A stretch of DNA of 64,000 nucleotides from Pseudanabaena sp. FACHB-2040 (GTDB taxonomy: Bacteria > Cyanobacteriota > Cyanobacteriia > Phormidesmidales > Phormidesmidaceae), in contig NZ_JACJQO010000022.1 in the NCBI RefSeq assembly GCF_014696715.1, positions 496,001-560,000 on the forward strand, in the 5' to 3' direction. The notes under the pieces were generated by a model. It saw only the letters and a program-made list of their open reading frames with translations. It ran no database searches and was not told the DNA's origin. Both the position numbers and the translations under genes were made by a program. This document shows positions 1-64,000 of this stretch, one piece after another; within the stretch, counting starts at the first letter, position 1; each line of letters opens with the position of its first letter.

Positions 1-63
1 CCCTCCATCTCTAACATCCATCTAACATTGGAGACAAAGACAACCCATTTCCCTACAGCCGCT

Positions 64-810
64 ATGAAATTTCTCGTCATTCAGCACTTGGTGGTTGAAG
101 GCTTCGGTATTTTTAATCAGCTTTGCCAGGAAGCCGGAATTGACCTCGATGTCGTTCAAATCGAGAACCGAGATGCTCTACCTGACCTTGCACCCTACGA
201 TGCGCTTTGGGTGATGGGCGGCCCGATGAACGTCGATCAAGAGGCCCAATACCCCTGGCTGGTTCAGGAAAAAGCCCTAATCCGTCAGGCTGTAGCGCTT
301 CGAAAACCCTATCTCGGCATTTGCCTAGGGGCTCAACTGCTGGCCGATGCACTAGGGGGTGAAGTGGGGGCTATGGCTGCTTCTGAGGTCGGCGTTTTGC
401 CGGTTAGCCTAACCCCAGCAGGCTGGGATCATCCCTTACTGAAAGGTCTAGCGCTCACAACTCCGGTTGTGCAGTGGCATGGGTATGAGATCAAGCGGCT
501 GCCCGATCAGAGTACGCTTCTGGCCTCATCTAAAGCCTGCCCGATACAAGGTTTTGCCGTTGAAGACTTTGCCTTTGGGCTGCAGTTTCACCCAGAGGTG
601 ACGGACTCGGTAATGGCGTCGTGGCTCTCGGTGCCGGAATACGCTGCTGAGCTAAGGGAGAAACTCGGTTCAACAGCCTGCGAAGATTTGCAGATGGCTG
701 TAGTTGCTCACTTACCCACATTTGAGACCAATGCTCGGCTCCTGTTTGAGAATTTTTTGGCAATCGTTAGATCCAAGCAGCAATCTCAACTATTAGCTTC
801 TCTTTCCTAG
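64..810 (+). CDS. Class I glutamine amidotransferase (GMP synthase-like)
   Basis: A stand-alone class I glutamine amidotransferase domain of 248 aa. It would hydrolyse glutamine to release ammonia or cleave a gamma-glutamyl substrate in the cytoplasm. The nucleophile elbow reads LGICLGAQ (Cys about residue 87), and the His/Glu pair is in LQFHPEV (His about 176, Glu about 178), so the triad is complete. An oxyanion-type loop MGGPMNV lies upstream. The frame is open from a TTG at 28, but the ATG at 64 starts the conserved first strand (MKFLVIQH), so I chose it. The physiological substrate is not evident. The family includes GuaA-like stand-alone domains and gamma-glutamyl hydrolases of polyamine breakdown. 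No synthetase domain is attached and no obvious partner is adjacent. Confidence 0.88.
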   Translation: MKFLVIQHLVVEGFGIFNQLCQEAGIDLDVVQIENRDALPDLAPYDALWVMGGPMNVDQEAQYPWLVQEKALIRQAVALRKPYLGICLGAQLLADALGGEVGAMAASEVGVLPVSLTPAGWDHPLLKGLALTTPVVQWHGYEIKRLPDQSTLLASSKACPIQGFAVEDFAFGLQFHPEVTDSVMASWLSVPEYAAELREKLGSTACEDLQMAVVAHLPTFETNARLLFENFLAIVRSKQQSQLLASLS

Positions 811-943
811 GGAGAAGGCGAATTAGGGCCGAAAATTGTACCTTAGTTCTATTGATCAAAGAGGGATAAAAGGCGAACCCCAAGGTTCTCTTTGAGTCCT
901 AACTTTGGGTTGCTTGAACGTAGGCTGCATTTAGGGAGGTTAT

Positions 944-1771
944 ATGGGACTGGTATCGCGTCTATTGCTGCTGTGCCTGCCTCTGGGCCTACTGGTCGCC
1001 TGCGATGGCACACCAACGGGTCAAGAAGTACCAGAAACACCTGCCCCAGCAACTACCCAAGAGTCAGACACATCCGTTGTTCCTCAAGTTACCTTTGGCG
1101 ACATCAGCTTTACCAATACGCTGCCAGGAACAGTGGCTGAGGGCCAAACTATTGCGGCGACTTCTCCCGATCCCAGCACCCCACCGGGAGATGAAACTCC
1201 AGAGCATATCCTGTTTGAATTTCAGCCTTACTATCCAGAAGTGTTTCAGGAGAATCCAGGGTTTACGCTACCTCAGATTGCGGTCTACCCCAGAGATCAG
1301 TTCGCTACCTATGGATTTGAGGAAGAGGCCGCTACTCTAGAAGACATTCTGGCCTCGCAGCCTGACTTAGAAACTCTAGAAACCTTGCCCTATCTACCCG
1401 AAGTAGAGGGCGATCAACTTTTCCATGCTGCCCCCACCTACCTGGAATTTGAGGGCGGTACCGGAATCCGCTATATCACGGCCTATGGGCTAGACGTCTC
1501 TCCCCTGACCACAGAACGGGTCTTCTACACCTTTCAGGGACTCACAGAAGATGGCCGCTACATTAGCGCTGTCTTTCCTATAGAGACTGGCTTATTTACC
1601 GATGCAGCAACGCTCGAAGGCGCAGAATACAATGCTTTTGCTGCCCGCTATGAGGAATATCTGGCAGAGACTCGCGATCGCATCGCTACGGCCAACCCTG
1701 AAACCGGCTTTACCCCACCCCTGACGCAGTTGGATGCCCTGATTGAATCTATCCAAGTAAATTCACCATAG
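944..1771 (+). CDS. Conserved cyanobacterial lipoprotein, unknown function
   Basis: A 275-aa protein with a lipoprotein signal peptide: a hydrophobic stretch ending in LLVAC puts the lipidated cysteine at residue 20. The next 40 or so residues are rich in Pro, Thr and Ser (a tether), followed by an acidic globular domain with many aromatic residues. The start is supported by a good ribosome-binding site, GGGAGG, just before ATG 944. I do not recognise a named domain. The product should sit on the periplasmic face of the inner membrane or on the outer membrane. It is followed by a short gap and the convergent AAA ATPase gene, so it looks monocistronic. Confidence 0.75.
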   Translation: MGLVSRLLLLCLPLGLLVACDGTPTGQEVPETPAPATTQESDTSVVPQVTFGDISFTNTLPGTVAEGQTIAATSPDPSTPPGDETPEHILFEFQPYYPEVFQENPGFTLPQIAVYPRDQFATYGFEEEAATLEDILASQPDLETLETLPYLPEVEGDQLFHAAPTYLEFEGGTGIRYITAYGLDVSPLTTERVFYTFQGLTEDGRYISAVFPIETGLFTDAATLEGAEYNAFAARYEEYLAETRDRIATANPETGFTPPLTQLDALIESIQVNSP

Positions 1772-1844
1772 GCGGGTCTAGTAGAAGGCTTGTTATTTCT
1801 ACCAAATCCTCCTGTAAGCTCCGCCCTATAAAGCATCCATGCAA

Positions 1845-3710
1845 TCAGCGCTGGGCCTCACGTTGCTGCATCAGCGCCTGATGTGCCTGTTCAAAATGGT
1901 GATCCCGAATCCGAATCTGGGTCGGATCGGCCATGCCTTGCGCCCGATACTCCCGCACCGATTCCAATGCCGCCTGATTGCTCAGCAGGGCCAAATCTGC
2001 ACCGTTCCATCCTTCGGTCTGAGCTGCCCAATTAGCCAGTTTTATGTCGGCTAAAGGCCGCTCCTGGTTGTGAACCTGCAGGATCGCCAGCCGCCCCTCA
2101 GCATCGGGCAGCCCAATCTCAATCTGCAGGTCCAGACGACCCGACCGCAGCAGCGCCGGATCGAGGGCTGTAGGACGGTTCGTCGCACCGATGAGCAGCA
2201 CATTTTTGCAGCCCTGCAGACCATCGAGCTCAGTCAGGAGCTGGCCAACGACGCGATCGCTCACACCAGAATCACCCATGTACTGCCCCCGCGCCGGAGC
2301 CAGCGTGTCAATTTCATCGACAAACACCACACAGGGCGCAGCCTGCCGCGCCTTGGCAAACAGTTCCCGCACCGCCTGCTCAGCGGCTCCCACCCAGCGG
2401 CTCAGCAGCTCCGGGCCGTTAACAGCAATAAAGTTGGCCCTAGCCTGAGAGGCCACCGCCTTTGCTAGTAGAGTTTTACCCGTTCCTGGCGGCCCCCACA
2501 GCAGTAGACCTCTGGGCGCTTTGGCCCCGGTCTGGGCGTACAGTTCGGGATATAGCAGCGCCCCTTCAACAGATTCCTGCAATGTCTGCTTAACCGCTAC
2601 TAGCCCGCCAATGTCATCCCAGGCAATGTCGGGCGACTGTACTTCCACCGAGCGCAAAACGGAGGGCTTGATTTCTTTAATCGCTTGAAGAAAATCATCC
2701 TGGCACAGGGTCATGGTCTCTGGCACCGGTCCAGAGAGGGTAGGGATGTGCCGCCGCAAGGAAAGGTAGGCTGCTTTTTGGCAGAGTGCTTTGAGGTCAG
2801 CTCCGACCAGTCCGAGAGCGAGATCTGCGATCGCACCCAAATCCACCGTTTCTTCCAGCGGCATCTGCCGAGTTTGGATTCGCAGAATCTCTAGCCGCCC
2901 CTGCCGATCGGGCACCTGAAAATGCACCTCCCGATCAAACCGCCCCGGTCGCCGCAGAGCCGGATCTAGGTGGTCAGGACGGTTGGTTGCCGCCAGCACA
3001 ATCACGCCCCTAGCCTGGGCAAAGCCATCCATCAAGCTCAGGAGCTGAGCCACCAGCCGCTTCTCAACTTCGCCTTCGACCTTGCTGCGATCCGGCGCAA
3101 GACTATCAATCTCGTCGATAAAGACCAGGCAGGGAGCCGCCTTTTTGGCCTTCTCAAAGATGCTCCGCAGCCGGGCCTCAGCCTCGCCATAGTATTTGCC
3201 CATCACCTCCGGGCCAACAATAGCGATATAGTTCACCCCCAAGTCTTCAGCCAGAGCACGGGCAGTCAAGGTCTTCCCAGTTCCTGGCGGCCCCACCAGC
3301 AGCACGCCTCGAGTCGGCTCCAGACCCAGCTTTGCCAGCAAATCAGGCCGCTTCAGAGGAATTTCCACCAGTTCCCGTAGCTCTTGCAGCACCTTCCCCA
3401 GTCCGCCCACGTTCTTCAAGGTAGGCGACTGCTCAGGCTCTCCCTCGGCTGACGTAGCCGCTCTAGAACTCTCTGCTCCAGCAGGCGGCGGTGTAATAAT
3501 CACCTCCTCCACAGCAGAATCATCAGGACTGCCTGCCTGTCGCCCCATACGGCTCACCCCCATATCAGGAATATTTCCCTGCCGAGGAATACTGCTCATA
3601 CTGCGAGCATTCACGCGAATATCAGTCTTTAGCTCCCCTTTTTCCGCTTTTTCTTCCAGCGTTTTGGCCAGTTCCAGCAGTTGTTCAAAACCTTTGAAGA
3701 AATCATTCAT
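1845..3710 (-). CDS. CDC48/VCP-like AAA ATPase with two AAA modules
   Basis: A 621-aa double AAA ATPase. Module 1 has Walker A GPPGTGKT near residue 140, Walker B LVFIDEIDSLAP near 195 and a second region of homology containing ATNRPDHLDPALRRPGRFD. Module 2 repeats this with GPPGTGKT near 403, VVFVDEIDTLAP near 460 and ATNRPTALDPALLRSGRLD. Both modules therefore keep the nucleotide-binding and arginine-finger residues. The first 105 residues are not the usual CDC48 N domain. They are charged and low in complexity, so substrate or adaptor recognition probably differs from archaeal CDC48. Such enzymes form hexamers that unfold proteins. The gene is divergent from the ArsA/Get3-like ATPase. Confidence 0.88.
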   Translation of the reverse strand: MNDFFKGFEQLLELAKTLEEKAEKGELKTDIRVNARSMSSIPRQGNIPDMGVSRMGRQAGSPDDSAVEEVIITPPPAGAESSRAATSAEGEPEQSPTLKNVGGLGKVLQELRELVEIPLKRPDLLAKLGLEPTRGVLLVGPPGTGKTLTARALAEDLGVNYIAIVGPEVMGKYYGEAEARLRSIFEKAKKAAPCLVFIDEIDSLAPDRSKVEGEVEKRLVAQLLSLMDGFAQARGVIVLAATNRPDHLDPALRRPGRFDREVHFQVPDRQGRLEILRIQTRQMPLEETVDLGAIADLALGLVGADLKALCQKAAYLSLRRHIPTLSGPVPETMTLCQDDFLQAIKEIKPSVLRSVEVQSPDIAWDDIGGLVAVKQTLQESVEGALLYPELYAQTGAKAPRGLLLWGPPGTGKTLLAKAVASQARANFIAVNGPELLSRWVGAAEQAVRELFAKARQAAPCVVFVDEIDTLAPARGQYMGDSGVSDRVVGQLLTELDGLQGCKNVLLIGATNRPTALDPALLRSGRLDLQIEIGLPDAEGRLAILQVHNQERPLADIKLANWAAQTEGWNGADLALLSNQAALESVREYRAQGMADPTQIRIRDHHFEQAHQALMQQREAQR

Positions 3711-3840
3711 GGCAGGTAAAAACCTTGAGACAGAGCGCAGACAGCAATCTAGTCAGGAGAAAGATCTCCACATGCCATTAATCCCAAACATCCCCAGCCG
3801 CTAAGCACCCAGCAAAAAATCTACGCATCACCCCATCTCC

Positions 3841-3966
3841 CCCATCCTCTCTACCTTCCCCATCCTCTCTACCTTCCCCATCCTCTCTACCTTCCCCATC
3901 CTCTCTACCTTCCCCATCCTCTCTACCTCTCCCATCCCCTCTACCTCCCCCATCCCCTCTACCCCT
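3841..3966. repeat. 18-bp tandem repeat, 7 units
   Basis: Seven head-to-tail 18-bp units. Units 1-4 are identical (CCCATCCTCTCTACCTTC), unit 5 differs at its end, and units 6-7 have diverged further (CCCATCCCCTCTACCTCC type). The tract is almost pure pyrimidine on the plus strand. It fills the space between two divergent genes. The minus-strand reading gives only a Gly/Arg/Glu/Asp repeat peptide, which I treat as an artefact of the repeat. The remaining bases of the 3711-4032 gap show no gene. Confidence 0.95.
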
Positions 3967-4032
3967 CACTCCCCAGATAGCCCACCCCACCCCACGGGTA
4001 GCCTAAGGGGAGCCTTTCAAGCGCTGGCAACC

Positions 4033-5895
4033 ATGCATCCCTTCGACAGCAGACAACTGGCCATGTTTAGCGGCAAGGGCGGCGTGGGCAAAACCACCTT
4101 TGCCTGTGCCTTTGCCCGCAGGTGGAGCCGAGAATTCCCTACAGAACAAATCCTGCTGCTGTCCACTGATCCGGCCCATTCCCTAGGAGACGTGCTGCAA
4201 ACCTCTGTAGACAACACAGCTCGGCCCCTGGCAGATCTGCCTAACCTGCAGGTACGAGCCCTAGATGCCGGAGCGCTGTTGGAGGCATTTCGAAGCCAGT
4301 ACGGCAATGTTCTAGAGCTATTGGTGGAGCGAGGCAGCTTTATTGCTGGTGGTGACCTCAGCCCCGTCTGGGACATGGGTTGGCCCGGCCTAGACGAGCT
4401 GATGGCGTTATTAGAAATTGAGCGTATTCTGCAAACTAAGAGCTGCGATCGCATCGTGGTTGACATGGCCCCCAGTGGTCATACCCTCAACCTGTTTGCG
4501 CTGATGGATTTTCTAGATACGTTGATAGCTGCTCTAGATCAGTTTCAGGAAAAGCACCGCTATTTGTCTCAGGCACTTTCAGGGCGCTACACACCAGACG
4601 AAGCCGACGCCTTCATCCAGACCATGCAGCAGGATCTTCAAGAGGGGCGAGCCTTGCTGCAAGATTGCGATCGCACTGCCTGCTGGATCGTTGCCATCGC
4701 TGAATCAATGAGCTTTTTGGAGAGCGGGCGATTCATGCAAGCCCTAGAGCAACTCCACATTCCGGTGGGGGGGTTCATTCTCAACCAACTGCTGCCTTCC
4801 CCTATAGCAGGTGCCGCTCAGCAGCCTGTCATGGGACAATTTCAGGCGCTGGCAGGCGAAAAACCAATTTGGGGCATCCCGTTGCAGGCCCAGGAACCTG
4901 CTGGCGGCGTCGCTCTAGATGCCTTGATAGATCAAGTAAAGCCTTTGGCTGTCTGGGAAGAAACACCTGCCATTGCGTCACTGCCGCCGCGTTGGCCAGA
5001 TAAAATTTCCCCTAGCTTTCCTGATTTTGTTGCCGAAGGCAGGCGGCTCATCCTGATTGGGGGCAAGGGCGGTGTGGGGAAAACGACCGTATCTGCCGCC
5101 CTGGCCTGGGGTATGGCCCAGCGCCATCCAGAGGCCGCCATGCGCGTCATTTCCATTGACCCGGCCCACTCTCTGGGAGATGCCCTAGACTGTCCCCTGA
5201 GCCATGAGCCGACCCTGCTCACCGACAATCTATCGGCCCAAGAAATTGATGCTCACCTGGTTTTGGAGGAGTTTCGGCAGGAGTATCTGTGGGAACTTGC
5301 AGAAATGATGAGCGGCAAGCTTGACGAAGACAGCGCCATTCAGCTGGCTTATGGGCCTCAAGCCTGGCGGCAGGTGGTCTCCCAAGCCCTGCCCGGCATT
5401 GATGAAATGCTGTCGCTGATTACGGTCATGGATTTGCTGGAGCGGGATGAGCAACAGCTAATTGTGCTAGATACAGCCCCCACCGGCCACCTGCTGCGGT
5501 TTCTAGAGATGCCTACGGCTTTGAGCGACTGGTTAGCCTGGATCTTTAAGCTCTGGATCAAGTACAAAGACGTCGCAGGCGGAGTAGATCTAATCAGCCG
5601 CCTACGCACCCTGCGCCAGCGAGTGGTCAAAGCGCAGGCCAAGCTGACCAATCCTCAGCACACTGAATTTATTGGGGTGGTGCAAAACCAGTCGGCGATT
5701 TTGGCCGAAGCTCAACGGCTCAGCCAAACTCTAGCAATTATGGGGATTTCTCAACGGTACGTGGTGCAAAACCGCTATGAAGGCAGCGACCTGCCCGCTC
5801 AAACTTTTCCTCAGCAAACCCTCATCTGTCTGCCAAGACTTCCCATAACCACGCCTCAAGCGCAAATTAAGGGAGCCGCCGAGCTGCTGTTTTGA
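4033..5895 (+). CDS. Tandem ArsA/Get3-family ATPase (two ATPase halves fused)
   Basis: A 620-aa protein made of two homologous ArsA/Get3-type ATPase halves. Each half has the deviant Walker A motif GKGGVGKTT (residues about 14-22 and about 343-351), a DPAHSLGD switch-like motif, and a DxAPxGH motif (DMAPSGH in half 1, DTAPTGH in half 2). Single-domain Get3/ArsA proteins work as homodimers. A fused pair could form the dimer within one chain, as in proteobacterial ArsA. No CxxC zinc motif of eukaryotic Get3 is visible, and no arsB, arsR or arsC is nearby, so arsenite export is not supported. Half 1 has diverged more. Client binding (a tail-anchored protein or other) is only inference. Confidence 0.88.
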   Translation: MHPFDSRQLAMFSGKGGVGKTTFACAFARRWSREFPTEQILLLSTDPAHSLGDVLQTSVDNTARPLADLPNLQVRALDAGALLEAFRSQYGNVLELLVERGSFIAGGDLSPVWDMGWPGLDELMALLEIERILQTKSCDRIVVDMAPSGHTLNLFALMDFLDTLIAALDQFQEKHRYLSQALSGRYTPDEADAFIQTMQQDLQEGRALLQDCDRTACWIVAIAESMSFLESGRFMQALEQLHIPVGGFILNQLLPSPIAGAAQQPVMGQFQALAGEKPIWGIPLQAQEPAGGVALDALIDQVKPLAVWEETPAIASLPPRWPDKISPSFPDFVAEGRRLILIGGKGGVGKTTVSAALAWGMAQRHPEAAMRVISIDPAHSLGDALDCPLSHEPTLLTDNLSAQEIDAHLVLEEFRQEYLWELAEMMSGKLDEDSAIQLAYGPQAWRQVVSQALPGIDEMLSLITVMDLLERDEQQLIVLDTAPTGHLLRFLEMPTALSDWLAWIFKLWIKYKDVAGGVDLISRLRTLRQRVVKAQAKLTNPQHTEFIGVVQNQSAILAEAQRLSQTLAIMGISQRYVVQNRYEGSDLPAQTFPQQTLICLPRLPITTPQAQIKGAAELLF

Positions 5896-5961
5896 CCCGG
5901 CTGAAACAGGAGGCAGGGCAGATCAAAGGGATCTCGAATAGGATTAGCCCTAACTCGACGG

Positions 5962-6894
5962 CTATGCTTCTTCGCCTGCGTGGTAGGAACTGCGGACTAG
6001 CGGGCCAGAGCGAACATGGGAAAACCCAAGATCGCGCGCGATCGCACCTAGCCGATCGAACTCTTCCGGAGTCCAGTACTTTTGGACGGGCAGGTGCTCT
6101 AGTGAGGGGCGCATATATTGGCCTAGGGTAATGCGATCGCACCCCACCGCCCGCAAATCCTGCATCGCCTCGATCAATTCAGTCTCCGTCTCCCCGTGGC
6201 CCAGCATTAGCCCAGACTTAGTCGGCACCGCCGGGTTGAATGCCTTAACATCCCAAAGCACATCTAGCGATCGCTCATACTTAGCGCCCCGTCGCACCGG
6301 CCCCTGCAGTCGTCGCACTGTCTCAATGTTGTGATTAAAGCAAGCAGGCCTAGCTCTAGCCACTGCCTCAACCCGCTGGCGCTGCTCTTCACGGGCATTT
6401 TGCCCGCCCCAAAAGTCCGGTGTCAAAACCTCGATCTCGGTTTCAGGATTAGCTGCCCGAATGGCTGCCATCGTCTGGACAAACCAACCCGCCCCTTTGT
6501 CCGGCAGATCATCTCGCGCTACCGAGGTCAGCACCACATAGCGCAGCCCCAACAGCCGAACCGACTCCGCCACCTTTTCAGGTTCATCTGGGTCGAGCGG
6601 CATGGGTGCATGTCCCTTGTCCACCTGGCAGAACCCACAGGAACGTGTACAGGTTGGCCCCATCAGCAGAAAAGTAGCAGTCCCCTGGGCGTAGCACTCT
6701 GCCCGGTTAGGACAACGACCCTCTTCGCAGATGGTGTGAATCTGCCGCTGCTTAATAATTTTTTGAACTGTCGAAAGCTCGCTAGCTTTACCAATCGGTC
6801 TCTTCAGCCAGGGCGGTAGGGTCAACCCTGGCCGCTCCTGAAAACTCGGTGTAGCAGCTGGCTGAGAGGTTAAAGATTCAGCATTTGCGGGCAT
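5962..6894 (-). CDS. lipA: Lipoyl synthase (radical SAM)
   Basis: A 310-aa lipoyl synthase, which inserts two sulfurs into octanoyl groups on lipoyl-dependent enzymes. Both iron-sulfur cluster motifs are present: the auxiliary cluster C-x4-C-x5-C ([12 protein letters not shown]) and the radical-SAM motif C-x3-C-x2-C (CTRSCGFC). The C-terminus carries the family RSSYHA motif, whose serine ligates the auxiliary cluster. Length matches the family (about 290-320 aa). Start is the ATG at 6894. The gene is convergent with the tandem ATPase gene, 66 bp apart. Cyanobacteria often have two lipA copies; I cannot tell which this is. Confidence 0.96.
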
Positions 6895-7106
6895 ACTAGT
6901 TCAGAGACAGGTGACCTGTGCCCTATTCTAAAAGGTTCAAACGCAAAGGGCCAAACGCATTAGGCGGCCAACCCTTGGATTAAGCGTTACCATGAGCCTG
7001 AACTTAGCTGATGAATTTATTACAGCCCTTCCCTAGAAGCTGAATTACTATTAGTTGAGCTATTTTTAAACCCTAAAAAGCTTCGGTACCGCAAGAGGAG
7101 TGAGTT

Positions 7107-7667
7107 GTGGCAAGTCATAAGATTCTAGTCATCGATGATAGTCGAGTCATTCGAATGCGCGTCCGTGACATGCTGCCCCAGGGTAACTTCGAGATCGTCG
7201 AAGCACAGGACGGCATTGAAGGGATGGATGCTATTCGCAGTCAGCGGCCCAATCTGATCATGCTCGATTTCCTGCTACCTCGGATGAGCGGTTGGGAAGT
7301 ATTTCAGGAAATCCAGACCAATCCAGAACTGCAGCGCATTCCTCTAGTGCTGATGTCAGGTCGCCGAGAAGAGGTAGCAGAAAAAATTACTGAGCCCTTC
7401 GAATACTTTGAGTTCATTCAAAAACCCTTTGAGCAGAAGGAACTGATCGAAGCGATTAAGGGGGCCATGATGAAGGCCCGTAAGCCCCGGCCAAAAACTA
7501 CAGCAGCTATGGTCACCGCCCCTGCTGCTACAGCGGCAGAAGGCAGCATCAGTCCAGCTGAGTTTCAGGCGCTACAGGCACAAGTTGGACAGCTTCAAGC
7601 CGAGGTCAACCAGCTCAAGGGGCAGCTCAGCAAAATGCTTGCCTTCATCAAGCAAAAGCTAAAATAG
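7107..7667 (+). CDS. CheY-like response regulator with C-terminal coiled coil
   Basis: A 186-aa single receiver-domain protein (residues about 4-125) with no DNA-binding output domain. The acidic pocket DDS, the phosphoacceptor aspartate in MLDFLLPRMSG and the lysine of IQKPFEQKEL are all visible. The tail passes through an Ala/Thr/Pro linker into a heptad-like helix (residues about 150-186) rich in Gln and Leu, suited to dimerisation or docking. The start is GTG at 7107, preceded by GAGGAG at 7096-7101. Its histidine kinase is not in the window. PatA/PixG-type and CheY-type roles in motility are possible but not shown. Confidence 0.85.
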   Translation: MASHKILVIDDSRVIRMRVRDMLPQGNFEIVEAQDGIEGMDAIRSQRPNLIMLDFLLPRMSGWEVFQEIQTNPELQRIPLVLMSGRREEVAEKITEPFEYFEFIQKPFEQKELIEAIKGAMMKARKPRPKTTAAMVTAPAATAAEGSISPAEFQALQAQVGQLQAEVNQLKGQLSKMLAFIKQKLK

Positions 7668-7672
7668 CTCCG

Positions 7673-8266
7673 CTAGTCTAGCTCCCGTCGGCCTTCTAAA
7701 GCGCGGGCCAAAGTCACTTCATCAGCATATTCAAGATCACCGCCCATAGGTAGGCCAAACGCAATGCGGGTCACCCGGGTAAATGGCTTGAGCAGCTGCC
7801 CGACATAAAGGGTTGTGGTATCTCCCTCAATGCTGGGGCTAATTGCCATAATCACCTCTTGAGTACCTTCTTTATTCACTCGGTGAACCAGCGAGCCAAT
7901 ATTGAGCTGTTCTGGGCCAATGCCGTCCATGGGAGAAATCAGGCCACCTAGAACGTGATATTTGCCCTTATACTCGCGGGTTCTTTCAAGGGCGATAACA
8001 TCCCTTGAATCTACTACTACGCACAGGGTCTGAGGGTCGCGGCTATGGGAGCGGCAGATTTCGCAGACCGGATCGGCAGAGAGATGAAAGCAGACAGAAC
8101 ACTGCCCCACCTGAGATTTGGCCTCTACCAATGCCTGGGCTAGGGCCTGTACTTCTGAAGTCGGGCGCTTGAGCAGGTGAAGGGCCAAGCGTTGAGCTGA
8201 CTTTGGGCCAATACCGGGCAACCGCTGCAGTTCTTCAATTAATCGGGCGAGGGGACGGGTATAAAT
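7673..8266 (-). CDS. recR: Recombination protein RecR
   Basis: Recombination mediator RecR, which with RecF/RecO loads RecA at gaps. It shows the N-terminal helix-hairpin-helix ([20 protein letters not shown]), a four-cysteine zinc finger ([16 protein letters not shown]) and a Toprim domain ([11 protein letters not shown] through [12 protein letters not shown]). The annotated start is a judgement. The reading frame is open to a TTG at 8317 (214 aa), but the family normally begins near [10 protein letters not shown] and is about 200 aa long. That residue block is preceded by an ATT codon at 8266-8264 with GGAGG 9 nt upstream, which gives 197 aa. Convergent with the response-regulator gene, 5 bp apart. 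Confidence 0.93.
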
Positions 8267-8374
8267 GGGAGTTGACCTCCAACCAAAACTGACAATCGAA
8301 ACTGAATCAGAACCCAAAATGGCTCCTATGATCTATGGTGCCATTGACGAGATTGAATCGGGAGTATCTAAACC

Positions 8375-8791
8375 GTGGCAGATTTAAGTGGAATGTGGCT
8401 AGGAACCTACTGGCAAGCAGAGAATCCTACACGGTTTGAGGCAACCCTAGTACAGGGTGGCAATACGCTTAGCGGCAGGGTCTTAGACGATAACTATTTG
8501 GGGGAAGCCCAGATTCAGGGAGAAGTTGTGGGTAGACGGGTTTCTTTTGCTAAGCGTTACCTGACCACCTCGCCCACAGCAATTCAATACACTGGAACAG
8601 TTTCGGAGGACGGCAACCACATCCAAGGAGAGTGGACAATCGGCAGATTTGACACTGGCCCTTGGGAGGCCCACCGCAGCCAGGACGACCTGGTCGTTGA
8701 TTTGCAGGCCACTTTGGAAAAACAGGACTTAACGCCTGCGACGGCAACGGTTTCTGGGTCGACCGGGCTTGGTTCTAGCTCAAGCGGCTGA
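8375..8791 (+). CDS. Conserved hypothetical protein, small beta-rich domain
   Basis: A 138-aa cytoplasmic protein of unknown function beginning at a GTG codon (MADLSGMWLGTYWQ). The sequence alternates short hydrophobic strands and Gly/Asn turns, with motifs such as LSGRVLDD, IQYTGTVSEDGNHIQGEW and FDTGPWEAHR. This suggests a small antiparallel beta barrel, lipocalin- or avidin-like in layout. The last 35 residues are Ser/Thr/Gly rich and probably disordered. No signal peptide is seen. Its 3' end overlaps the convergent coiled-coil gene by 17 bp. I do not recognise a named family. Confidence 0.65.
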   Translation: MADLSGMWLGTYWQAENPTRFEATLVQGGNTLSGRVLDDNYLGEAQIQGEVVGRRVSFAKRYLTTSPTAIQYTGTVSEDGNHIQGEWTIGRFDTGPWEAHRSQDDLVVDLQATLEKQDLTPATATVSGSTGLGSSSSG

Positions 8792-9989
8792 TGTCGTCCA
8801 AATTAGGAGGGAGGCTGCCTGAGCCTTCTTCCTGAGTCTGTTCAAACAGAAGTTCATCTAAATTGAAGTCTTGGGCATCAAAGTCGTTGTCGAGGTTCAG
8901 CCCCTGCTCTACGCCGGTTGGTTGATCCGTGCTGAGTAGAACGTCATCCAGGGAAAATGCTTCGTTTAAAGGGGCAGGCGTTTCTGGGGCAAGCTCATTG
9001 GCAGGCAGATCAGGTACTGCACGGGAGGGGCCATCCACCCCATCTACTTCAGGGCTGACGGAAGTGCCTTCTACAGGCTGTCCTGGCTCAGGTTGCGCTT
9101 GTAGAGACACCTGCAGACGGGCCTCATATTCAGCTTCTAGATTTTGAACTCGCTGGGCCAGGTCGTCCTGGTAATGTTCAATCTTCTCAGCCAGCCTTTG
9201 CTCGTACTCCTGCCGCAGCTGACCCTCAAGCCGCTGCAAAGCCTCATCTGGAATAGCTGGCGGGGGGCCAGGCACTGGCGCGGCAGAACCGACCATCTGG
9301 GGCTGGTTGAGGCCCATAGCGACAGTCGTGTCCCAGCCAGCGGTGGGCGTGGGGGGAGTTGGCCCTAGGGCCTGCAGCCTGATGTCGTATTCGCCTTGAA
9401 GTTGTTCGGTGCGGCTGGCTAGCTGCGTTTCGTAATGCTCAATTTTCTGGGCCAGCCGATTCTCGTAATCTTGCTGCAGCAGATCTCGCGTTTCTCTGAG
9501 TTTTTGCCGCAGGTGCTGCTCGTAGGCTTGCTGAATTTTACGGGCAGCTTCTCTGAGCCTGTCCTCGTATTGACGCTTGATTTGCTGCTCAACGTACTGA
9601 ATGTCAGGGGAAATGTTGGGTTGAGGGCTAGGAGAAAGAGCTCCTGGCATGGGTTCAGATAATTCTGAACCAGGTGATTGCCGGCCTTGTTGTACTACCG
9701 CAAGCCGACTCTGGTATTCCTGCTCAAGCTGATGGGTGCGCTCCTCTAGCTGATCTTGATAACGCTCAATCTTTTCCGTTAGTTGAGCCTCGTAGTCTTG
9801 CTGTAGGCGCAGGGTGGCTTCCTGGAGACGCTGCTGATGGTCTATCTCCAAATCCTCATTGCGCCGCTGATTTTGCTTAAGGGTTTGGACGAGCTCACTA
9901 ATTCGCCCCTGGCGCAGAAAATACCCGATGATCACGCCAACCAGGAGGCCGATGAGTAGTGCGATAAGAACCTGCAGAGATGAGGTCAT
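8775..9989 (-). CDS. Membrane-anchored coiled-coil protein with three internal repeats
   Basis: A 404-aa protein with one N-terminal transmembrane helix (residues about 5-27, VLIALLIGLLVGVIIGYFL) followed by a cytoplasmic Gln/Glu/Arg-rich coiled coil. About 30 residues recur three times, each ending in a YExRLxEKIExYxxxL pattern (YEAQLTEKIERYQDQL, YENRLAQKIEHYETQL, YEQRLAEKIEHYQDDL) and separated by Pro/Gly-rich linkers. The C-terminal 80 residues are acidic (FSLDDVLLS, FNLDELLFEQ), which could be short docking motifs. No enzymatic domain is visible. A scaffold or cell-shape/division role is conceivable but not shown. Confidence 0.75.
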   Translation of the reverse strand: MTSSLQVLIALLIGLLVGVIIGYFLRQGRISELVQTLKQNQRRNEDLEIDHQQRLQEATLRLQQDYEAQLTEKIERYQDQLEERTHQLEQEYQSRLAVVQQGRQSPGSELSEPMPGALSPSPQPNISPDIQYVEQQIKRQYEDRLREAARKIQQAYEQHLRQKLRETRDLLQQDYENRLAQKIEHYETQLASRTEQLQGEYDIRLQALGPTPPTPTAGWDTTVAMGLNQPQMVGSAAPVPGPPPAIPDEALQRLEGQLRQEYEQRLAEKIEHYQDDLAQRVQNLEAEYEARLQVSLQAQPEPGQPVEGTSVSPEVDGVDGPSRAVPDLPANELAPETPAPLNEAFSLDDVLLSTDQPTGVEQGLNLDNDFDAQDFNLDELLFEQTQEEGSGSLPPNLDDISRLS

Positions 9990-10219
9990 GGGTTGCCTCC
10001 AAAGGAAAGTGCCACAGCCATAAAGTTGCCTAGACAGAGCGTCCTTGGGCAGCTACCGGCTGCCCAAGGTTGAGGATCATAATATACGCTGGCAGCCGAT
10101 TAAGATCGCCTAAGTTAAGAGTCGGTTTCGGGGTTGAGCTACCCCCTGGGTTCATCCTCTACAATGGCTTTATAAGAGGCTAATAGCGTTGATATTCCTT
10201 AACATTTGTCAAGAACTGA

Positions 10220-10849
10220 ATGGTCTTTTCCTCTAACAAGCTGCGAGAAACCGTTTTAGACTGGCTAGCAGTCAATGTCCCGTCTCAGCGGCTGCAGCAC
10301 GTTCTTCGGGTGGAGGAAATGTCGGTCACGCTCGCTCGCCACTATGGCCTTTGCCTGTCTACAGCAGCTCAAGCGGGCCTAATGCATGATTTGGCTAAGT
10401 TTTTCAAACCGCAGCTGCTGCTAGAAATGGCGTTAGCTGAAGGTTTAACGCTAGATCCGGTAGACGAGATCAATCCTCACCTGCTGCATGCAGATGTGGG
10501 CGCGATTGTTGCCAGAGACCGCTTTGGTGTCGAGGAGGAGGGGATTTTAAGGGCGATCGCAAACCATACCCTAGGTCGTCCCGGCATGGATGCCCTCAGC
10601 TGTATCGTGTATTTAGCCGATACGCTAGAACCTGGGCGGGGCGACACTCAGACGCTAAACGCCCTGAGAAAGATGTGTTTTACAGACTTAACCACAGCGG
10701 TTTACCGCACCTGTGATTACACGCTGTCTCAATTGATTGAGAAGCAGCGGCCTATCCATCCTCGGGCTTTGGCAACTCGCAACTGGTTTTTACAGGCCAG
10801 TCGCAATGCTATCCAACTTTCTGCTGGAACGCTAGTACCTCTGTCTTAG
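10220..10849 (+). CDS. yqeK: YqeK-family HD-domain phosphohydrolase
   Basis: A 209-aa HD-superfamily metal-dependent hydrolase of the YqeK type, whose known activity is symmetrical cleavage of diadenosine tetraphosphate to ADP. Metal-ligand motifs are visible: H in LQHVLRVEEM, the HD pair in GLMHDLAKF, H in NPHLLHADVG, H in AIANHTLGRPG and D in VYLADTLEPGR. Length matches the family. It lies just upstream of rsfS with a 71-bp gap. In many bacteria yqeK and rsfS are linked with nadD, which is absent here. Start is ATG 10220. Confidence 0.9.
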   Translation: MVFSSNKLRETVLDWLAVNVPSQRLQHVLRVEEMSVTLARHYGLCLSTAAQAGLMHDLAKFFKPQLLLEMALAEGLTLDPVDEINPHLLHADVGAIVARDRFGVEEEGILRAIANHTLGRPGMDALSCIVYLADTLEPGRGDTQTLNALRKMCFTDLTTAVYRTCDYTLSQLIEKQRPIHPRALATRNWFLQASRNAIQLSAGTLVPLS

Positions 10850-10920
10850 AGGAGCAATCCGTTTATTCTGCTTCACTGCTTTCATTAAACCCTTGTTGAA
10901 TTGAGGAACTCGCCTTCGCA

Positions 10921-11367
10921 ATGTCTAATTCGTTTCAATCTGGTATGTTGATGAACTCGTCTGTCGGTACCGAGGGCGGTGGCGGCAGTAGCGACGCGGC
11001 TTTAGAACTGGCCTATGCGATCGCAAAGGCAGCCGACGATCGCAAAGGCGGCGATATCGCCATCCTGCAGGTTGGGGAAGTGTCTTACCTGGCTGACTAC
11101 TTCGTGGTGATCACCGGTTTTTCTGCCGTTCAGGTACGGGCTATTGCCCGCACCATTGAGGACGAGCTAGAGCAAACCTGGCACCGAAGGCCCCTGCGCA
11201 CAGAAGGACAGGGTGAGGGCAGCTGGATTGTGCAGGACTTTGGAGAAGTCATTGCCCATATCTTTCTGCCACGGGAACGAGAGTTTTATAATTTAGAGGC
11301 CTTTTGGGGACACGCTCAGCGAATTGACTATGTTCCCCCAAATTCGGCCTCTAACATCCAAAGTTAA
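10921..11367 (+). CDS. rsfS: Ribosomal silencing factor RsfS
   Basis: A 148-aa RsfS/Iojap protein, which binds ribosomal protein uL14 and blocks subunit joining when nutrients are scarce. Family signatures seen are DRKGGDIAILQVG, LADYFVVITGFSAVQVRAIA, EGQGEGSWIVQDFG and VIAHIFLPREREFYNLEAFW. The first 25 residues are a Ser/Gly-rich extension typical of cyanobacterial copies. It follows yqeK and precedes the CGLD27 gene by only 50 bp, so the three may form one operon. Confidence 0.95.
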   Translation: MSNSFQSGMLMNSSVGTEGGGGSSDAALELAYAIAKAADDRKGGDIAILQVGEVSYLADYFVVITGFSAVQVRAIARTIEDELEQTWHRRPLRTEGQGEGSWIVQDFGEVIAHIFLPREREFYNLEAFWGHAQRIDYVPPNSASNIQS

Positions 11368-11417
11368 AGGCAATCTGCTGACTCTGCTTGTCCAATAGCC
11401 CTCACTCCCTGCCTGTA

Positions 11418-11906
11418 ATGACTTCCCGGTGTCCGGTTCCTGTTGAACAACAGCCCCTTAACGAGTATCAAGATGTGCGTGAATCTTGGTTTTACAGCTG
11501 GGCTGGCCGAGATCTGGCCGGATATCTCAAGCCCGTGATCATACTCTGGCTGCTGAGCTGGTCCTTTGCTGGGCCAATTGCTGCAGCCAGCTTTCATCCT
11601 GCTAAACACCCGCTGCTGTTTGGGTTGAGCGGCATGATGGGAGCCTTTAGCTTGCCCATTCTGGCGCTGGTTCAGCTCTACACGGGTTGGTCCCATGTAT
11701 GCGGTCGACTGCGGCAGCAGGCAGTGCCCTACGAAGAGTCGGGTTGGTATGACGGTCAAGTTTGGGTTAAACCTGAAGAGGTCGTTAGCCGCGATCGGCT
11801 GATTGTGGACTACCAGGTTAAGCCGATTTTGAGGCGAATTCAAAAAACCTTAGGGGTGATCGCAGGGTTGCTAGCGGCGGGCCTGGTACTGTGGCAATTT
11901 GTCTAA
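11418..11906 (+). CDS. CGLD27/DUF1230 family membrane protein
   Basis: A 162-aa integral membrane protein of the CGLD27-like (DUF1230) family, found in cyanobacteria and plastids. It opens with the characteristic CPVPVEQQPLNEYQ segment. Two hydrophobic helices follow near residues 35-55 and 65-88, then a Tyr/Trp-rich loop (ESGWYDGQVWVKP), and a last helix at the C-terminus. I start it at ATG 11418, because the TTG at 11388 would add a nonconserved leader. The plant/algal homologue is associated with photosynthetic acclimation, but no biochemical function can be read from the sequence. Confidence 0.85.
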   Translation: MTSRCPVPVEQQPLNEYQDVRESWFYSWAGRDLAGYLKPVIILWLLSWSFAGPIAAASFHPAKHPLLFGLSGMMGAFSLPILALVQLYTGWSHVCGRLRQQAVPYEESGWYDGQVWVKPEEVVSRDRLIVDYQVKPILRRIQKTLGVIAGLLAAGLVLWQFV

Positions 11907-11948
11907 AGGAAAGTTTGGTAATGACGTTAGCGTGTAAGAGTCTTAGCC

Positions 11949-12905
11949 ATGACCAGTAGGGCTAAGCGCCATCAAAATACAGAGCTGCAGGTTCAGCTCC
12001 TGCGAGAAGGGATTGCGGAATCGAACCATATTGCCCATGCGGTTGTCTCTGACAGCCGAGGCCGAATCTTGTCAGTCGCCGGAGATGCTGAAACCGCAAC
12101 ATTTGTGCGCTCAGCGCTCAAGCCTTTTCAGGCTCTAGCTGTGGCAACCACCGGCACGCTGGAGCGCTACGGGCTAGACGACAAGGATCTCGCCATCATG
12201 TGTAGCTCTCACAAGGGCTCTATTGAGCACGTGCGGCAGGTCTTTCACATTCTCTGGCGGGCCGATATTGAGCCGACTATGCTCAAGTGCCCTATCCCAG
12301 AAGGTCAGGATAGTCCTCTGCGGAACAACTGCTCAGGCAAGCATGCCGGGATGTTGGCAGTTTGCCAGCAGCGCAATTGGCCGCTGGACAGCTATCTGCA
12401 CCGCAACCACCCGGTGCAAACCTTGATCTTGGGTAAAGTCGCAGATCTGCTGGGAATGCCTGCAGACGAGTTCATCATGGCTCATGATGACTGTGGTGCC
12501 CCCACTTATCTCTTGCAGCTGAGCCAGATGTCTACCCTATTTGCCAAGCTTGCTTCAGGCGACAGCCTGGATATGGAGCGCATCGTTCGGGCGATGACTC
12601 ATCATCCTGACATGGTGGGCGGGGTAGATGCATTCGATACTGAGCTGATGAAGCTGACCGATGGCGAACTGGTAAGCAAATCCGGGGCTGAAGGCATCCA
12701 GTGTATTGGTCGGGTAGGTGAAGGGCTGGGGCTAGCGGTTAAGGTACTAGACGGCTCCAAGCGGGCGAAATATGCGATCGCAATTCACCTCCTGAAACAG
12801 CTAGGCTGGATCTTGCCGGCTGTTGCCGAAACCCTAGCAGAAACCTATATGGTGCTGAGCCAGTACAAGCGTTTGGATGTAGCAGGAGAGCTGTCTCTAC
12901 ATTAA
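11949..12905 (+). CDS. L-asparaginase II family protein
   Basis: A 318-aa protein of the asparaginase II family (the thermolabile type first described in rhizobia), which is unrelated to the classical bacterial asparaginases. Conserved blocks are VQLLREGIAESNHIAHAVV, RSALKPFQALA, CSSHKGSIEHV, LRNNCSGKHAGMLA, DDCGAPTYLLQL and SKSGAEGIQCIG. The cysteines and lysines in these blocks match the family's pattern. It would hydrolyse asparagine to aspartate and ammonia in the cytoplasm. The gene is closed by a strong hairpin terminator at 12922-12961. Confidence 0.9.
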   Translation: MTSRAKRHQNTELQVQLLREGIAESNHIAHAVVSDSRGRILSVAGDAETATFVRSALKPFQALAVATTGTLERYGLDDKDLAIMCSSHKGSIEHVRQVFHILWRADIEPTMLKCPIPEGQDSPLRNNCSGKHAGMLAVCQQRNWPLDSYLHRNHPVQTLILGKVADLLGMPADEFIMAHDDCGAPTYLLQLSQMSTLFAKLASGDSLDMERIVRAMTHHPDMVGGVDAFDTELMKLTDGELVSKSGAEGIQCIGRVGEGLGLAVKVLDGSKRAKYAIAIHLLKQLGWILPAVAETLAETYMVLSQYKRLDVAGELSLH

Positions 12906-12921
12906 ATCGTCCTTCAGGTTC

Positions 12922-12961
12922 TAAAGAAACAAGCGGCGCAGTTGCACCGCTTGTTTCTTTA
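12922..12961 (+). terminator. Hairpin terminator after asparaginase gene
   Basis: A 15-bp perfect inverted repeat: TAAAGAAACAAGCGG at 12922-12936 pairs with CCGCTTGTTTCTTTA at 12947-12961, with a 10-nt loop. The 3' arm is T-rich (TTGTTTCTTT). It lies 17 bp after the asparaginase stop codon. The A-rich 5' arm would also give a U-rich end on the other strand. Confidence 0.8.
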
Positions 12962-13065
12962 TGACTTTTCAAGCTGAAACCCTTTTTGCAGAGCGCTTTT
13001 CAGCCTCGCCGCAGACTTTTCTACCTAAATCTCTAAAAAAGTGGTTATCAGTGAACTTTTCTCGC

Positions 13066-13071
13066 TATACT
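13066..13071 (+). promoter_or_regulatory. Likely -10 element of initiator tRNA gene
   Basis: The hexamer TATACT lies 12 nt before the mature tRNA 5' end. A TTATCA at 13045-13050 (15-bp spacing) or TGGTTA at 13042-13047 (18-bp spacing) could serve as a weak -35. The assignment rests on position and on similarity to the sigma-70 consensus. Confidence 0.5.
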
Positions 13072-13083
13072 AAGTGAGTGCGA

Positions 13084-13160
<77 letters not shown>

Positions 13161-13165
13161 AGTAG

Positions 13166-13206
13166 CAAAGCGGCTTCTAACTAGTTAGAAGCCGCTTTGT
13201 TTTTTA
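13166..13206 (+). terminator. Intrinsic terminator of tRNA-Met
   Basis: A long, near-perfect palindrome at 13166-13199 (CAAAGCGGCTTCTAA pairing with TTAGAAGCCGCTTTG around CTAG), followed at once by a run of T (TTTTTT). This is a textbook rho-independent terminator. Confidence 0.93.
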
Positions 13207-13281
13207 TGCCTGTTTTATAAATGCTTGGCGCTTAAAACGAGACCTTCAATTGGCTCAGCTACCAAGCCACTGACGATGCTG

Positions 13282-13494
13282 CTATTCAGCGGAATTTAGA
13301 TTCGCCTGTCTAGCCAGCCGCGATAGCCGCCGCACCGAGGCACTCAAGGGCCGATCCCCATTGGTAGGGATGAACGTTATGTACTTCAGCTTGTGGCCTT
13401 TGGCTAACTGGAGAGCCTTATCCCAGAGTATCTGGGCATCTTGCAGAGTGCCTATATGAATGACGAGGTCGTCTGCGACAATTTGGGTCTTCAT
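13282..13494 (-). CDS. Small hypothetical protein
   Basis: A possible 70-aa protein (MKTQIVADDLVIHIG...). I start it at the ATG at 13494 because GGAG lies about 9 nt upstream; a 75-aa version starts at 13509. The sequence reads like a small alpha/beta domain: a hydrophobic strand (ADDLVIHIG), a helix (LQDAQILWDKALQLAKG), a strand (LKYITFIP), then a basic Arg/Leu-rich helix (SVRRLSRLARQANL). No family is recognised. It stands alone between the tRNA terminator and the SMP-30 gene. It could be genuine, given the start context and protein-like composition, but it is unproven. Confidence 0.45.
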   Translation of the reverse strand: MKTQIVADDLVIHIGTLQDAQILWDKALQLAKGHKLKYITFIPTNGDRPLSASVRRLSRLARQANLNSAE

Positions 13495-13765
13495 GGGTGC
13501 TAACTCCATATCTGATATGAGCGTACCGCCAAACAGGCTCTACAAAGCTGCACTGGCGCGGGGATGCGATGGCCCCAATGCCTATACTCCTTCCGGCTTA
13601 TCCTGCTGATGGTAGAGGCTGTCTCCCCGCTGTATCAGGTACTTTACTGGCAACAGTGGCCTGGGAGATCTCGCAGAAACTCTGGCTGAAGACTGAGCCA
13701 ATTCTGATATGCGGGCAACCGTCATCTTGATGTGACTTCAGAAACTCTAACCGTTTTCATCCCTG

Positions 13766-14650
13766 ATGCCTCCTGCAAACTATCCTCTCGACAACGTATT
13801 AGAAGCCCGTTCTCGCTTAGGTGAATCCACTCTTTGGGACGCTGAGCAAAACCTGCTCTATTGGGTCGATATCTATAACCACCGGGTTCACAAGTTCGAC
13901 CCAACCTCAGGGCAGGATCAATTTTTTGAAGTAGGAGATGTCGTCGGACCAATCGCCCTGGCAGGCCCCAGTCAGCTAATTATCGGCCAGCGCGATCGCA
14001 TTGCCTTCCTCAACACTCAAGACGGCAAACTGACGCCGATCCTGACTATTGAGGCCGATAAGCCAGACAATCGGTTTAATGACGGTAAGTGCGACCCTCA
14101 GGGGCGTTTCTGGTTTGGCTCTATCTCCCAAGATCCGAAGCAGGCTAGTCTCTACCGCTATGATCCTGACGGATCTCTGCAGGTGATGGAGACGGGCCTA
14201 ACCATCTCCAATGGCTTAGGCTGGAGCCCCGACGAAACAACTTTTTACCTGACGGATTCAGCCGAACAGAAGATTTACGCCTACCGTTTTGATGCCGCAA
14301 TCGGCTCCATTCAAGATCGGCGTGTTTTGATCGATTTAAGCGATGAAGGGGCTGAGCCAGACGGCATGGCAATGGATGCAGAAGGCTGTATCTGGACAGC
14401 CATGTGGAACGGATGGTGCGTGATTCGCTTTGACCCTGACGGCAAAGAAATGATGCGAGTCAAGATGCCGGTGCAGTGCCCAACCTGTTGCACCTTTGGG
14501 GGCCAAGACTTGACCGAACTTTACATCACGACAGCGTCTGTAGGGCTAAGCCAGCAGGAAATTGAGCAAGGCTTCTACGCTGGCGATCTTTTCCGCCTAC
14601 AAACTGATGTCGTTGGAATGCCCAGCTATCACTTCGGCCAATCCAGCTAG
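13766..14650 (+). CDS. SMP-30/gluconolactonase family protein
   Basis: A 294-aa six-bladed beta-propeller hydrolase of the SMP-30/gluconolactonase/LRE-like family. Signature blocks are LGESTLWDAEQNLLYWVDI (metal-ligand Glu in GEST), RFNDGKCDPQGRFWFGSI (Asn and Asp), ISNGLGWSPDETTFYLTDS (Asn/Asp) and DEGAEPDGMAMDAEGCIW (Asp/Gly). These contain the divalent-metal ligands. The likely reaction is opening of a sugar or aldono-lactone. There is no signal peptide, so it acts in the cytoplasm. The substrate cannot be assigned from sequence. No sugar dehydrogenase gene is next to it. Confidence 0.9.
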   Translation: MPPANYPLDNVLEARSRLGESTLWDAEQNLLYWVDIYNHRVHKFDPTSGQDQFFEVGDVVGPIALAGPSQLIIGQRDRIAFLNTQDGKLTPILTIEADKPDNRFNDGKCDPQGRFWFGSISQDPKQASLYRYDPDGSLQVMETGLTISNGLGWSPDETTFYLTDSAEQKIYAYRFDAAIGSIQDRRVLIDLSDEGAEPDGMAMDAEGCIWTAMWNGWCVIRFDPDGKEMMRVKMPVQCPTCCTFGGQDLTELYITTASVGLSQQEIEQGFYAGDLFRLQTDVVGMPSYHFGQSS

Positions 14651-14708
14651 AGTAGCCAAGCAGCCAATGCCCTTCTGCCCTCTACCCTCCGCCTTTTTCC
14701 CCCTTCCC

Positions 14709-16217
14709 CTAAGGTCTTCTAGCCCGCAAATCCAACCTTGCCCTCAGCTCATCCTTGATGCGGTTGAGAATCGAGTCTTCATCTAAGGACTCTAGAATCT
14801 GGCTCACGACCGCTTTAGGGCCATCCACTCCCCAAGAGGCCCCGTTGGTCAGGTAAGCTTTTGTCACTTGGCCAACGCTGTAGGTAGAGACGCCTGCAAC
14901 CGCCGCTTGGGTAATTGCGATTGGAATATAGGGGGCGAGGGACAGCCCGCCTGTAGCGACCGCTGAGGCTCCTAGCAAGCCCTTGAGAGAGCTAAGCCCA
15001 AAGGTAATTAGAAACTCGCTAATCGAAATACCGCCCAACCCCAGGGCAATTTGCCGGAGCAGGCGCAGCGCCCCCTGCTGGGTCATCGGTAGACCGTAGA
15101 GCCGAGACAGGGCCACAATCAGCACCACGTCAATCACGGCTCCGCTGATCAGATCGACCATCATGATTGGGTTGAGTGCAATCGCCATCGCGCCGATCAT
15201 GGTTGCATTCCAGATGGTCTCATCGGCGATGCGATCGCAAATCTGCCGCTTCCGCTCCAAGATTTGCTCATTCACCTCATTGGCGTAGATCAGCGTATTG
15301 AGCGCAATCAGAGACTTGCCCTCCCGGTGCAGAATGTCCAAGATCTTGAGCTTGAGATCCTGCACCTGGGGTGCACCCCGACGCAGCTGGGGCACCGTTC
15401 GCCCATCCGGCTGTTCTAGAGCCCGCGCTACTAGGGGAGCCGCCGCAGTCATGACGATTTCATCGGGGGAAATCAGATCTCGCACCCGCTGGTCTCGCAG
15501 CGTTTCGTAAATCATCTGCCGATCGGCCTCAGGGTACTGATCGACCTTGTTGAAAATCAGCAGAATCGGCTTGCTGGCTTCTCGCAGCGATCGCAGCGCC
15601 TCATACTCTACCCGAGTCAAGTCTCCAGCAGTGACAAATAGAATCAGATCTACCTGATGGGCAACCTGTCGGGCCAGCGCCTCTCTAGCAGCACCGGCAA
15701 CTTCATCCAAACCAGGTGTATCGATTAGCTCAATGCGCGAATTGCCGATGCTCTTAAGTGATACCCTGACCAAGTCCTGCTCAGGATGATCGCCTAGGGC
15801 CTCCCGATTAACCTGCCAGCGGGTGCTTTCCACGTGCTGAGTCACGCCATGCGTAGGGCCAGTCTCAAAAATCTCCTGACCCAACAGGGCATTCAAAATA
15901 GAAGATTTGCCCCGCCCCACCAGGCCAAACACCGCAATATGAACAACTGTGTTCTCCAGCTTACTGAGCAGGCCATTGAGGCTTTGAAGCGCATCCTCTA
16001 GCCCTGTCCGTTCTCGATCGGTGAGGTTAAGTCGGCTCACCAGAGAGCGCAGCACATCCTGTGCCCGCTGGTAGTTGAGATCAACCTGCAGATCCTGGAC
16101 GTCTAGAACAATCTGGTCTAACTCCTGTTCGACATCCTCCCAGGTGGGTTCTTGATCAGAATTTGGATTAGCAGCCCCTTCACCTTCATCAGGGGGGAGG
16201 CCGTCAGAATAAGACAT
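14709..16217 (-). CDS. Dynamin-like GTPase with C-terminal membrane domain (DUF697-like)
   Basis: A 502-aa protein. The N-terminal 70 residues are acidic and helical. A GTPase domain follows, with G1 GLVGRGKSS, a G2-like threonine in ETGPTHGVTQ, G3 DTPGLDE and G4 NKVD. The C-terminal third is hydrophobic with several predicted membrane helices (TMIGAMAIALNPIMMVDLIS, then a Gly/Leu/Ala-rich block), resembling DUF697/YcjF-type GTPases. It probably acts at a membrane. A role in thylakoid or plasma-membrane organisation is only inference. The gene ends in a short gap facing the SMP-30 gene. Confidence 0.8.
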   Translation of the reverse strand: MSYSDGLPPDEGEGAANPNSDQEPTWEDVEQELDQIVLDVQDLQVDLNYQRAQDVLRSLVSRLNLTDRERTGLEDALQSLNGLLSKLENTVVHIAVFGLVGRGKSSILNALLGQEIFETGPTHGVTQHVESTRWQVNREALGDHPEQDLVRVSLKSIGNSRIELIDTPGLDEVAGAAREALARQVAHQVDLILFVTAGDLTRVEYEALRSLREASKPILLIFNKVDQYPEADRQMIYETLRDQRVRDLISPDEIVMTAAAPLVARALEQPDGRTVPQLRRGAPQVQDLKLKILDILHREGKSLIALNTLIYANEVNEQILERKRQICDRIADETIWNATMIGAMAIALNPIMMVDLISGAVIDVVLIVALSRLYGLPMTQQGALRLLRQIALGLGGISISEFLITFGLSSLKGLLGASAVATGGLSLAPYIPIAITQAAVAGVSTYSVGQVTKAYLTNGASWGVDGPKAVVSQILESLDEDSILNRIKDELRARLDLRARRP

Positions 16218-16372
16218 GACTGTAGGGCAGCATAGGCACCTCTTTAAAGATACTCACCGGAAGGGACTAGCAGGACCGGCAAATCCTGGGGGAAAACCGG
16301 AATCCTCAGAAAGGGCATGATTCTAAAAAAGTAAGAGATGAGAGAATACGCTTTACTGCCTGGAAAAACCTT

Positions 16373-16819
16373 ATGGAGTTTAAGACCCCTGCTCAAAAGG
16401 AAATCTATGAGCGCATCTCGCCATGGATGAACGAACTGTTTAGTGAGTCGGTTATCACCTTTGAGGATGAACCTCTCTTTATTGTGAATTTTGGTTCGGC
16501 AGTGGCTTCGACCCGGGTTGTGCCTTGGGGTGAAGATGAAGCTCTAATTACCACCCGGTCCTATGTGGTTACGGATCTGGAGGTCACACCGGATCTGACT
16601 TTTTTTCTACTTCGAGAGAATAATGGGATTTACTTTGGTCGGTTTGCCCTGGATGATGAAAATGACATTGTGTTTGAGCACAGTCTGGTTGGGTCTGCCT
16701 GCAACCTGATTGAGCTGAAGCACTCGGTGATGACCGTTATTCGCATTGCCGATGACTACGATGACGAGATCGTAACCCGCTGGGGCGGTAAACGAGCGCT
16801 CGATCGCTGGTCGTCTTAA
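16373..16819 (+). CDS. YbjN-like (type III chaperone-fold) protein
   Basis: A 148-aa protein with no signal peptide. It resembles the YbjN/CesT-like fold common in cyanobacteria: an N-terminal amphipathic helix (AQKEIYERISPWMNELF), then strands with FVVN/RVVPWG/ITTRSYVV-like hydrophobic patterns, then a final helix with CNLIELKHSVMTVIRIADDYDDEIV. Such proteins are regarded as small chaperone-like or sensory regulators. Function is unknown here. It is convergent with bcsA, with a shared hairpin between them. Confidence 0.7.
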   Translation: MEFKTPAQKEIYERISPWMNELFSESVITFEDEPLFIVNFGSAVASTRVVPWGEDEALITTRSYVVTDLEVTPDLTFFLLRENNGIYFGRFALDDENDIVFEHSLVGSACNLIELKHSVMTVIRIADDYDDEIVTRWGGKRALDRWSS

Positions 16820-16827
16820 GATCGAAA

Positions 16828-16860
16828 ATGCAGAGGCGATGCTAGATACCGCCTCTGCAT
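16828..16860. terminator. Bidirectional hairpin between YbjN-like gene and bcsA
   Basis: An 11-bp perfect inverted repeat, ATGCAGAGGCG (16828-16838) and CGCCTCTGCAT (16850-16860), sits between the stop codons of two convergent genes. Read on the minus strand it is followed by TTTTCGAT, the better terminator orientation, so it would end the bcs operon transcript. Confidence 0.65.
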
Positions 16861-16892
16861 TAACAAGTTTAAATTAGACTTAGACCAGAAAT

Positions 16893-19454
16893 TTAGACTA
16901 CGACAGCAGAATCGTTGAGGCTATAGAGCAGCGTTTTAATGCGCTGACCCTGCCGCGAATCTAGCACCTTTGGAAAAGACACCTCCAGCAGAGGAGCTTC
17001 CCCTGAGCGATCTAGCCGCTCCACCTGAGCCACCAGCTTAACAGCGTCAGCGGGTTCGGGGGTTGGCATGACTACGACGCCCACTGCCTGCCCCTGGGTA
17101 AACACTTCCGGGTGAAGGGACAGGAGATGGTCTGGGCTAATAGCTAGCTGCAGCGTGCGGCTGTTAATTTCCAGCGCTGTGGAGGGAAAGTACTGCCCCT
17201 CAATGTAAACCTGACCAGGCGTTTGAATGCGCTTGCGAACCTGCACAGATTCCATTGGTTTGGGTTCCCGAAATGCCCTCAGCAAGCTGGTTGCCAGGAA
17301 TTTAATCGACTCCAACGGTCTGTCTGCAATGTTTCTAGTTTGGGAGTACCACTCTTTGACGTCGGAGTAGAGCACCACTACCAGAGCATCGTGCTGAACT
17401 GGAGTCATGTCTTCAAACGCGACGGCTAAGATGACGTCGTCTTCGCTACGCGGAGTCACTCGAATGACCCGACCGCTGACAAAAGCTCTGGCTCCGTAGT
17501 CTCCATGCAGCTCAACATCAATGGCATCGGGCAAGTTAGGCCAGTTCTTGAGAATGACCCGGGCTCCGGTTTCACTAATGTCTAGGGTGACCCCAGTAAA
17601 CGTTTCTGGCCCGGCATAGATAATAGCGGGCAGATGACGATCCAGTCGATGGGACTGCCGCAGCTGGGGTTGCTCTAGGGCCACTAGAATGGCCGCACTC
17701 AGCAGCAGCACATTGACCATGCACCAAATGGCGTTAATCAATACAGCATCCCAGGTTTGTAGCTCGGTCACTAGCCAGAAGGGCACCATCAACAGCGACA
17801 GCACGCTCAAGAGCCCAGCGATCAGCAGCACTCGGACAGAGCCCCAATCAAAGGTGCGGCGAGTTACCTGCAATCCTTTGTCGGTGACGTTGAATGAACC
17901 CAGCTTGGGATTGAGCAGGGCCATAAACGTCACTAAGCCATCTTGAAAGGCCATAGCATACTCAAAGATTTCGTTCCAAAAGGAGAAACGAACGCCTCTG
18001 TGAATGATGTAGTTGGCGTTAAGGGCCAGCAATATCGAGGGCAGGGCATAGGTCAGGGTCTCTAGCCCCAGACCCCGCACAGAGTTAATGCCAAATACTA
18101 GAAAAGCAATGGGTGCGATCGCATACATCAGCCGAGGAAACCCAAAAAAGAAGTGGGTGGTGGCTGAGGTGTAGCAGATGCGCTGGGGAATAGTCAGCTT
18201 ACGGTTAAATAGCGGCCATTCCAAGCGCAAAATTTGGGCCATGCCACGGGCCCAGCGGACCTGCTGACCAATGTAAGACGAGAATTTCTCAGGGGCTAAC
18301 CCAGCGACCATGATTTTGTCGTAGTAGACCGTCTCATAGCCCAGCATGTGCAGCCGTAGGGAGGTATGACAGTCTTCTGTCACCGTCTCTACAGCAATGC
18401 CGCCGATCTCCAGCACATGGCTCTTGCGAACCACCGCCGCCGACCCACAGAAAAAGGCCGCATTCCAAAAGTCGTTCCCCCGCTGCAAAATCTTGTAGAA
18501 CAGCTCATTGCCCACAGGAACTCGACCCTGGGTCAGCAGGTTGCGCTCAAAGGGGTCGGGGTTATAGAACCAGTGGGGCGTCTGCACCAAAGACACCTTG
18601 GGGTTGAGGAAAAAGCCCACGGTGTTAATCAAAATATTGCGGCTGGGAATGTGGTCGCAGTCCAAAATCAGGATTAAATCCCCGGGGGTGCGCCGCATGG
18701 CGTGGTTGATATTGCCTGCCTTGGCGTGGTCATTATTGTCCCGCGTCATCAGAGTGCAGCCAATTTCCTGGCACAGCCGCCGCAGTTGCTCCCGCCGCTG
18801 AGGATACTTGCGCCCATCATCCAAGATATAGACGTGTTTTTTGTTCGCCGGATAGCTGATTGCAATGGCTGCTAGGGCCGTCTTGCGAACGATCTCAACG
18901 TCTTCGTTGTAAGTGGGAATGTAAATATCAACGCTTTGCCACTGCTCCTGGGGAATGTGGGAGATATCGACCGCCTTGCGGTCCTTAATTTTGAGCGTCT
19001 GAAAATAGGCCAGGAGCAGGGTCACAATCGCATAGAGTTCTGCCCCGTAGAGCAGCAGGCTAAAGATCGCATTGACCCAACCATCTAGGTTCAGGGTATT
19101 AAACGTCCGGTAGTACAGGTAGCGCAGGGTGACTACTATGCTGAGCCACATCAATAGCAGGTGCATGTGGGCACTGGTTTGCTGCCGTTTTTGGCGTTCC
19201 TCCAGCCATACTAGCAACCAGCCTAGAGCGATTAAAATGCCCGCCAGCACAGTCTGCTGGCGCAACGGTAGCGGCGTAATGATTAGCGGCAGGGAAAAGA
19301 TCAGGGCCAGCAGCAGCAGCCACAGGACGCTGCGCTGACCACGTCCACCGAGGGTCCGCTCCATCCAGATCGGCAGGGCGTCAACCAGATCGCTAAACCA
19401 AGTAAACCGGTGACCCGGAAGGGGAGCATTGGTTTGAGGAGAGGGGTTGGTCAT
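16893..19454 (-). CDS. bcsA: Cellulose synthase catalytic subunit with PilZ domain
   Basis: An 853-aa GT2 processive glycosyltransferase that polymerises UDP-glucose into beta-1,4-glucan and threads it through the inner membrane. N-terminal membrane helices precede the catalytic domain with the D,D,D,QxxRW signature: DDGRK near residue 212, DCD near 266, TED near 358 and QQVRW near 395. Several membrane helices follow, then a PilZ domain with RxxxR (RQSHR near 600) and DISETG near 625, the c-di-GMP binding motifs. Synthesis is therefore expected to be activated by c-di-GMP. The start overlaps the end of bcsB by 4 bp (ATGA), showing translational coupling. It is the last gene of the operon. 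Confidence 0.96.
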   Translation of the reverse strand: MTNPSPQTNAPLPGHRFTWFSDLVDALPIWMERTLGGRGQRSVLWLLLLALIFSLPLIITPLPLRQQTVLAGILIALGWLLVWLEERQKRQQTSAHMHLLLMWLSIVVTLRYLYYRTFNTLNLDGWVNAIFSLLLYGAELYAIVTLLLAYFQTLKIKDRKAVDISHIPQEQWQSVDIYIPTYNEDVEIVRKTALAAIAISYPANKKHVYILDDGRKYPQRREQLRRLCQEIGCTLMTRDNNDHAKAGNINHAMRRTPGDLILILDCDHIPSRNILINTVGFFLNPKVSLVQTPHWFYNPDPFERNLLTQGRVPVGNELFYKILQRGNDFWNAAFFCGSAAVVRKSHVLEIGGIAVETVTEDCHTSLRLHMLGYETVYYDKIMVAGLAPEKFSSYIGQQVRWARGMAQILRLEWPLFNRKLTIPQRICYTSATTHFFFGFPRLMYAIAPIAFLVFGINSVRGLGLETLTYALPSILLALNANYIIHRGVRFSFWNEIFEYAMAFQDGLVTFMALLNPKLGSFNVTDKGLQVTRRTFDWGSVRVLLIAGLLSVLSLLMVPFWLVTELQTWDAVLINAIWCMVNVLLLSAAILVALEQPQLRQSHRLDRHLPAIIYAGPETFTGVTLDISETGARVILKNWPNLPDAIDVELHGDYGARAFVSGRVIRVTPRSEDDVILAVAFEDMTPVQHDALVVVLYSDVKEWYSQTRNIADRPLESIKFLATSLLRAFREPKPMESVQVRKRIQTPGQVYIEGQYFPSTALEINSRTLQLAISPDHLLSLHPEVFTQGQAVGVVVMPTPEPADAVKLVAQVERLDRSGEAPLLEVSFPKVLDSRQGQRIKTLLYSLNDSAVVV

Positions 19455-22084
19455 TGCAGTTCTCCTGATTTACTAATCCGATTGAGATAGAGCTGGGAAA
19501 CACCGTAGGCAATCAGGGCCAGCAGCACTAGGCCAGTCGGCAGTAAAAACCAGTTGGCCTGCATGAAGGAGACGGTACGGGTCACCGGGCCGCTGCGATT
19601 AATCTCGCGCGGCTGGTTTTGCGTCAGGGTCGTCACTGCAAAATCACTGTCGCTAAATTCAGCTGGGTTGGCTGTGGTTCGCTTCACCAGCACTGTGTCC
19701 CCTTCAAGCTTGGAGAAAAGCTCGTCTCGGCGGAACAGCTGGCGAATGTCGGCCAGCCCCTGTTCACTTTGGCCGGTCAGACCTAACAAGATGCGATCGC
19801 GACTCCAGGGAGACGCAACTGCCTGAATCACGCCTGCGTTGTCAGGCAGGGTTTGCACCAGGCTTTGATTTTGTCGCCGCAAAAACCGTTCTCCTAGCGA
19901 AAAACGATCTGGCTGTTGAAACACCTCAGGAATTGGAAATCGGTTGCGAAGCCCAATGCCCACCAGGTTTTGCTGCTCTCGCACATTATTTGGCAATCCG
20001 CCTGCCAGATACACTCCTAGCTTGACTGAATCGGCTTGACTGAGACGACCCAGCCGGCCACTGACCTGAAGCAGGGTCAGCACCTCGGCGTCAGAAGGAT
20101 TGTCTGGCAGCACAAAAGCCATCTGCGACAAATCCTGGGGGGCCGCCAGTGGGAACCCAACCTGTAAATGCCTAAGATCAGGCAATTGCACAATGTTGGT
20201 GCGCTGCAGATTAAAGCTGCTGTCGCCATGAACCGTTGCCCACATCGGCTGGTCGGGCACCTCCCCACAGGCAATCACCGCTGTTTGAGGGTAGGTAAAA
20301 AACTGAACCTCCAGCGTTGACGTGGGCGACATAACTGCAGGCGGCACCTCTACCGTAATAGAGTCACTACCACCTTTAGCCGACGATAGCCGCTCACCGC
20401 CAACCCCCTGACCGTTGATCCGAACAGTCACAGAGGAACGCCGCGTATCGATATTGGGGCCGTAGCTGTAGCGGAGCGTAAAATTACTGCCTTTGAGAAA
20501 CTGATCGTCGGGCAAAGTATGCAGGGGTATAGAAATCGGGGGGGGTGCCGGCAACCCATTTACCGTGATGTCTTGGTAGGGCTTGCCGTCTGCTGTCAGA
20601 AGATCGCTCAACTGCAGTCGATTCCCTTCAGCTGGCAAATACCCCGGCCAGTCCCTAGGTGCAGGAGAAGGGACGTCAGCCACCTCGTTTACTAGCACTG
20701 CCTGGCCAGTCGCGAGCTGCCGATCAACGGGTTGGGCCAGCATCTGTACCGCCTTGAGAACAGCAGGCGAATCGTTACCCGTGGCCACTAATACCGGATG
20801 ACTGCCATCAGCTGTGGTCGTTAGCATGAGGACGCCCACACCGTTGGGTAAAGCCTGACCACTGCCGTCTAAAACTTTGTTGTCTTTAATCGCAAACGGC
20901 AGCGCTAGCTGAGCTAGGGCAGGCTGCTCTGCCGGAGTCCCCAGCACAACCACCCCAGATTCGGCTCCAATGTCATCCAGGCCATTCACCAGGCGAGTCT
21001 CAATGGCTCGGAAGTTAGTCAACCTGGAGGCAGCGGCTTGAAAACGACCCGCTGCAGTCAGCCAAAGGTTATCGACCGATTTGGGGCGCAGGTAGGTCAG
21101 CTGATCGGCTTCTAACCCCAGGTCATCCAGGAAGGGATAGGGAAAGTTAGCAAAGTCTAGAGCAACATCCTGGGGCTGATAGTTCATCACGACCTGGGAG
21201 TCGGGCAAGATTTCAGTCCACAGGGTGGGATCAGTCGGGTCGGTACACTCCTCAGACGTGTGCTGCTGAGCTCGGATAATCAGGGTGTTGTAGTCCTGAA
21301 TGAGGTTAGCTGGCACATCAAAGAGAACGTTGCCGATTTCGTCCGGCTTGCGGTTGAGCGGCAAGCTGCCCAGATGGGAGTTGTTCAGCCTCACCGTCAG
21401 GTTAGACCGACTGGCAACTAGAGCCGGAGAGTGGCGGAAGCGAATCAGCACCTTAGCCGAGTTGACCTGCCAGTTGCGAGGCCGGGTAAAGCCTAGCCGG
21501 GCCTGCGAGAGCACCCCTCCTAGCTGCAAGGCATTGCCCACAACTGGGCTGCGGTTAAACTGCAGGACATACTGGCTTGAAGCCGGTTGGGCTGGCGTTG
21601 ACGAGGCTGCTGGCGTTGGCTCCTCTGGTTCTGGCGTGGGCGCAGCTGGGGCCGGGGTAGCTAGGGCAGGTTGGGGTCTAGCCGGTGCTGAGGGCCGGGG
21701 CGATGGAGCAGGCGAGGCCTGTCGGGACGGCGGCGAGGCCGGAGCAGACCGTGCAGGGGGTTCAGCGGGCCGAGGCCGGGGTCTGACGACGGGGGCTTGG
21801 GGCGCGGGACTGGGCAAGGAGTACTCTCGAATGACCTCGTCTTCCTGCTTTTGCACCGCCTCATTGGACTGAGCCATGACCTGAGGCATTTGCAGACAGA
21901 GCAGCAGGGTCAAGCAGCCTAAGCCTGCCCCCCAGGCTAGCCAGCCTGAGCGCCGACCTGACCAGAAACCAGAAGTTTTGCCAGATCGACGGGAGCTAGT
22001 TGGGATTGAGGATCGCCGCCAGCTCCGCCGCCGAAGCTGCTGATTCGGGAGCTTCAATAGAAGTTGCTTTATGAAATTACGCAT
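19451..22084 (-). CDS. bcsB: Cellulose synthase regulatory/periplasmic subunit BcsB
   Basis: An 877-aa BcsB-type protein that guides the nascent glucan through the periplasm. It has a strongly basic N-terminus, a signal-type hydrophobic helix (residues about 48-70), then a Pro/Ala-rich linker (about 90-165), unusually long. The periplasmic beta-rich core includes carbohydrate-binding-like blocks (ALQLGGVLSQARLGFTRP, SNLTVRLNNSHLGSLPL, TLEVQFFTYPQ). A single C-terminal membrane anchor (WFLLPTGLVLLALIAYGVSQ) would contact BcsA. It sits between the endoglucanase and bcsA, as in bacterial cellulose operons. Confidence 0.93.
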   Translation of the reverse strand: MRNFIKQLLLKLPNQQLRRRSWRRSSIPTSSRRSGKTSGFWSGRRSGWLAWGAGLGCLTLLLCLQMPQVMAQSNEAVQKQEDEVIREYSLPSPAPQAPVVRPRPRPAEPPARSAPASPPSRQASPAPSPRPSAPARPQPALATPAPAAPTPEPEEPTPAASSTPAQPASSQYVLQFNRSPVVGNALQLGGVLSQARLGFTRPRNWQVNSAKVLIRFRHSPALVASRSNLTVRLNNSHLGSLPLNRKPDEIGNVLFDVPANLIQDYNTLIIRAQQHTSEECTDPTDPTLWTEILPDSQVVMNYQPQDVALDFANFPYPFLDDLGLEADQLTYLRPKSVDNLWLTAAGRFQAAASRLTNFRAIETRLVNGLDDIGAESGVVVLGTPAEQPALAQLALPFAIKDNKVLDGSGQALPNGVGVLMLTTTADGSHPVLVATGNDSPAVLKAVQMLAQPVDRQLATGQAVLVNEVADVPSPAPRDWPGYLPAEGNRLQLSDLLTADGKPYQDITVNGLPAPPPISIPLHTLPDDQFLKGSNFTLRYSYGPNIDTRRSSVTVRINGQGVGGERLSSAKGGSDSITVEVPPAVMSPTSTLEVQFFTYPQTAVIACGEVPDQPMWATVHGDSSFNLQRTNIVQLPDLRHLQVGFPLAAPQDLSQMAFVLPDNPSDAEVLTLLQVSGRLGRLSQADSVKLGVYLAGGLPNNVREQQNLVGIGLRNRFPIPEVFQQPDRFSLGERFLRRQNQSLVQTLPDNAGVIQAVASPWSRDRILLGLTGQSEQGLADIRQLFRRDELFSKLEGDTVLVKRTTANPAEFSDSDFAVTTLTQNQPREINRSGPVTRTVSFMQANWFLLPTGLVLLALIAYGVSQLYLNRISKSGELQ

Positions 22085-22136
22085 AGGGTTAAGAGCTAGT
22101 TTGAGTCAGTTCAACTGGCTTGAAGAAGGTTGTTTA

Positions 22137-23492
22137 TCAAGGGGTTCCCTTTAATAGGGAGGCGGGCAGACGTTCAGCTGGAAATAGGCCCAGCCAGGCC
22201 AGGTTTTGCACATAGTAGGCATCGTTGTTATCCCAAATTCCTTGGCGGTAGGCAGTTAACAGCTTTTCTCGGCGTAGACTTTCAGCAATCTGTGGTTCTA
22301 TCCGTAGAAAAGCTGGGTAGAGCATGGCGTATTGGGCAGTCGCTTCGTAATCTACGAGGGCCTGCCCCTTGAGATCCAGCACGGCTGGAATGTTTTTTTG
22401 GCTCTCCCACTGGGTCTTTAAATAGCCCAGGTGTTCGGTCAAAAAGCGGTCGGCTCTAGGTTCTCCAAACCAGGCGGCATCTAGCGCTATTCGCCACCAG
22501 ACCCGGTAGGCATCAAAGCCATAGTGGCTTTTCAGAGTGCTGTTTCTGCCGACGGGTGCTAGCTGCTGTGTCGCCATTTCCAAAACGACCCAATCCCCAG
22601 GTAAGCCCTGAGGAGAGAGGTCTTTGGTTTGGTTCAATACGCGGTAGCTACTCTCGACTAGAGCGGCCCAGTTCCGGTCTGGATCAACTTGAGCAAAGAG
22701 GCGAAAGGCATAGGGAGCTAGGTAGGAGGGGTTGAGATAGACCTTGCCAGGGCTGGGTTGAAATGCCTGCAAAGGGCCGGGCAAAAGATATCTGAGGGAG
22801 TTCTGAGCTTCCACTGCAGGCAGCATTAGAGTGGAGAAGTCCCAGAGGTCAGCCAGCTTTTCCTGGGCCAAAGCCTCGTAGTCTGGACGGTTCCAGCGCC
22901 GAGCTGCCAGAATCAAGGCTGTAGCAGCATCAATATCGGCATCGCTGGCGAAGTTACCGTCGATAACACCCCAAGAACCGTCCTCGCCCTGCCCCCATTT
23001 CCAAGCCCATAGGCTGTCGCCCTGAGCACTCCCTTCTCGCCTCAGGTTGCTTTCAGCCCATTGCAGAGTCAGTTCAAAGGTGGCGGGGTCGTCTGCCATC
23101 ACAGCTCGCAGCAGGGCATACGCCTGTCCCTCTGAAACGGTACGGGCGTTGCCCTCCCAGTCGATTACTCGCCCATCGGCCTGAATAAAGCGCTGCCGGT
23201 AAGCAGCCCAACTCTCCTGCAGCAAAGCATCGGTAGAGAGGGCTGCCGGGTCTCTACCAGGCTGCTCTCCAGCGAGGTTGATTGCGGTTTCAACTGTAGG
23301 TGCGAGGTCTTCATCAAGAGGGTTAGCTGCCGTTGGAGGCCCCTCTTGGCTACAGCCCAGCAGACCTAAGCAGACAGCCAAGCCGACTGAACTGAGAACA
23401 GCTTGCCTGCTGGCATAGCTACGCCTGAAGCATTTGCACCCAGGGTTGCGCCCAAGATGCCAGGCAGATCCGAAAAGGGAAGTGGGAAGCAT
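22137..23492 (-). CDS. bcsZ: GH8 endo-1,4-beta-glucanase lipoprotein (BcsZ-like)
   Basis: A 451-aa glycoside hydrolase family 8 enzyme that cuts beta-1,4-glucan and is needed for proper cellulose export in bcs systems. The catalytic acid is the Glu of TVSEGQAYALL (near residue 118), and the conserved Asp of ASDADIDAATAL (near 185) supplies the second carboxylate region. A DSLWAWKWGQ block lines the cleft. A lipobox LGLLGC near residue 48 makes it a lipoprotein, whereas many BcsZ proteins are soluble and periplasmic. The N-terminus before the signal is long, so a downstream start is possible. It is 52 bp upstream of bcsB in the transcript. Confidence 0.92.
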   Translation of the reverse strand: MLPTSLFGSAWHLGRNPGCKCFRRSYASRQAVLSSVGLAVCLGLLGCSQEGPPTAANPLDEDLAPTVETAINLAGEQPGRDPAALSTDALLQESWAAYRQRFIQADGRVIDWEGNARTVSEGQAYALLRAVMADDPATFELTLQWAESNLRREGSAQGDSLWAWKWGQGEDGSWGVIDGNFASDADIDAATALILAARRWNRPDYEALAQEKLADLWDFSTLMLPAVEAQNSLRYLLPGPLQAFQPSPGKVYLNPSYLAPYAFRLFAQVDPDRNWAALVESSYRVLNQTKDLSPQGLPGDWVVLEMATQQLAPVGRNSTLKSHYGFDAYRVWWRIALDAAWFGEPRADRFLTEHLGYLKTQWESQKNIPAVLDLKGQALVDYEATAQYAMLYPAFLRIEPQIAESLRREKLLTAYRQGIWDNNDAYYVQNLAWLGLFPAERLPASLLKGTP

Positions 23493-23692
23493 CGGTTTAA
23501 AAAGCGCTGGCGTGCGACTGCTATTGCGGGAGCATACTGGCAGTTATGCGGGTATTTCATCCTAGGTTGCCTTAGATCAGGTAAACGCGTTAACGATGGG
23601 TCCTGATCTTTATCAAAGAGTGCGATCGCATGTGAAAACTGTTAAGACGCACCCCTAAATCCTGCCGACGAGGCACTTCTCTGAAGCTGGCC

Positions 23693-26008
23693 CTAAAAAC
23701 GCTCCCAAGGCGGCTGAATACCTCGCTGTTGCAACAGCCCTGCCTCGATCTGCTGAATCTGGGCAGATACCTGCGGATCGGCAAGGCCCTGGGCCTGCTG
23801 GAACTGTTGCCAGGCCCGCAGTTCCTTAATGGCCTGCAGCGGCCGACCTTGGACCGCATTGAGAGCCGCCAGAGAGGTGCGAGCTACGCCGCTGCTGGTA
23901 TCGAGCGCTAGCGCCTGATTGTAAAGTTCGTTTGCCTGGGCCAAGTTACCCTGCTGAAATTCCAATCCGCCTAGAGCCAGCAGGGCATCGAGGTTGTTGG
24001 GCTGCTGCTGCAGGATTGCGGCGTAACTCTGACGGGCCAAGGCCTCATCGCCAGTCTGTTGGGCAATGTCTCCCTGCACAAAGTAGAGGTCAAGATTATT
24101 AGGAGACTGGGCAAGCAGTCGGGCAATCTCGGCTCTAGCCTGGGCTGGGTTGCGGTCGGCCAAGACCTGGAGCGATCGCAACTGCAGGCCCAAATTACCA
24201 GGCTCAACGGCCAGCAGTCGCTGATATAGATCGGCCCGACTTGGATCGGGCGGCAGAGCTGCCGCTAGAGCAATCAGTTCCGGCGGCGGCGTACTAGCCC
24301 CATACTGCTGCAAACTCTGATTCAAAACAGCGGCGGCCTGCGCTTCACTAATTAACCCAGCTTGGTAAGCCAAAGATGTTCGGCCCAAGGCAAAGGCTGG
24401 ATCCTGAGGATTCTCAGCAATGATCTGGTCGTAAAGTGCGATCGCCTCTCGGTTGAGCCCCTGGCTCTGGTATACCGCAGCTAGGCCCTGAAGCGCACCA
24501 CGTCGAACATCTAGAGTTCGGCTGCTGCTGATTAGGGCCTGATACCGCTGAATACTGGCATTGAGATTGCCTTCCCGACGGTCAATATCAGCCAGCAACA
24601 GCTGAGTTGTATCCCCATCCCGCTGGCCTGCTGGAGTGCTCGCGTAGGCAGCCAAAGCTGACTTGGCTGCCGCTAGCTGCCCCTGCTGAATCAAAATTTG
24701 GGCTACGCGAAAATTGAGAAAGCCCTCAGGCGATCCTGCGGCCAGCAGGCTTTGGTAGAGCGGCAGCAGATCTGCAATGGGCGGATCGACTCGGCTCAGC
24801 GTTTGACTAATACTGCGCACCTGTGCCGGATCTCCAGGAAGGCTAGGAAACGCTGCCCGCACCTGCTGGACAAAATCCGTCCGGGAAAGTTGCCCAGTTT
24901 GATACGCCAGCACCTGCTGACTAAAGACTAAACTGCTGTCATTTGGAGTTTCTCGGCTGAGTGCCTGCACCAGTTGCAAAGCAGAGGGTCGCCACTCCGG
25001 CAGGTTGCTAAAGACGGCAATAGCCTCCCTGCGAATACCTGGCGGTAGATTGGGCACTGTCGTTAAAACGGTTTGATAGATCTGGGCTGCCTCTTGAGAA
25101 TAGGCAGTTTGGCGGCTGTACTCTCCAATGGCATTCAAAGCACGGGCTAGTGTGAGACGAGCATCGCTGCGGCCTCGTAGCGGTTGGATAACCTCCAGCG
25201 CCTGTTGATACTGGGCATTTGCTGCGTAGGCTGTACCCAGAGCGCCCCGCAGCCGAACCTGCTGAGTATTAAACTCTGGAGTCCGGTTTAGCTCTGCTTC
25301 AAGCACCTGAACAGCCTGGGCCACACTGCTGCTCTCGCGCAGCGCCTGAGCATAAGCAATCGCCTGATCGCCTCGCACGGCTCCGCCCGCAGCCTGGTAA
25401 CGGTTAAACAAACTCAGCCCGGTTGCGTAGTCACCACTGTAGGTGTACGCTTCTGCAGCTGCCCCGACAACAGCAAGACTTTGCGTCTGGGGCAAGACCA
25501 GCGCATAGTCGGCCAAGGACTGAGAAAATAGCCCCTGATAGTAGTAGAGCTTGGCGCGTTGGGCTCTGGCATCTAGGTTGTTGGGCTCTAGATCGAGCAA
25601 GCGGGTCAGCGCCTGAATGCCGATCGGCTGCCATTCTGCCCGAAATTCACCCAGGAACCCCAGGGAGCTGAGGGCTAGCCGATTGTTGGGGTCCAGCTCC
25701 AAAACTCGCTGATAGGCTGCTAGAGCATCTGCATCTCGGCCTGCCCGCCGATAGGAGATACTCAACCCCAACTGAGCGTCAATATCTCGGGGATTTTGCC
25801 TAAGAATCGCTTGAAACGCGCCAATCGCTTCACTGACCCGATCTTGGGCCAGTAGAGTATACCCCTGCCGCACCGCCGAAGATTGGGCGTAAACAGCGGT
25901 AGGCGGTAGCCCGCTCAGAGAGAGAACTGGGGCTGCCAGCATGGCCAACCCAGCTAAAACCAATCGCTTAAACCAGTATGGGGAGACAACAGTTTGTTTT
26001 GCAGACAT
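23693..26008 (-). CDS. BcsC-like TPR protein (periplasmic, no barrel)
   Basis: A 771-aa secreted protein. The signal peptide is near residues 8-40. The rest is a superhelix of tetratricopeptide repeats (for example GYTLLAQDRVSEAIGAFQAIL, DALAAYQRVLELDPNNRLAL, SYAAILQQQPNNLDALLALGG). BcsC of proteobacteria combines such periplasmic TPRs with a C-terminal outer-membrane barrel. This protein ends after the TPRs, and a separate barrel gene is located 8 bp upstream in the same transcript. It probably scaffolds the glucan path across the periplasm. A TTG start at 26020 would overlap the upstream gene; I prefer the ATG at 26008. Confidence 0.85.
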   Translation of the reverse strand: MSAKQTVVSPYWFKRLVLAGLAMLAAPVLSLSGLPPTAVYAQSSAVRQGYTLLAQDRVSEAIGAFQAILRQNPRDIDAQLGLSISYRRAGRDADALAAYQRVLELDPNNRLALSSLGFLGEFRAEWQPIGIQALTRLLDLEPNNLDARAQRAKLYYYQGLFSQSLADYALVLPQTQSLAVVGAAAEAYTYSGDYATGLSLFNRYQAAGGAVRGDQAIAYAQALRESSSVAQAVQVLEAELNRTPEFNTQQVRLRGALGTAYAANAQYQQALEVIQPLRGRSDARLTLARALNAIGEYSRQTAYSQEAAQIYQTVLTTVPNLPPGIRREAIAVFSNLPEWRPSALQLVQALSRETPNDSSLVFSQQVLAYQTGQLSRTDFVQQVRAAFPSLPGDPAQVRSISQTLSRVDPPIADLLPLYQSLLAAGSPEGFLNFRVAQILIQQGQLAAAKSALAAYASTPAGQRDGDTTQLLLADIDRREGNLNASIQRYQALISSSRTLDVRRGALQGLAAVYQSQGLNREAIALYDQIIAENPQDPAFALGRTSLAYQAGLISEAQAAAVLNQSLQQYGASTPPPELIALAAALPPDPSRADLYQRLLAVEPGNLGLQLRSLQVLADRNPAQARAEIARLLAQSPNNLDLYFVQGDIAQQTGDEALARQSYAAILQQQPNNLDALLALGGLEFQQGNLAQANELYNQALALDTSSGVARTSLAALNAVQGRPLQAIKELRAWQQFQQAQGLADPQVSAQIQQIEAGLLQQRGIQPPWERF

Positions 26009-26016
26009 GGCATTTC

Positions 26017-28143
26017 TCAATCGAGGGATGGGCTGGGGGATAAATCGAGACCACTGCGAATGCGGAAGCCCGCAACCGATTCCGAAAACTGATTGAGCTG
26101 TTGAAAGGTAAAGCCAACCCGAATGTTAGGTAACACTTCGAAGTCATAGAAGACCTCCAGCGCATCTGGCGTTAGTCCGTTAACCGACGCTGTGGACAAA
26201 TTGCGGCCATAGGCCAGCCCCAATCGATCATTCTCCATAAACAAGTCGAGGGCGTTTAGGCCCAGGCTGTAGGTATCTGTCGCGAAGCCGGTGTCTGTAT
26301 TGTTTAGCCGTCCGTAGCGGCCAAACAGACCGATGTTTGCCTCTGGAATAAACCACTCTGCGTTGACGCCGTAGGCACTGAGCCGATCCTGCGTACCCTG
26401 AAACTGGGTATCTCTAGAGGTTAGATAGGTGCCCCGCAGAATCAGGTTGCCAGTTCGGAAACTCAGTTCGCCTGCAAAACCATCGAGCGCGAAGTCACTG
26501 ATGCCGGGGGCAGAGGAAAAGGCTGACGCACTCAGGGTAATGTCATCGTTGACGGCCCACTGCACTAGCCCACCGGGTCGGGAGGCTGTGACGTTAGCCC
26601 CGGCCAGCAGCGCTGGATTGGTATTAAAGATTGGATTAAAAAAGTCGCGGCCAATATCTTTGGCAAAACTATTGCGATCAAAGTAGGAGGTTAGATCTAG
26701 CTGCCCCAGCCTGAACCGCAGGCCAGGTGCATCGGGTATGGACGCAGCCAGATACAGCTCTGTCAGCTGAACGCCGTCATTGCTGGTCAAGTCAGGCCCG
26801 GTTACAACGTCTAAGGTGCCCCCTACTAGAACGTTCGGAGTCAGAAAGGTGGCGGCATTTAAACGAGCTCTAGCGGAGGAGCGATCCCCCTGCAGCACGT
26901 AGAGACCCTCCACATTTAGATTGGTTTGGGTGAATGCCAGGGTCTCTTGCGGAGCCAGAGGGCCAGCAAATGCATTGGCTCCTGCCTGAGTAGCAGCCTC
27001 TAGAGACTGTGCAGTAGCTGGCGCGATCGTGGCAGGAGCAGTCCCTGGAATTGTCCCAGCCGGTATCGCTGGCGCAATTCCAGGCGGTACTGGTGTGGGC
27101 TGGGCCGCTGGAGGAATAATGGGTATGGGCTGGGCCGGTGGCGGTGGCACCGCACCGACATTGACACTGGGCGCTGTTGGAACAGTTAAGGTCGGAACAG
27201 TTGAGGGTTGACTGAAGCTAGCCGTTGCCCCGGTATTAAAGGGAAGTTGGTTGGGGATTGGCTGAGGGTATACAGGGGCAGGAACACTGCCCGGAAAGTA
27301 ACCAAAAGCCCCAGGCACCTGCCCATAGGGATAGTAGCCAGGGGCTTGTCCATAGGGGTAGGAAGGTTGCGGTTGCGGGTAGGCAGGAGCTGCTGTTGCC
27401 GCTGGAGGTGCCACCCAGGGAGCAGCGCCTGTCGGGGAATAGGCAGCGGGGGGTGCGATCGCAGTTGGCCAAGCACTGACTGCACCCGGTGTCCCGGGCA
27501 TGGCAGTAGAAGGCATCATAGGCACCCAAGCTGGATAGACCATGCCATAAGGTGTGGGTGCCCCGGTCATGGGATTGCCCCCTGCTTCGGGCATCCCCGG
27601 ATATGGCATGCCATAGGGCAGCCAGACCATAACCCAAGTTCCTGCCGGAGTGGCAGCAGGTGCGCCAGCAGGTTGAGCCGCTTGAGCAACCGTGAGGGGA
27701 GGGGCGACCTGCCACGGTATGGGCATCCCAGCGGGAGCGGCCCCAACCGGCGGAACTTGGGCTAGAGCGGAAACAGGCTGGCTTGGGGCAAGGCTACCGG
27801 GCCAAACTTGAGCCAGTAATGGGGTGCTACTGGCTTCTTGCTGAGCCGGGGCAGCCGCCAAATCTGCAGGCAAAACATTAATTGAATTGAGGCGCAAGGG
27901 CGAACCTGTGGGCGCTCCGAAGGAAAAGGCGGCTGCAGGTTCGTTGGCGGTTGAAGGTAGCGAAGGCTGAGTTTCGGGTGCAGCAGCGTTTGGCGCTGCT
28001 AGTGCATCAGTGGCGGGCTCTGGTTCTGCTGCTACGGTGGAACTTCCAAGCCCTACTATCCCATAGCTCAGAATCAGTGATGAGAGAAGCAGTCCGGTGG
28101 ACAATCTGTAACGAGTGTAAGAAGATTCAGGCAAGTGGGGCAT
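26017..28143 (-). CDS. Outer-membrane porin-like beta-barrel with Pro/Ala-rich N-region; putative cellulose exporter
   Basis: A 708-aa protein and first gene of the cellulose operon. The signal peptide is at residues about 10-40 (ending near TVAAEPE). A long low-complexity segment (about 40-400) is rich in Pro, Ala, Gly, Tyr and Gln, with repeats such as YPYGQAPGYYPYGQVPG. The C-terminal 300 residues look like an OprB-type or related porin: alternating strands such as NLNVEGLYVLQG, LRFRLGQLDLTSYFDR, NLILRGTYLTSRDTQF, NIGLFGRYGRLNN, DRLGLAYGRNL and NIRVGFTFQQLNQF. Its position suggests it does the job of the missing BcsC barrel. That function is inferred, not shown. Confidence 0.75.
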   Translation of the reverse strand: MPHLPESSYTRYRLSTGLLLSSLILSYGIVGLGSSTVAAEPEPATDALAAPNAAAPETQPSLPSTANEPAAAFSFGAPTGSPLRLNSINVLPADLAAAPAQQEASSTPLLAQVWPGSLAPSQPVSALAQVPPVGAAPAGMPIPWQVAPPLTVAQAAQPAGAPAATPAGTWVMVWLPYGMPYPGMPEAGGNPMTGAPTPYGMVYPAWVPMMPSTAMPGTPGAVSAWPTAIAPPAAYSPTGAAPWVAPPAATAAPAYPQPQPSYPYGQAPGYYPYGQVPGAFGYFPGSVPAPVYPQPIPNQLPFNTGATASFSQPSTVPTLTVPTAPSVNVGAVPPPPAQPIPIIPPAAQPTPVPPGIAPAIPAGTIPGTAPATIAPATAQSLEAATQAGANAFAGPLAPQETLAFTQTNLNVEGLYVLQGDRSSARARLNAATFLTPNVLVGGTLDVVTGPDLTSNDGVQLTELYLAASIPDAPGLRFRLGQLDLTSYFDRNSFAKDIGRDFFNPIFNTNPALLAGANVTASRPGGLVQWAVNDDITLSASAFSSAPGISDFALDGFAGELSFRTGNLILRGTYLTSRDTQFQGTQDRLSAYGVNAEWFIPEANIGLFGRYGRLNNTDTGFATDTYSLGLNALDLFMENDRLGLAYGRNLSTASVNGLTPDALEVFYDFEVLPNIRVGFTFQQLNQFSESVAGFRIRSGLDLSPSPSLD

Positions 28144-28164
28144 AGCAGCACGTTTCTCCGAGTA

Positions 28165-28170
28165 AATATA
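28165..28170 (-). promoter_or_regulatory. Possible -10 element of the cellulose operon
   Basis: On the minus strand TATATT occurs 22 nt before the start codon of the first operon gene, with a weak AAGTCA about 17 bp upstream and a GGAG motif between it and the ATG. This is a guess from consensus likeness only. Confidence 0.3.
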
Positions 28171-28289
28171 GGGAAATGGATCGTGTCTGACTTAGGGATG
28201 TTGAGTATCGAATTTCAATAGACCTACAAGGATTTTCGAAGTAGCGCCCTAACCTTTTTCACTTATTGTTGATACTTTTCCGAACGTTT

Positions 28290-29033
28290 ATGCGTAAACT
28301 TTTGCCGCCTTGGTTACCCCTGATATTGGTACTTCTGATTGGTTACGGTTGCACTCCTTTGCAGAGTGTGATCGGGATTTCCAGCAGTTCGTCACCGCTT
28401 GCTTTGAGCATTGAGCAGATTGAGCCCGCTGGCCAACCAGGAAACTATGCTCTGCGCGGGAAAACATCTCTCCCTGACAAAACTCAGTTGAGTGTATCAG
28501 CCATTCGCAACTTTGATCCCGGCACTTTAGCTGGAGATGGAGAAAGCGAGGCAACCCAGTTTGTCATCCTTGATCGTCAGTTTGCTCAGGTCGAAAACGG
28601 CACTTGGCAGACAGCACTCAATCTCTGGCAAGTTGCCCCAGATGGGCGCTATAGGGAGAACTGGCAACTCGATAGGCCAATTCCGCCGGCAGGGGCCTCC
28701 CCTAGCTCAACCATTACCTTTTTGGTAGCACTTGAGCCTAGCGCTTTCTCCAGATCGGTGGATCGCAGAGCGGTTGCAACCCTAGACGAACCAGGTAATA
28801 CACTTTTGAGCTTTACTTCCTCTGGGGAACCTTATCTGCAGGTTAGCCAGGCAATAGCAGTGGCCCTACCAACAGGACAGGCGCAGGTAGGTCAACTCAC
28901 CCTAGAACCCCCAAAGGATCCTTGGGCGGGACGATCCAATCTGAACGCTGCTGCTGACTTTGATCAGCCACCAACACTGCCTTTTGAGGAGAAAGATAAT
29001 CTGCCGCTGCCTCAGAGTAATATGCTGAATTGA
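28290..29033 (+). CDS. Putative lipoprotein, unknown function
   Basis: A 247-aa protein divergent from the cellulose operon. ATG 28290 gives a classic lipoprotein signal (MRKLLPPWLPLILVLLIGYGC, cysteine near residue 21). The mature part has repeated strand-like segments (NYALRGKTSLPDKTQLSVSA, TWQTALNLWQVAPDGRY, TITFLVALEPSAF), suggesting one or two beta-sandwich domains. The tail is Pro/Asp rich. No named family is recognised. It shares a 146-bp intergenic region with the cellulose operon and could be co-regulated with it, but nothing in its sequence links it to glucan. Confidence 0.65.
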   Translation: MRKLLPPWLPLILVLLIGYGCTPLQSVIGISSSSSPLALSIEQIEPAGQPGNYALRGKTSLPDKTQLSVSAIRNFDPGTLAGDGESEATQFVILDRQFAQVENGTWQTALNLWQVAPDGRYRENWQLDRPIPPAGASPSSTITFLVALEPSAFSRSVDRRAVATLDEPGNTLLSFTSSGEPYLQVSQAIAVALPTGQAQVGQLTLEPPKDPWAGRSNLNAAADFDQPPTLPFEEKDNLPLPQSNMLN

Positions 29034-29055
29034 TTCTTCCTAAAAAGAACCCGTA

Positions 29056-29102
29056 AAACATCTCATGGGACAATAAAGTTTGTTTCATGAGATGTTTCTT
29101 TA
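29056..29102 (+). terminator. Hairpin terminator after the lipoprotein gene
   Basis: AAACATCTCATG (29056-29067) pairs perfectly with CATGAGATGTTT (29086-29097), with an 18-nt loop and a T-rich tail (CTTTAG). It begins 22 bp after the stop codon. Confidence 0.7.
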
Positions 29103-29131
29103 GAGTATGCAAAGCATTTACCTAAGCCAGT

Positions 29132-29162
29132 TTGCAGAGACACTCTAATGGCATCTCTGCAA
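29132..29162 (-). terminator. Inverted repeat downstream of the 29191-29991 gene
   Basis: TTGCAGAGA (29132-29140) and TCTCTGCAA (29154-29162) form a 9-bp stem with a 13-nt loop. It lies 29 bp beyond the stop of the minus-strand gene. There is no strong U-run, so its function as a terminator is uncertain. Confidence 0.4.
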
Positions 29163-29190
29163 TTATTGACAGCTGAATTAAAGGTTGACT

Positions 29191-29991
29191 CTACGCAGCT
29201 AAGCCATTAGATCCACCAGCCCGCAGCTCTTCAACTTGCGTAGCTAGATCCTTAAGCTGCACCAGCAAATGGTCAAGCTGTCCACCCTGCACATCGCCAT
29301 TGCTAGAGCTATCAGCTGCAAGATCTGCGGCTCCATTGGAGCGGGCATAGCTAGCATAAGACTGAGCTGCTGACAGTGCCATCGTGGCCTTGTCTTTTAC
29401 GACGTTTACAGTGTTTGCTGAGGCCGGTTGCCGATGAGATAGGTCGGTGTAGCTGACGTAGGAAATCGTGTCAGGGTTGTTTACTGAAGCAGCGTGACTG
29501 ACTACAGGCATTCCCTGGGAAACTGTGGCAGTGTGGGCTGTACTATGGTTGGGAACGGCTGCTAGAGGAGCCCGTTGAACCTGTTGATTGACAGCTTCTA
29601 CAGGGGACTGAGGTTCAAGAAAAGCGTCTAGGTGTTGAGCTCGCAGGCGCAGCTCAGAAAACTTGATTGCCTCTAACTCACTCTGTTGAACAAGCAGGTC
29701 TTGCTGCAGGCCAGATAGTTTAGATTCAGCTGCCTCAGATTTCCGAGATGCTTGACGCCATCCTGCAAATCCCATGATACTCGCCCCGAGCGAGACGCTA
29801 ATAATGCCTGTGAGCCCCAGATAGGGACCTGCTAGATCTCGAACTTCAGCAGAAAAAAGAGGGCGGTTTTTTAGCTCAACAGCAACAACTTCGGAACGGT
29901 ACATCGCTAGCGGTGCTGTGGAGACAGCAAAGATGGCACCAGCGATACAGGCTGCAGGAATTAAGGAGCGTTGAATGGATGACATAGACAT
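29191..29991 (-). CDS. Hypothetical two-helix membrane protein with coiled coil
   Basis: A 266-aa protein of unknown function. Two hydrophobic helices lie near residues 7-28 and 58-80, separated by a short extracytoplasmic loop (YRSEVVAVELKNRPLFSAEVRDLAG). A Glu/Leu/Gln-rich coiled coil follows (ESKLSGLQQDLLVQQSELEA), then a low-complexity His/Ser/Ala-rich region, and a final amphipathic helix (HLLVQLKDLATQVEELRAGG). The frame is open to 30027, but ATG 29991 (or 29985) directly precedes the first membrane helix. No homologous family is recognised. Confidence 0.65.
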   Translation of the reverse strand: MSMSSIQRSLIPAACIAGAIFAVSTAPLAMYRSEVVAVELKNRPLFSAEVRDLAGPYLGLTGIISVSLGASIMGFAGWRQASRKSEAAESKLSGLQQDLLVQQSELEAIKFSELRLRAQHLDAFLEPQSPVEAVNQQVQRAPLAAVPNHSTAHTATVSQGMPVVSHAASVNNPDTISYVSYTDLSHRQPASANTVNVVKDKATMALSAAQSYASYARSNGAADLAADSSSNGDVQGGQLDHLLVQLKDLATQVEELRAGGSNGLAA

Positions 29992-30240
29992 AAGCTGAAT
30001 CTTCAAGAAGTAGGACTCGACACACAACCAAGACGGGAATTGGCTGATTAAGTAGATTGTCTTTTCCGTTGGAACACTGAGCTATCTGGTTACAAAGCTT
30101 CTCTATGAGACGTCCGGCTTACGCGGTAAATAGCATCTTCATTTTTCTCAACCCGTCTTAACTCAAGATAACCAAGCCTACGGATTTAATGGTTTATGGG
30201 ACGTAAAGTATTCCAGGAAACTAGTAAAGCTAGGATAAAA

Positions 30241-30508
30241 CTTGAAGGGGTTTCAAGCTTGGCAAGTTCTCTAAGGCACATAGGGGCTGCATTTGAACCA
30301 GTCTCAGTATGGAAACTGAGTAGAGGCTGTGTTCGAACCAGTCTCAGTATGGATACTGATAGGTGGGGGGTGATGTCCCCTGACGTGAAGAGCTGTTGGG
30401 CAAGTTAGTTTAGAAGTAGGAAGCGCAGTCTTGGCGCTAAGTAGACCAGTAGGAGATCCCCCGAAGAGAGAGGGGCCATTTCGGAAGAACTAGGCTAAAG
30501 TTTTTCCG
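30241..30508 (+). ncRNA. Putative structured RNA or structured 5' leader
   Basis: This part of the 565-bp gap between 29992 and 30556 holds a series of short hairpins: CTTGAA/TTCAAG (30241-30257), two similar hairpins with GGA in the loop inside the 40-bp repeat (30281-30360), GGGG/CCCC (30367-30380), AGCGC/GCGCT (30422-30438), CCCC/GGGG (30458-30475) and CGGAAGAACT/AGTTTTTCCG (30482-30508, one G-U pair). No convincing protein is encoded. The amidase gene starts 48 nt downstream, so this could be its leader or an independent RNA. No Rfam family is recognised. Confidence 0.35.
30281..30360. repeat. 40-bp direct repeat, 2 copies
   Basis: Two adjacent 40-bp units (30281-30320 and 30321-30360) match at 34 of 40 positions. 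The core GTCTCAGTATGG is identical in both. Because 40 is not a multiple of 3 the duplication argues against coding. Each copy folds into a small hairpin (CTCAGT/ACTGAG in copy 1, TCAGTA/TACTGA in copy 2). Confidence 0.85.
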
Positions 30509-30556
30509 TAGACAGCGTAAATATATGGTCATGTTGGGAGTTGAAGGGCGGCCCCT

Positions 30557-31447
30557 ATGGTTAAGCGATTGTGGCTAATTGGCCTCCTGAGCCTGGTTTT
30601 GGTTGGATTCCTTGAATTTTCGGTGCGGGGAGCGGATGTGGCAGTTCCCCTGGAATCTATGATGAGCTCGTTCGGGCTGCCAGTAATGAAGCAATCGTCA
30701 GAGCAGGCGCTGAGACCAGACGAATCGGGAGGGCCAGCGGATTTTCAGGTGACCTTTGCGGCTGCGATCGCACAGTCAGCCCCCAACTACGTCCCTCGGG
30801 AAGAAACGGCTCTAGCCGATCCGACTAACTACGGCGATCGCTTTGCCACCGACGTTTATGGTCGGCCTGTTTACAACGACTTTATTGCAGTGCTTCACGA
30901 AACGGTAGGCTCGGCTCAAAGCGCCATCAATACCTTTCGTACACCCCATCCGCGCGATGACGACCAGGTCAGCTACCATGCGCTGATTGCCCAAGATGGC
31001 ACCGTGATCTACATTGTGCCGCCAGAAAAACGGGCCTTTGGCGCAGGCAACTCCGTATTTAACGGGCCGCAGGGACCAGAGACAGTACTGACTAATCGCC
31101 AATTTCCGCCCTCGGTCAATAACTTTGCCTATCACGTCTCGCTGGAAACACCCTCGGATGGTCGCGGCAATAGTCGCACCCACAGTGGCTACACCCAGGC
31201 ACAGTATGAGTCTCTGGCCTGGCTGTTGGCGCGCACAACCATTCCTGAGAACCGCATTACCACCCACCGCATCGTAGATCGATCGGGCAATCGGATGGAC
31301 CCGCGCAGCTTCGACACCACTAAATTTTTGACCCTCCTGCGGCGATATCCCAGTCGCGCTGGGTTAGCCGCGGCGGAGTTTACTGAAAGATCGCTTGAAC
31401 TGGCGCAGCAGGAAGGGGGCTTGAGTCCCAGCCGTAGCCGGTTCTAA
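30557..31447 (+). CDS. N-acetylmuramoyl-L-alanine amidase (Amidase_2 type)
   Basis: A 296-aa exported peptidoglycan amidase that cleaves the bond between MurNAc and the stem peptide. The signal peptide is near residues 1-25. Zinc-ligand histidines are visible in FIAVLHETVG, in NNFAYHVSLE and in RITTHRIVDRSGNRMDPRSFD, the last matching the typical His-x-x-x-D/K catalytic end. ALIAQDGTVIYIVPP is a family strand. Start is ATG 30557. The 3' end overlaps the convergent glycosyltransferase gene by 84 bp. Role: wall turnover or recycling. Confidence 0.9.
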   Translation: MVKRLWLIGLLSLVLVGFLEFSVRGADVAVPLESMMSSFGLPVMKQSSEQALRPDESGGPADFQVTFAAAIAQSAPNYVPREETALADPTNYGDRFATDVYGRPVYNDFIAVLHETVGSAQSAINTFRTPHPRDDDQVSYHALIAQDGTVIYIVPPEKRAFGAGNSVFNGPQGPETVLTNRQFPPSVNNFAYHVSLETPSDGRGNSRTHSGYTQAQYESLAWLLARTTIPENRITTHRIVDRSGNRMDPRSFDTTKFLTLLRRYPSRAGLAAAEFTERSLELAQQEGGLSPSRSRF

Positions 31448-32290
31448 AGGGCGCTCCTCCGGAGTCCTCAGGTATCGGTAGTGGGCCCAGATATCCCAGT
31501 AGGGGCACCCCGGGGCAATGCGGAAGCCTGCCCAGTGGAGGTAGTCTAGGGGTTTGCCAACGCTAGGATCGATGAGCTTCATGCCATCGTATTGGAAATG
31601 ACGGGTTCCGGCCCAGTTTCCGGGGCCGCCGCCAGCCTGTCTGACCAGATTAAAGCGGCGCGAGATGCGCTTGAGGATCAGATAGTTGATGATGGGCTGG
31701 TCAGACGTTTTTTGAGAAAAGTCGAAGTAGTCGGGGTGGGCAGCACATTCGCGGAAGGTTTCGTAGAGATCTGATTCCTGGATTAACCCTCGCTTGGAGG
31801 CCCAAAAGCCGCCATTGAAGATGTCTAGCAGTTCGTTCTCGGTAAAGATCCCCTCTGTCAACACTTTTGGGGTAAATACGTTCTCAATGCCGCCGTTGTG
31901 CTGGTAGTCGTAGCAGAGAAAGTCAAACTGGTCGAGAGCATCGAGGGTGTTGACGATGGGGCTGAAGACGACCACATCGGTATCAATATAGAGAAAGCGC
32001 TCGAAGGGGCCAAACCAGCAGGCCTGTTTGCGGAACTGGTTGGGTCGGGCGAAGAAGCCGGTGCCGAAAATATCGTGCAGGTTTTGCGAGAGGCGCTCGA
32101 TAAAGTCTAGGTCGGGATACAGCTCAACTCCGTAGTCTTGCTGCAGCCGAGCCGCCACGATCTGGTAGTTGTCGTCGTAGGGAATTAGGCAGATGGGCGT
32201 GTCGGGGTCGTGCAGGCGAATGCTGTTGAGGCATGCGATCGCAGTATCGATCACCTTATCGTTGGCCGTAATGTAAATGCCGCGCTTCAT
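31364..32290 (-). CDS. GT-A fold glycosyltransferase-like protein (Npun_R2821/R2822 type)
   Basis: A 308-aa protein resembling GT8-like nucleotide-sugar transferases, similar to a cyanobacterial family I know as Npun_R2821/Npun_R2822. It has the N-terminal Rossmann-like half (MKRGIYITANDKVIDTAIAC), a metal-binding DxD (FLYIDTDVVVF), and a C-terminal YLHWAGFR...HYRYLRTP block. The upstream-extended frame to 32479 is rejected, because ATG 32290 starts the conserved sequence and overlaps the previous stop by 4 bp (ATGA). It is paralogous to the gene just upstream. Acceptor unknown. Confidence 0.8.
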   Translation of the reverse strand: MKRGIYITANDKVIDTAIACLNSIRLHDPDTPICLIPYDDNYQIVAARLQQDYGVELYPDLDFIERLSQNLHDIFGTGFFARPNQFRKQACWFGPFERFLYIDTDVVVFSPIVNTLDALDQFDFLCYDYQHNGGIENVFTPKVLTEGIFTENELLDIFNGGFWASKRGLIQESDLYETFRECAAHPDYFDFSQKTSDQPIINYLILKRISRRFNLVRQAGGGPGNWAGTRHFQYDGMKLIDPSVGKPLDYLHWAGFRIAPGCPYWDIWAHYRYLRTPEERPLEPATAGTQAPFLLRQFKRSFSKLRRG

Positions 32291-33330
32291 CGCTGGGTTC
32301 CTGAAGATTTTCCTAGAGTAAGCTGTCGGGTAAGGGCGCTTAAGTATCGCCGCCAACCTGGCACAGATTGATACGGTTTTAGTCTGCCCATTAGGCGGGG
32401 GCGACTGGTCGGGTCGTGGAGGTAGCGGTAGTGCAAAAAGACCTCCCGGTAAGGAAAATCGACATTTTCCCCGGCACAAAGCTGGCGAAACAGCCGAGAC
32501 GAAACCCCAATGTAATGGAGATAGGTCAAGGGATGACCCCGGTCGTAGACTTGCCCTGCTTCAACTGTGAAGTGAGTTGATGTGATAGAGTTGCCAGTTG
32601 CCTGATCAACAGACAGACTCAGCGCCAAGTTGCAGGAGGCTAGCCCAGTACGCATCACCAAGTAGTTCAAAATCGTTTGATCCGGAGCCATCGGATACAG
32701 CACGGCGGCTTCTCCCTGCTGTAGGTAGCCCAAGATTGGCCCTAGCTGATCAGGGCTAAACGTGCCTCTTTTGGCAGCATAGAAGCCAGAGCAAAATGCC
32801 TGCCTGCGCAGCTGCTCGGCTGAAAAAATTTGGCTGAGCTGAGGAGCCGCTACGGTAAAGACGTGCGTGAGGTCTTTGTGCTGGTAATCATAAGTCACCC
32901 AGTCGCAGGTTTCTAATGCCTGAGAAATGGGCTCAACTGAGCTGAGCAGCACAGTGTCAGCATCCATATATAGGAAGCGATCGAAGGGGCCATCAAAGGC
33001 ACAAAAGCGACGGTGGGTGCCCTGGCGATGAATGCCGTGGCTGCCGATCGCCTGCCACTGCTGTTGGGCCGTGGGGTGGGTCGCCCAGATCTCTTCAACA
33101 AAGCTATCCCACCGATCTAGGGAAGTGCGATCGCAATACAGCTGCACCTGGGGCCGTTCAGACACAAGCTGCCGCACTCGATCTAGACGGTCATCGTAGG
33201 GGTAAATGCAGATCGGCAAGTCCCGCCCGGCATTGGCCTCAATGCTGTTGATCAGGGCGACAAGCTGGTCGTAGACAGAGTCGTTGGCGAGGGTGCAGAT
33301 GCCGTCCATAGCGAAGTTGCTGGGTTTCAA
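32287..33330 (-). CDS. GT-A fold glycosyltransferase-like protein (paralogue of 31364-32290)
   Basis: A 347-aa homologue of the downstream gene. Shared landmarks are the N-terminal ICTLANDSVYDQLVALINSI, the PIC(I/L)xPYDD segment, DxD in FLYMDADTVLL, the VTYDYQHK block, and the C-terminal YLHYIGVSSRLF...HYRYLHDP. Members transfer sugars from nucleotide donors. The two tandem copies probably arose by duplication and may add successive residues to one glycan. Both junctions are ATGA overlaps. The ATG at 33330 is followed by an in-frame ATG at 33309, either of which could be used. Confidence 0.78.
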   Translation of the reverse strand: MKPSNFAMDGICTLANDSVYDQLVALINSIEANAGRDLPICIYPYDDRLDRVRQLVSERPQVQLYCDRTSLDRWDSFVEEIWATHPTAQQQWQAIGSHGIHRQGTHRRFCAFDGPFDRFLYMDADTVLLSSVEPISQALETCDWVTYDYQHKDLTHVFTVAAPQLSQIFSAEQLRRQAFCSGFYAAKRGTFSPDQLGPILGYLQQGEAAVLYPMAPDQTILNYLVMRTGLASCNLALSLSVDQATGNSITSTHFTVEAGQVYDRGHPLTYLHYIGVSSRLFRQLCAGENVDFPYREVFLHYRYLHDPTSRPRLMGRLKPYQSVPGWRRYLSALTRQLTLGKSSGTQR

Positions 33331-34295
33331 GAAAACTGCTCAACGTAGTCTGAGAGCCAGTTCAGCAGATTGAGCTGGTGCAGGATGATCTGGCGGGCTT
33401 CTGCGATCGCAGATCGAGCCTCGTACCAGGCATCGGGCGTAGCGGTGACGGCCTGGATATACTGCAGGCCCTTTTCATCTAAGCTGGGCAGCCTAAGGAA
33501 ACTACCCGGCGGCAGCAACTTGTCTGCCGCGCCGCCGCCATAATAAATCGGCAAGCACCAGGCTAGCAGAGCATCCCAGAGCTTTTCGCTGGCATACCAG
33601 TCGTTTTCCGCATAGTTTTCAATGGCCAGATTGTAGTAGTAGGGAGCCATGACGTTCCACTTATTGCCGACTGAGCCGGAAGTTGTGGCCCAGTCAGGCA
33701 GATCGCGGCCATAGAGATCAAACTCTACTTCATGGGCCTGTAGCTGTCGCAAAAAGTCTAGCCGCTGACGATGGCTAGCAGTGCGGCTAATGCCGGAGGT
33801 AATCCAGCTGCACTGCCGGAGCTTCTGAGGGGGAGGCAGCTCATTGAGTTCTCGAAAGGAAGTGCTGAGGTACCAGATCGCAGGCATGTAGTTAGGCACT
33901 GGGGCTAAATCGTCTGGGCCTGAGACGTAGCCACAGTACTGCTGGGCCTGGGCATAGTTGACCTGAGCGGTGGGAATGACTTCTGGCAGCGGCGGCTCTC
34001 GCAGTAAATAAATCAGCCGTTCTTTGGGCACCCCTCGAAACTCAGCTGCCGGATCCCTGGGAGGAGTAGGGGGGCGCAGCCGCTGCCGCAGGCGCGAGCG
34101 CCAGGATTGAGGGGGCTGGGGTCTGGGAAAATCAAACTGATAGAGCAGCAAAAAATCGGGCTGCGCTGCCCCAGACTGCATCTGAATCTGCTGCCACGCG
34201 CCAAACGGATGGGGGGATTGGTTCCACATCCAATCGCTCGGGCTAGGCCGCAGATTGACGTAGCTGCTCACCATGCCAACAGTCTGACGATTCAT
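33327..34295 (-). CDS. Fucosyltransferase-like (GT10-type) glycosyltransferase
   Basis: A 322-aa protein. Its C-terminal half resembles GT10 alpha-1,3-fucosyltransferases: YNLAIENYAENDWYASEKLW followed by DALLAWCLPIYYGG is close to the hallmark donor-binding block (ENS...YVTEKL..AL..G.VPVYWG). The N-terminal half (VGMVSSYVNLRPSPSDWMWN) is less conserved and Pro/Gln-rich in the middle, as expected for acceptor recognition. It would add a deoxyhexose or related sugar to a surface glycan. Start ATG 34295 lies 44 bp after the upstream GT4 gene. The end overlaps the next gene by 4 bp. Confidence 0.75.
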   Translation of the reverse strand: MNRQTVGMVSSYVNLRPSPSDWMWNQSPHPFGAWQQIQMQSGAAQPDFLLLYQFDFPRPQPPQSWRSRLRQRLRPPTPPRDPAAEFRGVPKERLIYLLREPPLPEVIPTAQVNYAQAQQYCGYVSGPDDLAPVPNYMPAIWYLSTSFRELNELPPPQKLRQCSWITSGISRTASHRQRLDFLRQLQAHEVEFDLYGRDLPDWATTSGSVGNKWNVMAPYYYNLAIENYAENDWYASEKLWDALLAWCLPIYYGGGAADKLLPPGSFLRLPSLDEKGLQYIQAVTATPDAWYEARSAIAEARQIILHQLNLLNWLSDYVEQFS

Positions 34296-34339
34296 AGGCT
34301 GCCAATTAAATGAAGGAGCAGAAAACGGTCAATATAGGC

Positions 34340-35578
34340 TTAGTCAAGCGATAGCTCAAGCTCTGACCACGGCGGCTGGCTGGGCTGAGGACGATACTGG
34401 GGCTTGACCTGCTGCAAGATATTAGCAATGCGATTTTCCCAAGAAAACTGCTGGCTGTAATGGCGATTTTGGCTGTAGCCTGCGCTCTGGCGTGGATATT
34501 GCTGCAGCACCTGCTGCAGGCAGCGGGCGAACTGTATGGGCTCATCCGGCTCACACCAGGCCATTGCCAGCTGAGGCTGCTGAAAAGGCTTTAACGGGGG
34601 AATGGCAGTAGCCGCAATGGGGGTGCCAGAGGCCAGGTACTGAAAGAACTTAACGGGATTGGTAAATTCTGCCTCTTTGCCAGAACAGTGCGGGTGCACC
34701 AGCACATCGGCAGCCTGCAAAAGACTAACCAGCCTTTCTCGAGGCAGCACCCAGCCTAGAAAGGTGACATTCTTTGCCTGCCGCTGCTTGGCCTTATCTT
34801 GGTAGGCCGCAACCTGCTCCGGGGTGCCCCCCGTCAGGACAAACTGCACTTGAGGCAACTCCCGCGCCGCCTCGATCAAGAGATCAATGCCTTTGAATCG
34901 GTAGAGCGCTCCAGAGTAAACCGCTAGCTGCTGCCGCCCTACCTGTAAAAGTTCTCGCCGCCAGTCAGCAGCTTGGTCAGGTTCGCGCTTGAGAAATACG
35001 GTTTCAAAGCCGTTGTGCATTGCGATCGCTTTTTCCTCAGGCATCCCTTGCTTAATCAAACTGGCCCGCGTCAATTCAGACTGCGTAATGGCTACTTGAA
35101 GGTAAGGGCTGTTGACGATTTCAGGTTCTAGCGGATCTTTTCGGAAATAGTGCAGCTCGAAAATGACCGGAACTTGCTTTTGCACAGCAGCTTTGGCAAA
35201 GTTCCAGTTGCGCGTGTGCACCAGCTGCGTGGTGCGGAGAAAATGCCAGGGAAAATAATACTTACAGACCAGGGTGCTGGGATGGGTCCATTTACTGGTC
35301 GACTGGTGGGCAAACCAGGGCAGGGGCAGCGGAGCCACCTGCAGGCGGGGCTGAACGTTGTAAAAAGCCAGAAACTCTGGATCCGGTTTTTGAGGTTTGA
35401 AGGGATGCAGCCAGGCCAGCGGATTGAACTGGCCGGACTGAGGCTGAAGGTAGGTCAGTACAGTTGAGTAGCCTAAATTTGCAGCCGCGTTTGCACACAG
35501 AACGTCGTGAATTTCGTGGGCGGTATCTGGCTGCAATGACAGGCGATCGCTATAGAAAAGGTAGTGCCGTGGTTTCAC
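34340..35578 (-). CDS. GT4-family glycosyltransferase
   Basis: A 412-aa GT-B fold glycosyltransferase. The C-terminal donor domain shows YSGALYRFKGIDLLIEAARELP, VQFVLTGGTPEQVA, ADVLVHPHCSGKEAEFTNPVK and a following ASGTPIAATAIPP segment, the pattern of GT4 retaining enzymes. The start is GTG at 35578 with GGGAG 7 nt upstream. It lies 29 bp downstream of the ABC exporter gene. Likely role: adding a sugar during assembly of a surface polysaccharide or glycolipid. Confidence 0.88.
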   Translation of the reverse strand: MKPRHYLFYSDRLSLQPDTAHEIHDVLCANAAANLGYSTVLTYLQPQSGQFNPLAWLHPFKPQKPDPEFLAFYNVQPRLQVAPLPLPWFAHQSTSKWTHPSTLVCKYYFPWHFLRTTQLVHTRNWNFAKAAVQKQVPVIFELHYFRKDPLEPEIVNSPYLQVAITQSELTRASLIKQGMPEEKAIAMHNGFETVFLKREPDQAADWRRELLQVGRQQLAVYSGALYRFKGIDLLIEAARELPQVQFVLTGGTPEQVAAYQDKAKQRQAKNVTFLGWVLPRERLVSLLQAADVLVHPHCSGKEAEFTNPVKFFQYLASGTPIAATAIPPLKPFQQPQLAMAWCEPDEPIQFARCLQQVLQQYPRQSAGYSQNRHYSQQFSWENRIANILQQVKPQYRPQPSQPPWSELELSLD

Positions 35579-35607
35579 GAGGTAGCTCCCTAACCAACCC
35601 TGCCTGC

Positions 35608-37443
35608 TTAGGAGGGCAAAGATGTTGTTTCTTGACCCGACTGAGCCAGCTCCAAGTTTTGGCTAAACTGCAGGGCATAAAGCCGAGCGTAATATCCTGC
35701 CTGGTCTAGCAGATCGGCATGGGTACCGACCTCGACGACTCGGCCTTGATTGAGCACCGCAATTTGGTCAGCCTTTTGAATGGTCGAAAGGCGGTGAGCA
35801 ATGACCAAGGTAGTGCGATCGCGACTGATATTGTCGATAGCCTGCTGCACCAGCCGCTCAGAAACCGTATCTAGAGCGCTGGTCGCCTCATCCAAGATTA
35901 GAATATCAGGATCTCTCAGCAGGGCTCGGGCAATGGCCAGGCGCTGTCGCTGCCCGCCAGAGAGCATAACGCCGCGATCGCCAATGGCCGTTTCAAATCC
36001 CTGGGGCAGATTCATGATGAATTCATAAGCGTTGGCCTGTTTTACCGCACCCACCACCGCTTCATGGGTCACCTCATGGCAGCCATAGGTAATGTTGTCG
36101 TAAACAGAAGCGTTGAATAGAAAAGTGTCTTGACTTACGATGCCCATTGCCCGCCGCAGAGAGCTGACATCATAGGCTTGCAGGTCGACGCCGTCTAATG
36201 TTATCTGGCCCTCAGTGCAGTCATAAAAGCGGGGCAGCAAATCTGCCAGAGTTGACTTGCCCGCCCCAGAAGCGCCTACCAAAGCTAGCGTCGTTCCTTT
36301 GGGAAGTCGTAAGGTGACGTCTTTTAGCACCCATTCCGCCTGCCCTGGGTACTGGAAGGAGACCTGATCAAAGACAACTTCATGGTTTAGGCCGCTGTAG
36401 AGCTGAGTGCCATTGCTCATAAAAGGCTTATCAAGCCGATTGAGAAAATCGTGCACAATCTGAGCGCTAGGAGTACTGCCAGCAAAGCGACTTCTCAAGG
36501 TGTTTAGCTGGCTGACAAAGGGAAGCAGCCGAGACAGCACCAACAGGTAAGTCAGCAAAACCGTCGAGAGCGTCGTTAGCTCATTGATAAACAAAAAACG
36601 ACCCAAAACAACGATAGCCAAAACCGTGAGAATACCAGCCATTTCGTTGATTGGGCCGATGGCTGCAAACGTCATTTGGGCCGATAAGTCTACTTGTTCG
36701 CGCTCCTCAATCAACCGGCTGAGGTGAGCGTATTCTTTTGACTCGTTGCCGGTAGCTTTGACCAGACGAATGCCGGAGAGAATTTCTAACAGAGCAACCG
36801 AGTATCCACGAGATTTAGCTGACAGGGCATCTCCCTGCTGGCGAGCCAGCCTGACAAAATACTGGTTGGCTAACGCGACCAGAAAGAGCAATCCGGTAGA
36901 AACCAGGGTCAGCTGCCACGAAATCGCCAGCAGCAAACCCACAAACACTAGGATCGTGATCGCCGTGATAAAAAATTGAATAACGGTTCGAATTGCTTCA
37001 GAAGTTCGGGCTGCTTCTGTGCCTAGCGTATTGATCAGATCGCCAATTCGATGGCTCGAATAAAAATCAATATCCACCTCCAACAGCAGCTGAATTCCAT
37101 CCTTACGAATCGAGTTGGTCAGCGCCTGCGACAGCCGATTGGAGGTTAAAGAGCCCATATAGGCCGTCAAATTTTTGAGTGCGATCGCAAGCAAAATAAG
37201 GCCCAGCATAGCCGCAAAGCGCTGCCCTTCAGGAATACCGTCAAACAGCGAGAGAATTCTTTGAATAATGGGCGGCATTCCCCTAAATTCTCCCTCCTGC
37301 CCCAAAAAGCCAAAGATAACGGGAACTACCAGTGCCGTACTAACGCCATTAAAAATAGCTCCCGAAAATCCCAGTAGGGCTGAAAGCACAACTAGCACAG
37401 GGTGCCTTGAGGCAAATTTAAGGAGAAGTTTTTGGGAAGACAT
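35608..37443 (-). CDS. ABC exporter, fused permease-ATPase (MsbA/HepA-like)
   Basis: A 611-aa half-transporter that would act as a homodimer. A six-helix transmembrane domain (residues about 15-320) is followed by an ATPase domain with Walker A GASGAGKST near 391, signature LSGGQRQRLAIARAL, Walker B ILILDEATSALD and the H-loop VIAHRLSTIQ. It resembles lipid or glycolipid flippases and the cyanobacterial HepA exporter of heterocyst envelope polysaccharide. Being surrounded by glycosyltransferases, it probably flips a lipid-linked glycan. The substrate cannot be told from sequence. Confidence 0.92.
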   Translation of the reverse strand: MSSQKLLLKFASRHPVLVVLSALLGFSGAIFNGVSTALVVPVIFGFLGQEGEFRGMPPIIQRILSLFDGIPEGQRFAAMLGLILLAIALKNLTAYMGSLTSNRLSQALTNSIRKDGIQLLLEVDIDFYSSHRIGDLINTLGTEAARTSEAIRTVIQFFITAITILVFVGLLLAISWQLTLVSTGLLFLVALANQYFVRLARQQGDALSAKSRGYSVALLEILSGIRLVKATGNESKEYAHLSRLIEEREQVDLSAQMTFAAIGPINEMAGILTVLAIVVLGRFLFINELTTLSTVLLTYLLVLSRLLPFVSQLNTLRSRFAGSTPSAQIVHDFLNRLDKPFMSNGTQLYSGLNHEVVFDQVSFQYPGQAEWVLKDVTLRLPKGTTLALVGASGAGKSTLADLLPRFYDCTEGQITLDGVDLQAYDVSSLRRAMGIVSQDTFLFNASVYDNITYGCHEVTHEAVVGAVKQANAYEFIMNLPQGFETAIGDRGVMLSGGQRQRLAIARALLRDPDILILDEATSALDTVSERLVQQAIDNISRDRTTLVIAHRLSTIQKADQIAVLNQGRVVEVGTHADLLDQAGYYARLYALQFSQNLELAQSGQETTSLPS

Positions 37444-37476
37444 ATAAATTTAATTAACTAGAATACTCACACATAG

Positions 37477-38505
37477 TCAGCTGACTTCAGATAGGCCGCC
37501 TAGCTTCAAGAATCTAGCCATTGTTTTAAGAGCCCTTTCTGAACGAGGCCCTCTACAGCTTGGATATAGCAGCTGATTAGGAATTAGAGGTTTGAGATAG
37601 AAGAACAGCCTTAAAAGTAATACATGATCGAAAGTAATGCTGGGCTGAAACAGCCGCACCGGACATTGAGAAATTTTCAGCAGACGGTGAAAGTGTTCTG
37701 TATCTTGCTCTCGCATAGCCTCTTCAAGAAGGTACTCGACTCCCCGCTGGCTGGATTTCAGAACCTCTGGATGCTTACGGTAGACCGTTTCGTAGAGCAG
37801 CAGATAGTAGTCCTTCATATAGGACCAGGCGTTGGTGCGATTGGATTTGTGCTTAGTGTAGTAGGCTCCTTGAATAGGCGTGTAGACAAAGCGCACTCCC
37901 GACAGCAGCAGATCAATAGCAAAATCTCGATCCTGAAGAGCGCGCAGCGCCTCATCAAAGTGCTTCTTAGCAAAAACAGAGCGATGCATCAGCAGACACT
38001 GCTGCAGCGTTGGGAAAGGGGTATCTGCTAGAAAGTCAGGAATGAGCAGACGGTGGACAATGCGATCGCAACTCAGCGGGCCTACCGTCTTGCTTTCGCG
38101 CCGAGTGATGTTATGGCTCTCATCCAAAAACACCCGCTCGTAATCCGAGTAAAAAACAGTATCTTCTGGGCGATCAAGAGCATCAAGGTGGCTGAGCTGA
38201 AAGCGAATCTTGTCCTCGTGAATCCAATCATCCCCATCTAGAAACTGGATCCACTCCCCCCGAGCCTGTTGAAACCCCAAATTGCGGGCCGAGGAAACGC
38301 CCCCATTCGCCTGATAGAAATACTGCACTCTAGGATCGGCAGTTACCCAAGCTTGAGCGACTTCTCGGGTTCCATCTGTCGAGCCATCATCTACGATCAG
38401 GCATTCTAAATCTGCAAATGACTGGTTTAAGACGCTGGTAACTGCCTGATCTAAACAGTGAGCCTGGTTGTAGCAAGTAACAACGATGGAGACTTGAGGA
38501 GACAT
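37477..38505 (-). CDS. GT2-family glycosyltransferase
   Basis: A 342-aa GT-A glycosyltransferase. Classic N-terminus: VSIVVTCYNQAHCLDQAVTS, then LECLIVDDGSTDGT, GGVSSARNLGFQQARGEWIQ and the metal motif FLDGDDW. The C-terminal region (about 110-342) is helical and variable, typical of acceptor recognition. It opens the tight run of six genes down to 31364, 33 bp before the ABC exporter. A single membrane-associated transfer is expected rather than a polymerising synthase, because no multi-helix membrane domain is seen. Confidence 0.9.
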   Translation of the reverse strand: MSPQVSIVVTCYNQAHCLDQAVTSVLNQSFADLECLIVDDGSTDGTREVAQAWVTADPRVQYFYQANGGVSSARNLGFQQARGEWIQFLDGDDWIHEDKIRFQLSHLDALDRPEDTVFYSDYERVFLDESHNITRRESKTVGPLSCDRIVHRLLIPDFLADTPFPTLQQCLLMHRSVFAKKHFDEALRALQDRDFAIDLLLSGVRFVYTPIQGAYYTKHKSNRTNAWSYMKDYYLLLYETVYRKHPEVLKSSQRGVEYLLEEAMREQDTEHFHRLLKISQCPVRLFQPSITFDHVLLLRLFFYLKPLIPNQLLYPSCRGPRSERALKTMARFLKLGGLSEVS

Positions 38506-38740
38506 AGGCGATGCTTCTGAATCACTGCTTAACAGCGGCCAATGGGCTCATTCGACCCTCTTGGGTGGGTAGCCGAGACTTTTCATCCTACAAATTCTCT
38601 AGTCAGGCAACGCCTTTGCCCCCCTCACAATACCCTAAACGCCCTGCGAAGTTGGGCCAAATCCACGCACAGGCTCTACAAAAGGTTTTATAGGGCTGTC
38701 GGGGCGCACCTAACCTAGTATCGACAGAACTTCGCCAGAA

Positions 38741-39901
38741 TTAACGCTGCCCTAGATTGGCAATCACCCTTTCTAAGGTAGACGCCATAGCGTGAACACT
38801 ATACAGCTTGAGGCATCGCTCTCGCGCCATTTGCCCCTTGCGCTCAGCCTCTTCAAAATTCTCGAAAATATAGCGAATTTGCTGCGCCAGATCTTGGGGT
38901 GAGCCAGGGGCAGCTAGATAGCCGGTATTGGCCAAAATTTCAGGAATATCGCCCACCTGAGTAGACAAGATGGGTTTAGCCATAGCCATGCCATCGGTCA
39001 GCTTCAGCGGAAATTGGGCCTGAGCAGTCAATGTGTCTCGCTGCGGTATAACGACGACATGGGCGGCGGCTACAATTTCGGGCATTTTGGCAATGGGCTG
39101 TCGGGGCAGCTGAATAATCCAGCGGCCCCACTGCTGCTGCAGGCGAGCATCGTAGTCGTCGTAGGGGCTGCCGCCAATGATCACCAGCCGGTAATGAGGA
39201 TTTTGCAGTGACTCTAGCGCCATTAAGATGTCTTCGACGCCTTTGTGAGGTCTGGGCGCACCGGGAAACATCAAGACTTTGTAGGGGCTGAGCCCATAGC
39301 GCTCTCGGCTCAGCGCTGGATCAAAGAACTGAGGATCAAACAGGTCGGTATCTTTTCCGTTGGGCAAATAAACGCCGCCAAAGCGATTTTGCAAAAACTG
39401 AGTATCTACGGTCAGAGCATCGGCGCGGGACACTAAGCCCTCTATCCACCGTACATACAGCGGATGATCGGGCTGGCGCAGCTCTCCATTGGACTTGAGC
39501 AGGTGCCGATACAGCTGCCGGGGAGTAGGCCGGTACTGCCAATCATCGCCCCCATGCCAGCTCATTTCCCAATCATCCATGTCTAGCAGAACGGGGCAAC
39601 GGCTACCCAACCGCTTGAGCAGGGCTACGCCAAAGCTGGTGGGTTTAGGTTTGACGGCATAGATAATGTCGCTGTTGAGGCCTTTGAGCAGGGTGAAGAC
39701 AGCCTTGAAGAACTCAGGGTAGGGTGATCCGGGAATGACCTTGACTGAAATTTCCTTAGGGGGAATGGCATAGAGGGCCGGGCCAAACTGGAAGCCAATC
39801 ACCTCAACCTCGTGCTGTAGCTGCCTGAGCACCTGGGCCAGCAAAAACGCCCGAACGGCACCGCCTCCAGACAGATCGCTGACTACCAGTGAAAATTTCA
39901 T
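38741..39901 (-). CDS. GT4-family glycosyltransferase
   Basis: A 386-aa GT-B enzyme. The N-terminal acceptor domain starts MKFSLVVSDLSGGGAVRAFL. The donor domain shows LMFPGAPRPHKGVEDILMAL, YRLVIIGGSPYDD, VVVIPQRDTLTAQAQFPLK and AKPILSTQVGDIPEIL. It is 7 bp downstream of the YlqF-like GTPase gene in the transcript and 235 bp upstream of the GT2 gene. It probably belongs to the same surface-glycan pathway as genes 31364-38505 but may be transcribed with the GTPase. Confidence 0.88.
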   Translation of the reverse strand: MKFSLVVSDLSGGGAVRAFLLAQVLRQLQHEVEVIGFQFGPALYAIPPKEISVKVIPGSPYPEFFKAVFTLLKGLNSDIIYAVKPKPTSFGVALLKRLGSRCPVLLDMDDWEMSWHGGDDWQYRPTPRQLYRHLLKSNGELRQPDHPLYVRWIEGLVSRADALTVDTQFLQNRFGGVYLPNGKDTDLFDPQFFDPALSRERYGLSPYKVLMFPGAPRPHKGVEDILMALESLQNPHYRLVIIGGSPYDDYDARLQQQWGRWIIQLPRQPIAKMPEIVAAAHVVVIPQRDTLTAQAQFPLKLTDGMAMAKPILSTQVGDIPEILANTGYLAAPGSPQDLAQQIRYIFENFEEAERKGQMARERCLKLYSVHAMASTLERVIANLGQR

Positions 39902-39908
39902 CGCAGAT

Positions 39909-40787
39909 TCACTCTGAAGGCACTGAACTGGGAGGCCATTCTAGAGGCAAAGGCCCTAGAGCACCGGTGCGAAAATCGTCTAGAATGCGGCGGGCCGCCC
40001 TTTCCGCATCCTCCTGAAAGCTTTTTTCGGCCAGCAGGGCAAGAAAGGATTCACCCGTTAGATCTTCCGGGGCAAGACTGTAGCGATCGCACAACGCTTG
40101 ACTATAGAGAGTCAGCCCTTGCTGTTCCTGCAGTGACTGCAGCAGGTCAATAAAGGCAGCTGCAACCCGCTGAGTATCGTAGGCAGCTTCGCCAATATCA
40201 TCACAGATGGCCAGTTTAAGCGCAGCCTGCTGATCGTTTAGATGCGAGGGAATAACGCCTGGTGCATCGAGCAGATCGAGATCGCCCGAAATCCGAACCC
40301 ACCGAAGCTGCCGGGTAACTCCGGCGCGACGGGCGCTAGCAACTGCCTTGCGCTTTAGCAGTCGGTTGATCAGGGCTGATTTACCCACATTCGGAAAGCC
40401 AATTACCACAGCCCTAACGGGCCGAGGCAGCATACCTCGATTCTGGCGGCGCTGATTCATCGCCGCTCCGGCAGTCTGAGCCGCTTTGGTAACGGCATTG
40501 ATGCCCTGACCGTGCTGGGCATTGGTGAAGTAGGGCACTTCTCCTTGAGCCCTAAACCAGGCATCCCAAGCAGTTTTAGCCTCTGTCGTAATCATGTCAA
40601 CCCGGTTGAGGATTAGCACACTGGCTTTTTCCCCAATCCACTGATCCATACCGGGATAACGAGTAGCCAGGGGAATGCGGGCATCGCGCACTTCCAGAAT
40701 GACATCGACCCGGCTGAGTTGGTTGGCCAGCGCCCTTTCAGCTTTGGCAATGTGGCCTGGATACCACTGAATTTCAGGAGTGCTCAT
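39909..40787 (-). CDS. rbgA: Ribosome biogenesis GTPase YlqF/RbgA
   Basis: A circularly permuted GTPase of 292 aa needed for large-subunit maturation. The motif order is permuted as expected: G4 NRVDM comes first, then G1 GFPNVGKSALIN, then G3 DAPGVIP. The N-terminus IQWYPGHIAKAERALANQL is the YlqF signature. I start it at ATG 40787; the TTG/GTG-type extension to 40805 adds a nonconserved MVQRPP. The C-terminal ANTAR-like region is shorter than in Bacillus RbgA but usual for cyanobacteria. Confidence 0.93.
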   Translation of the reverse strand: MSTPEIQWYPGHIAKAERALANQLSRVDVILEVRDARIPLATRYPGMDQWIGEKASVLILNRVDMITTEAKTAWDAWFRAQGEVPYFTNAQHGQGINAVTKAAQTAGAAMNQRRQNRGMLPRPVRAVVIGFPNVGKSALINRLLKRKAVASARRAGVTRQLRWVRISGDLDLLDAPGVIPSHLNDQQAALKLAICDDIGEAAYDTQRVAAAFIDLLQSLQEQQGLTLYSQALCDRYSLAPEDLTGESFLALLAEKSFQEDAERAARRILDDFRTGALGPLPLEWPPSSVPSE

Positions 40788-40828
40788 GGGGGGCCTTTGA
40801 ACCAACAGACCCTCAGATTCTAAGGCTT

Positions 40829-41236
40829 CTAAGGCACGATCAGCACAGGGCAGGGGGAGAGGTTGATCACCCGAGTGGTCACACTTTCATCCTGAACCTC
40901 TTCAATCAGACCGACGCCACGACAGCCCATGACAATCAAATCGACCCCCATTTCATCAGCCACATCGCAAATCACGAAAGCAGGCTGACCTTCCCGTTCA
41001 AAGGTTTCGGTAGCAATGCCTTGGGCCGCAAAATTATCTTTGGCCTGGTTTAATAGCTGGGCCACCGCTTCTGGAGAAGCTTGACCCGAGGGGACAGGAG
41101 CACCTTCTGCCACAGGTTCTACTACAGAGAGCAGGATCAGACGGCTCTGATTTTCTTTGACCAGTTGGGCAACTTGAGTGGCTGCCTGCTGGGATTCGAG
41201 GCTCATATCGATAGGGAACAAGACTGTCTTAAACAT
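40829..41236 (-). CDS. Universal stress protein (UspA family)
   Basis: A 135-aa UspA-fold protein. It starts MFKTVLFPIDMSLESQQA (strand 1 and Asp) and has the C-terminal ATP-binding motif VMGCRGVGLIEEVQDESVTTRVINLSPCPVLIV in which the G-x2-G-x9-G(S/T) spacing is altered: a GCRG loop is present, but the later G-S/T is replaced by E/S. ATP binding is therefore uncertain. Single-domain cytoplasmic stress protein; precise role unknown. Divergent from pgk. Confidence 0.88.
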   Translation of the reverse strand: MFKTVLFPIDMSLESQQAATQVAQLVKENQSRLILLSVVEPVAEGAPVPSGQASPEAVAQLLNQAKDNFAAQGIATETFEREGQPAFVICDVADEMGVDLIVMGCRGVGLIEEVQDESVTTRVINLSPCPVLIVP

Positions 41237-41421
41237 GGCGTCGAAGGGGAACTCAGTCTCCGGTAAAATGAGGACGGTGTTGGGCCTTTAAGACTACAAA
41301 AGCCAACTAGCACCGACTGAGTCCATGGCGCAGACTCTGAGATCTAGGTTAGTCAAGGTTTGCTCAGCTTTGTTTAAGAGCTGTGCATATCGTAATAAAC
41401 GATTTTGGGAGGTATTTTTCT

Positions 41422-42627
<1,206 letters not shown>

Positions 42628-42676
42628 AGCGGGTTGACTAACCCAACTGTCGCTAAATGCACTGATTAAATCACTC

Positions 42677-42730
42677 AAGCGATGAAGGATAGTAAGGAGC
42701 CTGTGGCCTTGCCCTTCATCGCTTTTTATT
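42677..42730 (+). terminator. Intrinsic terminator of pgk
   Basis: AAGCGATGAAGG (42677-42688) pairs with CCTTCATCGCTT (42713-42724), with a 24-nt loop that contains a smaller AAGG/CCTT pairing, followed by TTTATT. It lies 50 bp after the stop. The rest of the gap to 42990 shows no gene. Confidence 0.85.
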
Positions 42731-42990
42731 GCGATCGCACAGACCCCTCACTCCCCCAGATCTCTAGCCCCCAATCTCTGACCACCAGTGGGACAGCATG
42801 CCTCTATTGAGCCTGCCCTGCCCAAACTGCCGGGATCTACGCCATCAACTTAGCCTCTGAATTTAGGGATGCATTAGACTAAACGGGTTTCCCCTCACCC
42901 AGCTCTCACTGCTAGTTCCCGCCTGACAATTCAGGCAACTCTTTGCTTCTTCGTATTTGTTAGCACACTTCACTCTGAGTTGGGTTTTGC

Positions 42991-44187
42991 ATGAATATGT
43001 CCCATAATGCTGAGCTGTGTCGGTTGATTGTGGACCGAATTAAGCAGGCACCTCAGCGGCGGATTTCCTTTGCTGAGTTTATGGATCTGGCGCTGTACCA
43101 TCCGCAGCAGGGCTACTATGCGTCTAAAGAAGCGGCGATTGGGCCCCAGGGAGATTTCGTCACCTCGCCCCATTTAAGCCATGACTTTAGCGAACTTTTG
43201 GCAGCGCAGTTTGTAGATCTGTGGCAGATTCTGGGCTACCCAGAGCCGTTTACGGTAGTGGAGATGGGAGCCGGGCAGGGGCTGGTAGCTGGAGACGTTT
43301 TGAATTTCTTAGAAAAACGACATCCAGTCTGCTTTGCCGCCTTGCAGTACTGGATTGTGGAAAAGTCAGCGGTGCTGCAGGCAGTCCAGCAGCAGCGACT
43401 AGCTCGCTGGGCAGACAAGATACAGTGGACTGCGCTGGAGGCAATTCCGGCCAATACGGTTGTGGGCTGTTTTTTCTCGAATGAACTGGTCGATGCGCTG
43501 CCGGTGCATCAGGTCATGCTGACAGAGGCAGGTTTGTACGAGGTGTACGTTACGCTCATGGGAGGCTCTGAGGACGGGCTGATGGAAACGGTTGCAGAGC
43601 TGTCAGACCTACGCCTGGCCGCCTATTTTGAGCTAGTTGGCATTGATTTGTCGCTGCAGCGATACCCCGTCGGCTACCGCACTGAGGTGAACTTAGCAGC
43701 ACTCAGCTGGATGAAATCAGTTGCGGCTCGGCTGCAGCGAGGCTTTGTGCTGACCATTGACTACGGCTACTCAGCTAGCCGGTACTATGGAGAGTCGCGA
43801 TCGCAAGGCACCCTCCAGTGCTATTACCGCCACGCCCATCACAACGACCCCTACAGCAATATTGGCAATCAAGACATTACAGCCCATGTTGACTTTACAG
43901 CTCTAGAGCGGCAGGGAGAAAAGGCAGGCTTGATGACCGTTGGCTACACGCAACAGGCTCTATTTTTGATGGCGCTGGGCCTGGGTGAGCGGTTAAACGC
44001 CCTGTCTGATATTCAAGAAAGCGATCCGAAAACGCTGCACTTCGCCATCCAGCGACGAGAGGTGCTGCACCAGCTGATTAACCCGATGGGGCTGGGAAAC
44101 TTTGGCGTGCTTATCCAGAGTAAGGGCTTGACGGAAGAGGAAGCCCAGCAGCCGATCAAGGGTCTGATAGTGCCTCCTCTGTTTTAG
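42991..44187 (+). CDS. SAM-dependent methyltransferase, MidA/NDUFAF7 family
   Basis: A 398-aa class I methyltransferase of the MidA (DUF185) family. Family blocks seen are ISFAEFMDLALYHPQQGYYA, GDFVTSPHLSHDFSELLA, VVEMGAGQGLVAGDVLNFL (SAM-binding Gly-rich loop), FFSNELVDALPVHQV and VLTIDYGYSASRYYG. In mitochondria the homologue methylates an arginine of complex I. A similar role on NDH-1 in cyanobacteria is plausible but inferred. Convergent with the flavoprotein gene, 20 bp apart. Confidence 0.9.
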   Translation: MNMSHNAELCRLIVDRIKQAPQRRISFAEFMDLALYHPQQGYYASKEAAIGPQGDFVTSPHLSHDFSELLAAQFVDLWQILGYPEPFTVVEMGAGQGLVAGDVLNFLEKRHPVCFAALQYWIVEKSAVLQAVQQQRLARWADKIQWTALEAIPANTVVGCFFSNELVDALPVHQVMLTEAGLYEVYVTLMGGSEDGLMETVAELSDLRLAAYFELVGIDLSLQRYPVGYRTEVNLAALSWMKSVAARLQRGFVLTIDYGYSASRYYGESRSQGTLQCYYRHAHHNDPYSNIGNQDITAHVDFTALERQGEKAGLMTVGYTQQALFLMALGLGERLNALSDIQESDPKTLHFAIQRREVLHQLINPMGLGNFGVLIQSKGLTEEEAQQPIKGLIVPPLF

Positions 44188-44207
44188 GGAAGCTCTTTGA
44201 GCAGGCT

Positions 44208-45338
44208 TTAGTGCGGCACCAGACCCCGCCCCATTTTTTGGATCACTCGGTTAACGACATCGGCATAGCGCATCTCACCCGAGAGAATTTTGACCATGCG
44301 ATCCACCCCAGTCGGATGTTTGACGCCGATCTGGTAGCCCAGGGCTGGGAAGCGATAAAACAGGCTAGCCAGTCGCTGCGCCCAAACCATATCTGCGCCC
44401 CACTCAGTATGCATAACCTGGGTGTAGCGCTCTAGCGCGTTCAGATCCCCTGCTAAGGCGGCATGGGTGGCCTCTGCCGCCCTTAAACCACTCAAAATTG
44501 AAGGCCGAATGCCCTCAGCCGTAAAAGGATCCACCACACAGGCCGCCTCTCCCGCCAGCAATGCATTTTGGGTATGAAGCCGCTGCAGCCCGCTCCACAA
44601 GCAGAGAGGATGACCGTGGGCTTTCACCGCCTTGGCCTCGACCCCAAAAGCCTGGGCATAGTCCTGCAGGGAGGGCTGCAGATCCTGGGACTTGCGCTTG
44701 CCGGGGCGGAAAATGCCGCTGCCAATGGAGTAGCCGTCGGCCTTAGGAAAGTTCCAGACATAGCCATTTTTGATTAGGCCAAATTCGAAATGGGCGATAT
44801 GCCCGTTTTCTACCGGCAGTCGCGGCTCAATTTCTAAGGCACCTCCGGGCGTATACTGCCGCTGCCCAAAGCCCAACCACTTGGCCAATGGCCCACGTGC
44901 CCCATCTGCCGCAATTAGATACCGGCCTGTAAAAGCACCCTGATCGGTCTGCACCTGCCAACTATCTTGCTGGAAAGTGATGCCTGTTGCCCGCGTACTG
45001 TGTCTGAGTTCGGCTCCCTGACCTTGGGCTTGCTGCACTAAAAAATAGTCAAATTCGTCGCGCCGCACCATCCAGATCGGCTCGCCGGTCTCAATTTCTG
45101 AAACAACCGGATCCCCAATGTTCCAGGTATAGCGAACGGCAGTGACCCGGGCCGAGATCGCCGGGGCAAAGTCAAAGTCAAACCACTGGGCTACTTGGGG
45201 AGAAACGCCACCGCCGCAGGGCTTGTAGCGAGGTAGGGTGGCTTTTTCTAGAAGCAGGACGGAGCGGCCTCGTTTGGCCAGGTGATAGGCGGCAGTGGCT
45301 CCGGCGGGGCCTGCGCCGATGATAATGCAGTCGTACAT
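44208..45338 (-). CDS. Geranylgeranyl reductase family flavoprotein
   Basis: A 376-aa FAD-dependent oxidoreductase of the geranylgeranyl-reductase (ChlP/GGR) family. The N-terminal Rossmann motif GAGPAGATAAYHLAKRG is followed by the family block LPRYKPCGGGVSP, DEFDYFLVQ, and LIAADGARGPLAKWLG (DG motif). Enzymes of this family saturate isoprenoid double bonds, for example making phytyl from geranylgeranyl groups. It is shorter than and distinct from typical ChlP, so it may be a second reductase. It sits 131 bp downstream of homogentisate phytyltransferase, fitting prenylquinone or tocopherol synthesis. Confidence 0.85.
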   Translation of the reverse strand: MYDCIIIGAGPAGATAAYHLAKRGRSVLLLEKATLPRYKPCGGGVSPQVAQWFDFDFAPAISARVTAVRYTWNIGDPVVSEIETGEPIWMVRRDEFDYFLVQQAQGQGAELRHSTRATGITFQQDSWQVQTDQGAFTGRYLIAADGARGPLAKWLGFGQRQYTPGGALEIEPRLPVENGHIAHFEFGLIKNGYVWNFPKADGYSIGSGIFRPGKRKSQDLQPSLQDYAQAFGVEAKAVKAHGHPLCLWSGLQRLHTQNALLAGEAACVVDPFTAEGIRPSILSGLRAAEATHAALAGDLNALERYTQVMHTEWGADMVWAQRLASLFYRFPALGYQIGVKHPTGVDRMVKILSGEMRYADVVNRVIQKMGRGLVPH

Positions 45339-45428
45339 AGGGAGGGGGAGGGAGGAGCAGGGAACGGGTAGAGGTGGAGAGGCGAGAAGGTAGGGAAGAT
45401 AGAGGAGAGTGGGAGTTGGTTCTGGGAG

Positions 45429-45448
45429 GGGCGCATGGGTATGCGCCC
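45429..45448. repeat. GGGCGCAT-type palindrome
   Basis: A perfect 8-bp inverted repeat (GGGCGCAT/ATGCGCCC, loop GGGT) between two minus-strand genes. It follows a 90-bp almost pure-purine tract on the plus strand (45340-45428). It resembles short interspersed palindromes of the GGGCGCA class seen in cyanobacterial intergenic DNA; a related one is at 48810-48829. Confidence 0.6.
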
Positions 45449-45469
45449 AAGGTAGGAACTGTGAAGAGG

Positions 45470-46474
45470 TTAGGCGAGCCAGGTGGCTAGGGGAAAGAGA
45501 AGATATTCTAGGAAGAACATTTTCCAGATGAACTGGTAGAAGTCGGGGTAGGACATGGGTTGAGATGGCTTGCTCCAGCGGGTGGAATTTGCTGTTTCAA
45601 AGCCAGCTACTCGAAAGCTGAGGAGCCAGAAGGTGGCGAGCACGATCAGGTGGCTAAGGGCGAGGAAGGGCCGGTTGACGTCGGGTAGCCAAGGGGCGGC
45701 CAAAATCACGCTGCCGTAGCAGAGGGTGAGCACGCCCCGAGCCAGGTTGAAAACGGGACGCTGCCCGAGCTGTACGGTGAAGGTTTGGATGTTGTAGTGC
45801 CGATCGCCTTCGATATCGGGAATGTCTTTGAAGATTGCGATCGCAATACTAAACACCAGCACAAAACCGGTCAGTGCCCAGATCTTGGGTGGAATCAGCA
45901 GGGTTTGGCCAAAGCGATCGCTCAAGTGTAGGAACAGGCCCAGGTTCACAATCGCTCCCCGCACTGCCAGAATGCAGAACGAGGCCCAAAAGGGAAACCG
46001 CTTTAGGCGAATCGGCGGTAGGGAGTAGGCGGTGCCAATGAGCAGGCTAGCGCCGACCAGCAGCAGCAGCCACGGCCCCCCCAGCACCGCCAGCAGCACC
46101 GCCAAAAATCCCATGGTGCCGACAATCCAGCGCCCGTCTCGCAGAGAAAATTCGCCAGCAGCCAGCGGTAAGCGAGGCTTGTTGATCCGGTCAATCTCTA
46201 CATCTTCGATCTGGTTCAGACCGACAATGTAAACGTTGCCTGCTAGGCAGGCCAGCCAGGTGAGCAGCAGCGTCGGTAGAGTAGAGCCGTTGAAGGGAAG
46301 CGCCGCCCCTGCCCAGACAATGCCAAACAGGCCCAAAACACTCAGACTGGTGCCGATAATCGTGTGGGGGCGGGAAAACCGCCAGAAGGCGCGCAGCCAC
46401 AAGCGAGGAGACTGCCTAAAGTGCAGCCGGCCGGAGTGGTCTTGAGCAGATTGAGACGAGGCGATGCGGCTCAT
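45470..46474 (-). CDS. hpt: Homogentisate phytyltransferase (UbiA family)
   Basis: A 334-aa membrane prenyltransferase that joins homogentisate and phytyl diphosphate, the committed step of tocopherol synthesis. It contains the first Asp-rich motif NQIEDVEIDRINKP and the second, KDIPDIEGDRHYNI, both needed for Mg-diphosphate binding. About eight or nine membrane helices are visible. The N-terminal FSRPHTIIGTSLSVLGLF is typical of HPT. No tocopherol cyclase is in the window. Close relatives (chlorophyll synthase, menaquinone prenyltransferase) have different motif contexts, so HPT is the best call. Confidence 0.9.
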   Translation of the reverse strand: MSRIASSQSAQDHSGRLHFRQSPRLWLRAFWRFSRPHTIIGTSLSVLGLFGIVWAGAALPFNGSTLPTLLLTWLACLAGNVYIVGLNQIEDVEIDRINKPRLPLAAGEFSLRDGRWIVGTMGFLAVLLAVLGGPWLLLLVGASLLIGTAYSLPPIRLKRFPFWASFCILAVRGAIVNLGLFLHLSDRFGQTLLIPPKIWALTGFVLVFSIAIAIFKDIPDIEGDRHYNIQTFTVQLGQRPVFNLARGVLTLCYGSVILAAPWLPDVNRPFLALSHLIVLATFWLLSFRVAGFETANSTRWSKPSQPMSYPDFYQFIWKMFFLEYLLFPLATWLA

Positions 46475-46574
46475 GGATTAATTTCTTCGGTTTTCCATCC
46501 CATTTTCCCTTATCGAGACACCTCATCGGATAGAAGACGTGGGGACGCGTCTTCCCATTCCCGCATCTTCCCCA

Positions 46575-46871
46575 TCAGGCATCAAGCACCTGCACCAGCA
46601 CAAAGGGCTGCACAATCAGCGAACTGAACTGTTTACTCTGAGCCTGGTTCCAGTCGTTGAGCTGGTCGGGGGAGGGCTTAGTAAGCAGGGCTTCGGCAAT
46701 CCAGCGGTCAACGGTAGAGACATCGTCGGTTGCGATCGCATATCCCACCTCCACTAAGTCCAGGGCGGGGTTTACCACGACCACCGACCCCTTATTGGCG
46801 TGGGGGCTGAGCCAACGCCATTCCGCAGGCCCCATCATTTCTGCTAGCTCCGAGCGTAGATCTTGTGTCAT
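46575..46871 (-). CDS. DUF2288 family protein
   Basis: A 98-aa protein of the DUF2288 family. Recognisable blocks are LRSELAEMMGPAEWRWLSPH, GSVVVVNPALDLVEVGYAIA and VDRWIAEALLTKPS. It is small, soluble and has no known activity. It lies 100 bp upstream of hpt in the same direction; a short hairpin (GAAGACG/CGTCTTC at 46533-46554) between them may separate the transcripts. Length fits the family. Confidence 0.85.
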   Translation of the reverse strand: MTQDLRSELAEMMGPAEWRWLSPHANKGSVVVVNPALDLVEVGYAIATDDVSTVDRWIAEALLTKPSPDQLNDWNQAQSKQFSSLIVQPFVLVQVLDA

Positions 46872-47002
46872 AAACAGATGTCAAAAACAACCCCAAATCA
46901 TTCACAGTAACAGACAGGCCAACCCGACTCAGCCGCCAGCAGCCTCAGTTCTCGGCATTTTAGTGAGAATTGTCGGCCTTCTGGTGCTGCCAAAACTACT
47001 GT

Positions 47003-47638
47003 CTAACGGCCTAAATCATGCATCTGGTGAATGACATCAGTGCAGTGGGCTGTTACCGACTCTAGCCCAGCGCGATCGGTCGAAGGCGGAGGTGCAATCG
47101 GCTGACCAATGCGAATTGTCAACGGGATTGGGCGAGGCCATTTCGACTCTTTGAAAATTAAATGAGTCCCCCAAATGCTGACGGGCAGCAGGGGAGCCTG
47201 GGTCTTAGCAGCAATCAAAGCCGCACCCAACTTAGGATCCGGAATGCGGCCATCGGGCGTGCGCGTACCCTGGAGGAAAATGCCAACGGCCCAGCCTTGG
47301 TCGAGCTGCTTCATCGCTTCCCGCAGGGCGCTGCGGTCGGCACTGCCCCGCTTGACCGGATAGGCCCCATAAAGCCGAATCGCCGGGCTCAAAACCGGCA
47401 CCCGAAATAGCTCCTCCTTAGCCATGTAAGACACCGGACGGCGCACGCAGCTAGATAAGATCGGCGGGTCAAAGTCGCTGGCATGGTTAGCCACCACCAC
47501 CAGATTGCCCTGCTGAGGAACGTGGTTAGCCCCATAAGTGCGGCTACGGAAATAGACGTGCAGCATAGGGCTAACCACCGACCATTTAAACAGGTGGTAA
47601 AGCAGCAGGCTGCTCAGCGGTTCACGCGATCGAGCCAT
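47003..47638 (-). CDS. plsC: 1-acyl-sn-glycerol-3-phosphate acyltransferase
   Basis: A 211-aa PlsC-type acyltransferase that makes phosphatidic acid from lysophosphatidate. The catalytic HxxxxD motif is VVANHASDFDPP. The second block is MAKEELFRVP and the third IFLQGTRTPDGRI (a variant of the EGTRS motif: Gln replaces Glu). A hydrophobic N-terminal helix anchors it to the membrane. It starts 9 bp after fabD and completes the plsX-fabH-fabD-plsC lipid cluster. Confidence 0.92.
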   Translation of the reverse strand: MARSREPLSSLLLYHLFKWSVVSPMLHVYFRSRTYGANHVPQQGNLVVVANHASDFDPPILSSCVRRPVSYMAKEELFRVPVLSPAIRLYGAYPVKRGSADRSALREAMKQLDQGWAVGIFLQGTRTPDGRIPDPKLGAALIAAKTQAPLLPVSIWGTHLIFKESKWPRPIPLTIRIGQPIAPPPSTDRAGLESVTAHCTDVIHQMHDLGR

Positions 47639-47647
47639 AAAACTTGC

Positions 47648-48538
47648 CTACCCAGCTACCGCTTCCAGTTGGGCCAGCGTGCCCACATTCACTAGCTCTA
47701 GATCCTTACAGGTACGCTTGATCAGCCCAGTCAGCACGTTGCCGGGGCCGACCTCGACCACCCGCTCAATACCTTCCTGCGGCAGCTGCAAAGAGATCTC
47801 GCGCCAGCGCACCGATCCCGTCATCTGCTGAGCCAGCCGATCCTTGAGCACCTGGGGTTCGACGCTGGGGCTGGGATCAACGTTAGAGAGCACCGGCACT
47901 TGGGCCTGCTGAAACGCAACCGGCGCTAAAACAGCCTGAAACTCCGTGGCAGCTTCTGCCATTAGGGGCGAGTGAAAGGCCCCGCTGACGTTGAGCTTAA
48001 CTCCCCGCTTGGCCTTGACCCCAGCCAGCACAGCGTCCACCGCTGCAGGCGTGCCTGAAATCACAACCTGCCCTGCATTGTTGTCGTTAGCCAACACCAC
48101 ATCGGGCGTGTCCTCTAGCTTGGCCATCAACTCCTCCCGGTCAAAGCCAATTAGAGCAGCCATCATCCCGTCCGAGGCTTGAGACATCAGCTCGGCCCGG
48201 CGCTTGACCAGCCCCAACCCCGTCTCAAAGTCGTAAACGCCAGCGGCATAGAGCGCCACGTATTCCCCCAAGCTGTGCCCGGCCACCCGATCAGGCTGAT
48301 AACCTCGCTCTTTGAGCACATCTACCAGCAGGCTCTCCACCACATACAGACAGGGTTGGGTGTAGAGCGTGTTGGAAACCTTGTCTTCCGGGCTTTGGAT
48401 GGTGTCGAGGACTGACCAGCCCAGCAGGGTACTTGCCGCTTCAAATTTAGCCCTTGCCCCTGGCAATTCCAGCAAATCTACGCCCATGCCAATAGCTTGC
48501 GACCCTTGCCCAGGAAATACCCATGCTGTCTTTGTCAT
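47648..48538 (-). CDS. fabD: Malonyl-CoA:ACP transacylase
   Basis: A 296-aa FabD that loads malonyl groups on acyl carrier protein. The catalytic serine is in AGHSLGEYVAL (near residue 90) and the histidine in SGAFHSPLMAEA. FPGQGSQAIGMG at the N-terminus is the family start. It lies 327 bp downstream of fabH, with no gene between, and 9 bp upstream of plsC. Confidence 0.96.
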   Translation of the reverse strand: MTKTAWVFPGQGSQAIGMGVDLLELPGARAKFEAASTLLGWSVLDTIQSPEDKVSNTLYTQPCLYVVESLLVDVLKERGYQPDRVAGHSLGEYVALYAAGVYDFETGLGLVKRRAELMSQASDGMMAALIGFDREELMAKLEDTPDVVLANDNNAGQVVISGTPAAVDAVLAGVKAKRGVKLNVSGAFHSPLMAEAATEFQAVLAPVAFQQAQVPVLSNVDPSPSVEPQVLKDRLAQQMTGSVRWREISLQLPQEGIERVVEVGPGNVLTGLIKRTCKDLELVNVGTLAQLEAVAG

Positions 48539-48809
48539 ATCAAACTCCCCCTAGCCTGAACGAATGGTGTGCTGAGATTTCCCCTATGGAGAGGACTCTC
48601 GAAAATTGGGCGCAGACCTTCATGCTTGGGAAGGTCAATAACTCGGGCCAGTCCTAAGTTTTGATCTAGCGCATCAAAGCATCCCAATAGTCCACTTTCT
48701 CATAAAGCGGAGAAGTCGGGGCAAGGCAGTGCCATCAGAGTCTCTGCAAATTCTCACAAGGCCGTAGGGCCAGCCTCTATTCCTCTGTCTCGGGCTTAAA
48801 CGCTACAAA

Positions 48810-48829
48810 GGGCGCAGACCTCTGCGCCC
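48810..48829. repeat. GGGCGCAGA palindrome
   Basis: A perfect inverted repeat, GGGCGCAGA-CC-TCTGCGCCC, in the 327-bp gap between fabD and fabH (48539-48865). The 12-mer GGGCGCAGACCT also occurs at 48608-48619, where it leads into another hairpin (GACCTTC/GAAGGTC). The gap holds no gene that I can see. The element could be an interspersed repeat or a transcription attenuator. Confidence 0.65.
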
Positions 48830-48865
48830 CTACCAAAAGCCATCGCTAGCTCAATTGAGGCAGGA

Positions 48866-49873
48866 TTAATCCGCGTTGCCCCATTCAAAAATGGCGGCAC
48901 CCCAGGTTAAGCCGGCTCCGAAGCCCGAGGTGGCAATGATATCTCCGGGCTGAATTTTGCCCGCCCTGACGGTTTCATCGAGAGCCAAAGGAATAGAGGC
49001 GGCTGAGGTATTGCCGTGTTGGGCCATATTGCTAATGACCCGTTCTGAAGGAACCTTGAGCCGATTGGCTACGGCATCTAGAATGCGCTGGTTAGCCTGG
49101 TGGAGCAGCAGCCAGTCAATATTTTCAGCCGTTAGACTGGCCCGAAAGAGCGCTTTTTCAATGACCTCAGGGACGCGGCTGACGGCAAACTTGTAAACTT
49201 CTCGGCCGTTCATCGTGATGGGCTGGAACGTGCCCTGCTGCACCGTGACCTCATCTATCAGGGATTGGGGTTCGGGCGCATAGGACAAATTCAGGCAGCT
49301 ATTCATAGAGCCGTCGCTGCACAGCTCAAAGCCCAGCAGCCGATCGCGATCGCAACTCTGCAGCACCACCGCCCCCGCCCCATCGCCAAACAAAACGCAG
49401 GTGCGCCGATCGCTCCAATCCACCCAACGGGAAAGAATATCTGCACCAATCACCAGAATGTTTTGATAGGTTCCGGTGCGAATAAACTGAGAGGCCGTGA
49501 CCAGCGCAAAGACAAAGCCCGAGCAGGCCGCAGTCAGATCAAAGGCAGCCGCATGGACAGCTCCCAGTTCTGCCTGGACTTGAGAAGCCGTGCCAAACAG
49601 ATCGTCTGGCGTGGAGGTCGCCAAAATGATCAGCTGGATATCGGTGGGAGCTAGACCTGCCATTGCGATCGCATTTCGACCCGCTTCGGCGGCTAGCGAT
49701 CTCAAAGACTCTTCAGCCCCCGCCAGATTGCGGCTACGAATGCCGGTACGGCTGGCAATCCACTCATCATCAGTCTCAACCAATCGACTCAGGTCATCGT
49801 TGGCTAGTCGAGATGACAGGCGCGCCGAACCGCTGCCCACAACTGAGACTCCCGTCTTGGGCTGATTTAGCAT
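48866..49873 (-). CDS. fabH: Beta-ketoacyl-ACP synthase III
   Basis: A 335-aa FabH that starts fatty acid synthesis by condensing acetyl-CoA with malonyl-ACP. The catalytic Cys is in DLTAACSGFVFAL (near residue 117), His in LLHQANQRILDAVA and Asn in QHGNTSAASIPLAL. Length is usual (about 325-335 aa). The ATG follows the stop of plsX with no gap (TAAATG), so translation is coupled. Confidence 0.96.
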   Translation of the reverse strand: MLNQPKTGVSVVGSGSARLSSRLANDDLSRLVETDDEWIASRTGIRSRNLAGAEESLRSLAAEAGRNAIAMAGLAPTDIQLIILATSTPDDLFGTASQVQAELGAVHAAAFDLTAACSGFVFALVTASQFIRTGTYQNILVIGADILSRWVDWSDRRTCVLFGDGAGAVVLQSCDRDRLLGFELCSDGSMNSCLNLSYAPEPQSLIDEVTVQQGTFQPITMNGREVYKFAVSRVPEVIEKALFRASLTAENIDWLLLHQANQRILDAVANRLKVPSERVISNMAQHGNTSAASIPLALDETVRAGKIQPGDIIATSGFGAGLTWGAAIFEWGNAD

Positions 49874-50908
49874 TTACTCTCCATCCACTGCTGGCATAGC
49901 CACTTTCTGGTACTGGGTCTTGATGCGCTCCAGCACCTGATTGTCAACGGCCTCTTTAGCCAGCCGGATAGCGTTAAAGACAGAGGGCGCATGGGAGCTG
50001 CCGTGGCTGATGACGGCAATCCCAGCGACTCCGAGCAGCAGGGCACCGCCATGCTCCGCGTGGTCAACCCGCTGTTTAATACGGCGCAGATTGGGCTTCA
50101 AAATTGAGGCCCCCACCTTACCGCGAATACCCTGCGGCAGCTCTTCTCGCAAAATTTGCAGAATGGCTTCGCCCACGGCCTCAGCAAACTTCAGCAGCAC
50201 GTTGCCGGCAAATCCGTCGCAGACCACGACATCAAAGTCTCCGGTGAGCACGTCTCTGCCCTCAGCATTGCCCCGAAAGGGCACAAAGGGATTGTCTGCC
50301 AGCAGCTGATGTGCTCGAACTGCCAGGTCGTTGCCTTTGCTGGGTTCTTCACCAATATTGAGCAGCCCTACCTGGGGGCTTTCGACCCCCAAAACGTAGC
50401 GGGAGTAGATTGTCCCCATCACGGCAAACTGTTCTAGAAACTTGGGCCGGCAGTCTACGTTAGCCCCAACATCTAGAATTAGCACCGATTTGCCCGCTAT
50501 GACCGTGGGAAACACAGCCCCAATAGCCGGACGGTCAATTCCTTTGAGGCGGCCCAGCCGCAGCAAGGCCGCTGCCATCGCTGCCCCCGAATGCCCCGCA
50601 GAGACAACGGCATCAGCCCGCTTCTGCTTAACCAGATCCATAGATACATTGATCGATGCCTGAGGCTTGCGGCGAAGGGCACCTAGCGGTTCTTCGTGCA
50701 TTTCCACCGTGCCTTCCGAAGGCACGATTTCGATGCCGTCTAGATTCCCTAGCTGCGGAGTAGACGCTCTGATCTGCTCTGGATCGCCAACCAAGAGAAT
50801 GTCGACCCCTAATTCCGCCCTTGCCCTGATGGCACCTGCGACGATTTCAGCGGGTGCAAAATCCCCACCCATCGCATCAACCGCGATTCGCGCCCGAGTT
50901 GATCCCAT
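49874..50908 (-). CDS. plsX: Phosphate acyltransferase PlsX
   Basis: A 344-aa PlsX that makes acyl-phosphate from acyl-ACP for phospholipid synthesis. Signatures are RIAVDAMGGDFAP, VSAGHSGAAMAAALLRLGR, LILDVGANVDCRP and VCDGFAGNVLLKFAE. The frame is open to a TTG at 50914, but the ATG at 50908 is two codons later and better. It is the first gene of plsX-fabH and lies 38 bp downstream of rpaB's stop, in the same direction. Confidence 0.95.
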   Translation of the reverse strand: MGSTRARIAVDAMGGDFAPAEIVAGAIRARAELGVDILLVGDPEQIRASTPQLGNLDGIEIVPSEGTVEMHEEPLGALRRKPQASINVSMDLVKQKRADAVVSAGHSGAAMAAALLRLGRLKGIDRPAIGAVFPTVIAGKSVLILDVGANVDCRPKFLEQFAVMGTIYSRYVLGVESPQVGLLNIGEEPSKGNDLAVRAHQLLADNPFVPFRGNAEGRDVLTGDFDVVVCDGFAGNVLLKFAEAVGEAILQILREELPQGIRGKVGASILKPNLRRIKQRVDHAEHGGALLLGVAGIAVISHGSSHAPSVFNAIRLAKEAVDNQVLERIKTQYQKVAMPAVDGE

Positions 50909-50946
50909 CGACAAAATCTGTAAAAACCTTAAAAAATTCTAGCAGA

Positions 50947-51675
50947 CTACTCTTCACCCGGTTCCACGATTCGCTGGAACAGGTATCCGGTGCCCCGAGC
51001 CGTCAAAATTAGCTCAGGATTGCTGGGATCATCCTCTAGCTTGGCTCGCAGCCGAGAAATATGGACATCCACCACTCGCGTATCGACATGGCGCTCAGGT
51101 GTATAACCCCAAACTTCCTGCAAAATTTCGGAGCGGGAGAACGGTTCACCAGAGCGGCTTACCAGTAACTCCAGTAGGCTAAACTCCATGCCGGTCAGTC
51201 GAATACGCTCGTCTCCCTTGTAGACCTGTCGCTTGTTGGTATCGATCCGAATTGTGTTGACGGTGATCACGCCGGAACTCGGAATGCCCGAAGTACCAGT
51301 CTTTTCAACCCGCCGCAAGACGGAGCGAATGCGCGCCTCTAGCTCTTTAGGCGAGAATGGCTTGACGACATAGTCGTCGGCCCCTAGCTCTAGTCCTGTG
51401 ATCCGATCGGCCACGTCACCCAAGGCCGTCAGCATGATGATGGGGATGTCTGACTCTTTGCGCAGCTCTTGGCAGACGCCATAGCCATCGAGCTTAGGCA
51501 TCATGACATCTAGAACCACCAGATCCGGATGGGTCGTCCGAAAGGTTTCAATCGCCTCTTCACCATCTGCAGCAGTAACCACGTCGTATCCAATCATGGA
51601 GAGACGGGTCTCTAAAATCCTGCGGATACTGGCTTCATCATCAACGACCAGGATCTTTTCTTTGTTACTTTCCAA
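50947..51675 (-). CDS. rpaB: Response regulator RpaB (OmpR family)
   Basis: A 242-aa OmpR/PhoB-type regulator, near-identical in pattern to cyanobacterial RpaB (Ycf27). RpaB binds HLR1 sites and controls high-light, photosystem and cell-cycle-linked genes. The receiver domain holds VVDDEASIRR, the phosphoacceptor in LVVLDVMMPKLDGYG and the KPFSPKELEARI lysine. The winged-helix domain contains LTGMEFSLLELLVSRSGE and VDVHISRLRAKLEDDPSN. The start appears to be a TTG: TTG 51675 gives LESNKEKILVV, matching the usual MENHKEK-like start, with GGGAG about 11 nt upstream; a TTG at 51684 is too close to it. The partner kinase (NblS/Hik33 type) is not here. Confidence 0.95.
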   Translation of the reverse strand: MESNKEKILVVDDEASIRRILETRLSMIGYDVVTAADGEEAIETFRTTHPDLVVLDVMMPKLDGYGVCQELRKESDIPIIMLTALGDVADRITGLELGADDYVVKPFSPKELEARIRSVLRRVEKTGTSGIPSSGVITVNTIRIDTNKRQVYKGDERIRLTGMEFSLLELLVSRSGEPFSRSEILQEVWGYTPERHVDTRVVDVHISRLRAKLEDDPSNPELILTARGTGYLFQRIVEPGEE

Positions 51676-52035
51676 GTGCCGCAAAGCTCCCTATCAACGC
51701 CATACTTAATCAATAAACTCAGCCTTAAATGATTAACTTTTGAGAGCTAGATATTAAATGGTACGTCATTGCATCTCCGATTGAACCAGCGGGGATCTCG
51801 AACAGACGTCCTTTTCAGGGTTTTTTAAGAATTGCATCTGAATTTATGAAACCTCTGCTTTCTTAATCTAAAGCAACAAATTGAGATTCCTGCTGCCTGT
51901 TTGATCCGATCTTCATCGTTAAAGACAGTTTTCCCCACTGTAGCGGCCATATCAACAAGGTTAAGAAATGGCTACCCTGAGATTACTGATTTAACGTTTG
52001 GCTCACCTTTTCTAAGCTTCTGCTCGTTTGGCCCT

Positions 52036-53604
52036 ATGCCCAAGACACGCTCTATTTATGTCTGTAATGAATGTGGCGCTGAATCGCCCCAGTACTTTGG
52101 TAAATGCGCGGTTTGTGGCAGCTGGAACTCGCTGGTAGAGCAGGCAGTCGCCGCACCACCAGCCAGTTCTGCTCGGCTGCCCGGCCGCACCTCAGGTAAA
52201 AAGTCAGCTCCGGCTGGAGCAACTGGCGGCAAGCCCCGGCTGGCGATGACCCTGAACCAGATTGAGGATCATCCCCAGGCCCGGCTGCCCTCAGGGTATC
52301 AAGAACTAGATCGGGTACTGGGCGGCGGCATTGTGCCTGGATCACTGGTGTTGGTGGGAGGCGATCCGGGTATTGGCAAATCGACGCTGCTGCTTCAGGT
52401 AGCCAGCCAGATGGGTCGTAAGACCCGAGTGCTCTATGTCTGTGCTGAAGAGTCGGGCCAGCAGGTGAAGCTGCGCTGGCAGCGGCTATCTGAGCAGCCA
52501 TCGCGCCCCGCACGAAGTACTAAATCTACCAAGGCTGAAGCCCCAGCAACGGCAACCCTGGTGGCCGAAGCAGAGGGCAGTGGGGCCGACCTGGCCTCGC
52601 TAGAAGACTTGCTAGAAGCAGACTCAGGCGCAAAGCCCTCGGCTCTAGCGGCTCAGCTCTACCTGCTGCCAGAAATCGATCTCGAAACTATTTTGATGGA
52701 GCTAGAGGCGCTGCAGCCTACGATTGCAGTTATCGACAGCATTCAGGCTCTCTACTACGGAGCTTTGACCTCGGCTCCTGGCTCGGTGGCTCAGGTACGC
52801 GAGTGCACGTCGGGGCTAATGCAGCTGGCCAAGCGCTCCAATATCGCGATGTTTATCGTGGGGCACGTTACTAAAGAAGGTGCGATCGCAGGCCCCAAAG
52901 TACTCGAGCACCTAGTAGATACGGTGCTGTATTTCGAGGGCGACCGATTTGCCAGTCACCGGCTGCTGCGCTCGGTGAAAAATCGCTTTGGCGCGACCCA
53001 CGAACTGGGCGTGTTTGAAATGGTCGATCGAGGGCTAGAGGAAATCCGCAACCCCTCGGAGCTGTTTTTGGGAAACCGCGATGAGCGCGTACCGGGGATC
53101 GCTACTATCGTTGCCTGCGAAGGCACCCGGCCCCTGGTCGTAGAACTGCAGTCTCTAGTCAGTCCCACCAGCTACAGCTCACCCCGCCGCTCAGCCACCG
53201 GCATTGAGTTTAATCGGCTGCTGCAAATTCTGGCAGTGCTGGAAAAGCGAGTCGGCATTCCCCTGTCAAAGCTCGATGCCTACGTGGCTTCCTCAGGCGG
53301 GCTGAACGTGGCAGAACCCGCCGCCGATTTGGGTATGGCGATCGCAGTAGCAGCCAGCTTTCGCGATCGCATTGTCGATCCCGAAATGGTGCTGATTGGT
53401 GAAGTCGGTTTAGGCGGCCAGGTGCGCCCCATTTCTCAGCTAGAACTGCGGCTCAAAGAAGCAGCCAAGCTCGGCTTTAAGCGAGCCATCGTACCCAAAG
53501 GCCAGATCGCTAATTTCCCAGGCATGGAAATTATTCCTGTGGCGCGGGTGGTCGATGCGATCGCATTCGCTTTAGCAGGAGAGACGAAAGGGGGGGAGGA
53601 GTAG
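52036..53604 (+). CDS. radA: DNA repair protein RadA (Sms)
   Basis: A 522-aa RadA, a RecA-like branch-migration ATPase. The N-terminal zinc finger is CNECGAESPQYFGKCAVCGSWN, the Walker A GGDPGIGKSTLLLQ (near residue 110), the RadA-specific KNRFG motif lies near 314, and the C-terminal Lon-like domain contains AYVASSGGLNVAEPAADLGM. An acidic Ala/Glu-rich insertion (about 155-205) interrupts the ATPase domain. The upstream frame extends to 51901, but ATG 52036 begins the zinc-finger block. The 51676-52035 gap to rpaB shows nothing else. Confidence 0.95.
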   Translation: MPKTRSIYVCNECGAESPQYFGKCAVCGSWNSLVEQAVAAPPASSARLPGRTSGKKSAPAGATGGKPRLAMTLNQIEDHPQARLPSGYQELDRVLGGGIVPGSLVLVGGDPGIGKSTLLLQVASQMGRKTRVLYVCAEESGQQVKLRWQRLSEQPSRPARSTKSTKAEAPATATLVAEAEGSGADLASLEDLLEADSGAKPSALAAQLYLLPEIDLETILMELEALQPTIAVIDSIQALYYGALTSAPGSVAQVRECTSGLMQLAKRSNIAMFIVGHVTKEGAIAGPKVLEHLVDTVLYFEGDRFASHRLLRSVKNRFGATHELGVFEMVDRGLEEIRNPSELFLGNRDERVPGIATIVACEGTRPLVVELQSLVSPTSYSSPRRSATGIEFNRLLQILAVLEKRVGIPLSKLDAYVASSGGLNVAEPAADLGMAIAVAASFRDRIVDPEMVLIGEVGLGGQVRPISQLELRLKEAAKLGFKRAIVPKGQIANFPGMEIIPVARVVDAIAFALAGETKGGEE

Positions 53605-53720
53605 GGAGTGGATGGGTAAAGGGATAGGGAGGGTAGAGGCTTGATTGAAGATAAGTGTTACTCGTCCACCCGTCCACTCATCTACTCATCCACCCACCCA
53701 CTCATCCACCGACTCCCTAC
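53601..53720. repeat. Purine/pyrimidine inverted tract between convergent genes
   Basis: The radA-to-hydrolase junction starts with GTAGGGAGT (53601-53609) and ends with ACTCCCTAC (53712-53720), an inverted repeat spanning the gap. The right part is a degenerate tandem of CCACTCATC-like units (53662-53709). It may serve as a bidirectional terminator, but no clear T-run is present. Confidence 0.5.
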
Positions 53721-55054
53721 CGCCCCGACGTCACCAAATGCCCGTTATCCAAAATATGCTGCACCACCTCTTGAATCACCTCTCGCAGCAGGATCTGGTT
53801 GGCGCTGTTGTCGATGGTGACCGTTAGCAGGTAGCGCTCGTCGTCTACTTTTACACCGAGGGTACTGCCAATGACTTTGGAGTTCTGGCCGGTTTTCTCG
53901 CCAATCCAGGTAACTCGTTTGCGGTCTAGGCGCTTCAGTGCGGTGTAGCCAAAGTCCCAGTCGGACTGACCGACCAAGGCATCGAGGATCTCCTCATCGC
54001 CGGGGTGCTGGAAGGTGTAGATCTGGCGCATCATCTCGGTCAGCTCATTAGTGGTCGTGGTGTTGGGAGCAGACCCCATGTTTTCAGTGGGATAGATGCT
54101 TTCACCCACGAGCTTGGTGCTGACGGTGGTGTTGGGGAATCCGCGTTCTGTCAGGATGGTGTTGAGGGCGTCCCAGCCGATGTAGTCCACCAGCTGGTTG
54201 GTAGCGATGTTGTTACTTTCATTGATCATCCGGGCCATGACTTCTCTGAGCGGGTATTCATGATCGATGAAGATCTTGGCTCCGTCTGCATTCTCAGTAA
54301 AGTTGTGGGGATCGATATAGACTTCCTCATCCAAATCGATGCCCTCATCAGCCACCATCTGCATCAGCGCTACCGCCACGGGCAGCTTGATCAGGCTAGC
54401 TGGACTTTCTGGGGGAACGTCGCCCTGGTAGTCACGACACTCGCCCAACTCATGGCAAAGAGAGATGCGAATAGCGGATGACTGCCCGGTGTCTTCGGCA
54501 ATCTCCTCTAAAAATTCAGAGAGGGCTCTATCAACCTTTTTGGCAACGGGTTCGACAATGCGGCGGTATTGGGCGATTTTTTCTTCGGCTTGCTCAGCCT
54601 GGATTGAGTCCTCGGGAATGGTTGCTAGCTGATCGATGGCGGCCTGCCAAAGAAACTCTTCTTGCTGCAGCGCCTGTAGGGAATCATCACCACTCTGGCG
54701 AGTGGTCATGGCTTGATTAGCCAGTTCTAGGGCACGGCGATAGACTGTTTCTGCTTGCTTTTCACCCTGGATGCGCTGGGTGACACGCTGGGTTAGCTGG
54801 GCCAGGGTGTAATACGGGTCGAGGCGTTTGGTGTCTTGGCTAGTGGTTTTGGGTAGCGAGCTGAGGTCGGTTTGAATGCGATCTCGCAGCTGGTAGAGGC
54901 TGTCGAGGGAAGCGGCCTCGTTTAGCTCTTGCAGCAGCGGATGAGAGTCTGTTAGCTTGGGAGCCATTGCCAGCATGGGATGAATGGCCGTCAGGCCTAG
55001 GGTCATCCCAAGGGTCGCTCCCGCAACTGCTAAAGGATATTTTATCCAGCGCAT
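53717..55054 (-). CDS. Class A beta-lactamase-like serine hydrolase
   Basis: A 445-aa exported protein. The N-terminus is a signal or anchor helix (YPLAVAGATLGMTLGLTAIH). A helical Gln/Glu-rich region (about 60-180) precedes a penicillin-binding/beta-lactamase domain with SxxK (SLIK near 220), SxN (SNN near 278) and KTG (near 385). The Glu166-type omega-loop region is not evident, so penicillin hydrolysis is unsure; a peptidase or cell-wall role is equally possible. ATG 55054 is preferred over a TTG/GTG-type start at 55075. Convergent with radA. Confidence 0.85.
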   Translation of the reverse strand: MRWIKYPLAVAGATLGMTLGLTAIHPMLAMAPKLTDSHPLLQELNEAASLDSLYQLRDRIQTDLSSLPKTTSQDTKRLDPYYTLAQLTQRVTQRIQGEKQAETVYRRALELANQAMTTRQSGDDSLQALQQEEFLWQAAIDQLATIPEDSIQAEQAEEKIAQYRRIVEPVAKKVDRALSEFLEEIAEDTGQSSAIRISLCHELGECRDYQGDVPPESPASLIKLPVAVALMQMVADEGIDLDEEVYIDPHNFTENADGAKIFIDHEYPLREVMARMINESNNIATNQLVDYIGWDALNTILTERGFPNTTVSTKLVGESIYPTENMGSAPNTTTTNELTEMMRQIYTFQHPGDEEILDALVGQSDWDFGYTALKRLDRKRVTWIGEKTGQNSKVIGSTLGVKVDDERYLLTVTIDNSANQILLREVIQEVVQHILDNGHLVTSGR

Positions 55055-55235
55055 CTCTTTCGCCCCACCACACAAACACCAAAGAAATCGAGTTCGTTAA
55101 CCAAAGTTAAACACTAATACTACCGCCCTGCGCAAGAGTGTCGGGTTGAATACGAAGCGTCTCCTCATTTCGGTACCCATCCTTTCTATACTGGTAGGCT
55201 GGTGCTGAACTGCCGAACAGTCGTCGAGGAATTCC

Positions 55236-56693
55236 ATGTCATCGATCCGCGAACTGCATCAACAGCTCGTCAGCAAAGAGCGGACGGCTGTTGAAATTAC
55301 CCAATCCTACTTAGACCGTATTGCAGCCTTAGAGCCAAGGCTCAAGAGCTATCTAACGGTGACCGCAGACCAGGCCCTGGAGCAGGCAGGGGCGGTTGAC
55401 CAGCGCATTGCTGCAGGAGAGAGCATTGGCCTGCTAACCGGAATTCCCATTGCCATTAAAGATAATATGTGCACCCAGGGAATTCGGACTACCTGTGGGT
55501 CTAAAGTGCTAGAAAACTTTGTGCCTCCCTACGAGTCCACTGTGACCGAGCGGTTGGCCGCAGCTGGGGCTATTCCCCTAGGCAAAACTAATTTAGATGA
55601 GTTTGCCATGGGCAGCTCTACCGAAAACTCGGCCTATCAGGTCACGGCCAATCCCTGGGACCTGGAGCGCGTACCAGGGGGGTCTTCAGGCGGCTCAGCG
55701 GCAGCAGTGGCGGCCCGAGAGTGCGTGGTGGCATTGGGGTCTGATACGGGCGGTTCAATTCGCCAGCCCGCTTCTTTTTGTGGCGTGGTCGGGTTAAAGC
55801 CGACTTACGGCTTAGTGTCTCGCTATGGTCTGGTAGCCTACGCTTCTTCCCTCGATCAGGTTGGCCCACTGGCCCCAACGGTGGAAGATGCGGCGATCTT
55901 GCTACAGGCGATCGCAGGCTATGACCCCCGCGACTCTACCAGTCTCAATGTCGAGATCCCTGACTACTCCAAGGTGCTGTTGCCCAGCCTAGATCGGCGC
56001 AACAAGCGGCGCATCGGCGTGATCAAAGAAACCTTTGGCGACGGCCTCGACCCGGTGGTAGAAGCAGCGGTCGAAAAAGCGATTCAGCAGCTGCAAGATT
56101 TGGGGGCCGAAATTCAGGTAATCTCCTGTCCTCAGTTTCGCTACGGGCTGCCCACCTACTACATCATTGCGCCCTCTGAGGCGTCTTCTAACCTGGCTCG
56201 CTACGATGGGGTTAAATACGGCATTCGCAAAGACGACAGCAGCCTGATGTCGATGTATACCAAGACGCGAGCCGAAGGCTTTGGAGAAGAAGTCAAGCGC
56301 CGGATTATGATTGGCACCTACGCCCTCTCGGCTGGCTACTACGATGCCTACTACCTCAAGGCACAAAAAGTGCGAACGCTGATCAAGCAGGACTTTGAGC
56401 GAGCCTTTAACCAGGTTGATGTGCTGGTGTGCCCCACCTCGCCCACAACTGCATTCAAGGCTGGCGATAAGGTAGACGATCCCATCAGTATGTATCTGTC
56501 TGACCTGATGACCATTCCGGTCAACCTGGCTGGTCTGCCGGGAATGAGCCTACCCTGTGGGTTTGACGAGCAGGGAATGCCGATTGGTCTGCAGCTGATT
56601 GCCAATGTGCTGCGAGAGGATCTGCTGTTTGAAGTGGGCTATGCCTACGAACAGGCGACCGGATGGCACAAGCGGACTCCCGATTTGGAGTAG
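55236..56693 (+). CDS. gatA: Aspartyl/glutamyl-tRNA amidotransferase subunit A
   Basis: A 485-aa amidase-signature protein, the glutaminase subunit of GatCAB that converts misacylated Glu-tRNA-Gln to Gln-tRNA-Gln. The Ser-cisSer-Lys triad is visible: Lys in PIAIKDNMC, Ser in [13 protein letters not shown] and Ser in [15 protein letters not shown]. Length and the C-terminal block [15 protein letters not shown] match the family. A GAGGA motif precedes ATG 55236. gatB and gatC are not in the window. Confidence 0.97.
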
Positions 56694-56699
56694 AGCGCT

Positions 56700-57575
56700 T
56701 TGAACGTTGTGTCGGGGCTGGTAAAGGGCGGGCTGTGGATAGTGGGGGCGGGTGCGATCGCATACCTCCTATTCTGCAGCTTGCTGTGGCTGGGCCAGCG
56801 CAAGCTGATCTTTGTGCCCAATCGCCTGCTAACCGTCACCCCGGCAGCCCTAGGGCTGGATTATCAGGAAGTCTGGATTCCGGTGGGCAGCGGCCCCGAT
56901 CAGCTGCATAGCTGGTGGCTGCCCGCCACCGCCCCTGCCAATAGCCTCACCCTGCTTTACCTGCATGGCAATGCTGGCAACATCGGGGATCACTTGAGTT
57001 TGGCTAGCCGCTTTCAGGCGCTGGGGTTGTCAGTGCTGCTGGTAGATTACCGGGGCTACGGCCTCAGCACTGGCCCTTTCCCCAGCGAGACCCGGATCTA
57101 TGAAGATGCTTTGACAGGCTGGCACTACCTGATCAAGGACCGGGGCATTGCCCCCGAACAGATCCTAATTTTTGGCCATTCCATTGGCGGAGCCGTGGCC
57201 ATCGACCTAGCTGTGAATACCCCCCAGGCTGCCGGGCTGATTGTAGAAAATACGTTTACCTCAATGGAGGCGATGGCCCTACATCAGGGGTATGGGGCTT
57301 GGGCACCGGTCAAAGCGCTGCTCAACCAGCGCTTTGACTCCCTCCAAAAGGTTTCCCGGCTGCGGCTGCCGGTTCTATTTATTCATGGGCTCGCTGATCT
57401 GACGGTGCCGCCGGAAATGAGCCAGCAGCTCTATGAAGCAACACCCTCTCCCAAATGGCTGTGGAGCATTCCCGGAGCCGATCACAACAATGTTTTTGAG
57501 GTTGCTGGTCTTGAGTATGACCGCCGCATTCGTCAGTTTCTAGCAGATTTGGCGCTGATTGGGCGTCCTAGCTGA
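56700..57575 (+). CDS. Alpha/beta hydrolase, membrane-anchored
   Basis: A 291-aa hydrolase of the BEM46/YsnE-like type. An N-terminal hydrophobic helix (GLWIVGAGAIAYLLFCSLLW) anchors it. The nucleophile elbow is GHSIGGAVA, the oxyanion region LLYLHGNAGN, with the acid in HGLADLTVPPEMS and the histidine in GADHNNVFE, so the triad is complete. It starts at a TTG codon 7 bp after gatA's stop; a GTG slightly further in is an alternative. Substrate unknown. Probably cotranscribed with gatA. Confidence 0.87.
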   Translation: MNVVSGLVKGGLWIVGAGAIAYLLFCSLLWLGQRKLIFVPNRLLTVTPAALGLDYQEVWIPVGSGPDQLHSWWLPATAPANSLTLLYLHGNAGNIGDHLSLASRFQALGLSVLLVDYRGYGLSTGPFPSETRIYEDALTGWHYLIKDRGIAPEQILIFGHSIGGAVAIDLAVNTPQAAGLIVENTFTSMEAMALHQGYGAWAPVKALLNQRFDSLQKVSRLRLPVLFIHGLADLTVPPEMSQQLYEATPSPKWLWSIPGADHNNVFEVAGLEYDRRIRQFLADLALIGRPS

Positions 57576-57672
57576 GGAATGCAAAGTGCTTGTGAAATCT
57601 TGATCGGTAGCCCTGCCGCTGGCAATTGAGATTTGTTAAATTGAGCCCATTCCTTTTTTCCCTAGGGCATTT

Positions 57673-58293
57673 ATGGCTCGCCTCTCGCTAGAACTGCAGC
57701 GCTACTTTTTCGAAGACAGCCCTGGCCCTAAGGTCACTCTGCAAGACATCCTCAGCCTGGCCGGTGAGCGCACCTTTGGCTTTTTGTTTGTGCTGCTATC
57801 GTTACCATCGGCCTTGCCCATCCCCGCTCCGGGGTATTCGGTACCCTTTGGCATCGTCATGTTCGTGTTGGCTGTGCAGCTAATTGTCGGTCGTCAGCGC
57901 CTCTGGCTGCCTGAGAAGTGGCAGGGACGCGCCTTCGAGCTGGCTCAGGTGCAGGGCGTGATGAAAGCTGGCTTGCCCTGGCTCAAGCGGCTAGAAGCCC
58001 TCTCTCGGCCCCGGTTGAGCTACATCTGCACTAGCCTGCCAGGGCGAGTGGTGATTGGAGTTGCGATCGCACTGATGTCGATCTCCATGATGATTCCAGT
58101 GCCCGGTACCAACACCCTGCCAGCGATCGGCATTTTCATTACGGGCTTTGGGCTACTCGATGACGATGGCTTTATCAGCCTGATTGGGCTGGTGGTTTGC
58201 GTTATGGGCGGCATCCTCTCCAGCTTAATTTTGATGTTTGGCTACGAGGCCGTCAAAACCGGCATTGAGGTCATCCGCAACGGCGGGTTTTAA
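57673..58293 (+). CDS. exoD: Exopolysaccharide synthesis protein ExoD family
   Basis: A 206-aa integral membrane protein of the ExoD family. The family core is visible: LAGERTFGFLFVLLSLPSAL, APGYSVPFGIVMFVLAVQL and VPGTNTLPAIGIFITGFGLL. Four or five membrane helices are likely. In rhizobia exoD mutants alter exopolysaccharide and alkali tolerance, but the biochemical activity is unknown. Start ATG 57673. Confidence 0.88.
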   Translation: MARLSLELQRYFFEDSPGPKVTLQDILSLAGERTFGFLFVLLSLPSALPIPAPGYSVPFGIVMFVLAVQLIVGRQRLWLPEKWQGRAFELAQVQGVMKAGLPWLKRLEALSRPRLSYICTSLPGRVVIGVAIALMSISMMIPVPGTNTLPAIGIFITGFGLLDDDGFISLIGLVVCVMGGILSSLILMFGYEAVKTGIEVIRNGGF

Positions 58294-58317
58294 CAGCCAA
58301 AACTAAGATTAGTCAAA

Positions 58318-58923
58318 TTAGTCGGGCACTAGCTCGGTGTTCACTTCATTGAAAGAGCGGCGGCGCAGTTCTTCCGACTCTGTGCGCGGCAGCAGATCAA
58401 AGACTTCCCGCAGCGCATCATCTAGGCGCTCGTAGGACAGAACGCCGGCTTCGTTCAGCACCACCTTCCCCTCAGCATCAAAAATGACCGTTTTGGGCAC
58501 TGCGTTATCAAAGTAATAGCCCGGCTCAGTCGGCTCGTAGCGGTCCTTAACCGAAATCGAATCGGCCATGATTGGGATGATGCTGGTCGCCCAACTATAG
58601 GGGCCTTGGAGCTGGGAGATCACCGAGGCGTATTGCTTGCACTCGCTGCTGTCGTCTACGTAAATGACCAGCAGTGCCGGTCTGCCCTGCTTGAGCGATT
58701 GCTCTAGAGTAGTGCGAGGTGGAACCAGTGACCCATTCCCGGCATATAGGGCAAAAATGTTGCCATCGTAGCGATCGTCAGTGAGTCCAGCAAAGGCAGC
58801 GGGTTGACCACCCCAGCCCAGCCAAGCGGTGACTAGAAAAAGCATTAGGCCCAGCAGCAGCCCAATTTGCCGCAGGAGGTCTTTGGCAGAAATCCGCCGG
58901 AGGGCGTCGCGTTGCAGCATCAT
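58318..58923 (-). CDS. Thioredoxin-like thylakoid protein (PSI accumulation factor type)
   Basis: A 201-aa protein with an N-terminal membrane anchor or signal (LRQIGLLLGLMLFLVTAWL) and a lumen-facing thioredoxin-like domain. Blocks are ALLVIYVDDSSECKQYASVI, VPKTVIFDAEGKVV (the cis-Pro motif) and LDDALREVFDLLP. The active-site CxxC is missing: only one cysteine (SSEC) remains where WCxxC should be. It matches what I know as the cyanobacterial family annotated as thylakoid membrane photosystem I accumulation factor. I am fairly but not fully sure of that name. Two ATGs (58923, 58920) are adjacent. Confidence 0.75.
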   Translation of the reverse strand: MMLQRDALRRISAKDLLRQIGLLLGLMLFLVTAWLGWGGQPAAFAGLTDDRYDGNIFALYAGNGSLVPPRTTLEQSLKQGRPALLVIYVDDSSECKQYASVISQLQGPYSWATSIIPIMADSISVKDRYEPTEPGYYFDNAVPKTVIFDAEGKVVLNEAGVLSYERLDDALREVFDLLPRTESEELRRRSFNEVNTELVPD

Positions 58924-59012
58924 GACAAACAGCCTGTTCTCTGAAAATCCTGTTTTTCAACAGGTTTTGTACCTGTTCTATTAGGCCACAGAACCGCCCC
59001 CTTCTGGAGGGA

Positions 59013-59618
59013 TCAGATCTGCTCAAAGCTGGAAATAATCGACTGGAGTTCGTCGCGGTTCTCGTTGTAGCGCTCTTCTGAGGTCCAGGCAACGACCTGG
59101 TAGTAGCGGTTGTCGGCCTGAACCGTGGTGTGAAGGTAGGCAACGGGAGTGCCCTGAACCCGCCCTCGCACCAAATACTGACTAGCCGGGTTACCCGCAA
59201 CGGAATTGAGTTGGGTGACTTCTTCCTGAGCCGTATCGTCAAACTGGCTAGCCAGCAGACGGCGGTATTCCTGGGAGTTGTCCTGCAGGCTGTTGTAGCT
59301 TACGGCATTAACCTCTTCTCCAATGACCAGAAAATACATTTCCTGATCCTCGTTGTAGGCATACAGGTCAGCATTGTCGTGCAGAGCATTGGCCGGGGCG
59401 ATCTCCCACCCCCTCGGCAGACGCACCCGGATCTGCTCCTGGGAATTTTCCAGAGAGCGGCCTCGCAGGGTATTTCTCACCCGAGGCTGGGCATCGTTGT
59501 TTTCAGAGTTTTCAGAGGCAGGCTGGTCAATGTCACCAGCCAGGTTGAAGCAGCCAGTCAACGACAGCAGCAACAGCGCGGGCAGGGCAAATTTTTGCAG
59601 CAGGTTACGGGTCACCAT
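59013..59618 (-). CDS. Lipoprotein, PsbP/Mog1-like domain suspected
   Basis: A 201-aa lipoprotein: LLLLSLTGC puts the lipidated cysteine near residue 23. After an Asn/Glu-rich linker comes a domain with IRVRLPRGWEIAPANALHDNADLYAYN, YFLVIGEE, YLVRGRVQGTPVAYLHTT and YYQVVAWTSEERYNENRDELQSIISSF. This pattern (Gly-Trp early, final helix with ISSF) resembles PsbP/Mog1-fold periplasmic proteins. Function unknown. I start it at ATG 59618; a start at 59627 adds only three residues. Confidence 0.7.
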   Translation of the reverse strand: MVTRNLLQKFALPALLLLSLTGCFNLAGDIDQPASENSENNDAQPRVRNTLRGRSLENSQEQIRVRLPRGWEIAPANALHDNADLYAYNEDQEMYFLVIGEEVNAVSYNSLQDNSQEYRRLLASQFDDTAQEEVTQLNSVAGNPASQYLVRGRVQGTPVAYLHTTVQADNRYYQVVAWTSEERYNENRDELQSIISSFEQI

Positions 59619-59793
59619 CGCACCCAATTCATACAGAATCTATGGTGAAAGCCTAGCACTGCTGTTGGAGAACGGAAAACGAGAATGGAAAATTCGTTTT
59701 GACTCTGCGCCTGAGGTACAAATTGCGGCGCTCCTCTCCTATCCTGGTAAAAGTGTCTATTGGTCCATCTTCTGCCTGTATCGGGCAACGCCT

Positions 59794-60885
59794 ATGCTGA
59801 GAGCTGGAATTGTTGGCCTCCCCAACGTCGGAAAATCTACGCTGTTTAATGCGGTTGTGGCCAATGCCAAGGCCCAAGCCGCCAACTTTCCCTTTTGCAC
59901 GATTGAACCCAACGTCGGTATAGTCGCCGTTCCTGACACCCGGCTGGGCGTATTGGCTGGTATCTCTAGCTCTGCCGAGATCATTCCGGCCCGAGTGGAA
60001 TTTGTTGATATTGCTGGACTCGTGAAGGGAGCCAGCCAGGGCGAGGGCCTGGGCAACAAGTTCCTGGCCAATATCCGCGAGGTCGATGCCATCGTGCATG
60101 TCGTTCGTTGCTTTGACGATGACGACATCATTCACGTTTCGGGCTCGGTTGATCCGGTCAGAGACATCGAGGTGATCAACCTAGAGCTGACGCTGTCGGA
60201 CCTAGAACAGCTAGAGCGGCGGGCTGACCGAGTGAAAAAACAGGCCCGTACCAGCAAAGAGGCTCAGGCTGAACTGGTTGTTCTAGAAAAGCTGCTGCCT
60301 GCTTTGAATGAAGGCAAGACGGCCCGCCAAGTGGTGCTGAGCGAAGAAGAGGAGCTCATCATCAAGCCCCTGGGGCTGCTGACGCGCAAACCCATCATCT
60401 ATGCAGCCAACGTCTCGGAAGACGACTTGGCTAACGGCAATGACTGGGTAGAGCAGGTGAGGGGCGTGGCGTCTCAGGAAGAGGCTGAGGTCGTTGTCGT
60501 TTCGGCTCAGGTTGAGTCTGAGTTAGTGGATCTGTCTGAGGAGGAACGGACAGACTTTTTGGCGGCGCTAGGGGTTGAGGAAGGCGGCCTGCAGTCGCTG
60601 ATCCAGGCGACCTATGAGCTGCTAGGGCTACGGACTTACTTTACTACTGGGCCTAAGGAAACCCGTGCCTGGACGATTCAGGCGGGGATGCTGGCTCCTC
60701 AGGCGGCAGGCGTGATTCACACTGATTTTGAGCGGGGCTTTATTCGGGCAGAAACAGTGGCCTATGGCGACTTAGTGTCGTCGGGGTCGATGGGGGCAGC
60801 TAAGGAGAAGGGTCTAGTTCGTAGTGAGGGTAAAGAATACGTGGTGCAGGAAGGGGATGTTTTGCTCTTTCGGTTTAATGTTTAG
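59794..60885 (+). CDS. ychF: Redox/ribosome-associated GTPase YchF (OLA1)
   Basis: A 363-aa Obg-family ATPase/GTPase, exactly the family length. [20 protein letters not shown] gives G1, [20 protein letters not shown] gives G3 and its switch, NVSEDD replaces the canonical NKxD, which is why this family prefers ATP, and the C-terminal TGS-like domain contains [14 protein letters not shown] and [12 protein letters not shown]. The reading frame is open from 59374, but ATG 59794 begins the G1 block. Confidence 0.96.
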
Positions 60886-61039
60886 GCTCACAAGTTTTTT
60901 GTTAAAGGACTGGTCTGTCGCTGAGAATCTATCTAGAATTTGAGCCATCCCTGTTGATGCAGTGGCCCAGTAGACAAACGTCAGTTTGCCGGTGGGCAAT
61001 AATCTCGGGGAAAGTCCTGTAATCCTTTCTGCTAGGACC

Positions 61040-61909
61040 GTGGCAGTGCCCTTTCGAGAAAAGCTCCAGCTTCCTTCGCTGATTCAGAGCCTGCAGCAAG
61101 TGCCGCCGTGGGCTTTACTCTCTTTGGTCATGAATGGCCTGCTGTTTATTACAGTGCTGGTGGTGCTGCGTCAGATGGCCTTGCTGACAAACCCACGCAC
61201 GCCCATGATTCCTCAGGCCAATGCGTTTGCGGCTGATGAAATGGCTGCATCGCCTGCGACTACCCTGGGGGACCGACACTACCTGGATTACCAGCAGTGG
61301 GTGGCGCTGCTAGAGCAGGAGGCGGCTGCGATCGCAGCTCGTAACGACCCTCGACAGACCATTTTGCTAGGGGACTCGCTTACCCTCTGGTTTCCTCAGG
61401 AGCTGCTGCCAGGCCGTAGAACCTGGATTAATCAGGCAATTTCAGGAGAAAACTCAGACGGTCTGCGGCAGCGCCTCTATATTCTGGACCAGACCGACCC
61501 TGAGACAGTCTTTGTCATGATCGGCATTAACGACCTGATCTGGGGTAAACCAGAGGAACAGCTGATTGACAACGCCCGCGCCATTGTCCGCCACCTGCGT
61601 GACACCCATCCCGACACCCAAATTGTCGTGCAGTCGATCCTACCCCACGGAAATGAAAGTGCCACTTGGGAGGGACGGGATCGGCTGCTAGCCCTGCCCA
61701 ACGAGCGCGTTCGCGCCGTAAATAGCGAACTCAGGCAAATAGCCGACGAAAACGGGGCCTATTACCTTGATCTGTATCCCCTATTTGCCAACGGGGAAGG
61801 CGAACTCCGCCCCGATTTCACCACCGATGGGCTGCACCTCAATTGGCAAGGCTATATGGTATGGCGAACTGCGATCGCACTGCTGAACGAAACCGATTTT
61901 GGTGAATAG
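61040..61909 (+). CDS. SGNH/GDSL-family esterase
   Basis: A 289-aa SGNH hydrolase anchored by an N-terminal helix (PWALLSLVMNGLLFITVLVV). Block I is ILLGDSLTLWFP (nucleophile Ser), block II is the Gly-containing INQAISGENSDGL, block III is MIGINDL (Asn) and block V is DGLHLNWQGY (Asp and His). The hydrolase is expected to face the periplasm or lumen. The frame starts at a TTG 60986, but GTG 61040 (VAVPFREK) is closer to the membrane helix. Substrate (an acyl or acetyl ester, possibly of a polysaccharide) is not known. Confidence 0.87.
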   Translation: MAVPFREKLQLPSLIQSLQQVPPWALLSLVMNGLLFITVLVVLRQMALLTNPRTPMIPQANAFAADEMAASPATTLGDRHYLDYQQWVALLEQEAAAIAARNDPRQTILLGDSLTLWFPQELLPGRRTWINQAISGENSDGLRQRLYILDQTDPETVFVMIGINDLIWGKPEEQLIDNARAIVRHLRDTHPDTQIVVQSILPHGNESATWEGRDRLLALPNERVRAVNSELRQIADENGAYYLDLYPLFANGEGELRPDFTTDGLHLNWQGYMVWRTAIALLNETDFGE

Positions 61910-61919
61910 CTAGCAGCAA

Positions 61920-61949
61920 AAGGCAGAGGCCCCTTCTGCCCTCTGCCTT
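61920..61949. terminator. Bidirectional hairpin terminator
   Basis: AAGGCAGAGG (61920-61929) pairs perfectly with CCTCTGCCTT (61940-61949), with a 10-nt loop, between the SGNH gene and the convergent desaturase gene. On the minus strand it is followed by TTGCTGC; neither strand has a long U-run. Confidence 0.65.
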
Positions 61950-61968
61950 AACCTTTAACTTTCAACCC

Positions 61969-62829
61969 CTAAAGCCTAGCCAACGCCTCCGCAGGAGGCC
62001 GGTTAACCCGTCTAGCCAGACCTAGAACTTCCAGCACCCGAATAGCCCACCAAGTAACGTCAATCTGCCACCACTTCCAACCAGCAGGAGCCACATTGGG
62101 GTAGGCGTGGTGATGGTTATGCCAACCTTCGCCATAGGTTACCAGGGCAGTCCAAAATAGATTGCGTGAACCGTCTTTATTATCAAAGGGGCGTGCGCCA
62201 ACCATATGAGTAGCAGAGTTGATCAGCCAAGTGGAGTGCCACAGCAAAACTGCCCGCAAAAACAGACCGTAGATTACAAAAGACCAGCCGCCCATCGCAT
62301 ATAGCACCAGCGCTAGGGGAATTTGCAGCTTCAAAAAATGCTTATCTAGCCAGGTATAGTAGGCATCTTTGGCCAGATCAGGAGCATGTTTACGGTAGTT
62401 TTCGGGAATATAGAACTTCCTGCGAGGATACATAATCCACAGCATGTGGCTCCACCAAAAGCCTCGGCTGGCAGCATAGGGGTCTTTGTCTGGGTCTTCT
62501 GTGTAGAGGTGGTGCTGCCGGTGGCCGCTCACCCAGAAGATAGGTCCGCCTTGGATAGCCAGTGCGCCTAGGGTAGCTAGCACATATTCCAACCACTTGG
62601 GCACTTGCAGGCTGCGGTGGGTAAGCAAGCGATGGTAGCCCAAGCAAATGCCAATGCTGCCAAACAGCCAGTGGAGAACAATTGTTACCCCCAGGGCTTT
62701 CCAAGAAAAGAACCACGGAGCCAACAGAGCAATCCCGTGGAAAGCCGTGAAAAAGGCAACGTTTACCCAGTTAAGAGTCAATTTCTCCTCAGGCGGTGCC
62801 TGAGTCCGGTTCGTTAATGTAGAAGTCAT
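61969..62829 (-). CDS. desC: Acyl-lipid/acyl-CoA delta-9-type fatty acid desaturase
   Basis: A 286-aa membrane desaturase that inserts the first double bond (delta-9) in fatty acyl chains, which controls membrane fluidity. The three histidine boxes are HRLLTHRS, HRQHHLYTEDPDKDPYA and EGWHNHHHAYPNVA, binding the di-iron centre. Hydrophobic helices lie at about 25-70 and 175-215. SD AAAGGA precedes ATG 62829. It is divergent from a TetR-type regulator with two identical operator-like palindromes between them, so its expression is probably controlled by that regulator. Confidence 0.92.
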   Translation of the reverse strand: MTSTLTNRTQAPPEEKLTLNWVNVAFFTAFHGIALLAPWFFSWKALGVTIVLHWLFGSIGICLGYHRLLTHRSLQVPKWLEYVLATLGALAIQGGPIFWVSGHRQHHLYTEDPDKDPYAASRGFWWSHMLWIMYPRRKFYIPENYRKHAPDLAKDAYYTWLDKHFLKLQIPLALVLYAMGGWSFVIYGLFLRAVLLWHSTWLINSATHMVGARPFDNKDGSRNLFWTALVTYGEGWHNHHHAYPNVAPAGWKWWQIDVTWWAIRVLEVLGLARRVNRPPAEALARL

Positions 62830-62903
62830 AGAATGTCCTTTTTGTTCAGCCTCACATCCAGAGTTGCTGCCTAATATTGGTCTTGAGCGTAGCCACAGAG
62901 AGA

Positions 62904-62920
62904 TGCAAGTGACACTTACA
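62904..62920. promoter_or_regulatory. Operator-like inverted repeat, copy 1
   Basis: TGCAAGT-GAC-ACTTACA, one mismatch from a perfect 7-bp inverted repeat with a 3-bp spacer. It lies 75 bp upstream of the desaturase start codon and matches copy 2 in both arms. It is likely bound by the adjacent TetR-type regulator. Confidence 0.7.
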
Positions 62921-62949
62921 CTACAACAGTAACACTGGTCCTGTTAAGC

Positions 62950-62966
62950 TGCAAGTAGAACTTGCA
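62950..62966. promoter_or_regulatory. Operator-like inverted repeat, copy 2
   Basis: TGCAAGT-AGA-ACTTGCA, a perfect 7-bp inverted repeat with a 3-bp spacer, ending 6 bp before the start codon of the TetR-type regulator. It starts 46 bp from copy 1. Its position suits autorepression; on the minus strand it overlaps a possible -35 (TTGCAG) for the desaturase gene. Confidence 0.72.
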
Positions 62967-62972
62967 CTAAAA

Positions 62973-64000
62973 ATGTCCAACAAACGAAAAACTGCCCGTC
63001 AACGCCTAGTTCAAACCGCGCTTCAGCTCTTTGCTCAGCAGGGTGTGACTACCACCACCACGCGCCAAATTGCAGATGTTGCCGGGGTCAATGAGGTTAC
63101 GCTGTTTCGGCATTTTGGAAGCAAGCACGGCTTGCTTTTAGCTGTGCTCGAAGAAGCTGAAGTTTTTGTTGAGATGGGCGATGACTTACGAGAGCAGTCC
63201 AGCCAAACCCGAGGGTTTATCCCAGCCCTGCAAGCTTATGCTGAGGGCCATCTAGGAGCCTTAGAGCAACTGCCGGGGTTTGTGCGATCGCTCATTGGCG
63301 AAGCAGGCCATTACCCAGCCGAAAATCGAGAGGCGATTGGTCGCGGGTTGGCTCAAATTCAGCAGTACACAGAGGACTATCTAACCTGCATTATTGACCG
63401 AGAGCAAATTCGGGCGCGGCTCTCACCCGCTCAACTAGCCAGCCTGATCAACGTTCTGCTCTTGGGATATGCCGTGCTGGAATTTACCACCGAATTCCAT
63501 CGGCTCTGGCCCAGCCAAGAAGCTTTTATCGCCGACATGATGGCGCTGTTTCGCCTCACCGAGGCAGTAGCAGAACCTGAAGATCTTGCTTCTAATGTCT
63601 CAATTCCGAATTTTGAAACAGCTGGGCAGAAAGAAATCCAGGATTTACCCGCCTCTTTGGTGCGAGCGATTTTGCAAAAGGCCCGCAGCCGAGGCCCTCA
63701 GGTCTATGCATTGGCCTACATCTTGTTTGGCGCAGGCATTAGCGCCACGGAAATCGCAAGTCTACGACGCGCCCACTCCATTGCCGATGAGCAGCAGCAC
63801 ATTTTGCAGGTCAGTGGTTCCGCTAGTCGGCAGGTGCCCTTAAATCAATGGATCATGGGGCATCGCTATGGATCACATAACAAGAATCCGCTGACCCAAT
63901 GGTTGAGAACACGTAAAGACAGCCAGACAGCCCTGTTTGTTGATGGAGCCGGCAATCCATTGTCGGTAGCCGAAATTCGCCAGCTCTGGCAAGAGATTAC
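62973..64000 (+). CDS. TetR-type regulator fused to a recombinase-like domain (partial, runs off window)
   Basis: An open reading frame of at least 342 codons from ATG 62973 with no stop in the window. Residues about 6-55 are a TetR helix-turn-helix (RQRLVQTALQLFAQQGV, TRQIADVAGVNEVTLFRHFG). Residues about 60-200 resemble the helical TetR ligand/dimer domain. Where a TetR protein should end (about 200 aa) a second domain follows (about 215-342): SLVRAILQKAR, ALAYILFGAGISATEIASL, HILQVSGSASRQVPL and TALFVDGAGNPLSVAEIRQL. This follows the layout of a tyrosine-recombinase catalytic domain, but the catalytic Arg of the GLR position and the beta-hairpin Lys are missing. Divergent from desC. Confidence 0.8.
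   Translation, partial: MSNKRKTARQRLVQTALQLFAQQGVTTTTTRQIADVAGVNEVTLFRHFGSKHGLLLAVLEEAEVFVEMGDDLREQSSQTRGFIPALQAYAEGHLGALEQLPGFVRSLIGEAGHYPAENREAIGRGLAQIQQYTEDYLTCIIDREQIRARLSPAQLASLINVLLLGYAVLEFTTEFHRLWPSQEAFIADMMALFRLTEAVAEPEDLASNVSIPNFETAGQKEIQDLPASLVRAILQKARSRGPQVYALAYILFGAGISATEIASLRRAHSIADEQQHILQVSGSASRQVPLNQWIMGHRYGSHNKNPLTQWLRTRKDSQTALFVDGAGNPLSVAEIRQLWQEI

Follow-up and report, generated by a model that had tools for sequence, protein, structure and literature searches.

Why would a TetR-type repressor gene beside a fatty acid desaturase gene encode a second domain that resembles a phage integrase, and what could such a domain do for a transcriptional regulator? The question arises at the end of a 64,000-nt stretch of Pseudanabaena sp. 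FACHB-2040 DNA (the window), where an open frame on the plus strand runs from 62973 to the last nucleotide, 64000. The initial annotation, made from the letters of the window, read this frame as an uninterrupted fusion of a TetR regulator with a degenerate tyrosine-recombinase-like domain of at least 125 aa. The frame is open as described and continues in the 650-kb host contig until it meets a stop codon at 64223 (window numbering), so that the complete protein has 416 aa. The extra domain is present, but its real size is about 190 aa (residues 224-416).

The fused-regulator gene is organized in four parts, all on the plus strand. A TetR_N helix-turn-helix (62997-63146, residues ~9-58) is followed by a FadR/EthR-like ligand-binding and dimerization domain (63153-63569, residues ~61-199), a flexible and poorly conserved linker (63570-63641, residues ~200-223), and a Xer-like domain with a tyrosine-recombinase catalytic fold, very probably inactive (63642-64000, residues 224-416, the last ~74 of which lie outside the window). 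In the matching stretch of a relative (L034), the linker is modeled with a pLDDT below 50, and its mean pairwise identity is 14-20%. The recombinase-like segments ALAYILFGAGISATEIASL, HILQVSGSASRQVPLNQ, and LFVDGAGNPLSVAEI are found at the places originally given for them, and the sequence past 64000 supplies the rest of the domain, with the HxxR box, the LGH position, and the Tyr region (EQAQQTWRVEMLMRG...LSGC...LQPY).

The TetR half is readily recognized, as PF00440 (TetR_N) matches the window protein with 52.8 bits against a cut-off of 24 (E = 3.5e-14, residues 13-58). Foldseek supports an all-helical ligand-binding and dimerization domain, with hits to FadR, EthR, and FasR and E-values of ~4e-6 against FadR structures, the TetR half of the model being of moderate confidence. 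By profile and by model, residues 1-200 are a FadR-like TetR repressor. The protein scores 26.6 bits against the FabR family model NF008402 (cut-off 151), which places it outside that sequence family. One public record labels the fused protein simply as TetR/AcrR.

The recombinase assignment of the C-terminal domain depends on its relatives. In the window protein itself, PF00589 gives a match below the Pfam cut-off (18.7 bits versus 27.1; E = 0.0015, residues 230-345), accompanied by weak NCBIfam matches to XerC/XerD in the same stretch. The same model matches the C-terminal domains of 44 of 48 relatives, the best with an E-value of 3.1e-11, and a profile built from the 48 domains finds an archaeal XerC-like enzyme in the PDB (4.6e-6). 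A monomer model of the C-terminal domain alone from L034 (pLDDT 92.6, pTM 0.87) has XerA as its top Foldseek hit (4.4e-8), and VIA-align superimposes the two with a Z of 20.6 over 175 residues. Archaeal Xer follows with a Z of 18.4, Cre and lambda Int with ~15, and MrpR/YopR with 12-13; altogether, 125 chains align to the L034 domain at Z ≥ 8. Both the profile and the structural comparison that the initial annotation had proposed thus recover a recombinase fold, and this evidence assigns residues 224-416 to the Xer-type fold of tyrosine-recombinase catalytic domains. The core-binding domain found at the N-terminus of recombinases is absent, and the TetR half sits in its place. A search of a phage collection with the C-terminal domain gave no match. 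A phage origin for the domain was considered and set aside, given this result and a Gloeothece plasmid copy that carries the entire desC-tetR cassette. That plasmid (L217; NC_011730.1, 29 kb, Gloeothece citriformis PCC 7424) has the desC-tetR fusion cassette with both of the operators described below, near a gene for an orange-carotenoid-protein N-domain.

The annotation had also noted that the GLR arginine and the hairpin lysine are missing, and S257 and A284 occupy these positions. E357 and Q360 replace the HxxR residues, C383 stands at the His/Trp position, and Y391 is found at the position of the nucleophilic tyrosine. Residues were tallied in 27 diverse relatives and in a closer set of 48. 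Catalytic Arg I, Lys, and HxxR are mostly gone in both sets, some relatives having an Arg at single positions: among the 27, 3 retain Arg I and 7 the second Arg. The aligned Tyr is present in 23/27 and 46/48, the remainder having Phe or Leu, and the Arg at the KxR position is invariant (27/27 of the diverse set). The degenerate active site extends from the window protein to most relatives by residue tally, and the recombinase domain is very probably inactive, with R, K, H, and R lost and the Tyr mostly retained. One genome (G000) has two more long frames with weak PF00589 matches (L213 and L214; 602 and 525 aa), one of them near neutral in charge, which appear to be unusual recombinases.

A chance joining of a TetR gene and an integrase gene, or an assembly or sequencing error, would explain the architecture trivially, and a frameshift at 63570-63620 had been named as the finding that would split the frame into two genes. 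None is present, and near and distant relatives share one continuous frame. The protein is matched in 35 of 39 related genomes, and in about 27 of them, besides the window's own, the match covers most of the protein. A search through public genome contigs confirmed at least 577 relatives, and in the best 80 of these, which were analyzed, the gene is an intact single frame of 399-463 aa in 80/80. In a phylum sample of 292 genomes, 30 contain a strong C-terminal domain, one copy each and always in a frame of 404-464 aa; within that sample, the domain is never strong outside the ~400-460 aa fused frame, and eleven weak matches (E > 1e-6) lie in frames of 290-390 aa, as long as ordinary recombinases. 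A broken frame of this gene occurs in a few assemblies (L180, L182, L184, L198), which is the sort of thing an artefact would leave, but the continuous frame and conserved order in all of the best 80 public relatives and in the 30 strong phylum-sample matches make this explanation negligible; neither a chimeric join nor an error in sequencing accounts for the fusion. The same cassette was seen on a contig in a metagenome bin named Chloroflexaceae (L036; JAAUTE010000129.1), which is probably a mis-binned cyanobacterial contig. The proposal of a new regulator architecture holds up in the sense that this is a conserved and apparently unremarked combination, in the open-licence literature, of two parts that are each already known.

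The genomic context points to the function. Upstream of the regulator gene lies desC on the minus strand (61969-62829), an acyl-lipid delta-9 desaturase gene and the proposed target. The annotation had suggested looking for the fusion next to desC in other cyanobacteria, and a divergent desC directly adjoins it upstream in 80/80 of the best public loci. All 81 desC-tetR intergenic regions contain a pair of 17-bp palindromes, TGCAAGTnnnACTTRCA, in a search allowing up to 3 mismatches, the background rate being 0.04 such sites per 400 nt. In most loci, the two palindromes are 46 or 47 bp apart, start to start. In the window, predicted operator 1 (TGCAAGTGACACTTACA, 62904-62920) covers the expected desC transcription start, and predicted operator 2 (TGCAAGTAGAACTTGCA, 62950-62966), a perfect palindrome, overlaps the desC -35, immediately ahead of the start of tetR. 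A promoter is predicted on the desC strand, with a -35 hexamer TTGCAG (62949-62954) embedded in operator 2 and an extended -10, TGT-TACTGT (62926-62931), following the promoter pattern of the relatives: in 76/80 loci, this strand has an extended -10 (TGnTAnnnT) that a 17-bp spacer separates from a -35 of the form TTGCAN. The -35 is inside operator 2, and operator 1 begins 5-6 bp past the -10 in most loci. Binding at these sites should block the desC promoter.

The operator pair and the regulator also go together across the class. Of 291 class genomes, 113 have the strict double-operator pattern, with no matches for the control pattern, and the TetR is present in 113/113 of them. In two genomes (G035 and G336; loci L196 and L200, ~2640-2740), tetR and desC are in tandem and the pair is found in front of desC, not tetR. 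Since the pair stays with desC where gene order has changed, desC appears to be the target, and both the identity of the regulator and desC as its target are well supported by comparative sequence evidence. Repression rather than activation of desC is suggested by the operator positions, and autoregulation may be expected in the divergent arrangement. A wider regulon was considered and rejected, as the host genome contains no perfect operator sites besides these two and its looser matches are no more common than those of a reversed-pattern control; the best extra site (C5, one mismatch) is at the end of an unrelated ORF.

Individual loci show some variation. In L196, the operator pair overlaps the end of the regulator gene, and in L042 the pair was found further upstream by a wider search. 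Two loci from one genus (L194 and L195; genomes G345 and G422) have an extra perfect operator within the recombinase-domain coding region (2255-2271) as well as a partial operator in the TetR part. Operator spacing is 42 bp in one family (f52) and 50-52 bp in one genus (g80, family f36); in the one g80 case read by eye, the wider spacing comes mainly from a longer stretch between the -10 and operator 1.

We propose, with a probability of about 0.55, that the protein is a desC repressor dedicated to this locus, in which the dead recombinase domain would hold together two dimers bound at the operators. A FadR-like TetR dimer would bind one 17-bp palindrome, and because two palindromes straddle the desC promoter, dimers over the -35 and over the start site would block both of its ends and, at the same time, the adjacent start of the regulator's own gene. 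The recombinase-fold domain, held on its flexible linker, would serve as an oligomerization module that joins the dimers into a tetramer or a loop, and desC would then be repressed more tightly and in a more switch-like manner. The probable ligand of the TetR pocket is an acyl species, whether acyl-CoA, acyl-ACP, or free fatty acid, so that a build-up of saturated chains would release desC.

The initial annotation left open whether the extra domain is reused for DNA binding or for oligomerization. The evidence leans toward oligomerization and coupling, with DNA binding as the main rival. An early-branching family (G027 and relatives) encodes a TetR at the desC locus that lacks the recombinase domain, and in a FastTree of TetR halves rooted on paralogues it falls outside the group of fused proteins; support for the key nodes is modest (0.78-0.83). 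Among these TetR-only orthologues, a single good operator is present in 6/6 genomes of one genus and in G453, one good and one degraded operator in G374 and G382, and the strict pair in 0/9; this comparison of one with two operators amounts essentially to one clade plus one genome. Nested among the fused proteins, G049 (L181, 1489-2211, complete genome) has cleanly lost the domain just after the linker and retains both operators and desC, a natural deletion mutant.

The domain itself is conserved, with a mean pairwise identity in the diverse set of 0.53 versus 0.40 for the TetR ligand domain, the two being about equal in the closer set (0.65 and 0.66). Its net charge is near neutral, averaging +2, whereas most recombinase domains of the same genome lie between +5 and +13, and this speaks against DNA binding as its main role. 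The last element of the domain is a long helix of high conservation, and tyrosine recombinases pack against a neighbor through this C-terminal helix region. From the paired operators, the operator counts of the TetR-only relatives, the conservation and near-neutral charge of the domain, the disordered linker, and this helix, we infer that the extra domain couples two operator-bound TetR dimers. Strict helical phasing was considered as proof of contact and rejected, since families differ in their spacing (42 to 52 bp) and promoter geometry accounts for most of it. Different helical phases fall within this range, and the two sites might simply block the ends of the promoter without contact between the dimers. 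G049, which keeps the pair without the domain, and the degraded second operators of G374 and G382 also speak against coupling.

Two other roles for the domain deserve weight. It could bind DNA in addition to the TetR half, holding the promoter stretch between the operators, as suggested by the dead recombinase MrpR. This repressor binds DNA and shares the fold, and its active site is broken in a similar way, with a Tyr that is retained and needed for binding (PMC10516654). The mostly retained Tyr, the invariant Arg at the KxR position, and a basic, family-specific block (KRYGSYxxNPLTxWLKSRKD) that is among the most conserved parts would fit such a role, but the near-neutral charge sets the domain apart from most recombinase domains of the same genome, and the DNA between the operators is little conserved apart from the promoter elements; we consider this reading unlikely, if worth keeping in mind. 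Less likely still, the domain might be a sensor or a docking module for a partner, such as a lipid-metabolism protein or a small molecule, and be unrelated to the operator pair, which would then simply block both promoter ends. That the spacing follows the promoter and that G049 keeps the pair after losing the domain are in its favor, whereas in the early-branching relatives the lack of the domain goes with the lack of a strict operator pair.

DesC introduces the first double bond into the membrane lipids of cyanobacteria, a step required for the later desaturations that adapt them to cold. In the open-licence literature, we found no published transcriptional regulator of cyanobacterial desC and no description of a TetR-recombinase fusion or of a TetR regulator of this gene. 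The locus thus provides a named candidate regulator with predicted operators, a predicted promoter, and a natural series of TetR only, fused, and domain lost, in a protein that databases label as ordinary. Under the coupling interpretation, a TetR may have captured the domain early in the evolution of cyanobacteria, with strand exchange giving way to a tetramer-type coupling and a second operator being gained alongside. The result may be the principal switch by which lipids control delta-9 desaturation across much of the class. We regard this broader scenario as tentative, at somewhat less than even odds.

Compared with known systems, the C-terminal domain is closest to XerA/XerC/XerD, with which it shares the fold across the whole domain and detectable sequence homology; unlike these enzymes, it has lost the catalytic R-K-H-R, lacks a core-binding domain, and is fused to a TetR. 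The TetR half shares its fold with the bacterial FadR of B. subtilis, B. halodurans, and T. thermophilus. Bacterial FadR is a fatty-acyl-CoA sensor, whereas the protein described here has one desaturase gene as its proposed target and an extra C-terminal domain.

DesT and FabR are known as plain TetR proteins, and none of DesT, FabR, and MadR is known to carry a recombinase-type domain. Both DesT (P. aeruginosa) and FabR are TetR repressors divergent from the desaturase gene that they repress (PMC4273635). The cyanobacterial locus resembles them in its divergent TetR and desaturase genes with a shared operator region, and differs in the paired operators, the recombinase domain, and the acyl-lipid desaturase encoded by desC. 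In mycobacteria, the TetR protein MadR likewise represses desaturase genes and responds to the acyl-CoA pool as its sensor; the published abstract mentions no recombinase domain (PMC8872791). The master repressor of the Bacillus phage SPbeta, MrpR/YopR, has lost recombinase function and kept a Tyr that is needed for DNA binding (PMC10516654). Like the domain described here, it has a tyrosine-recombinase fold with a broken site within a regulator (Z of 12-13). However, MrpR binds DNA via a full recombinase layout with a core-binding domain and has no TetR, whereas here the TetR half would recognize the DNA; as an add-on to a TetR, the domain represents a second route by which a dead recombinase became part of a regulator.
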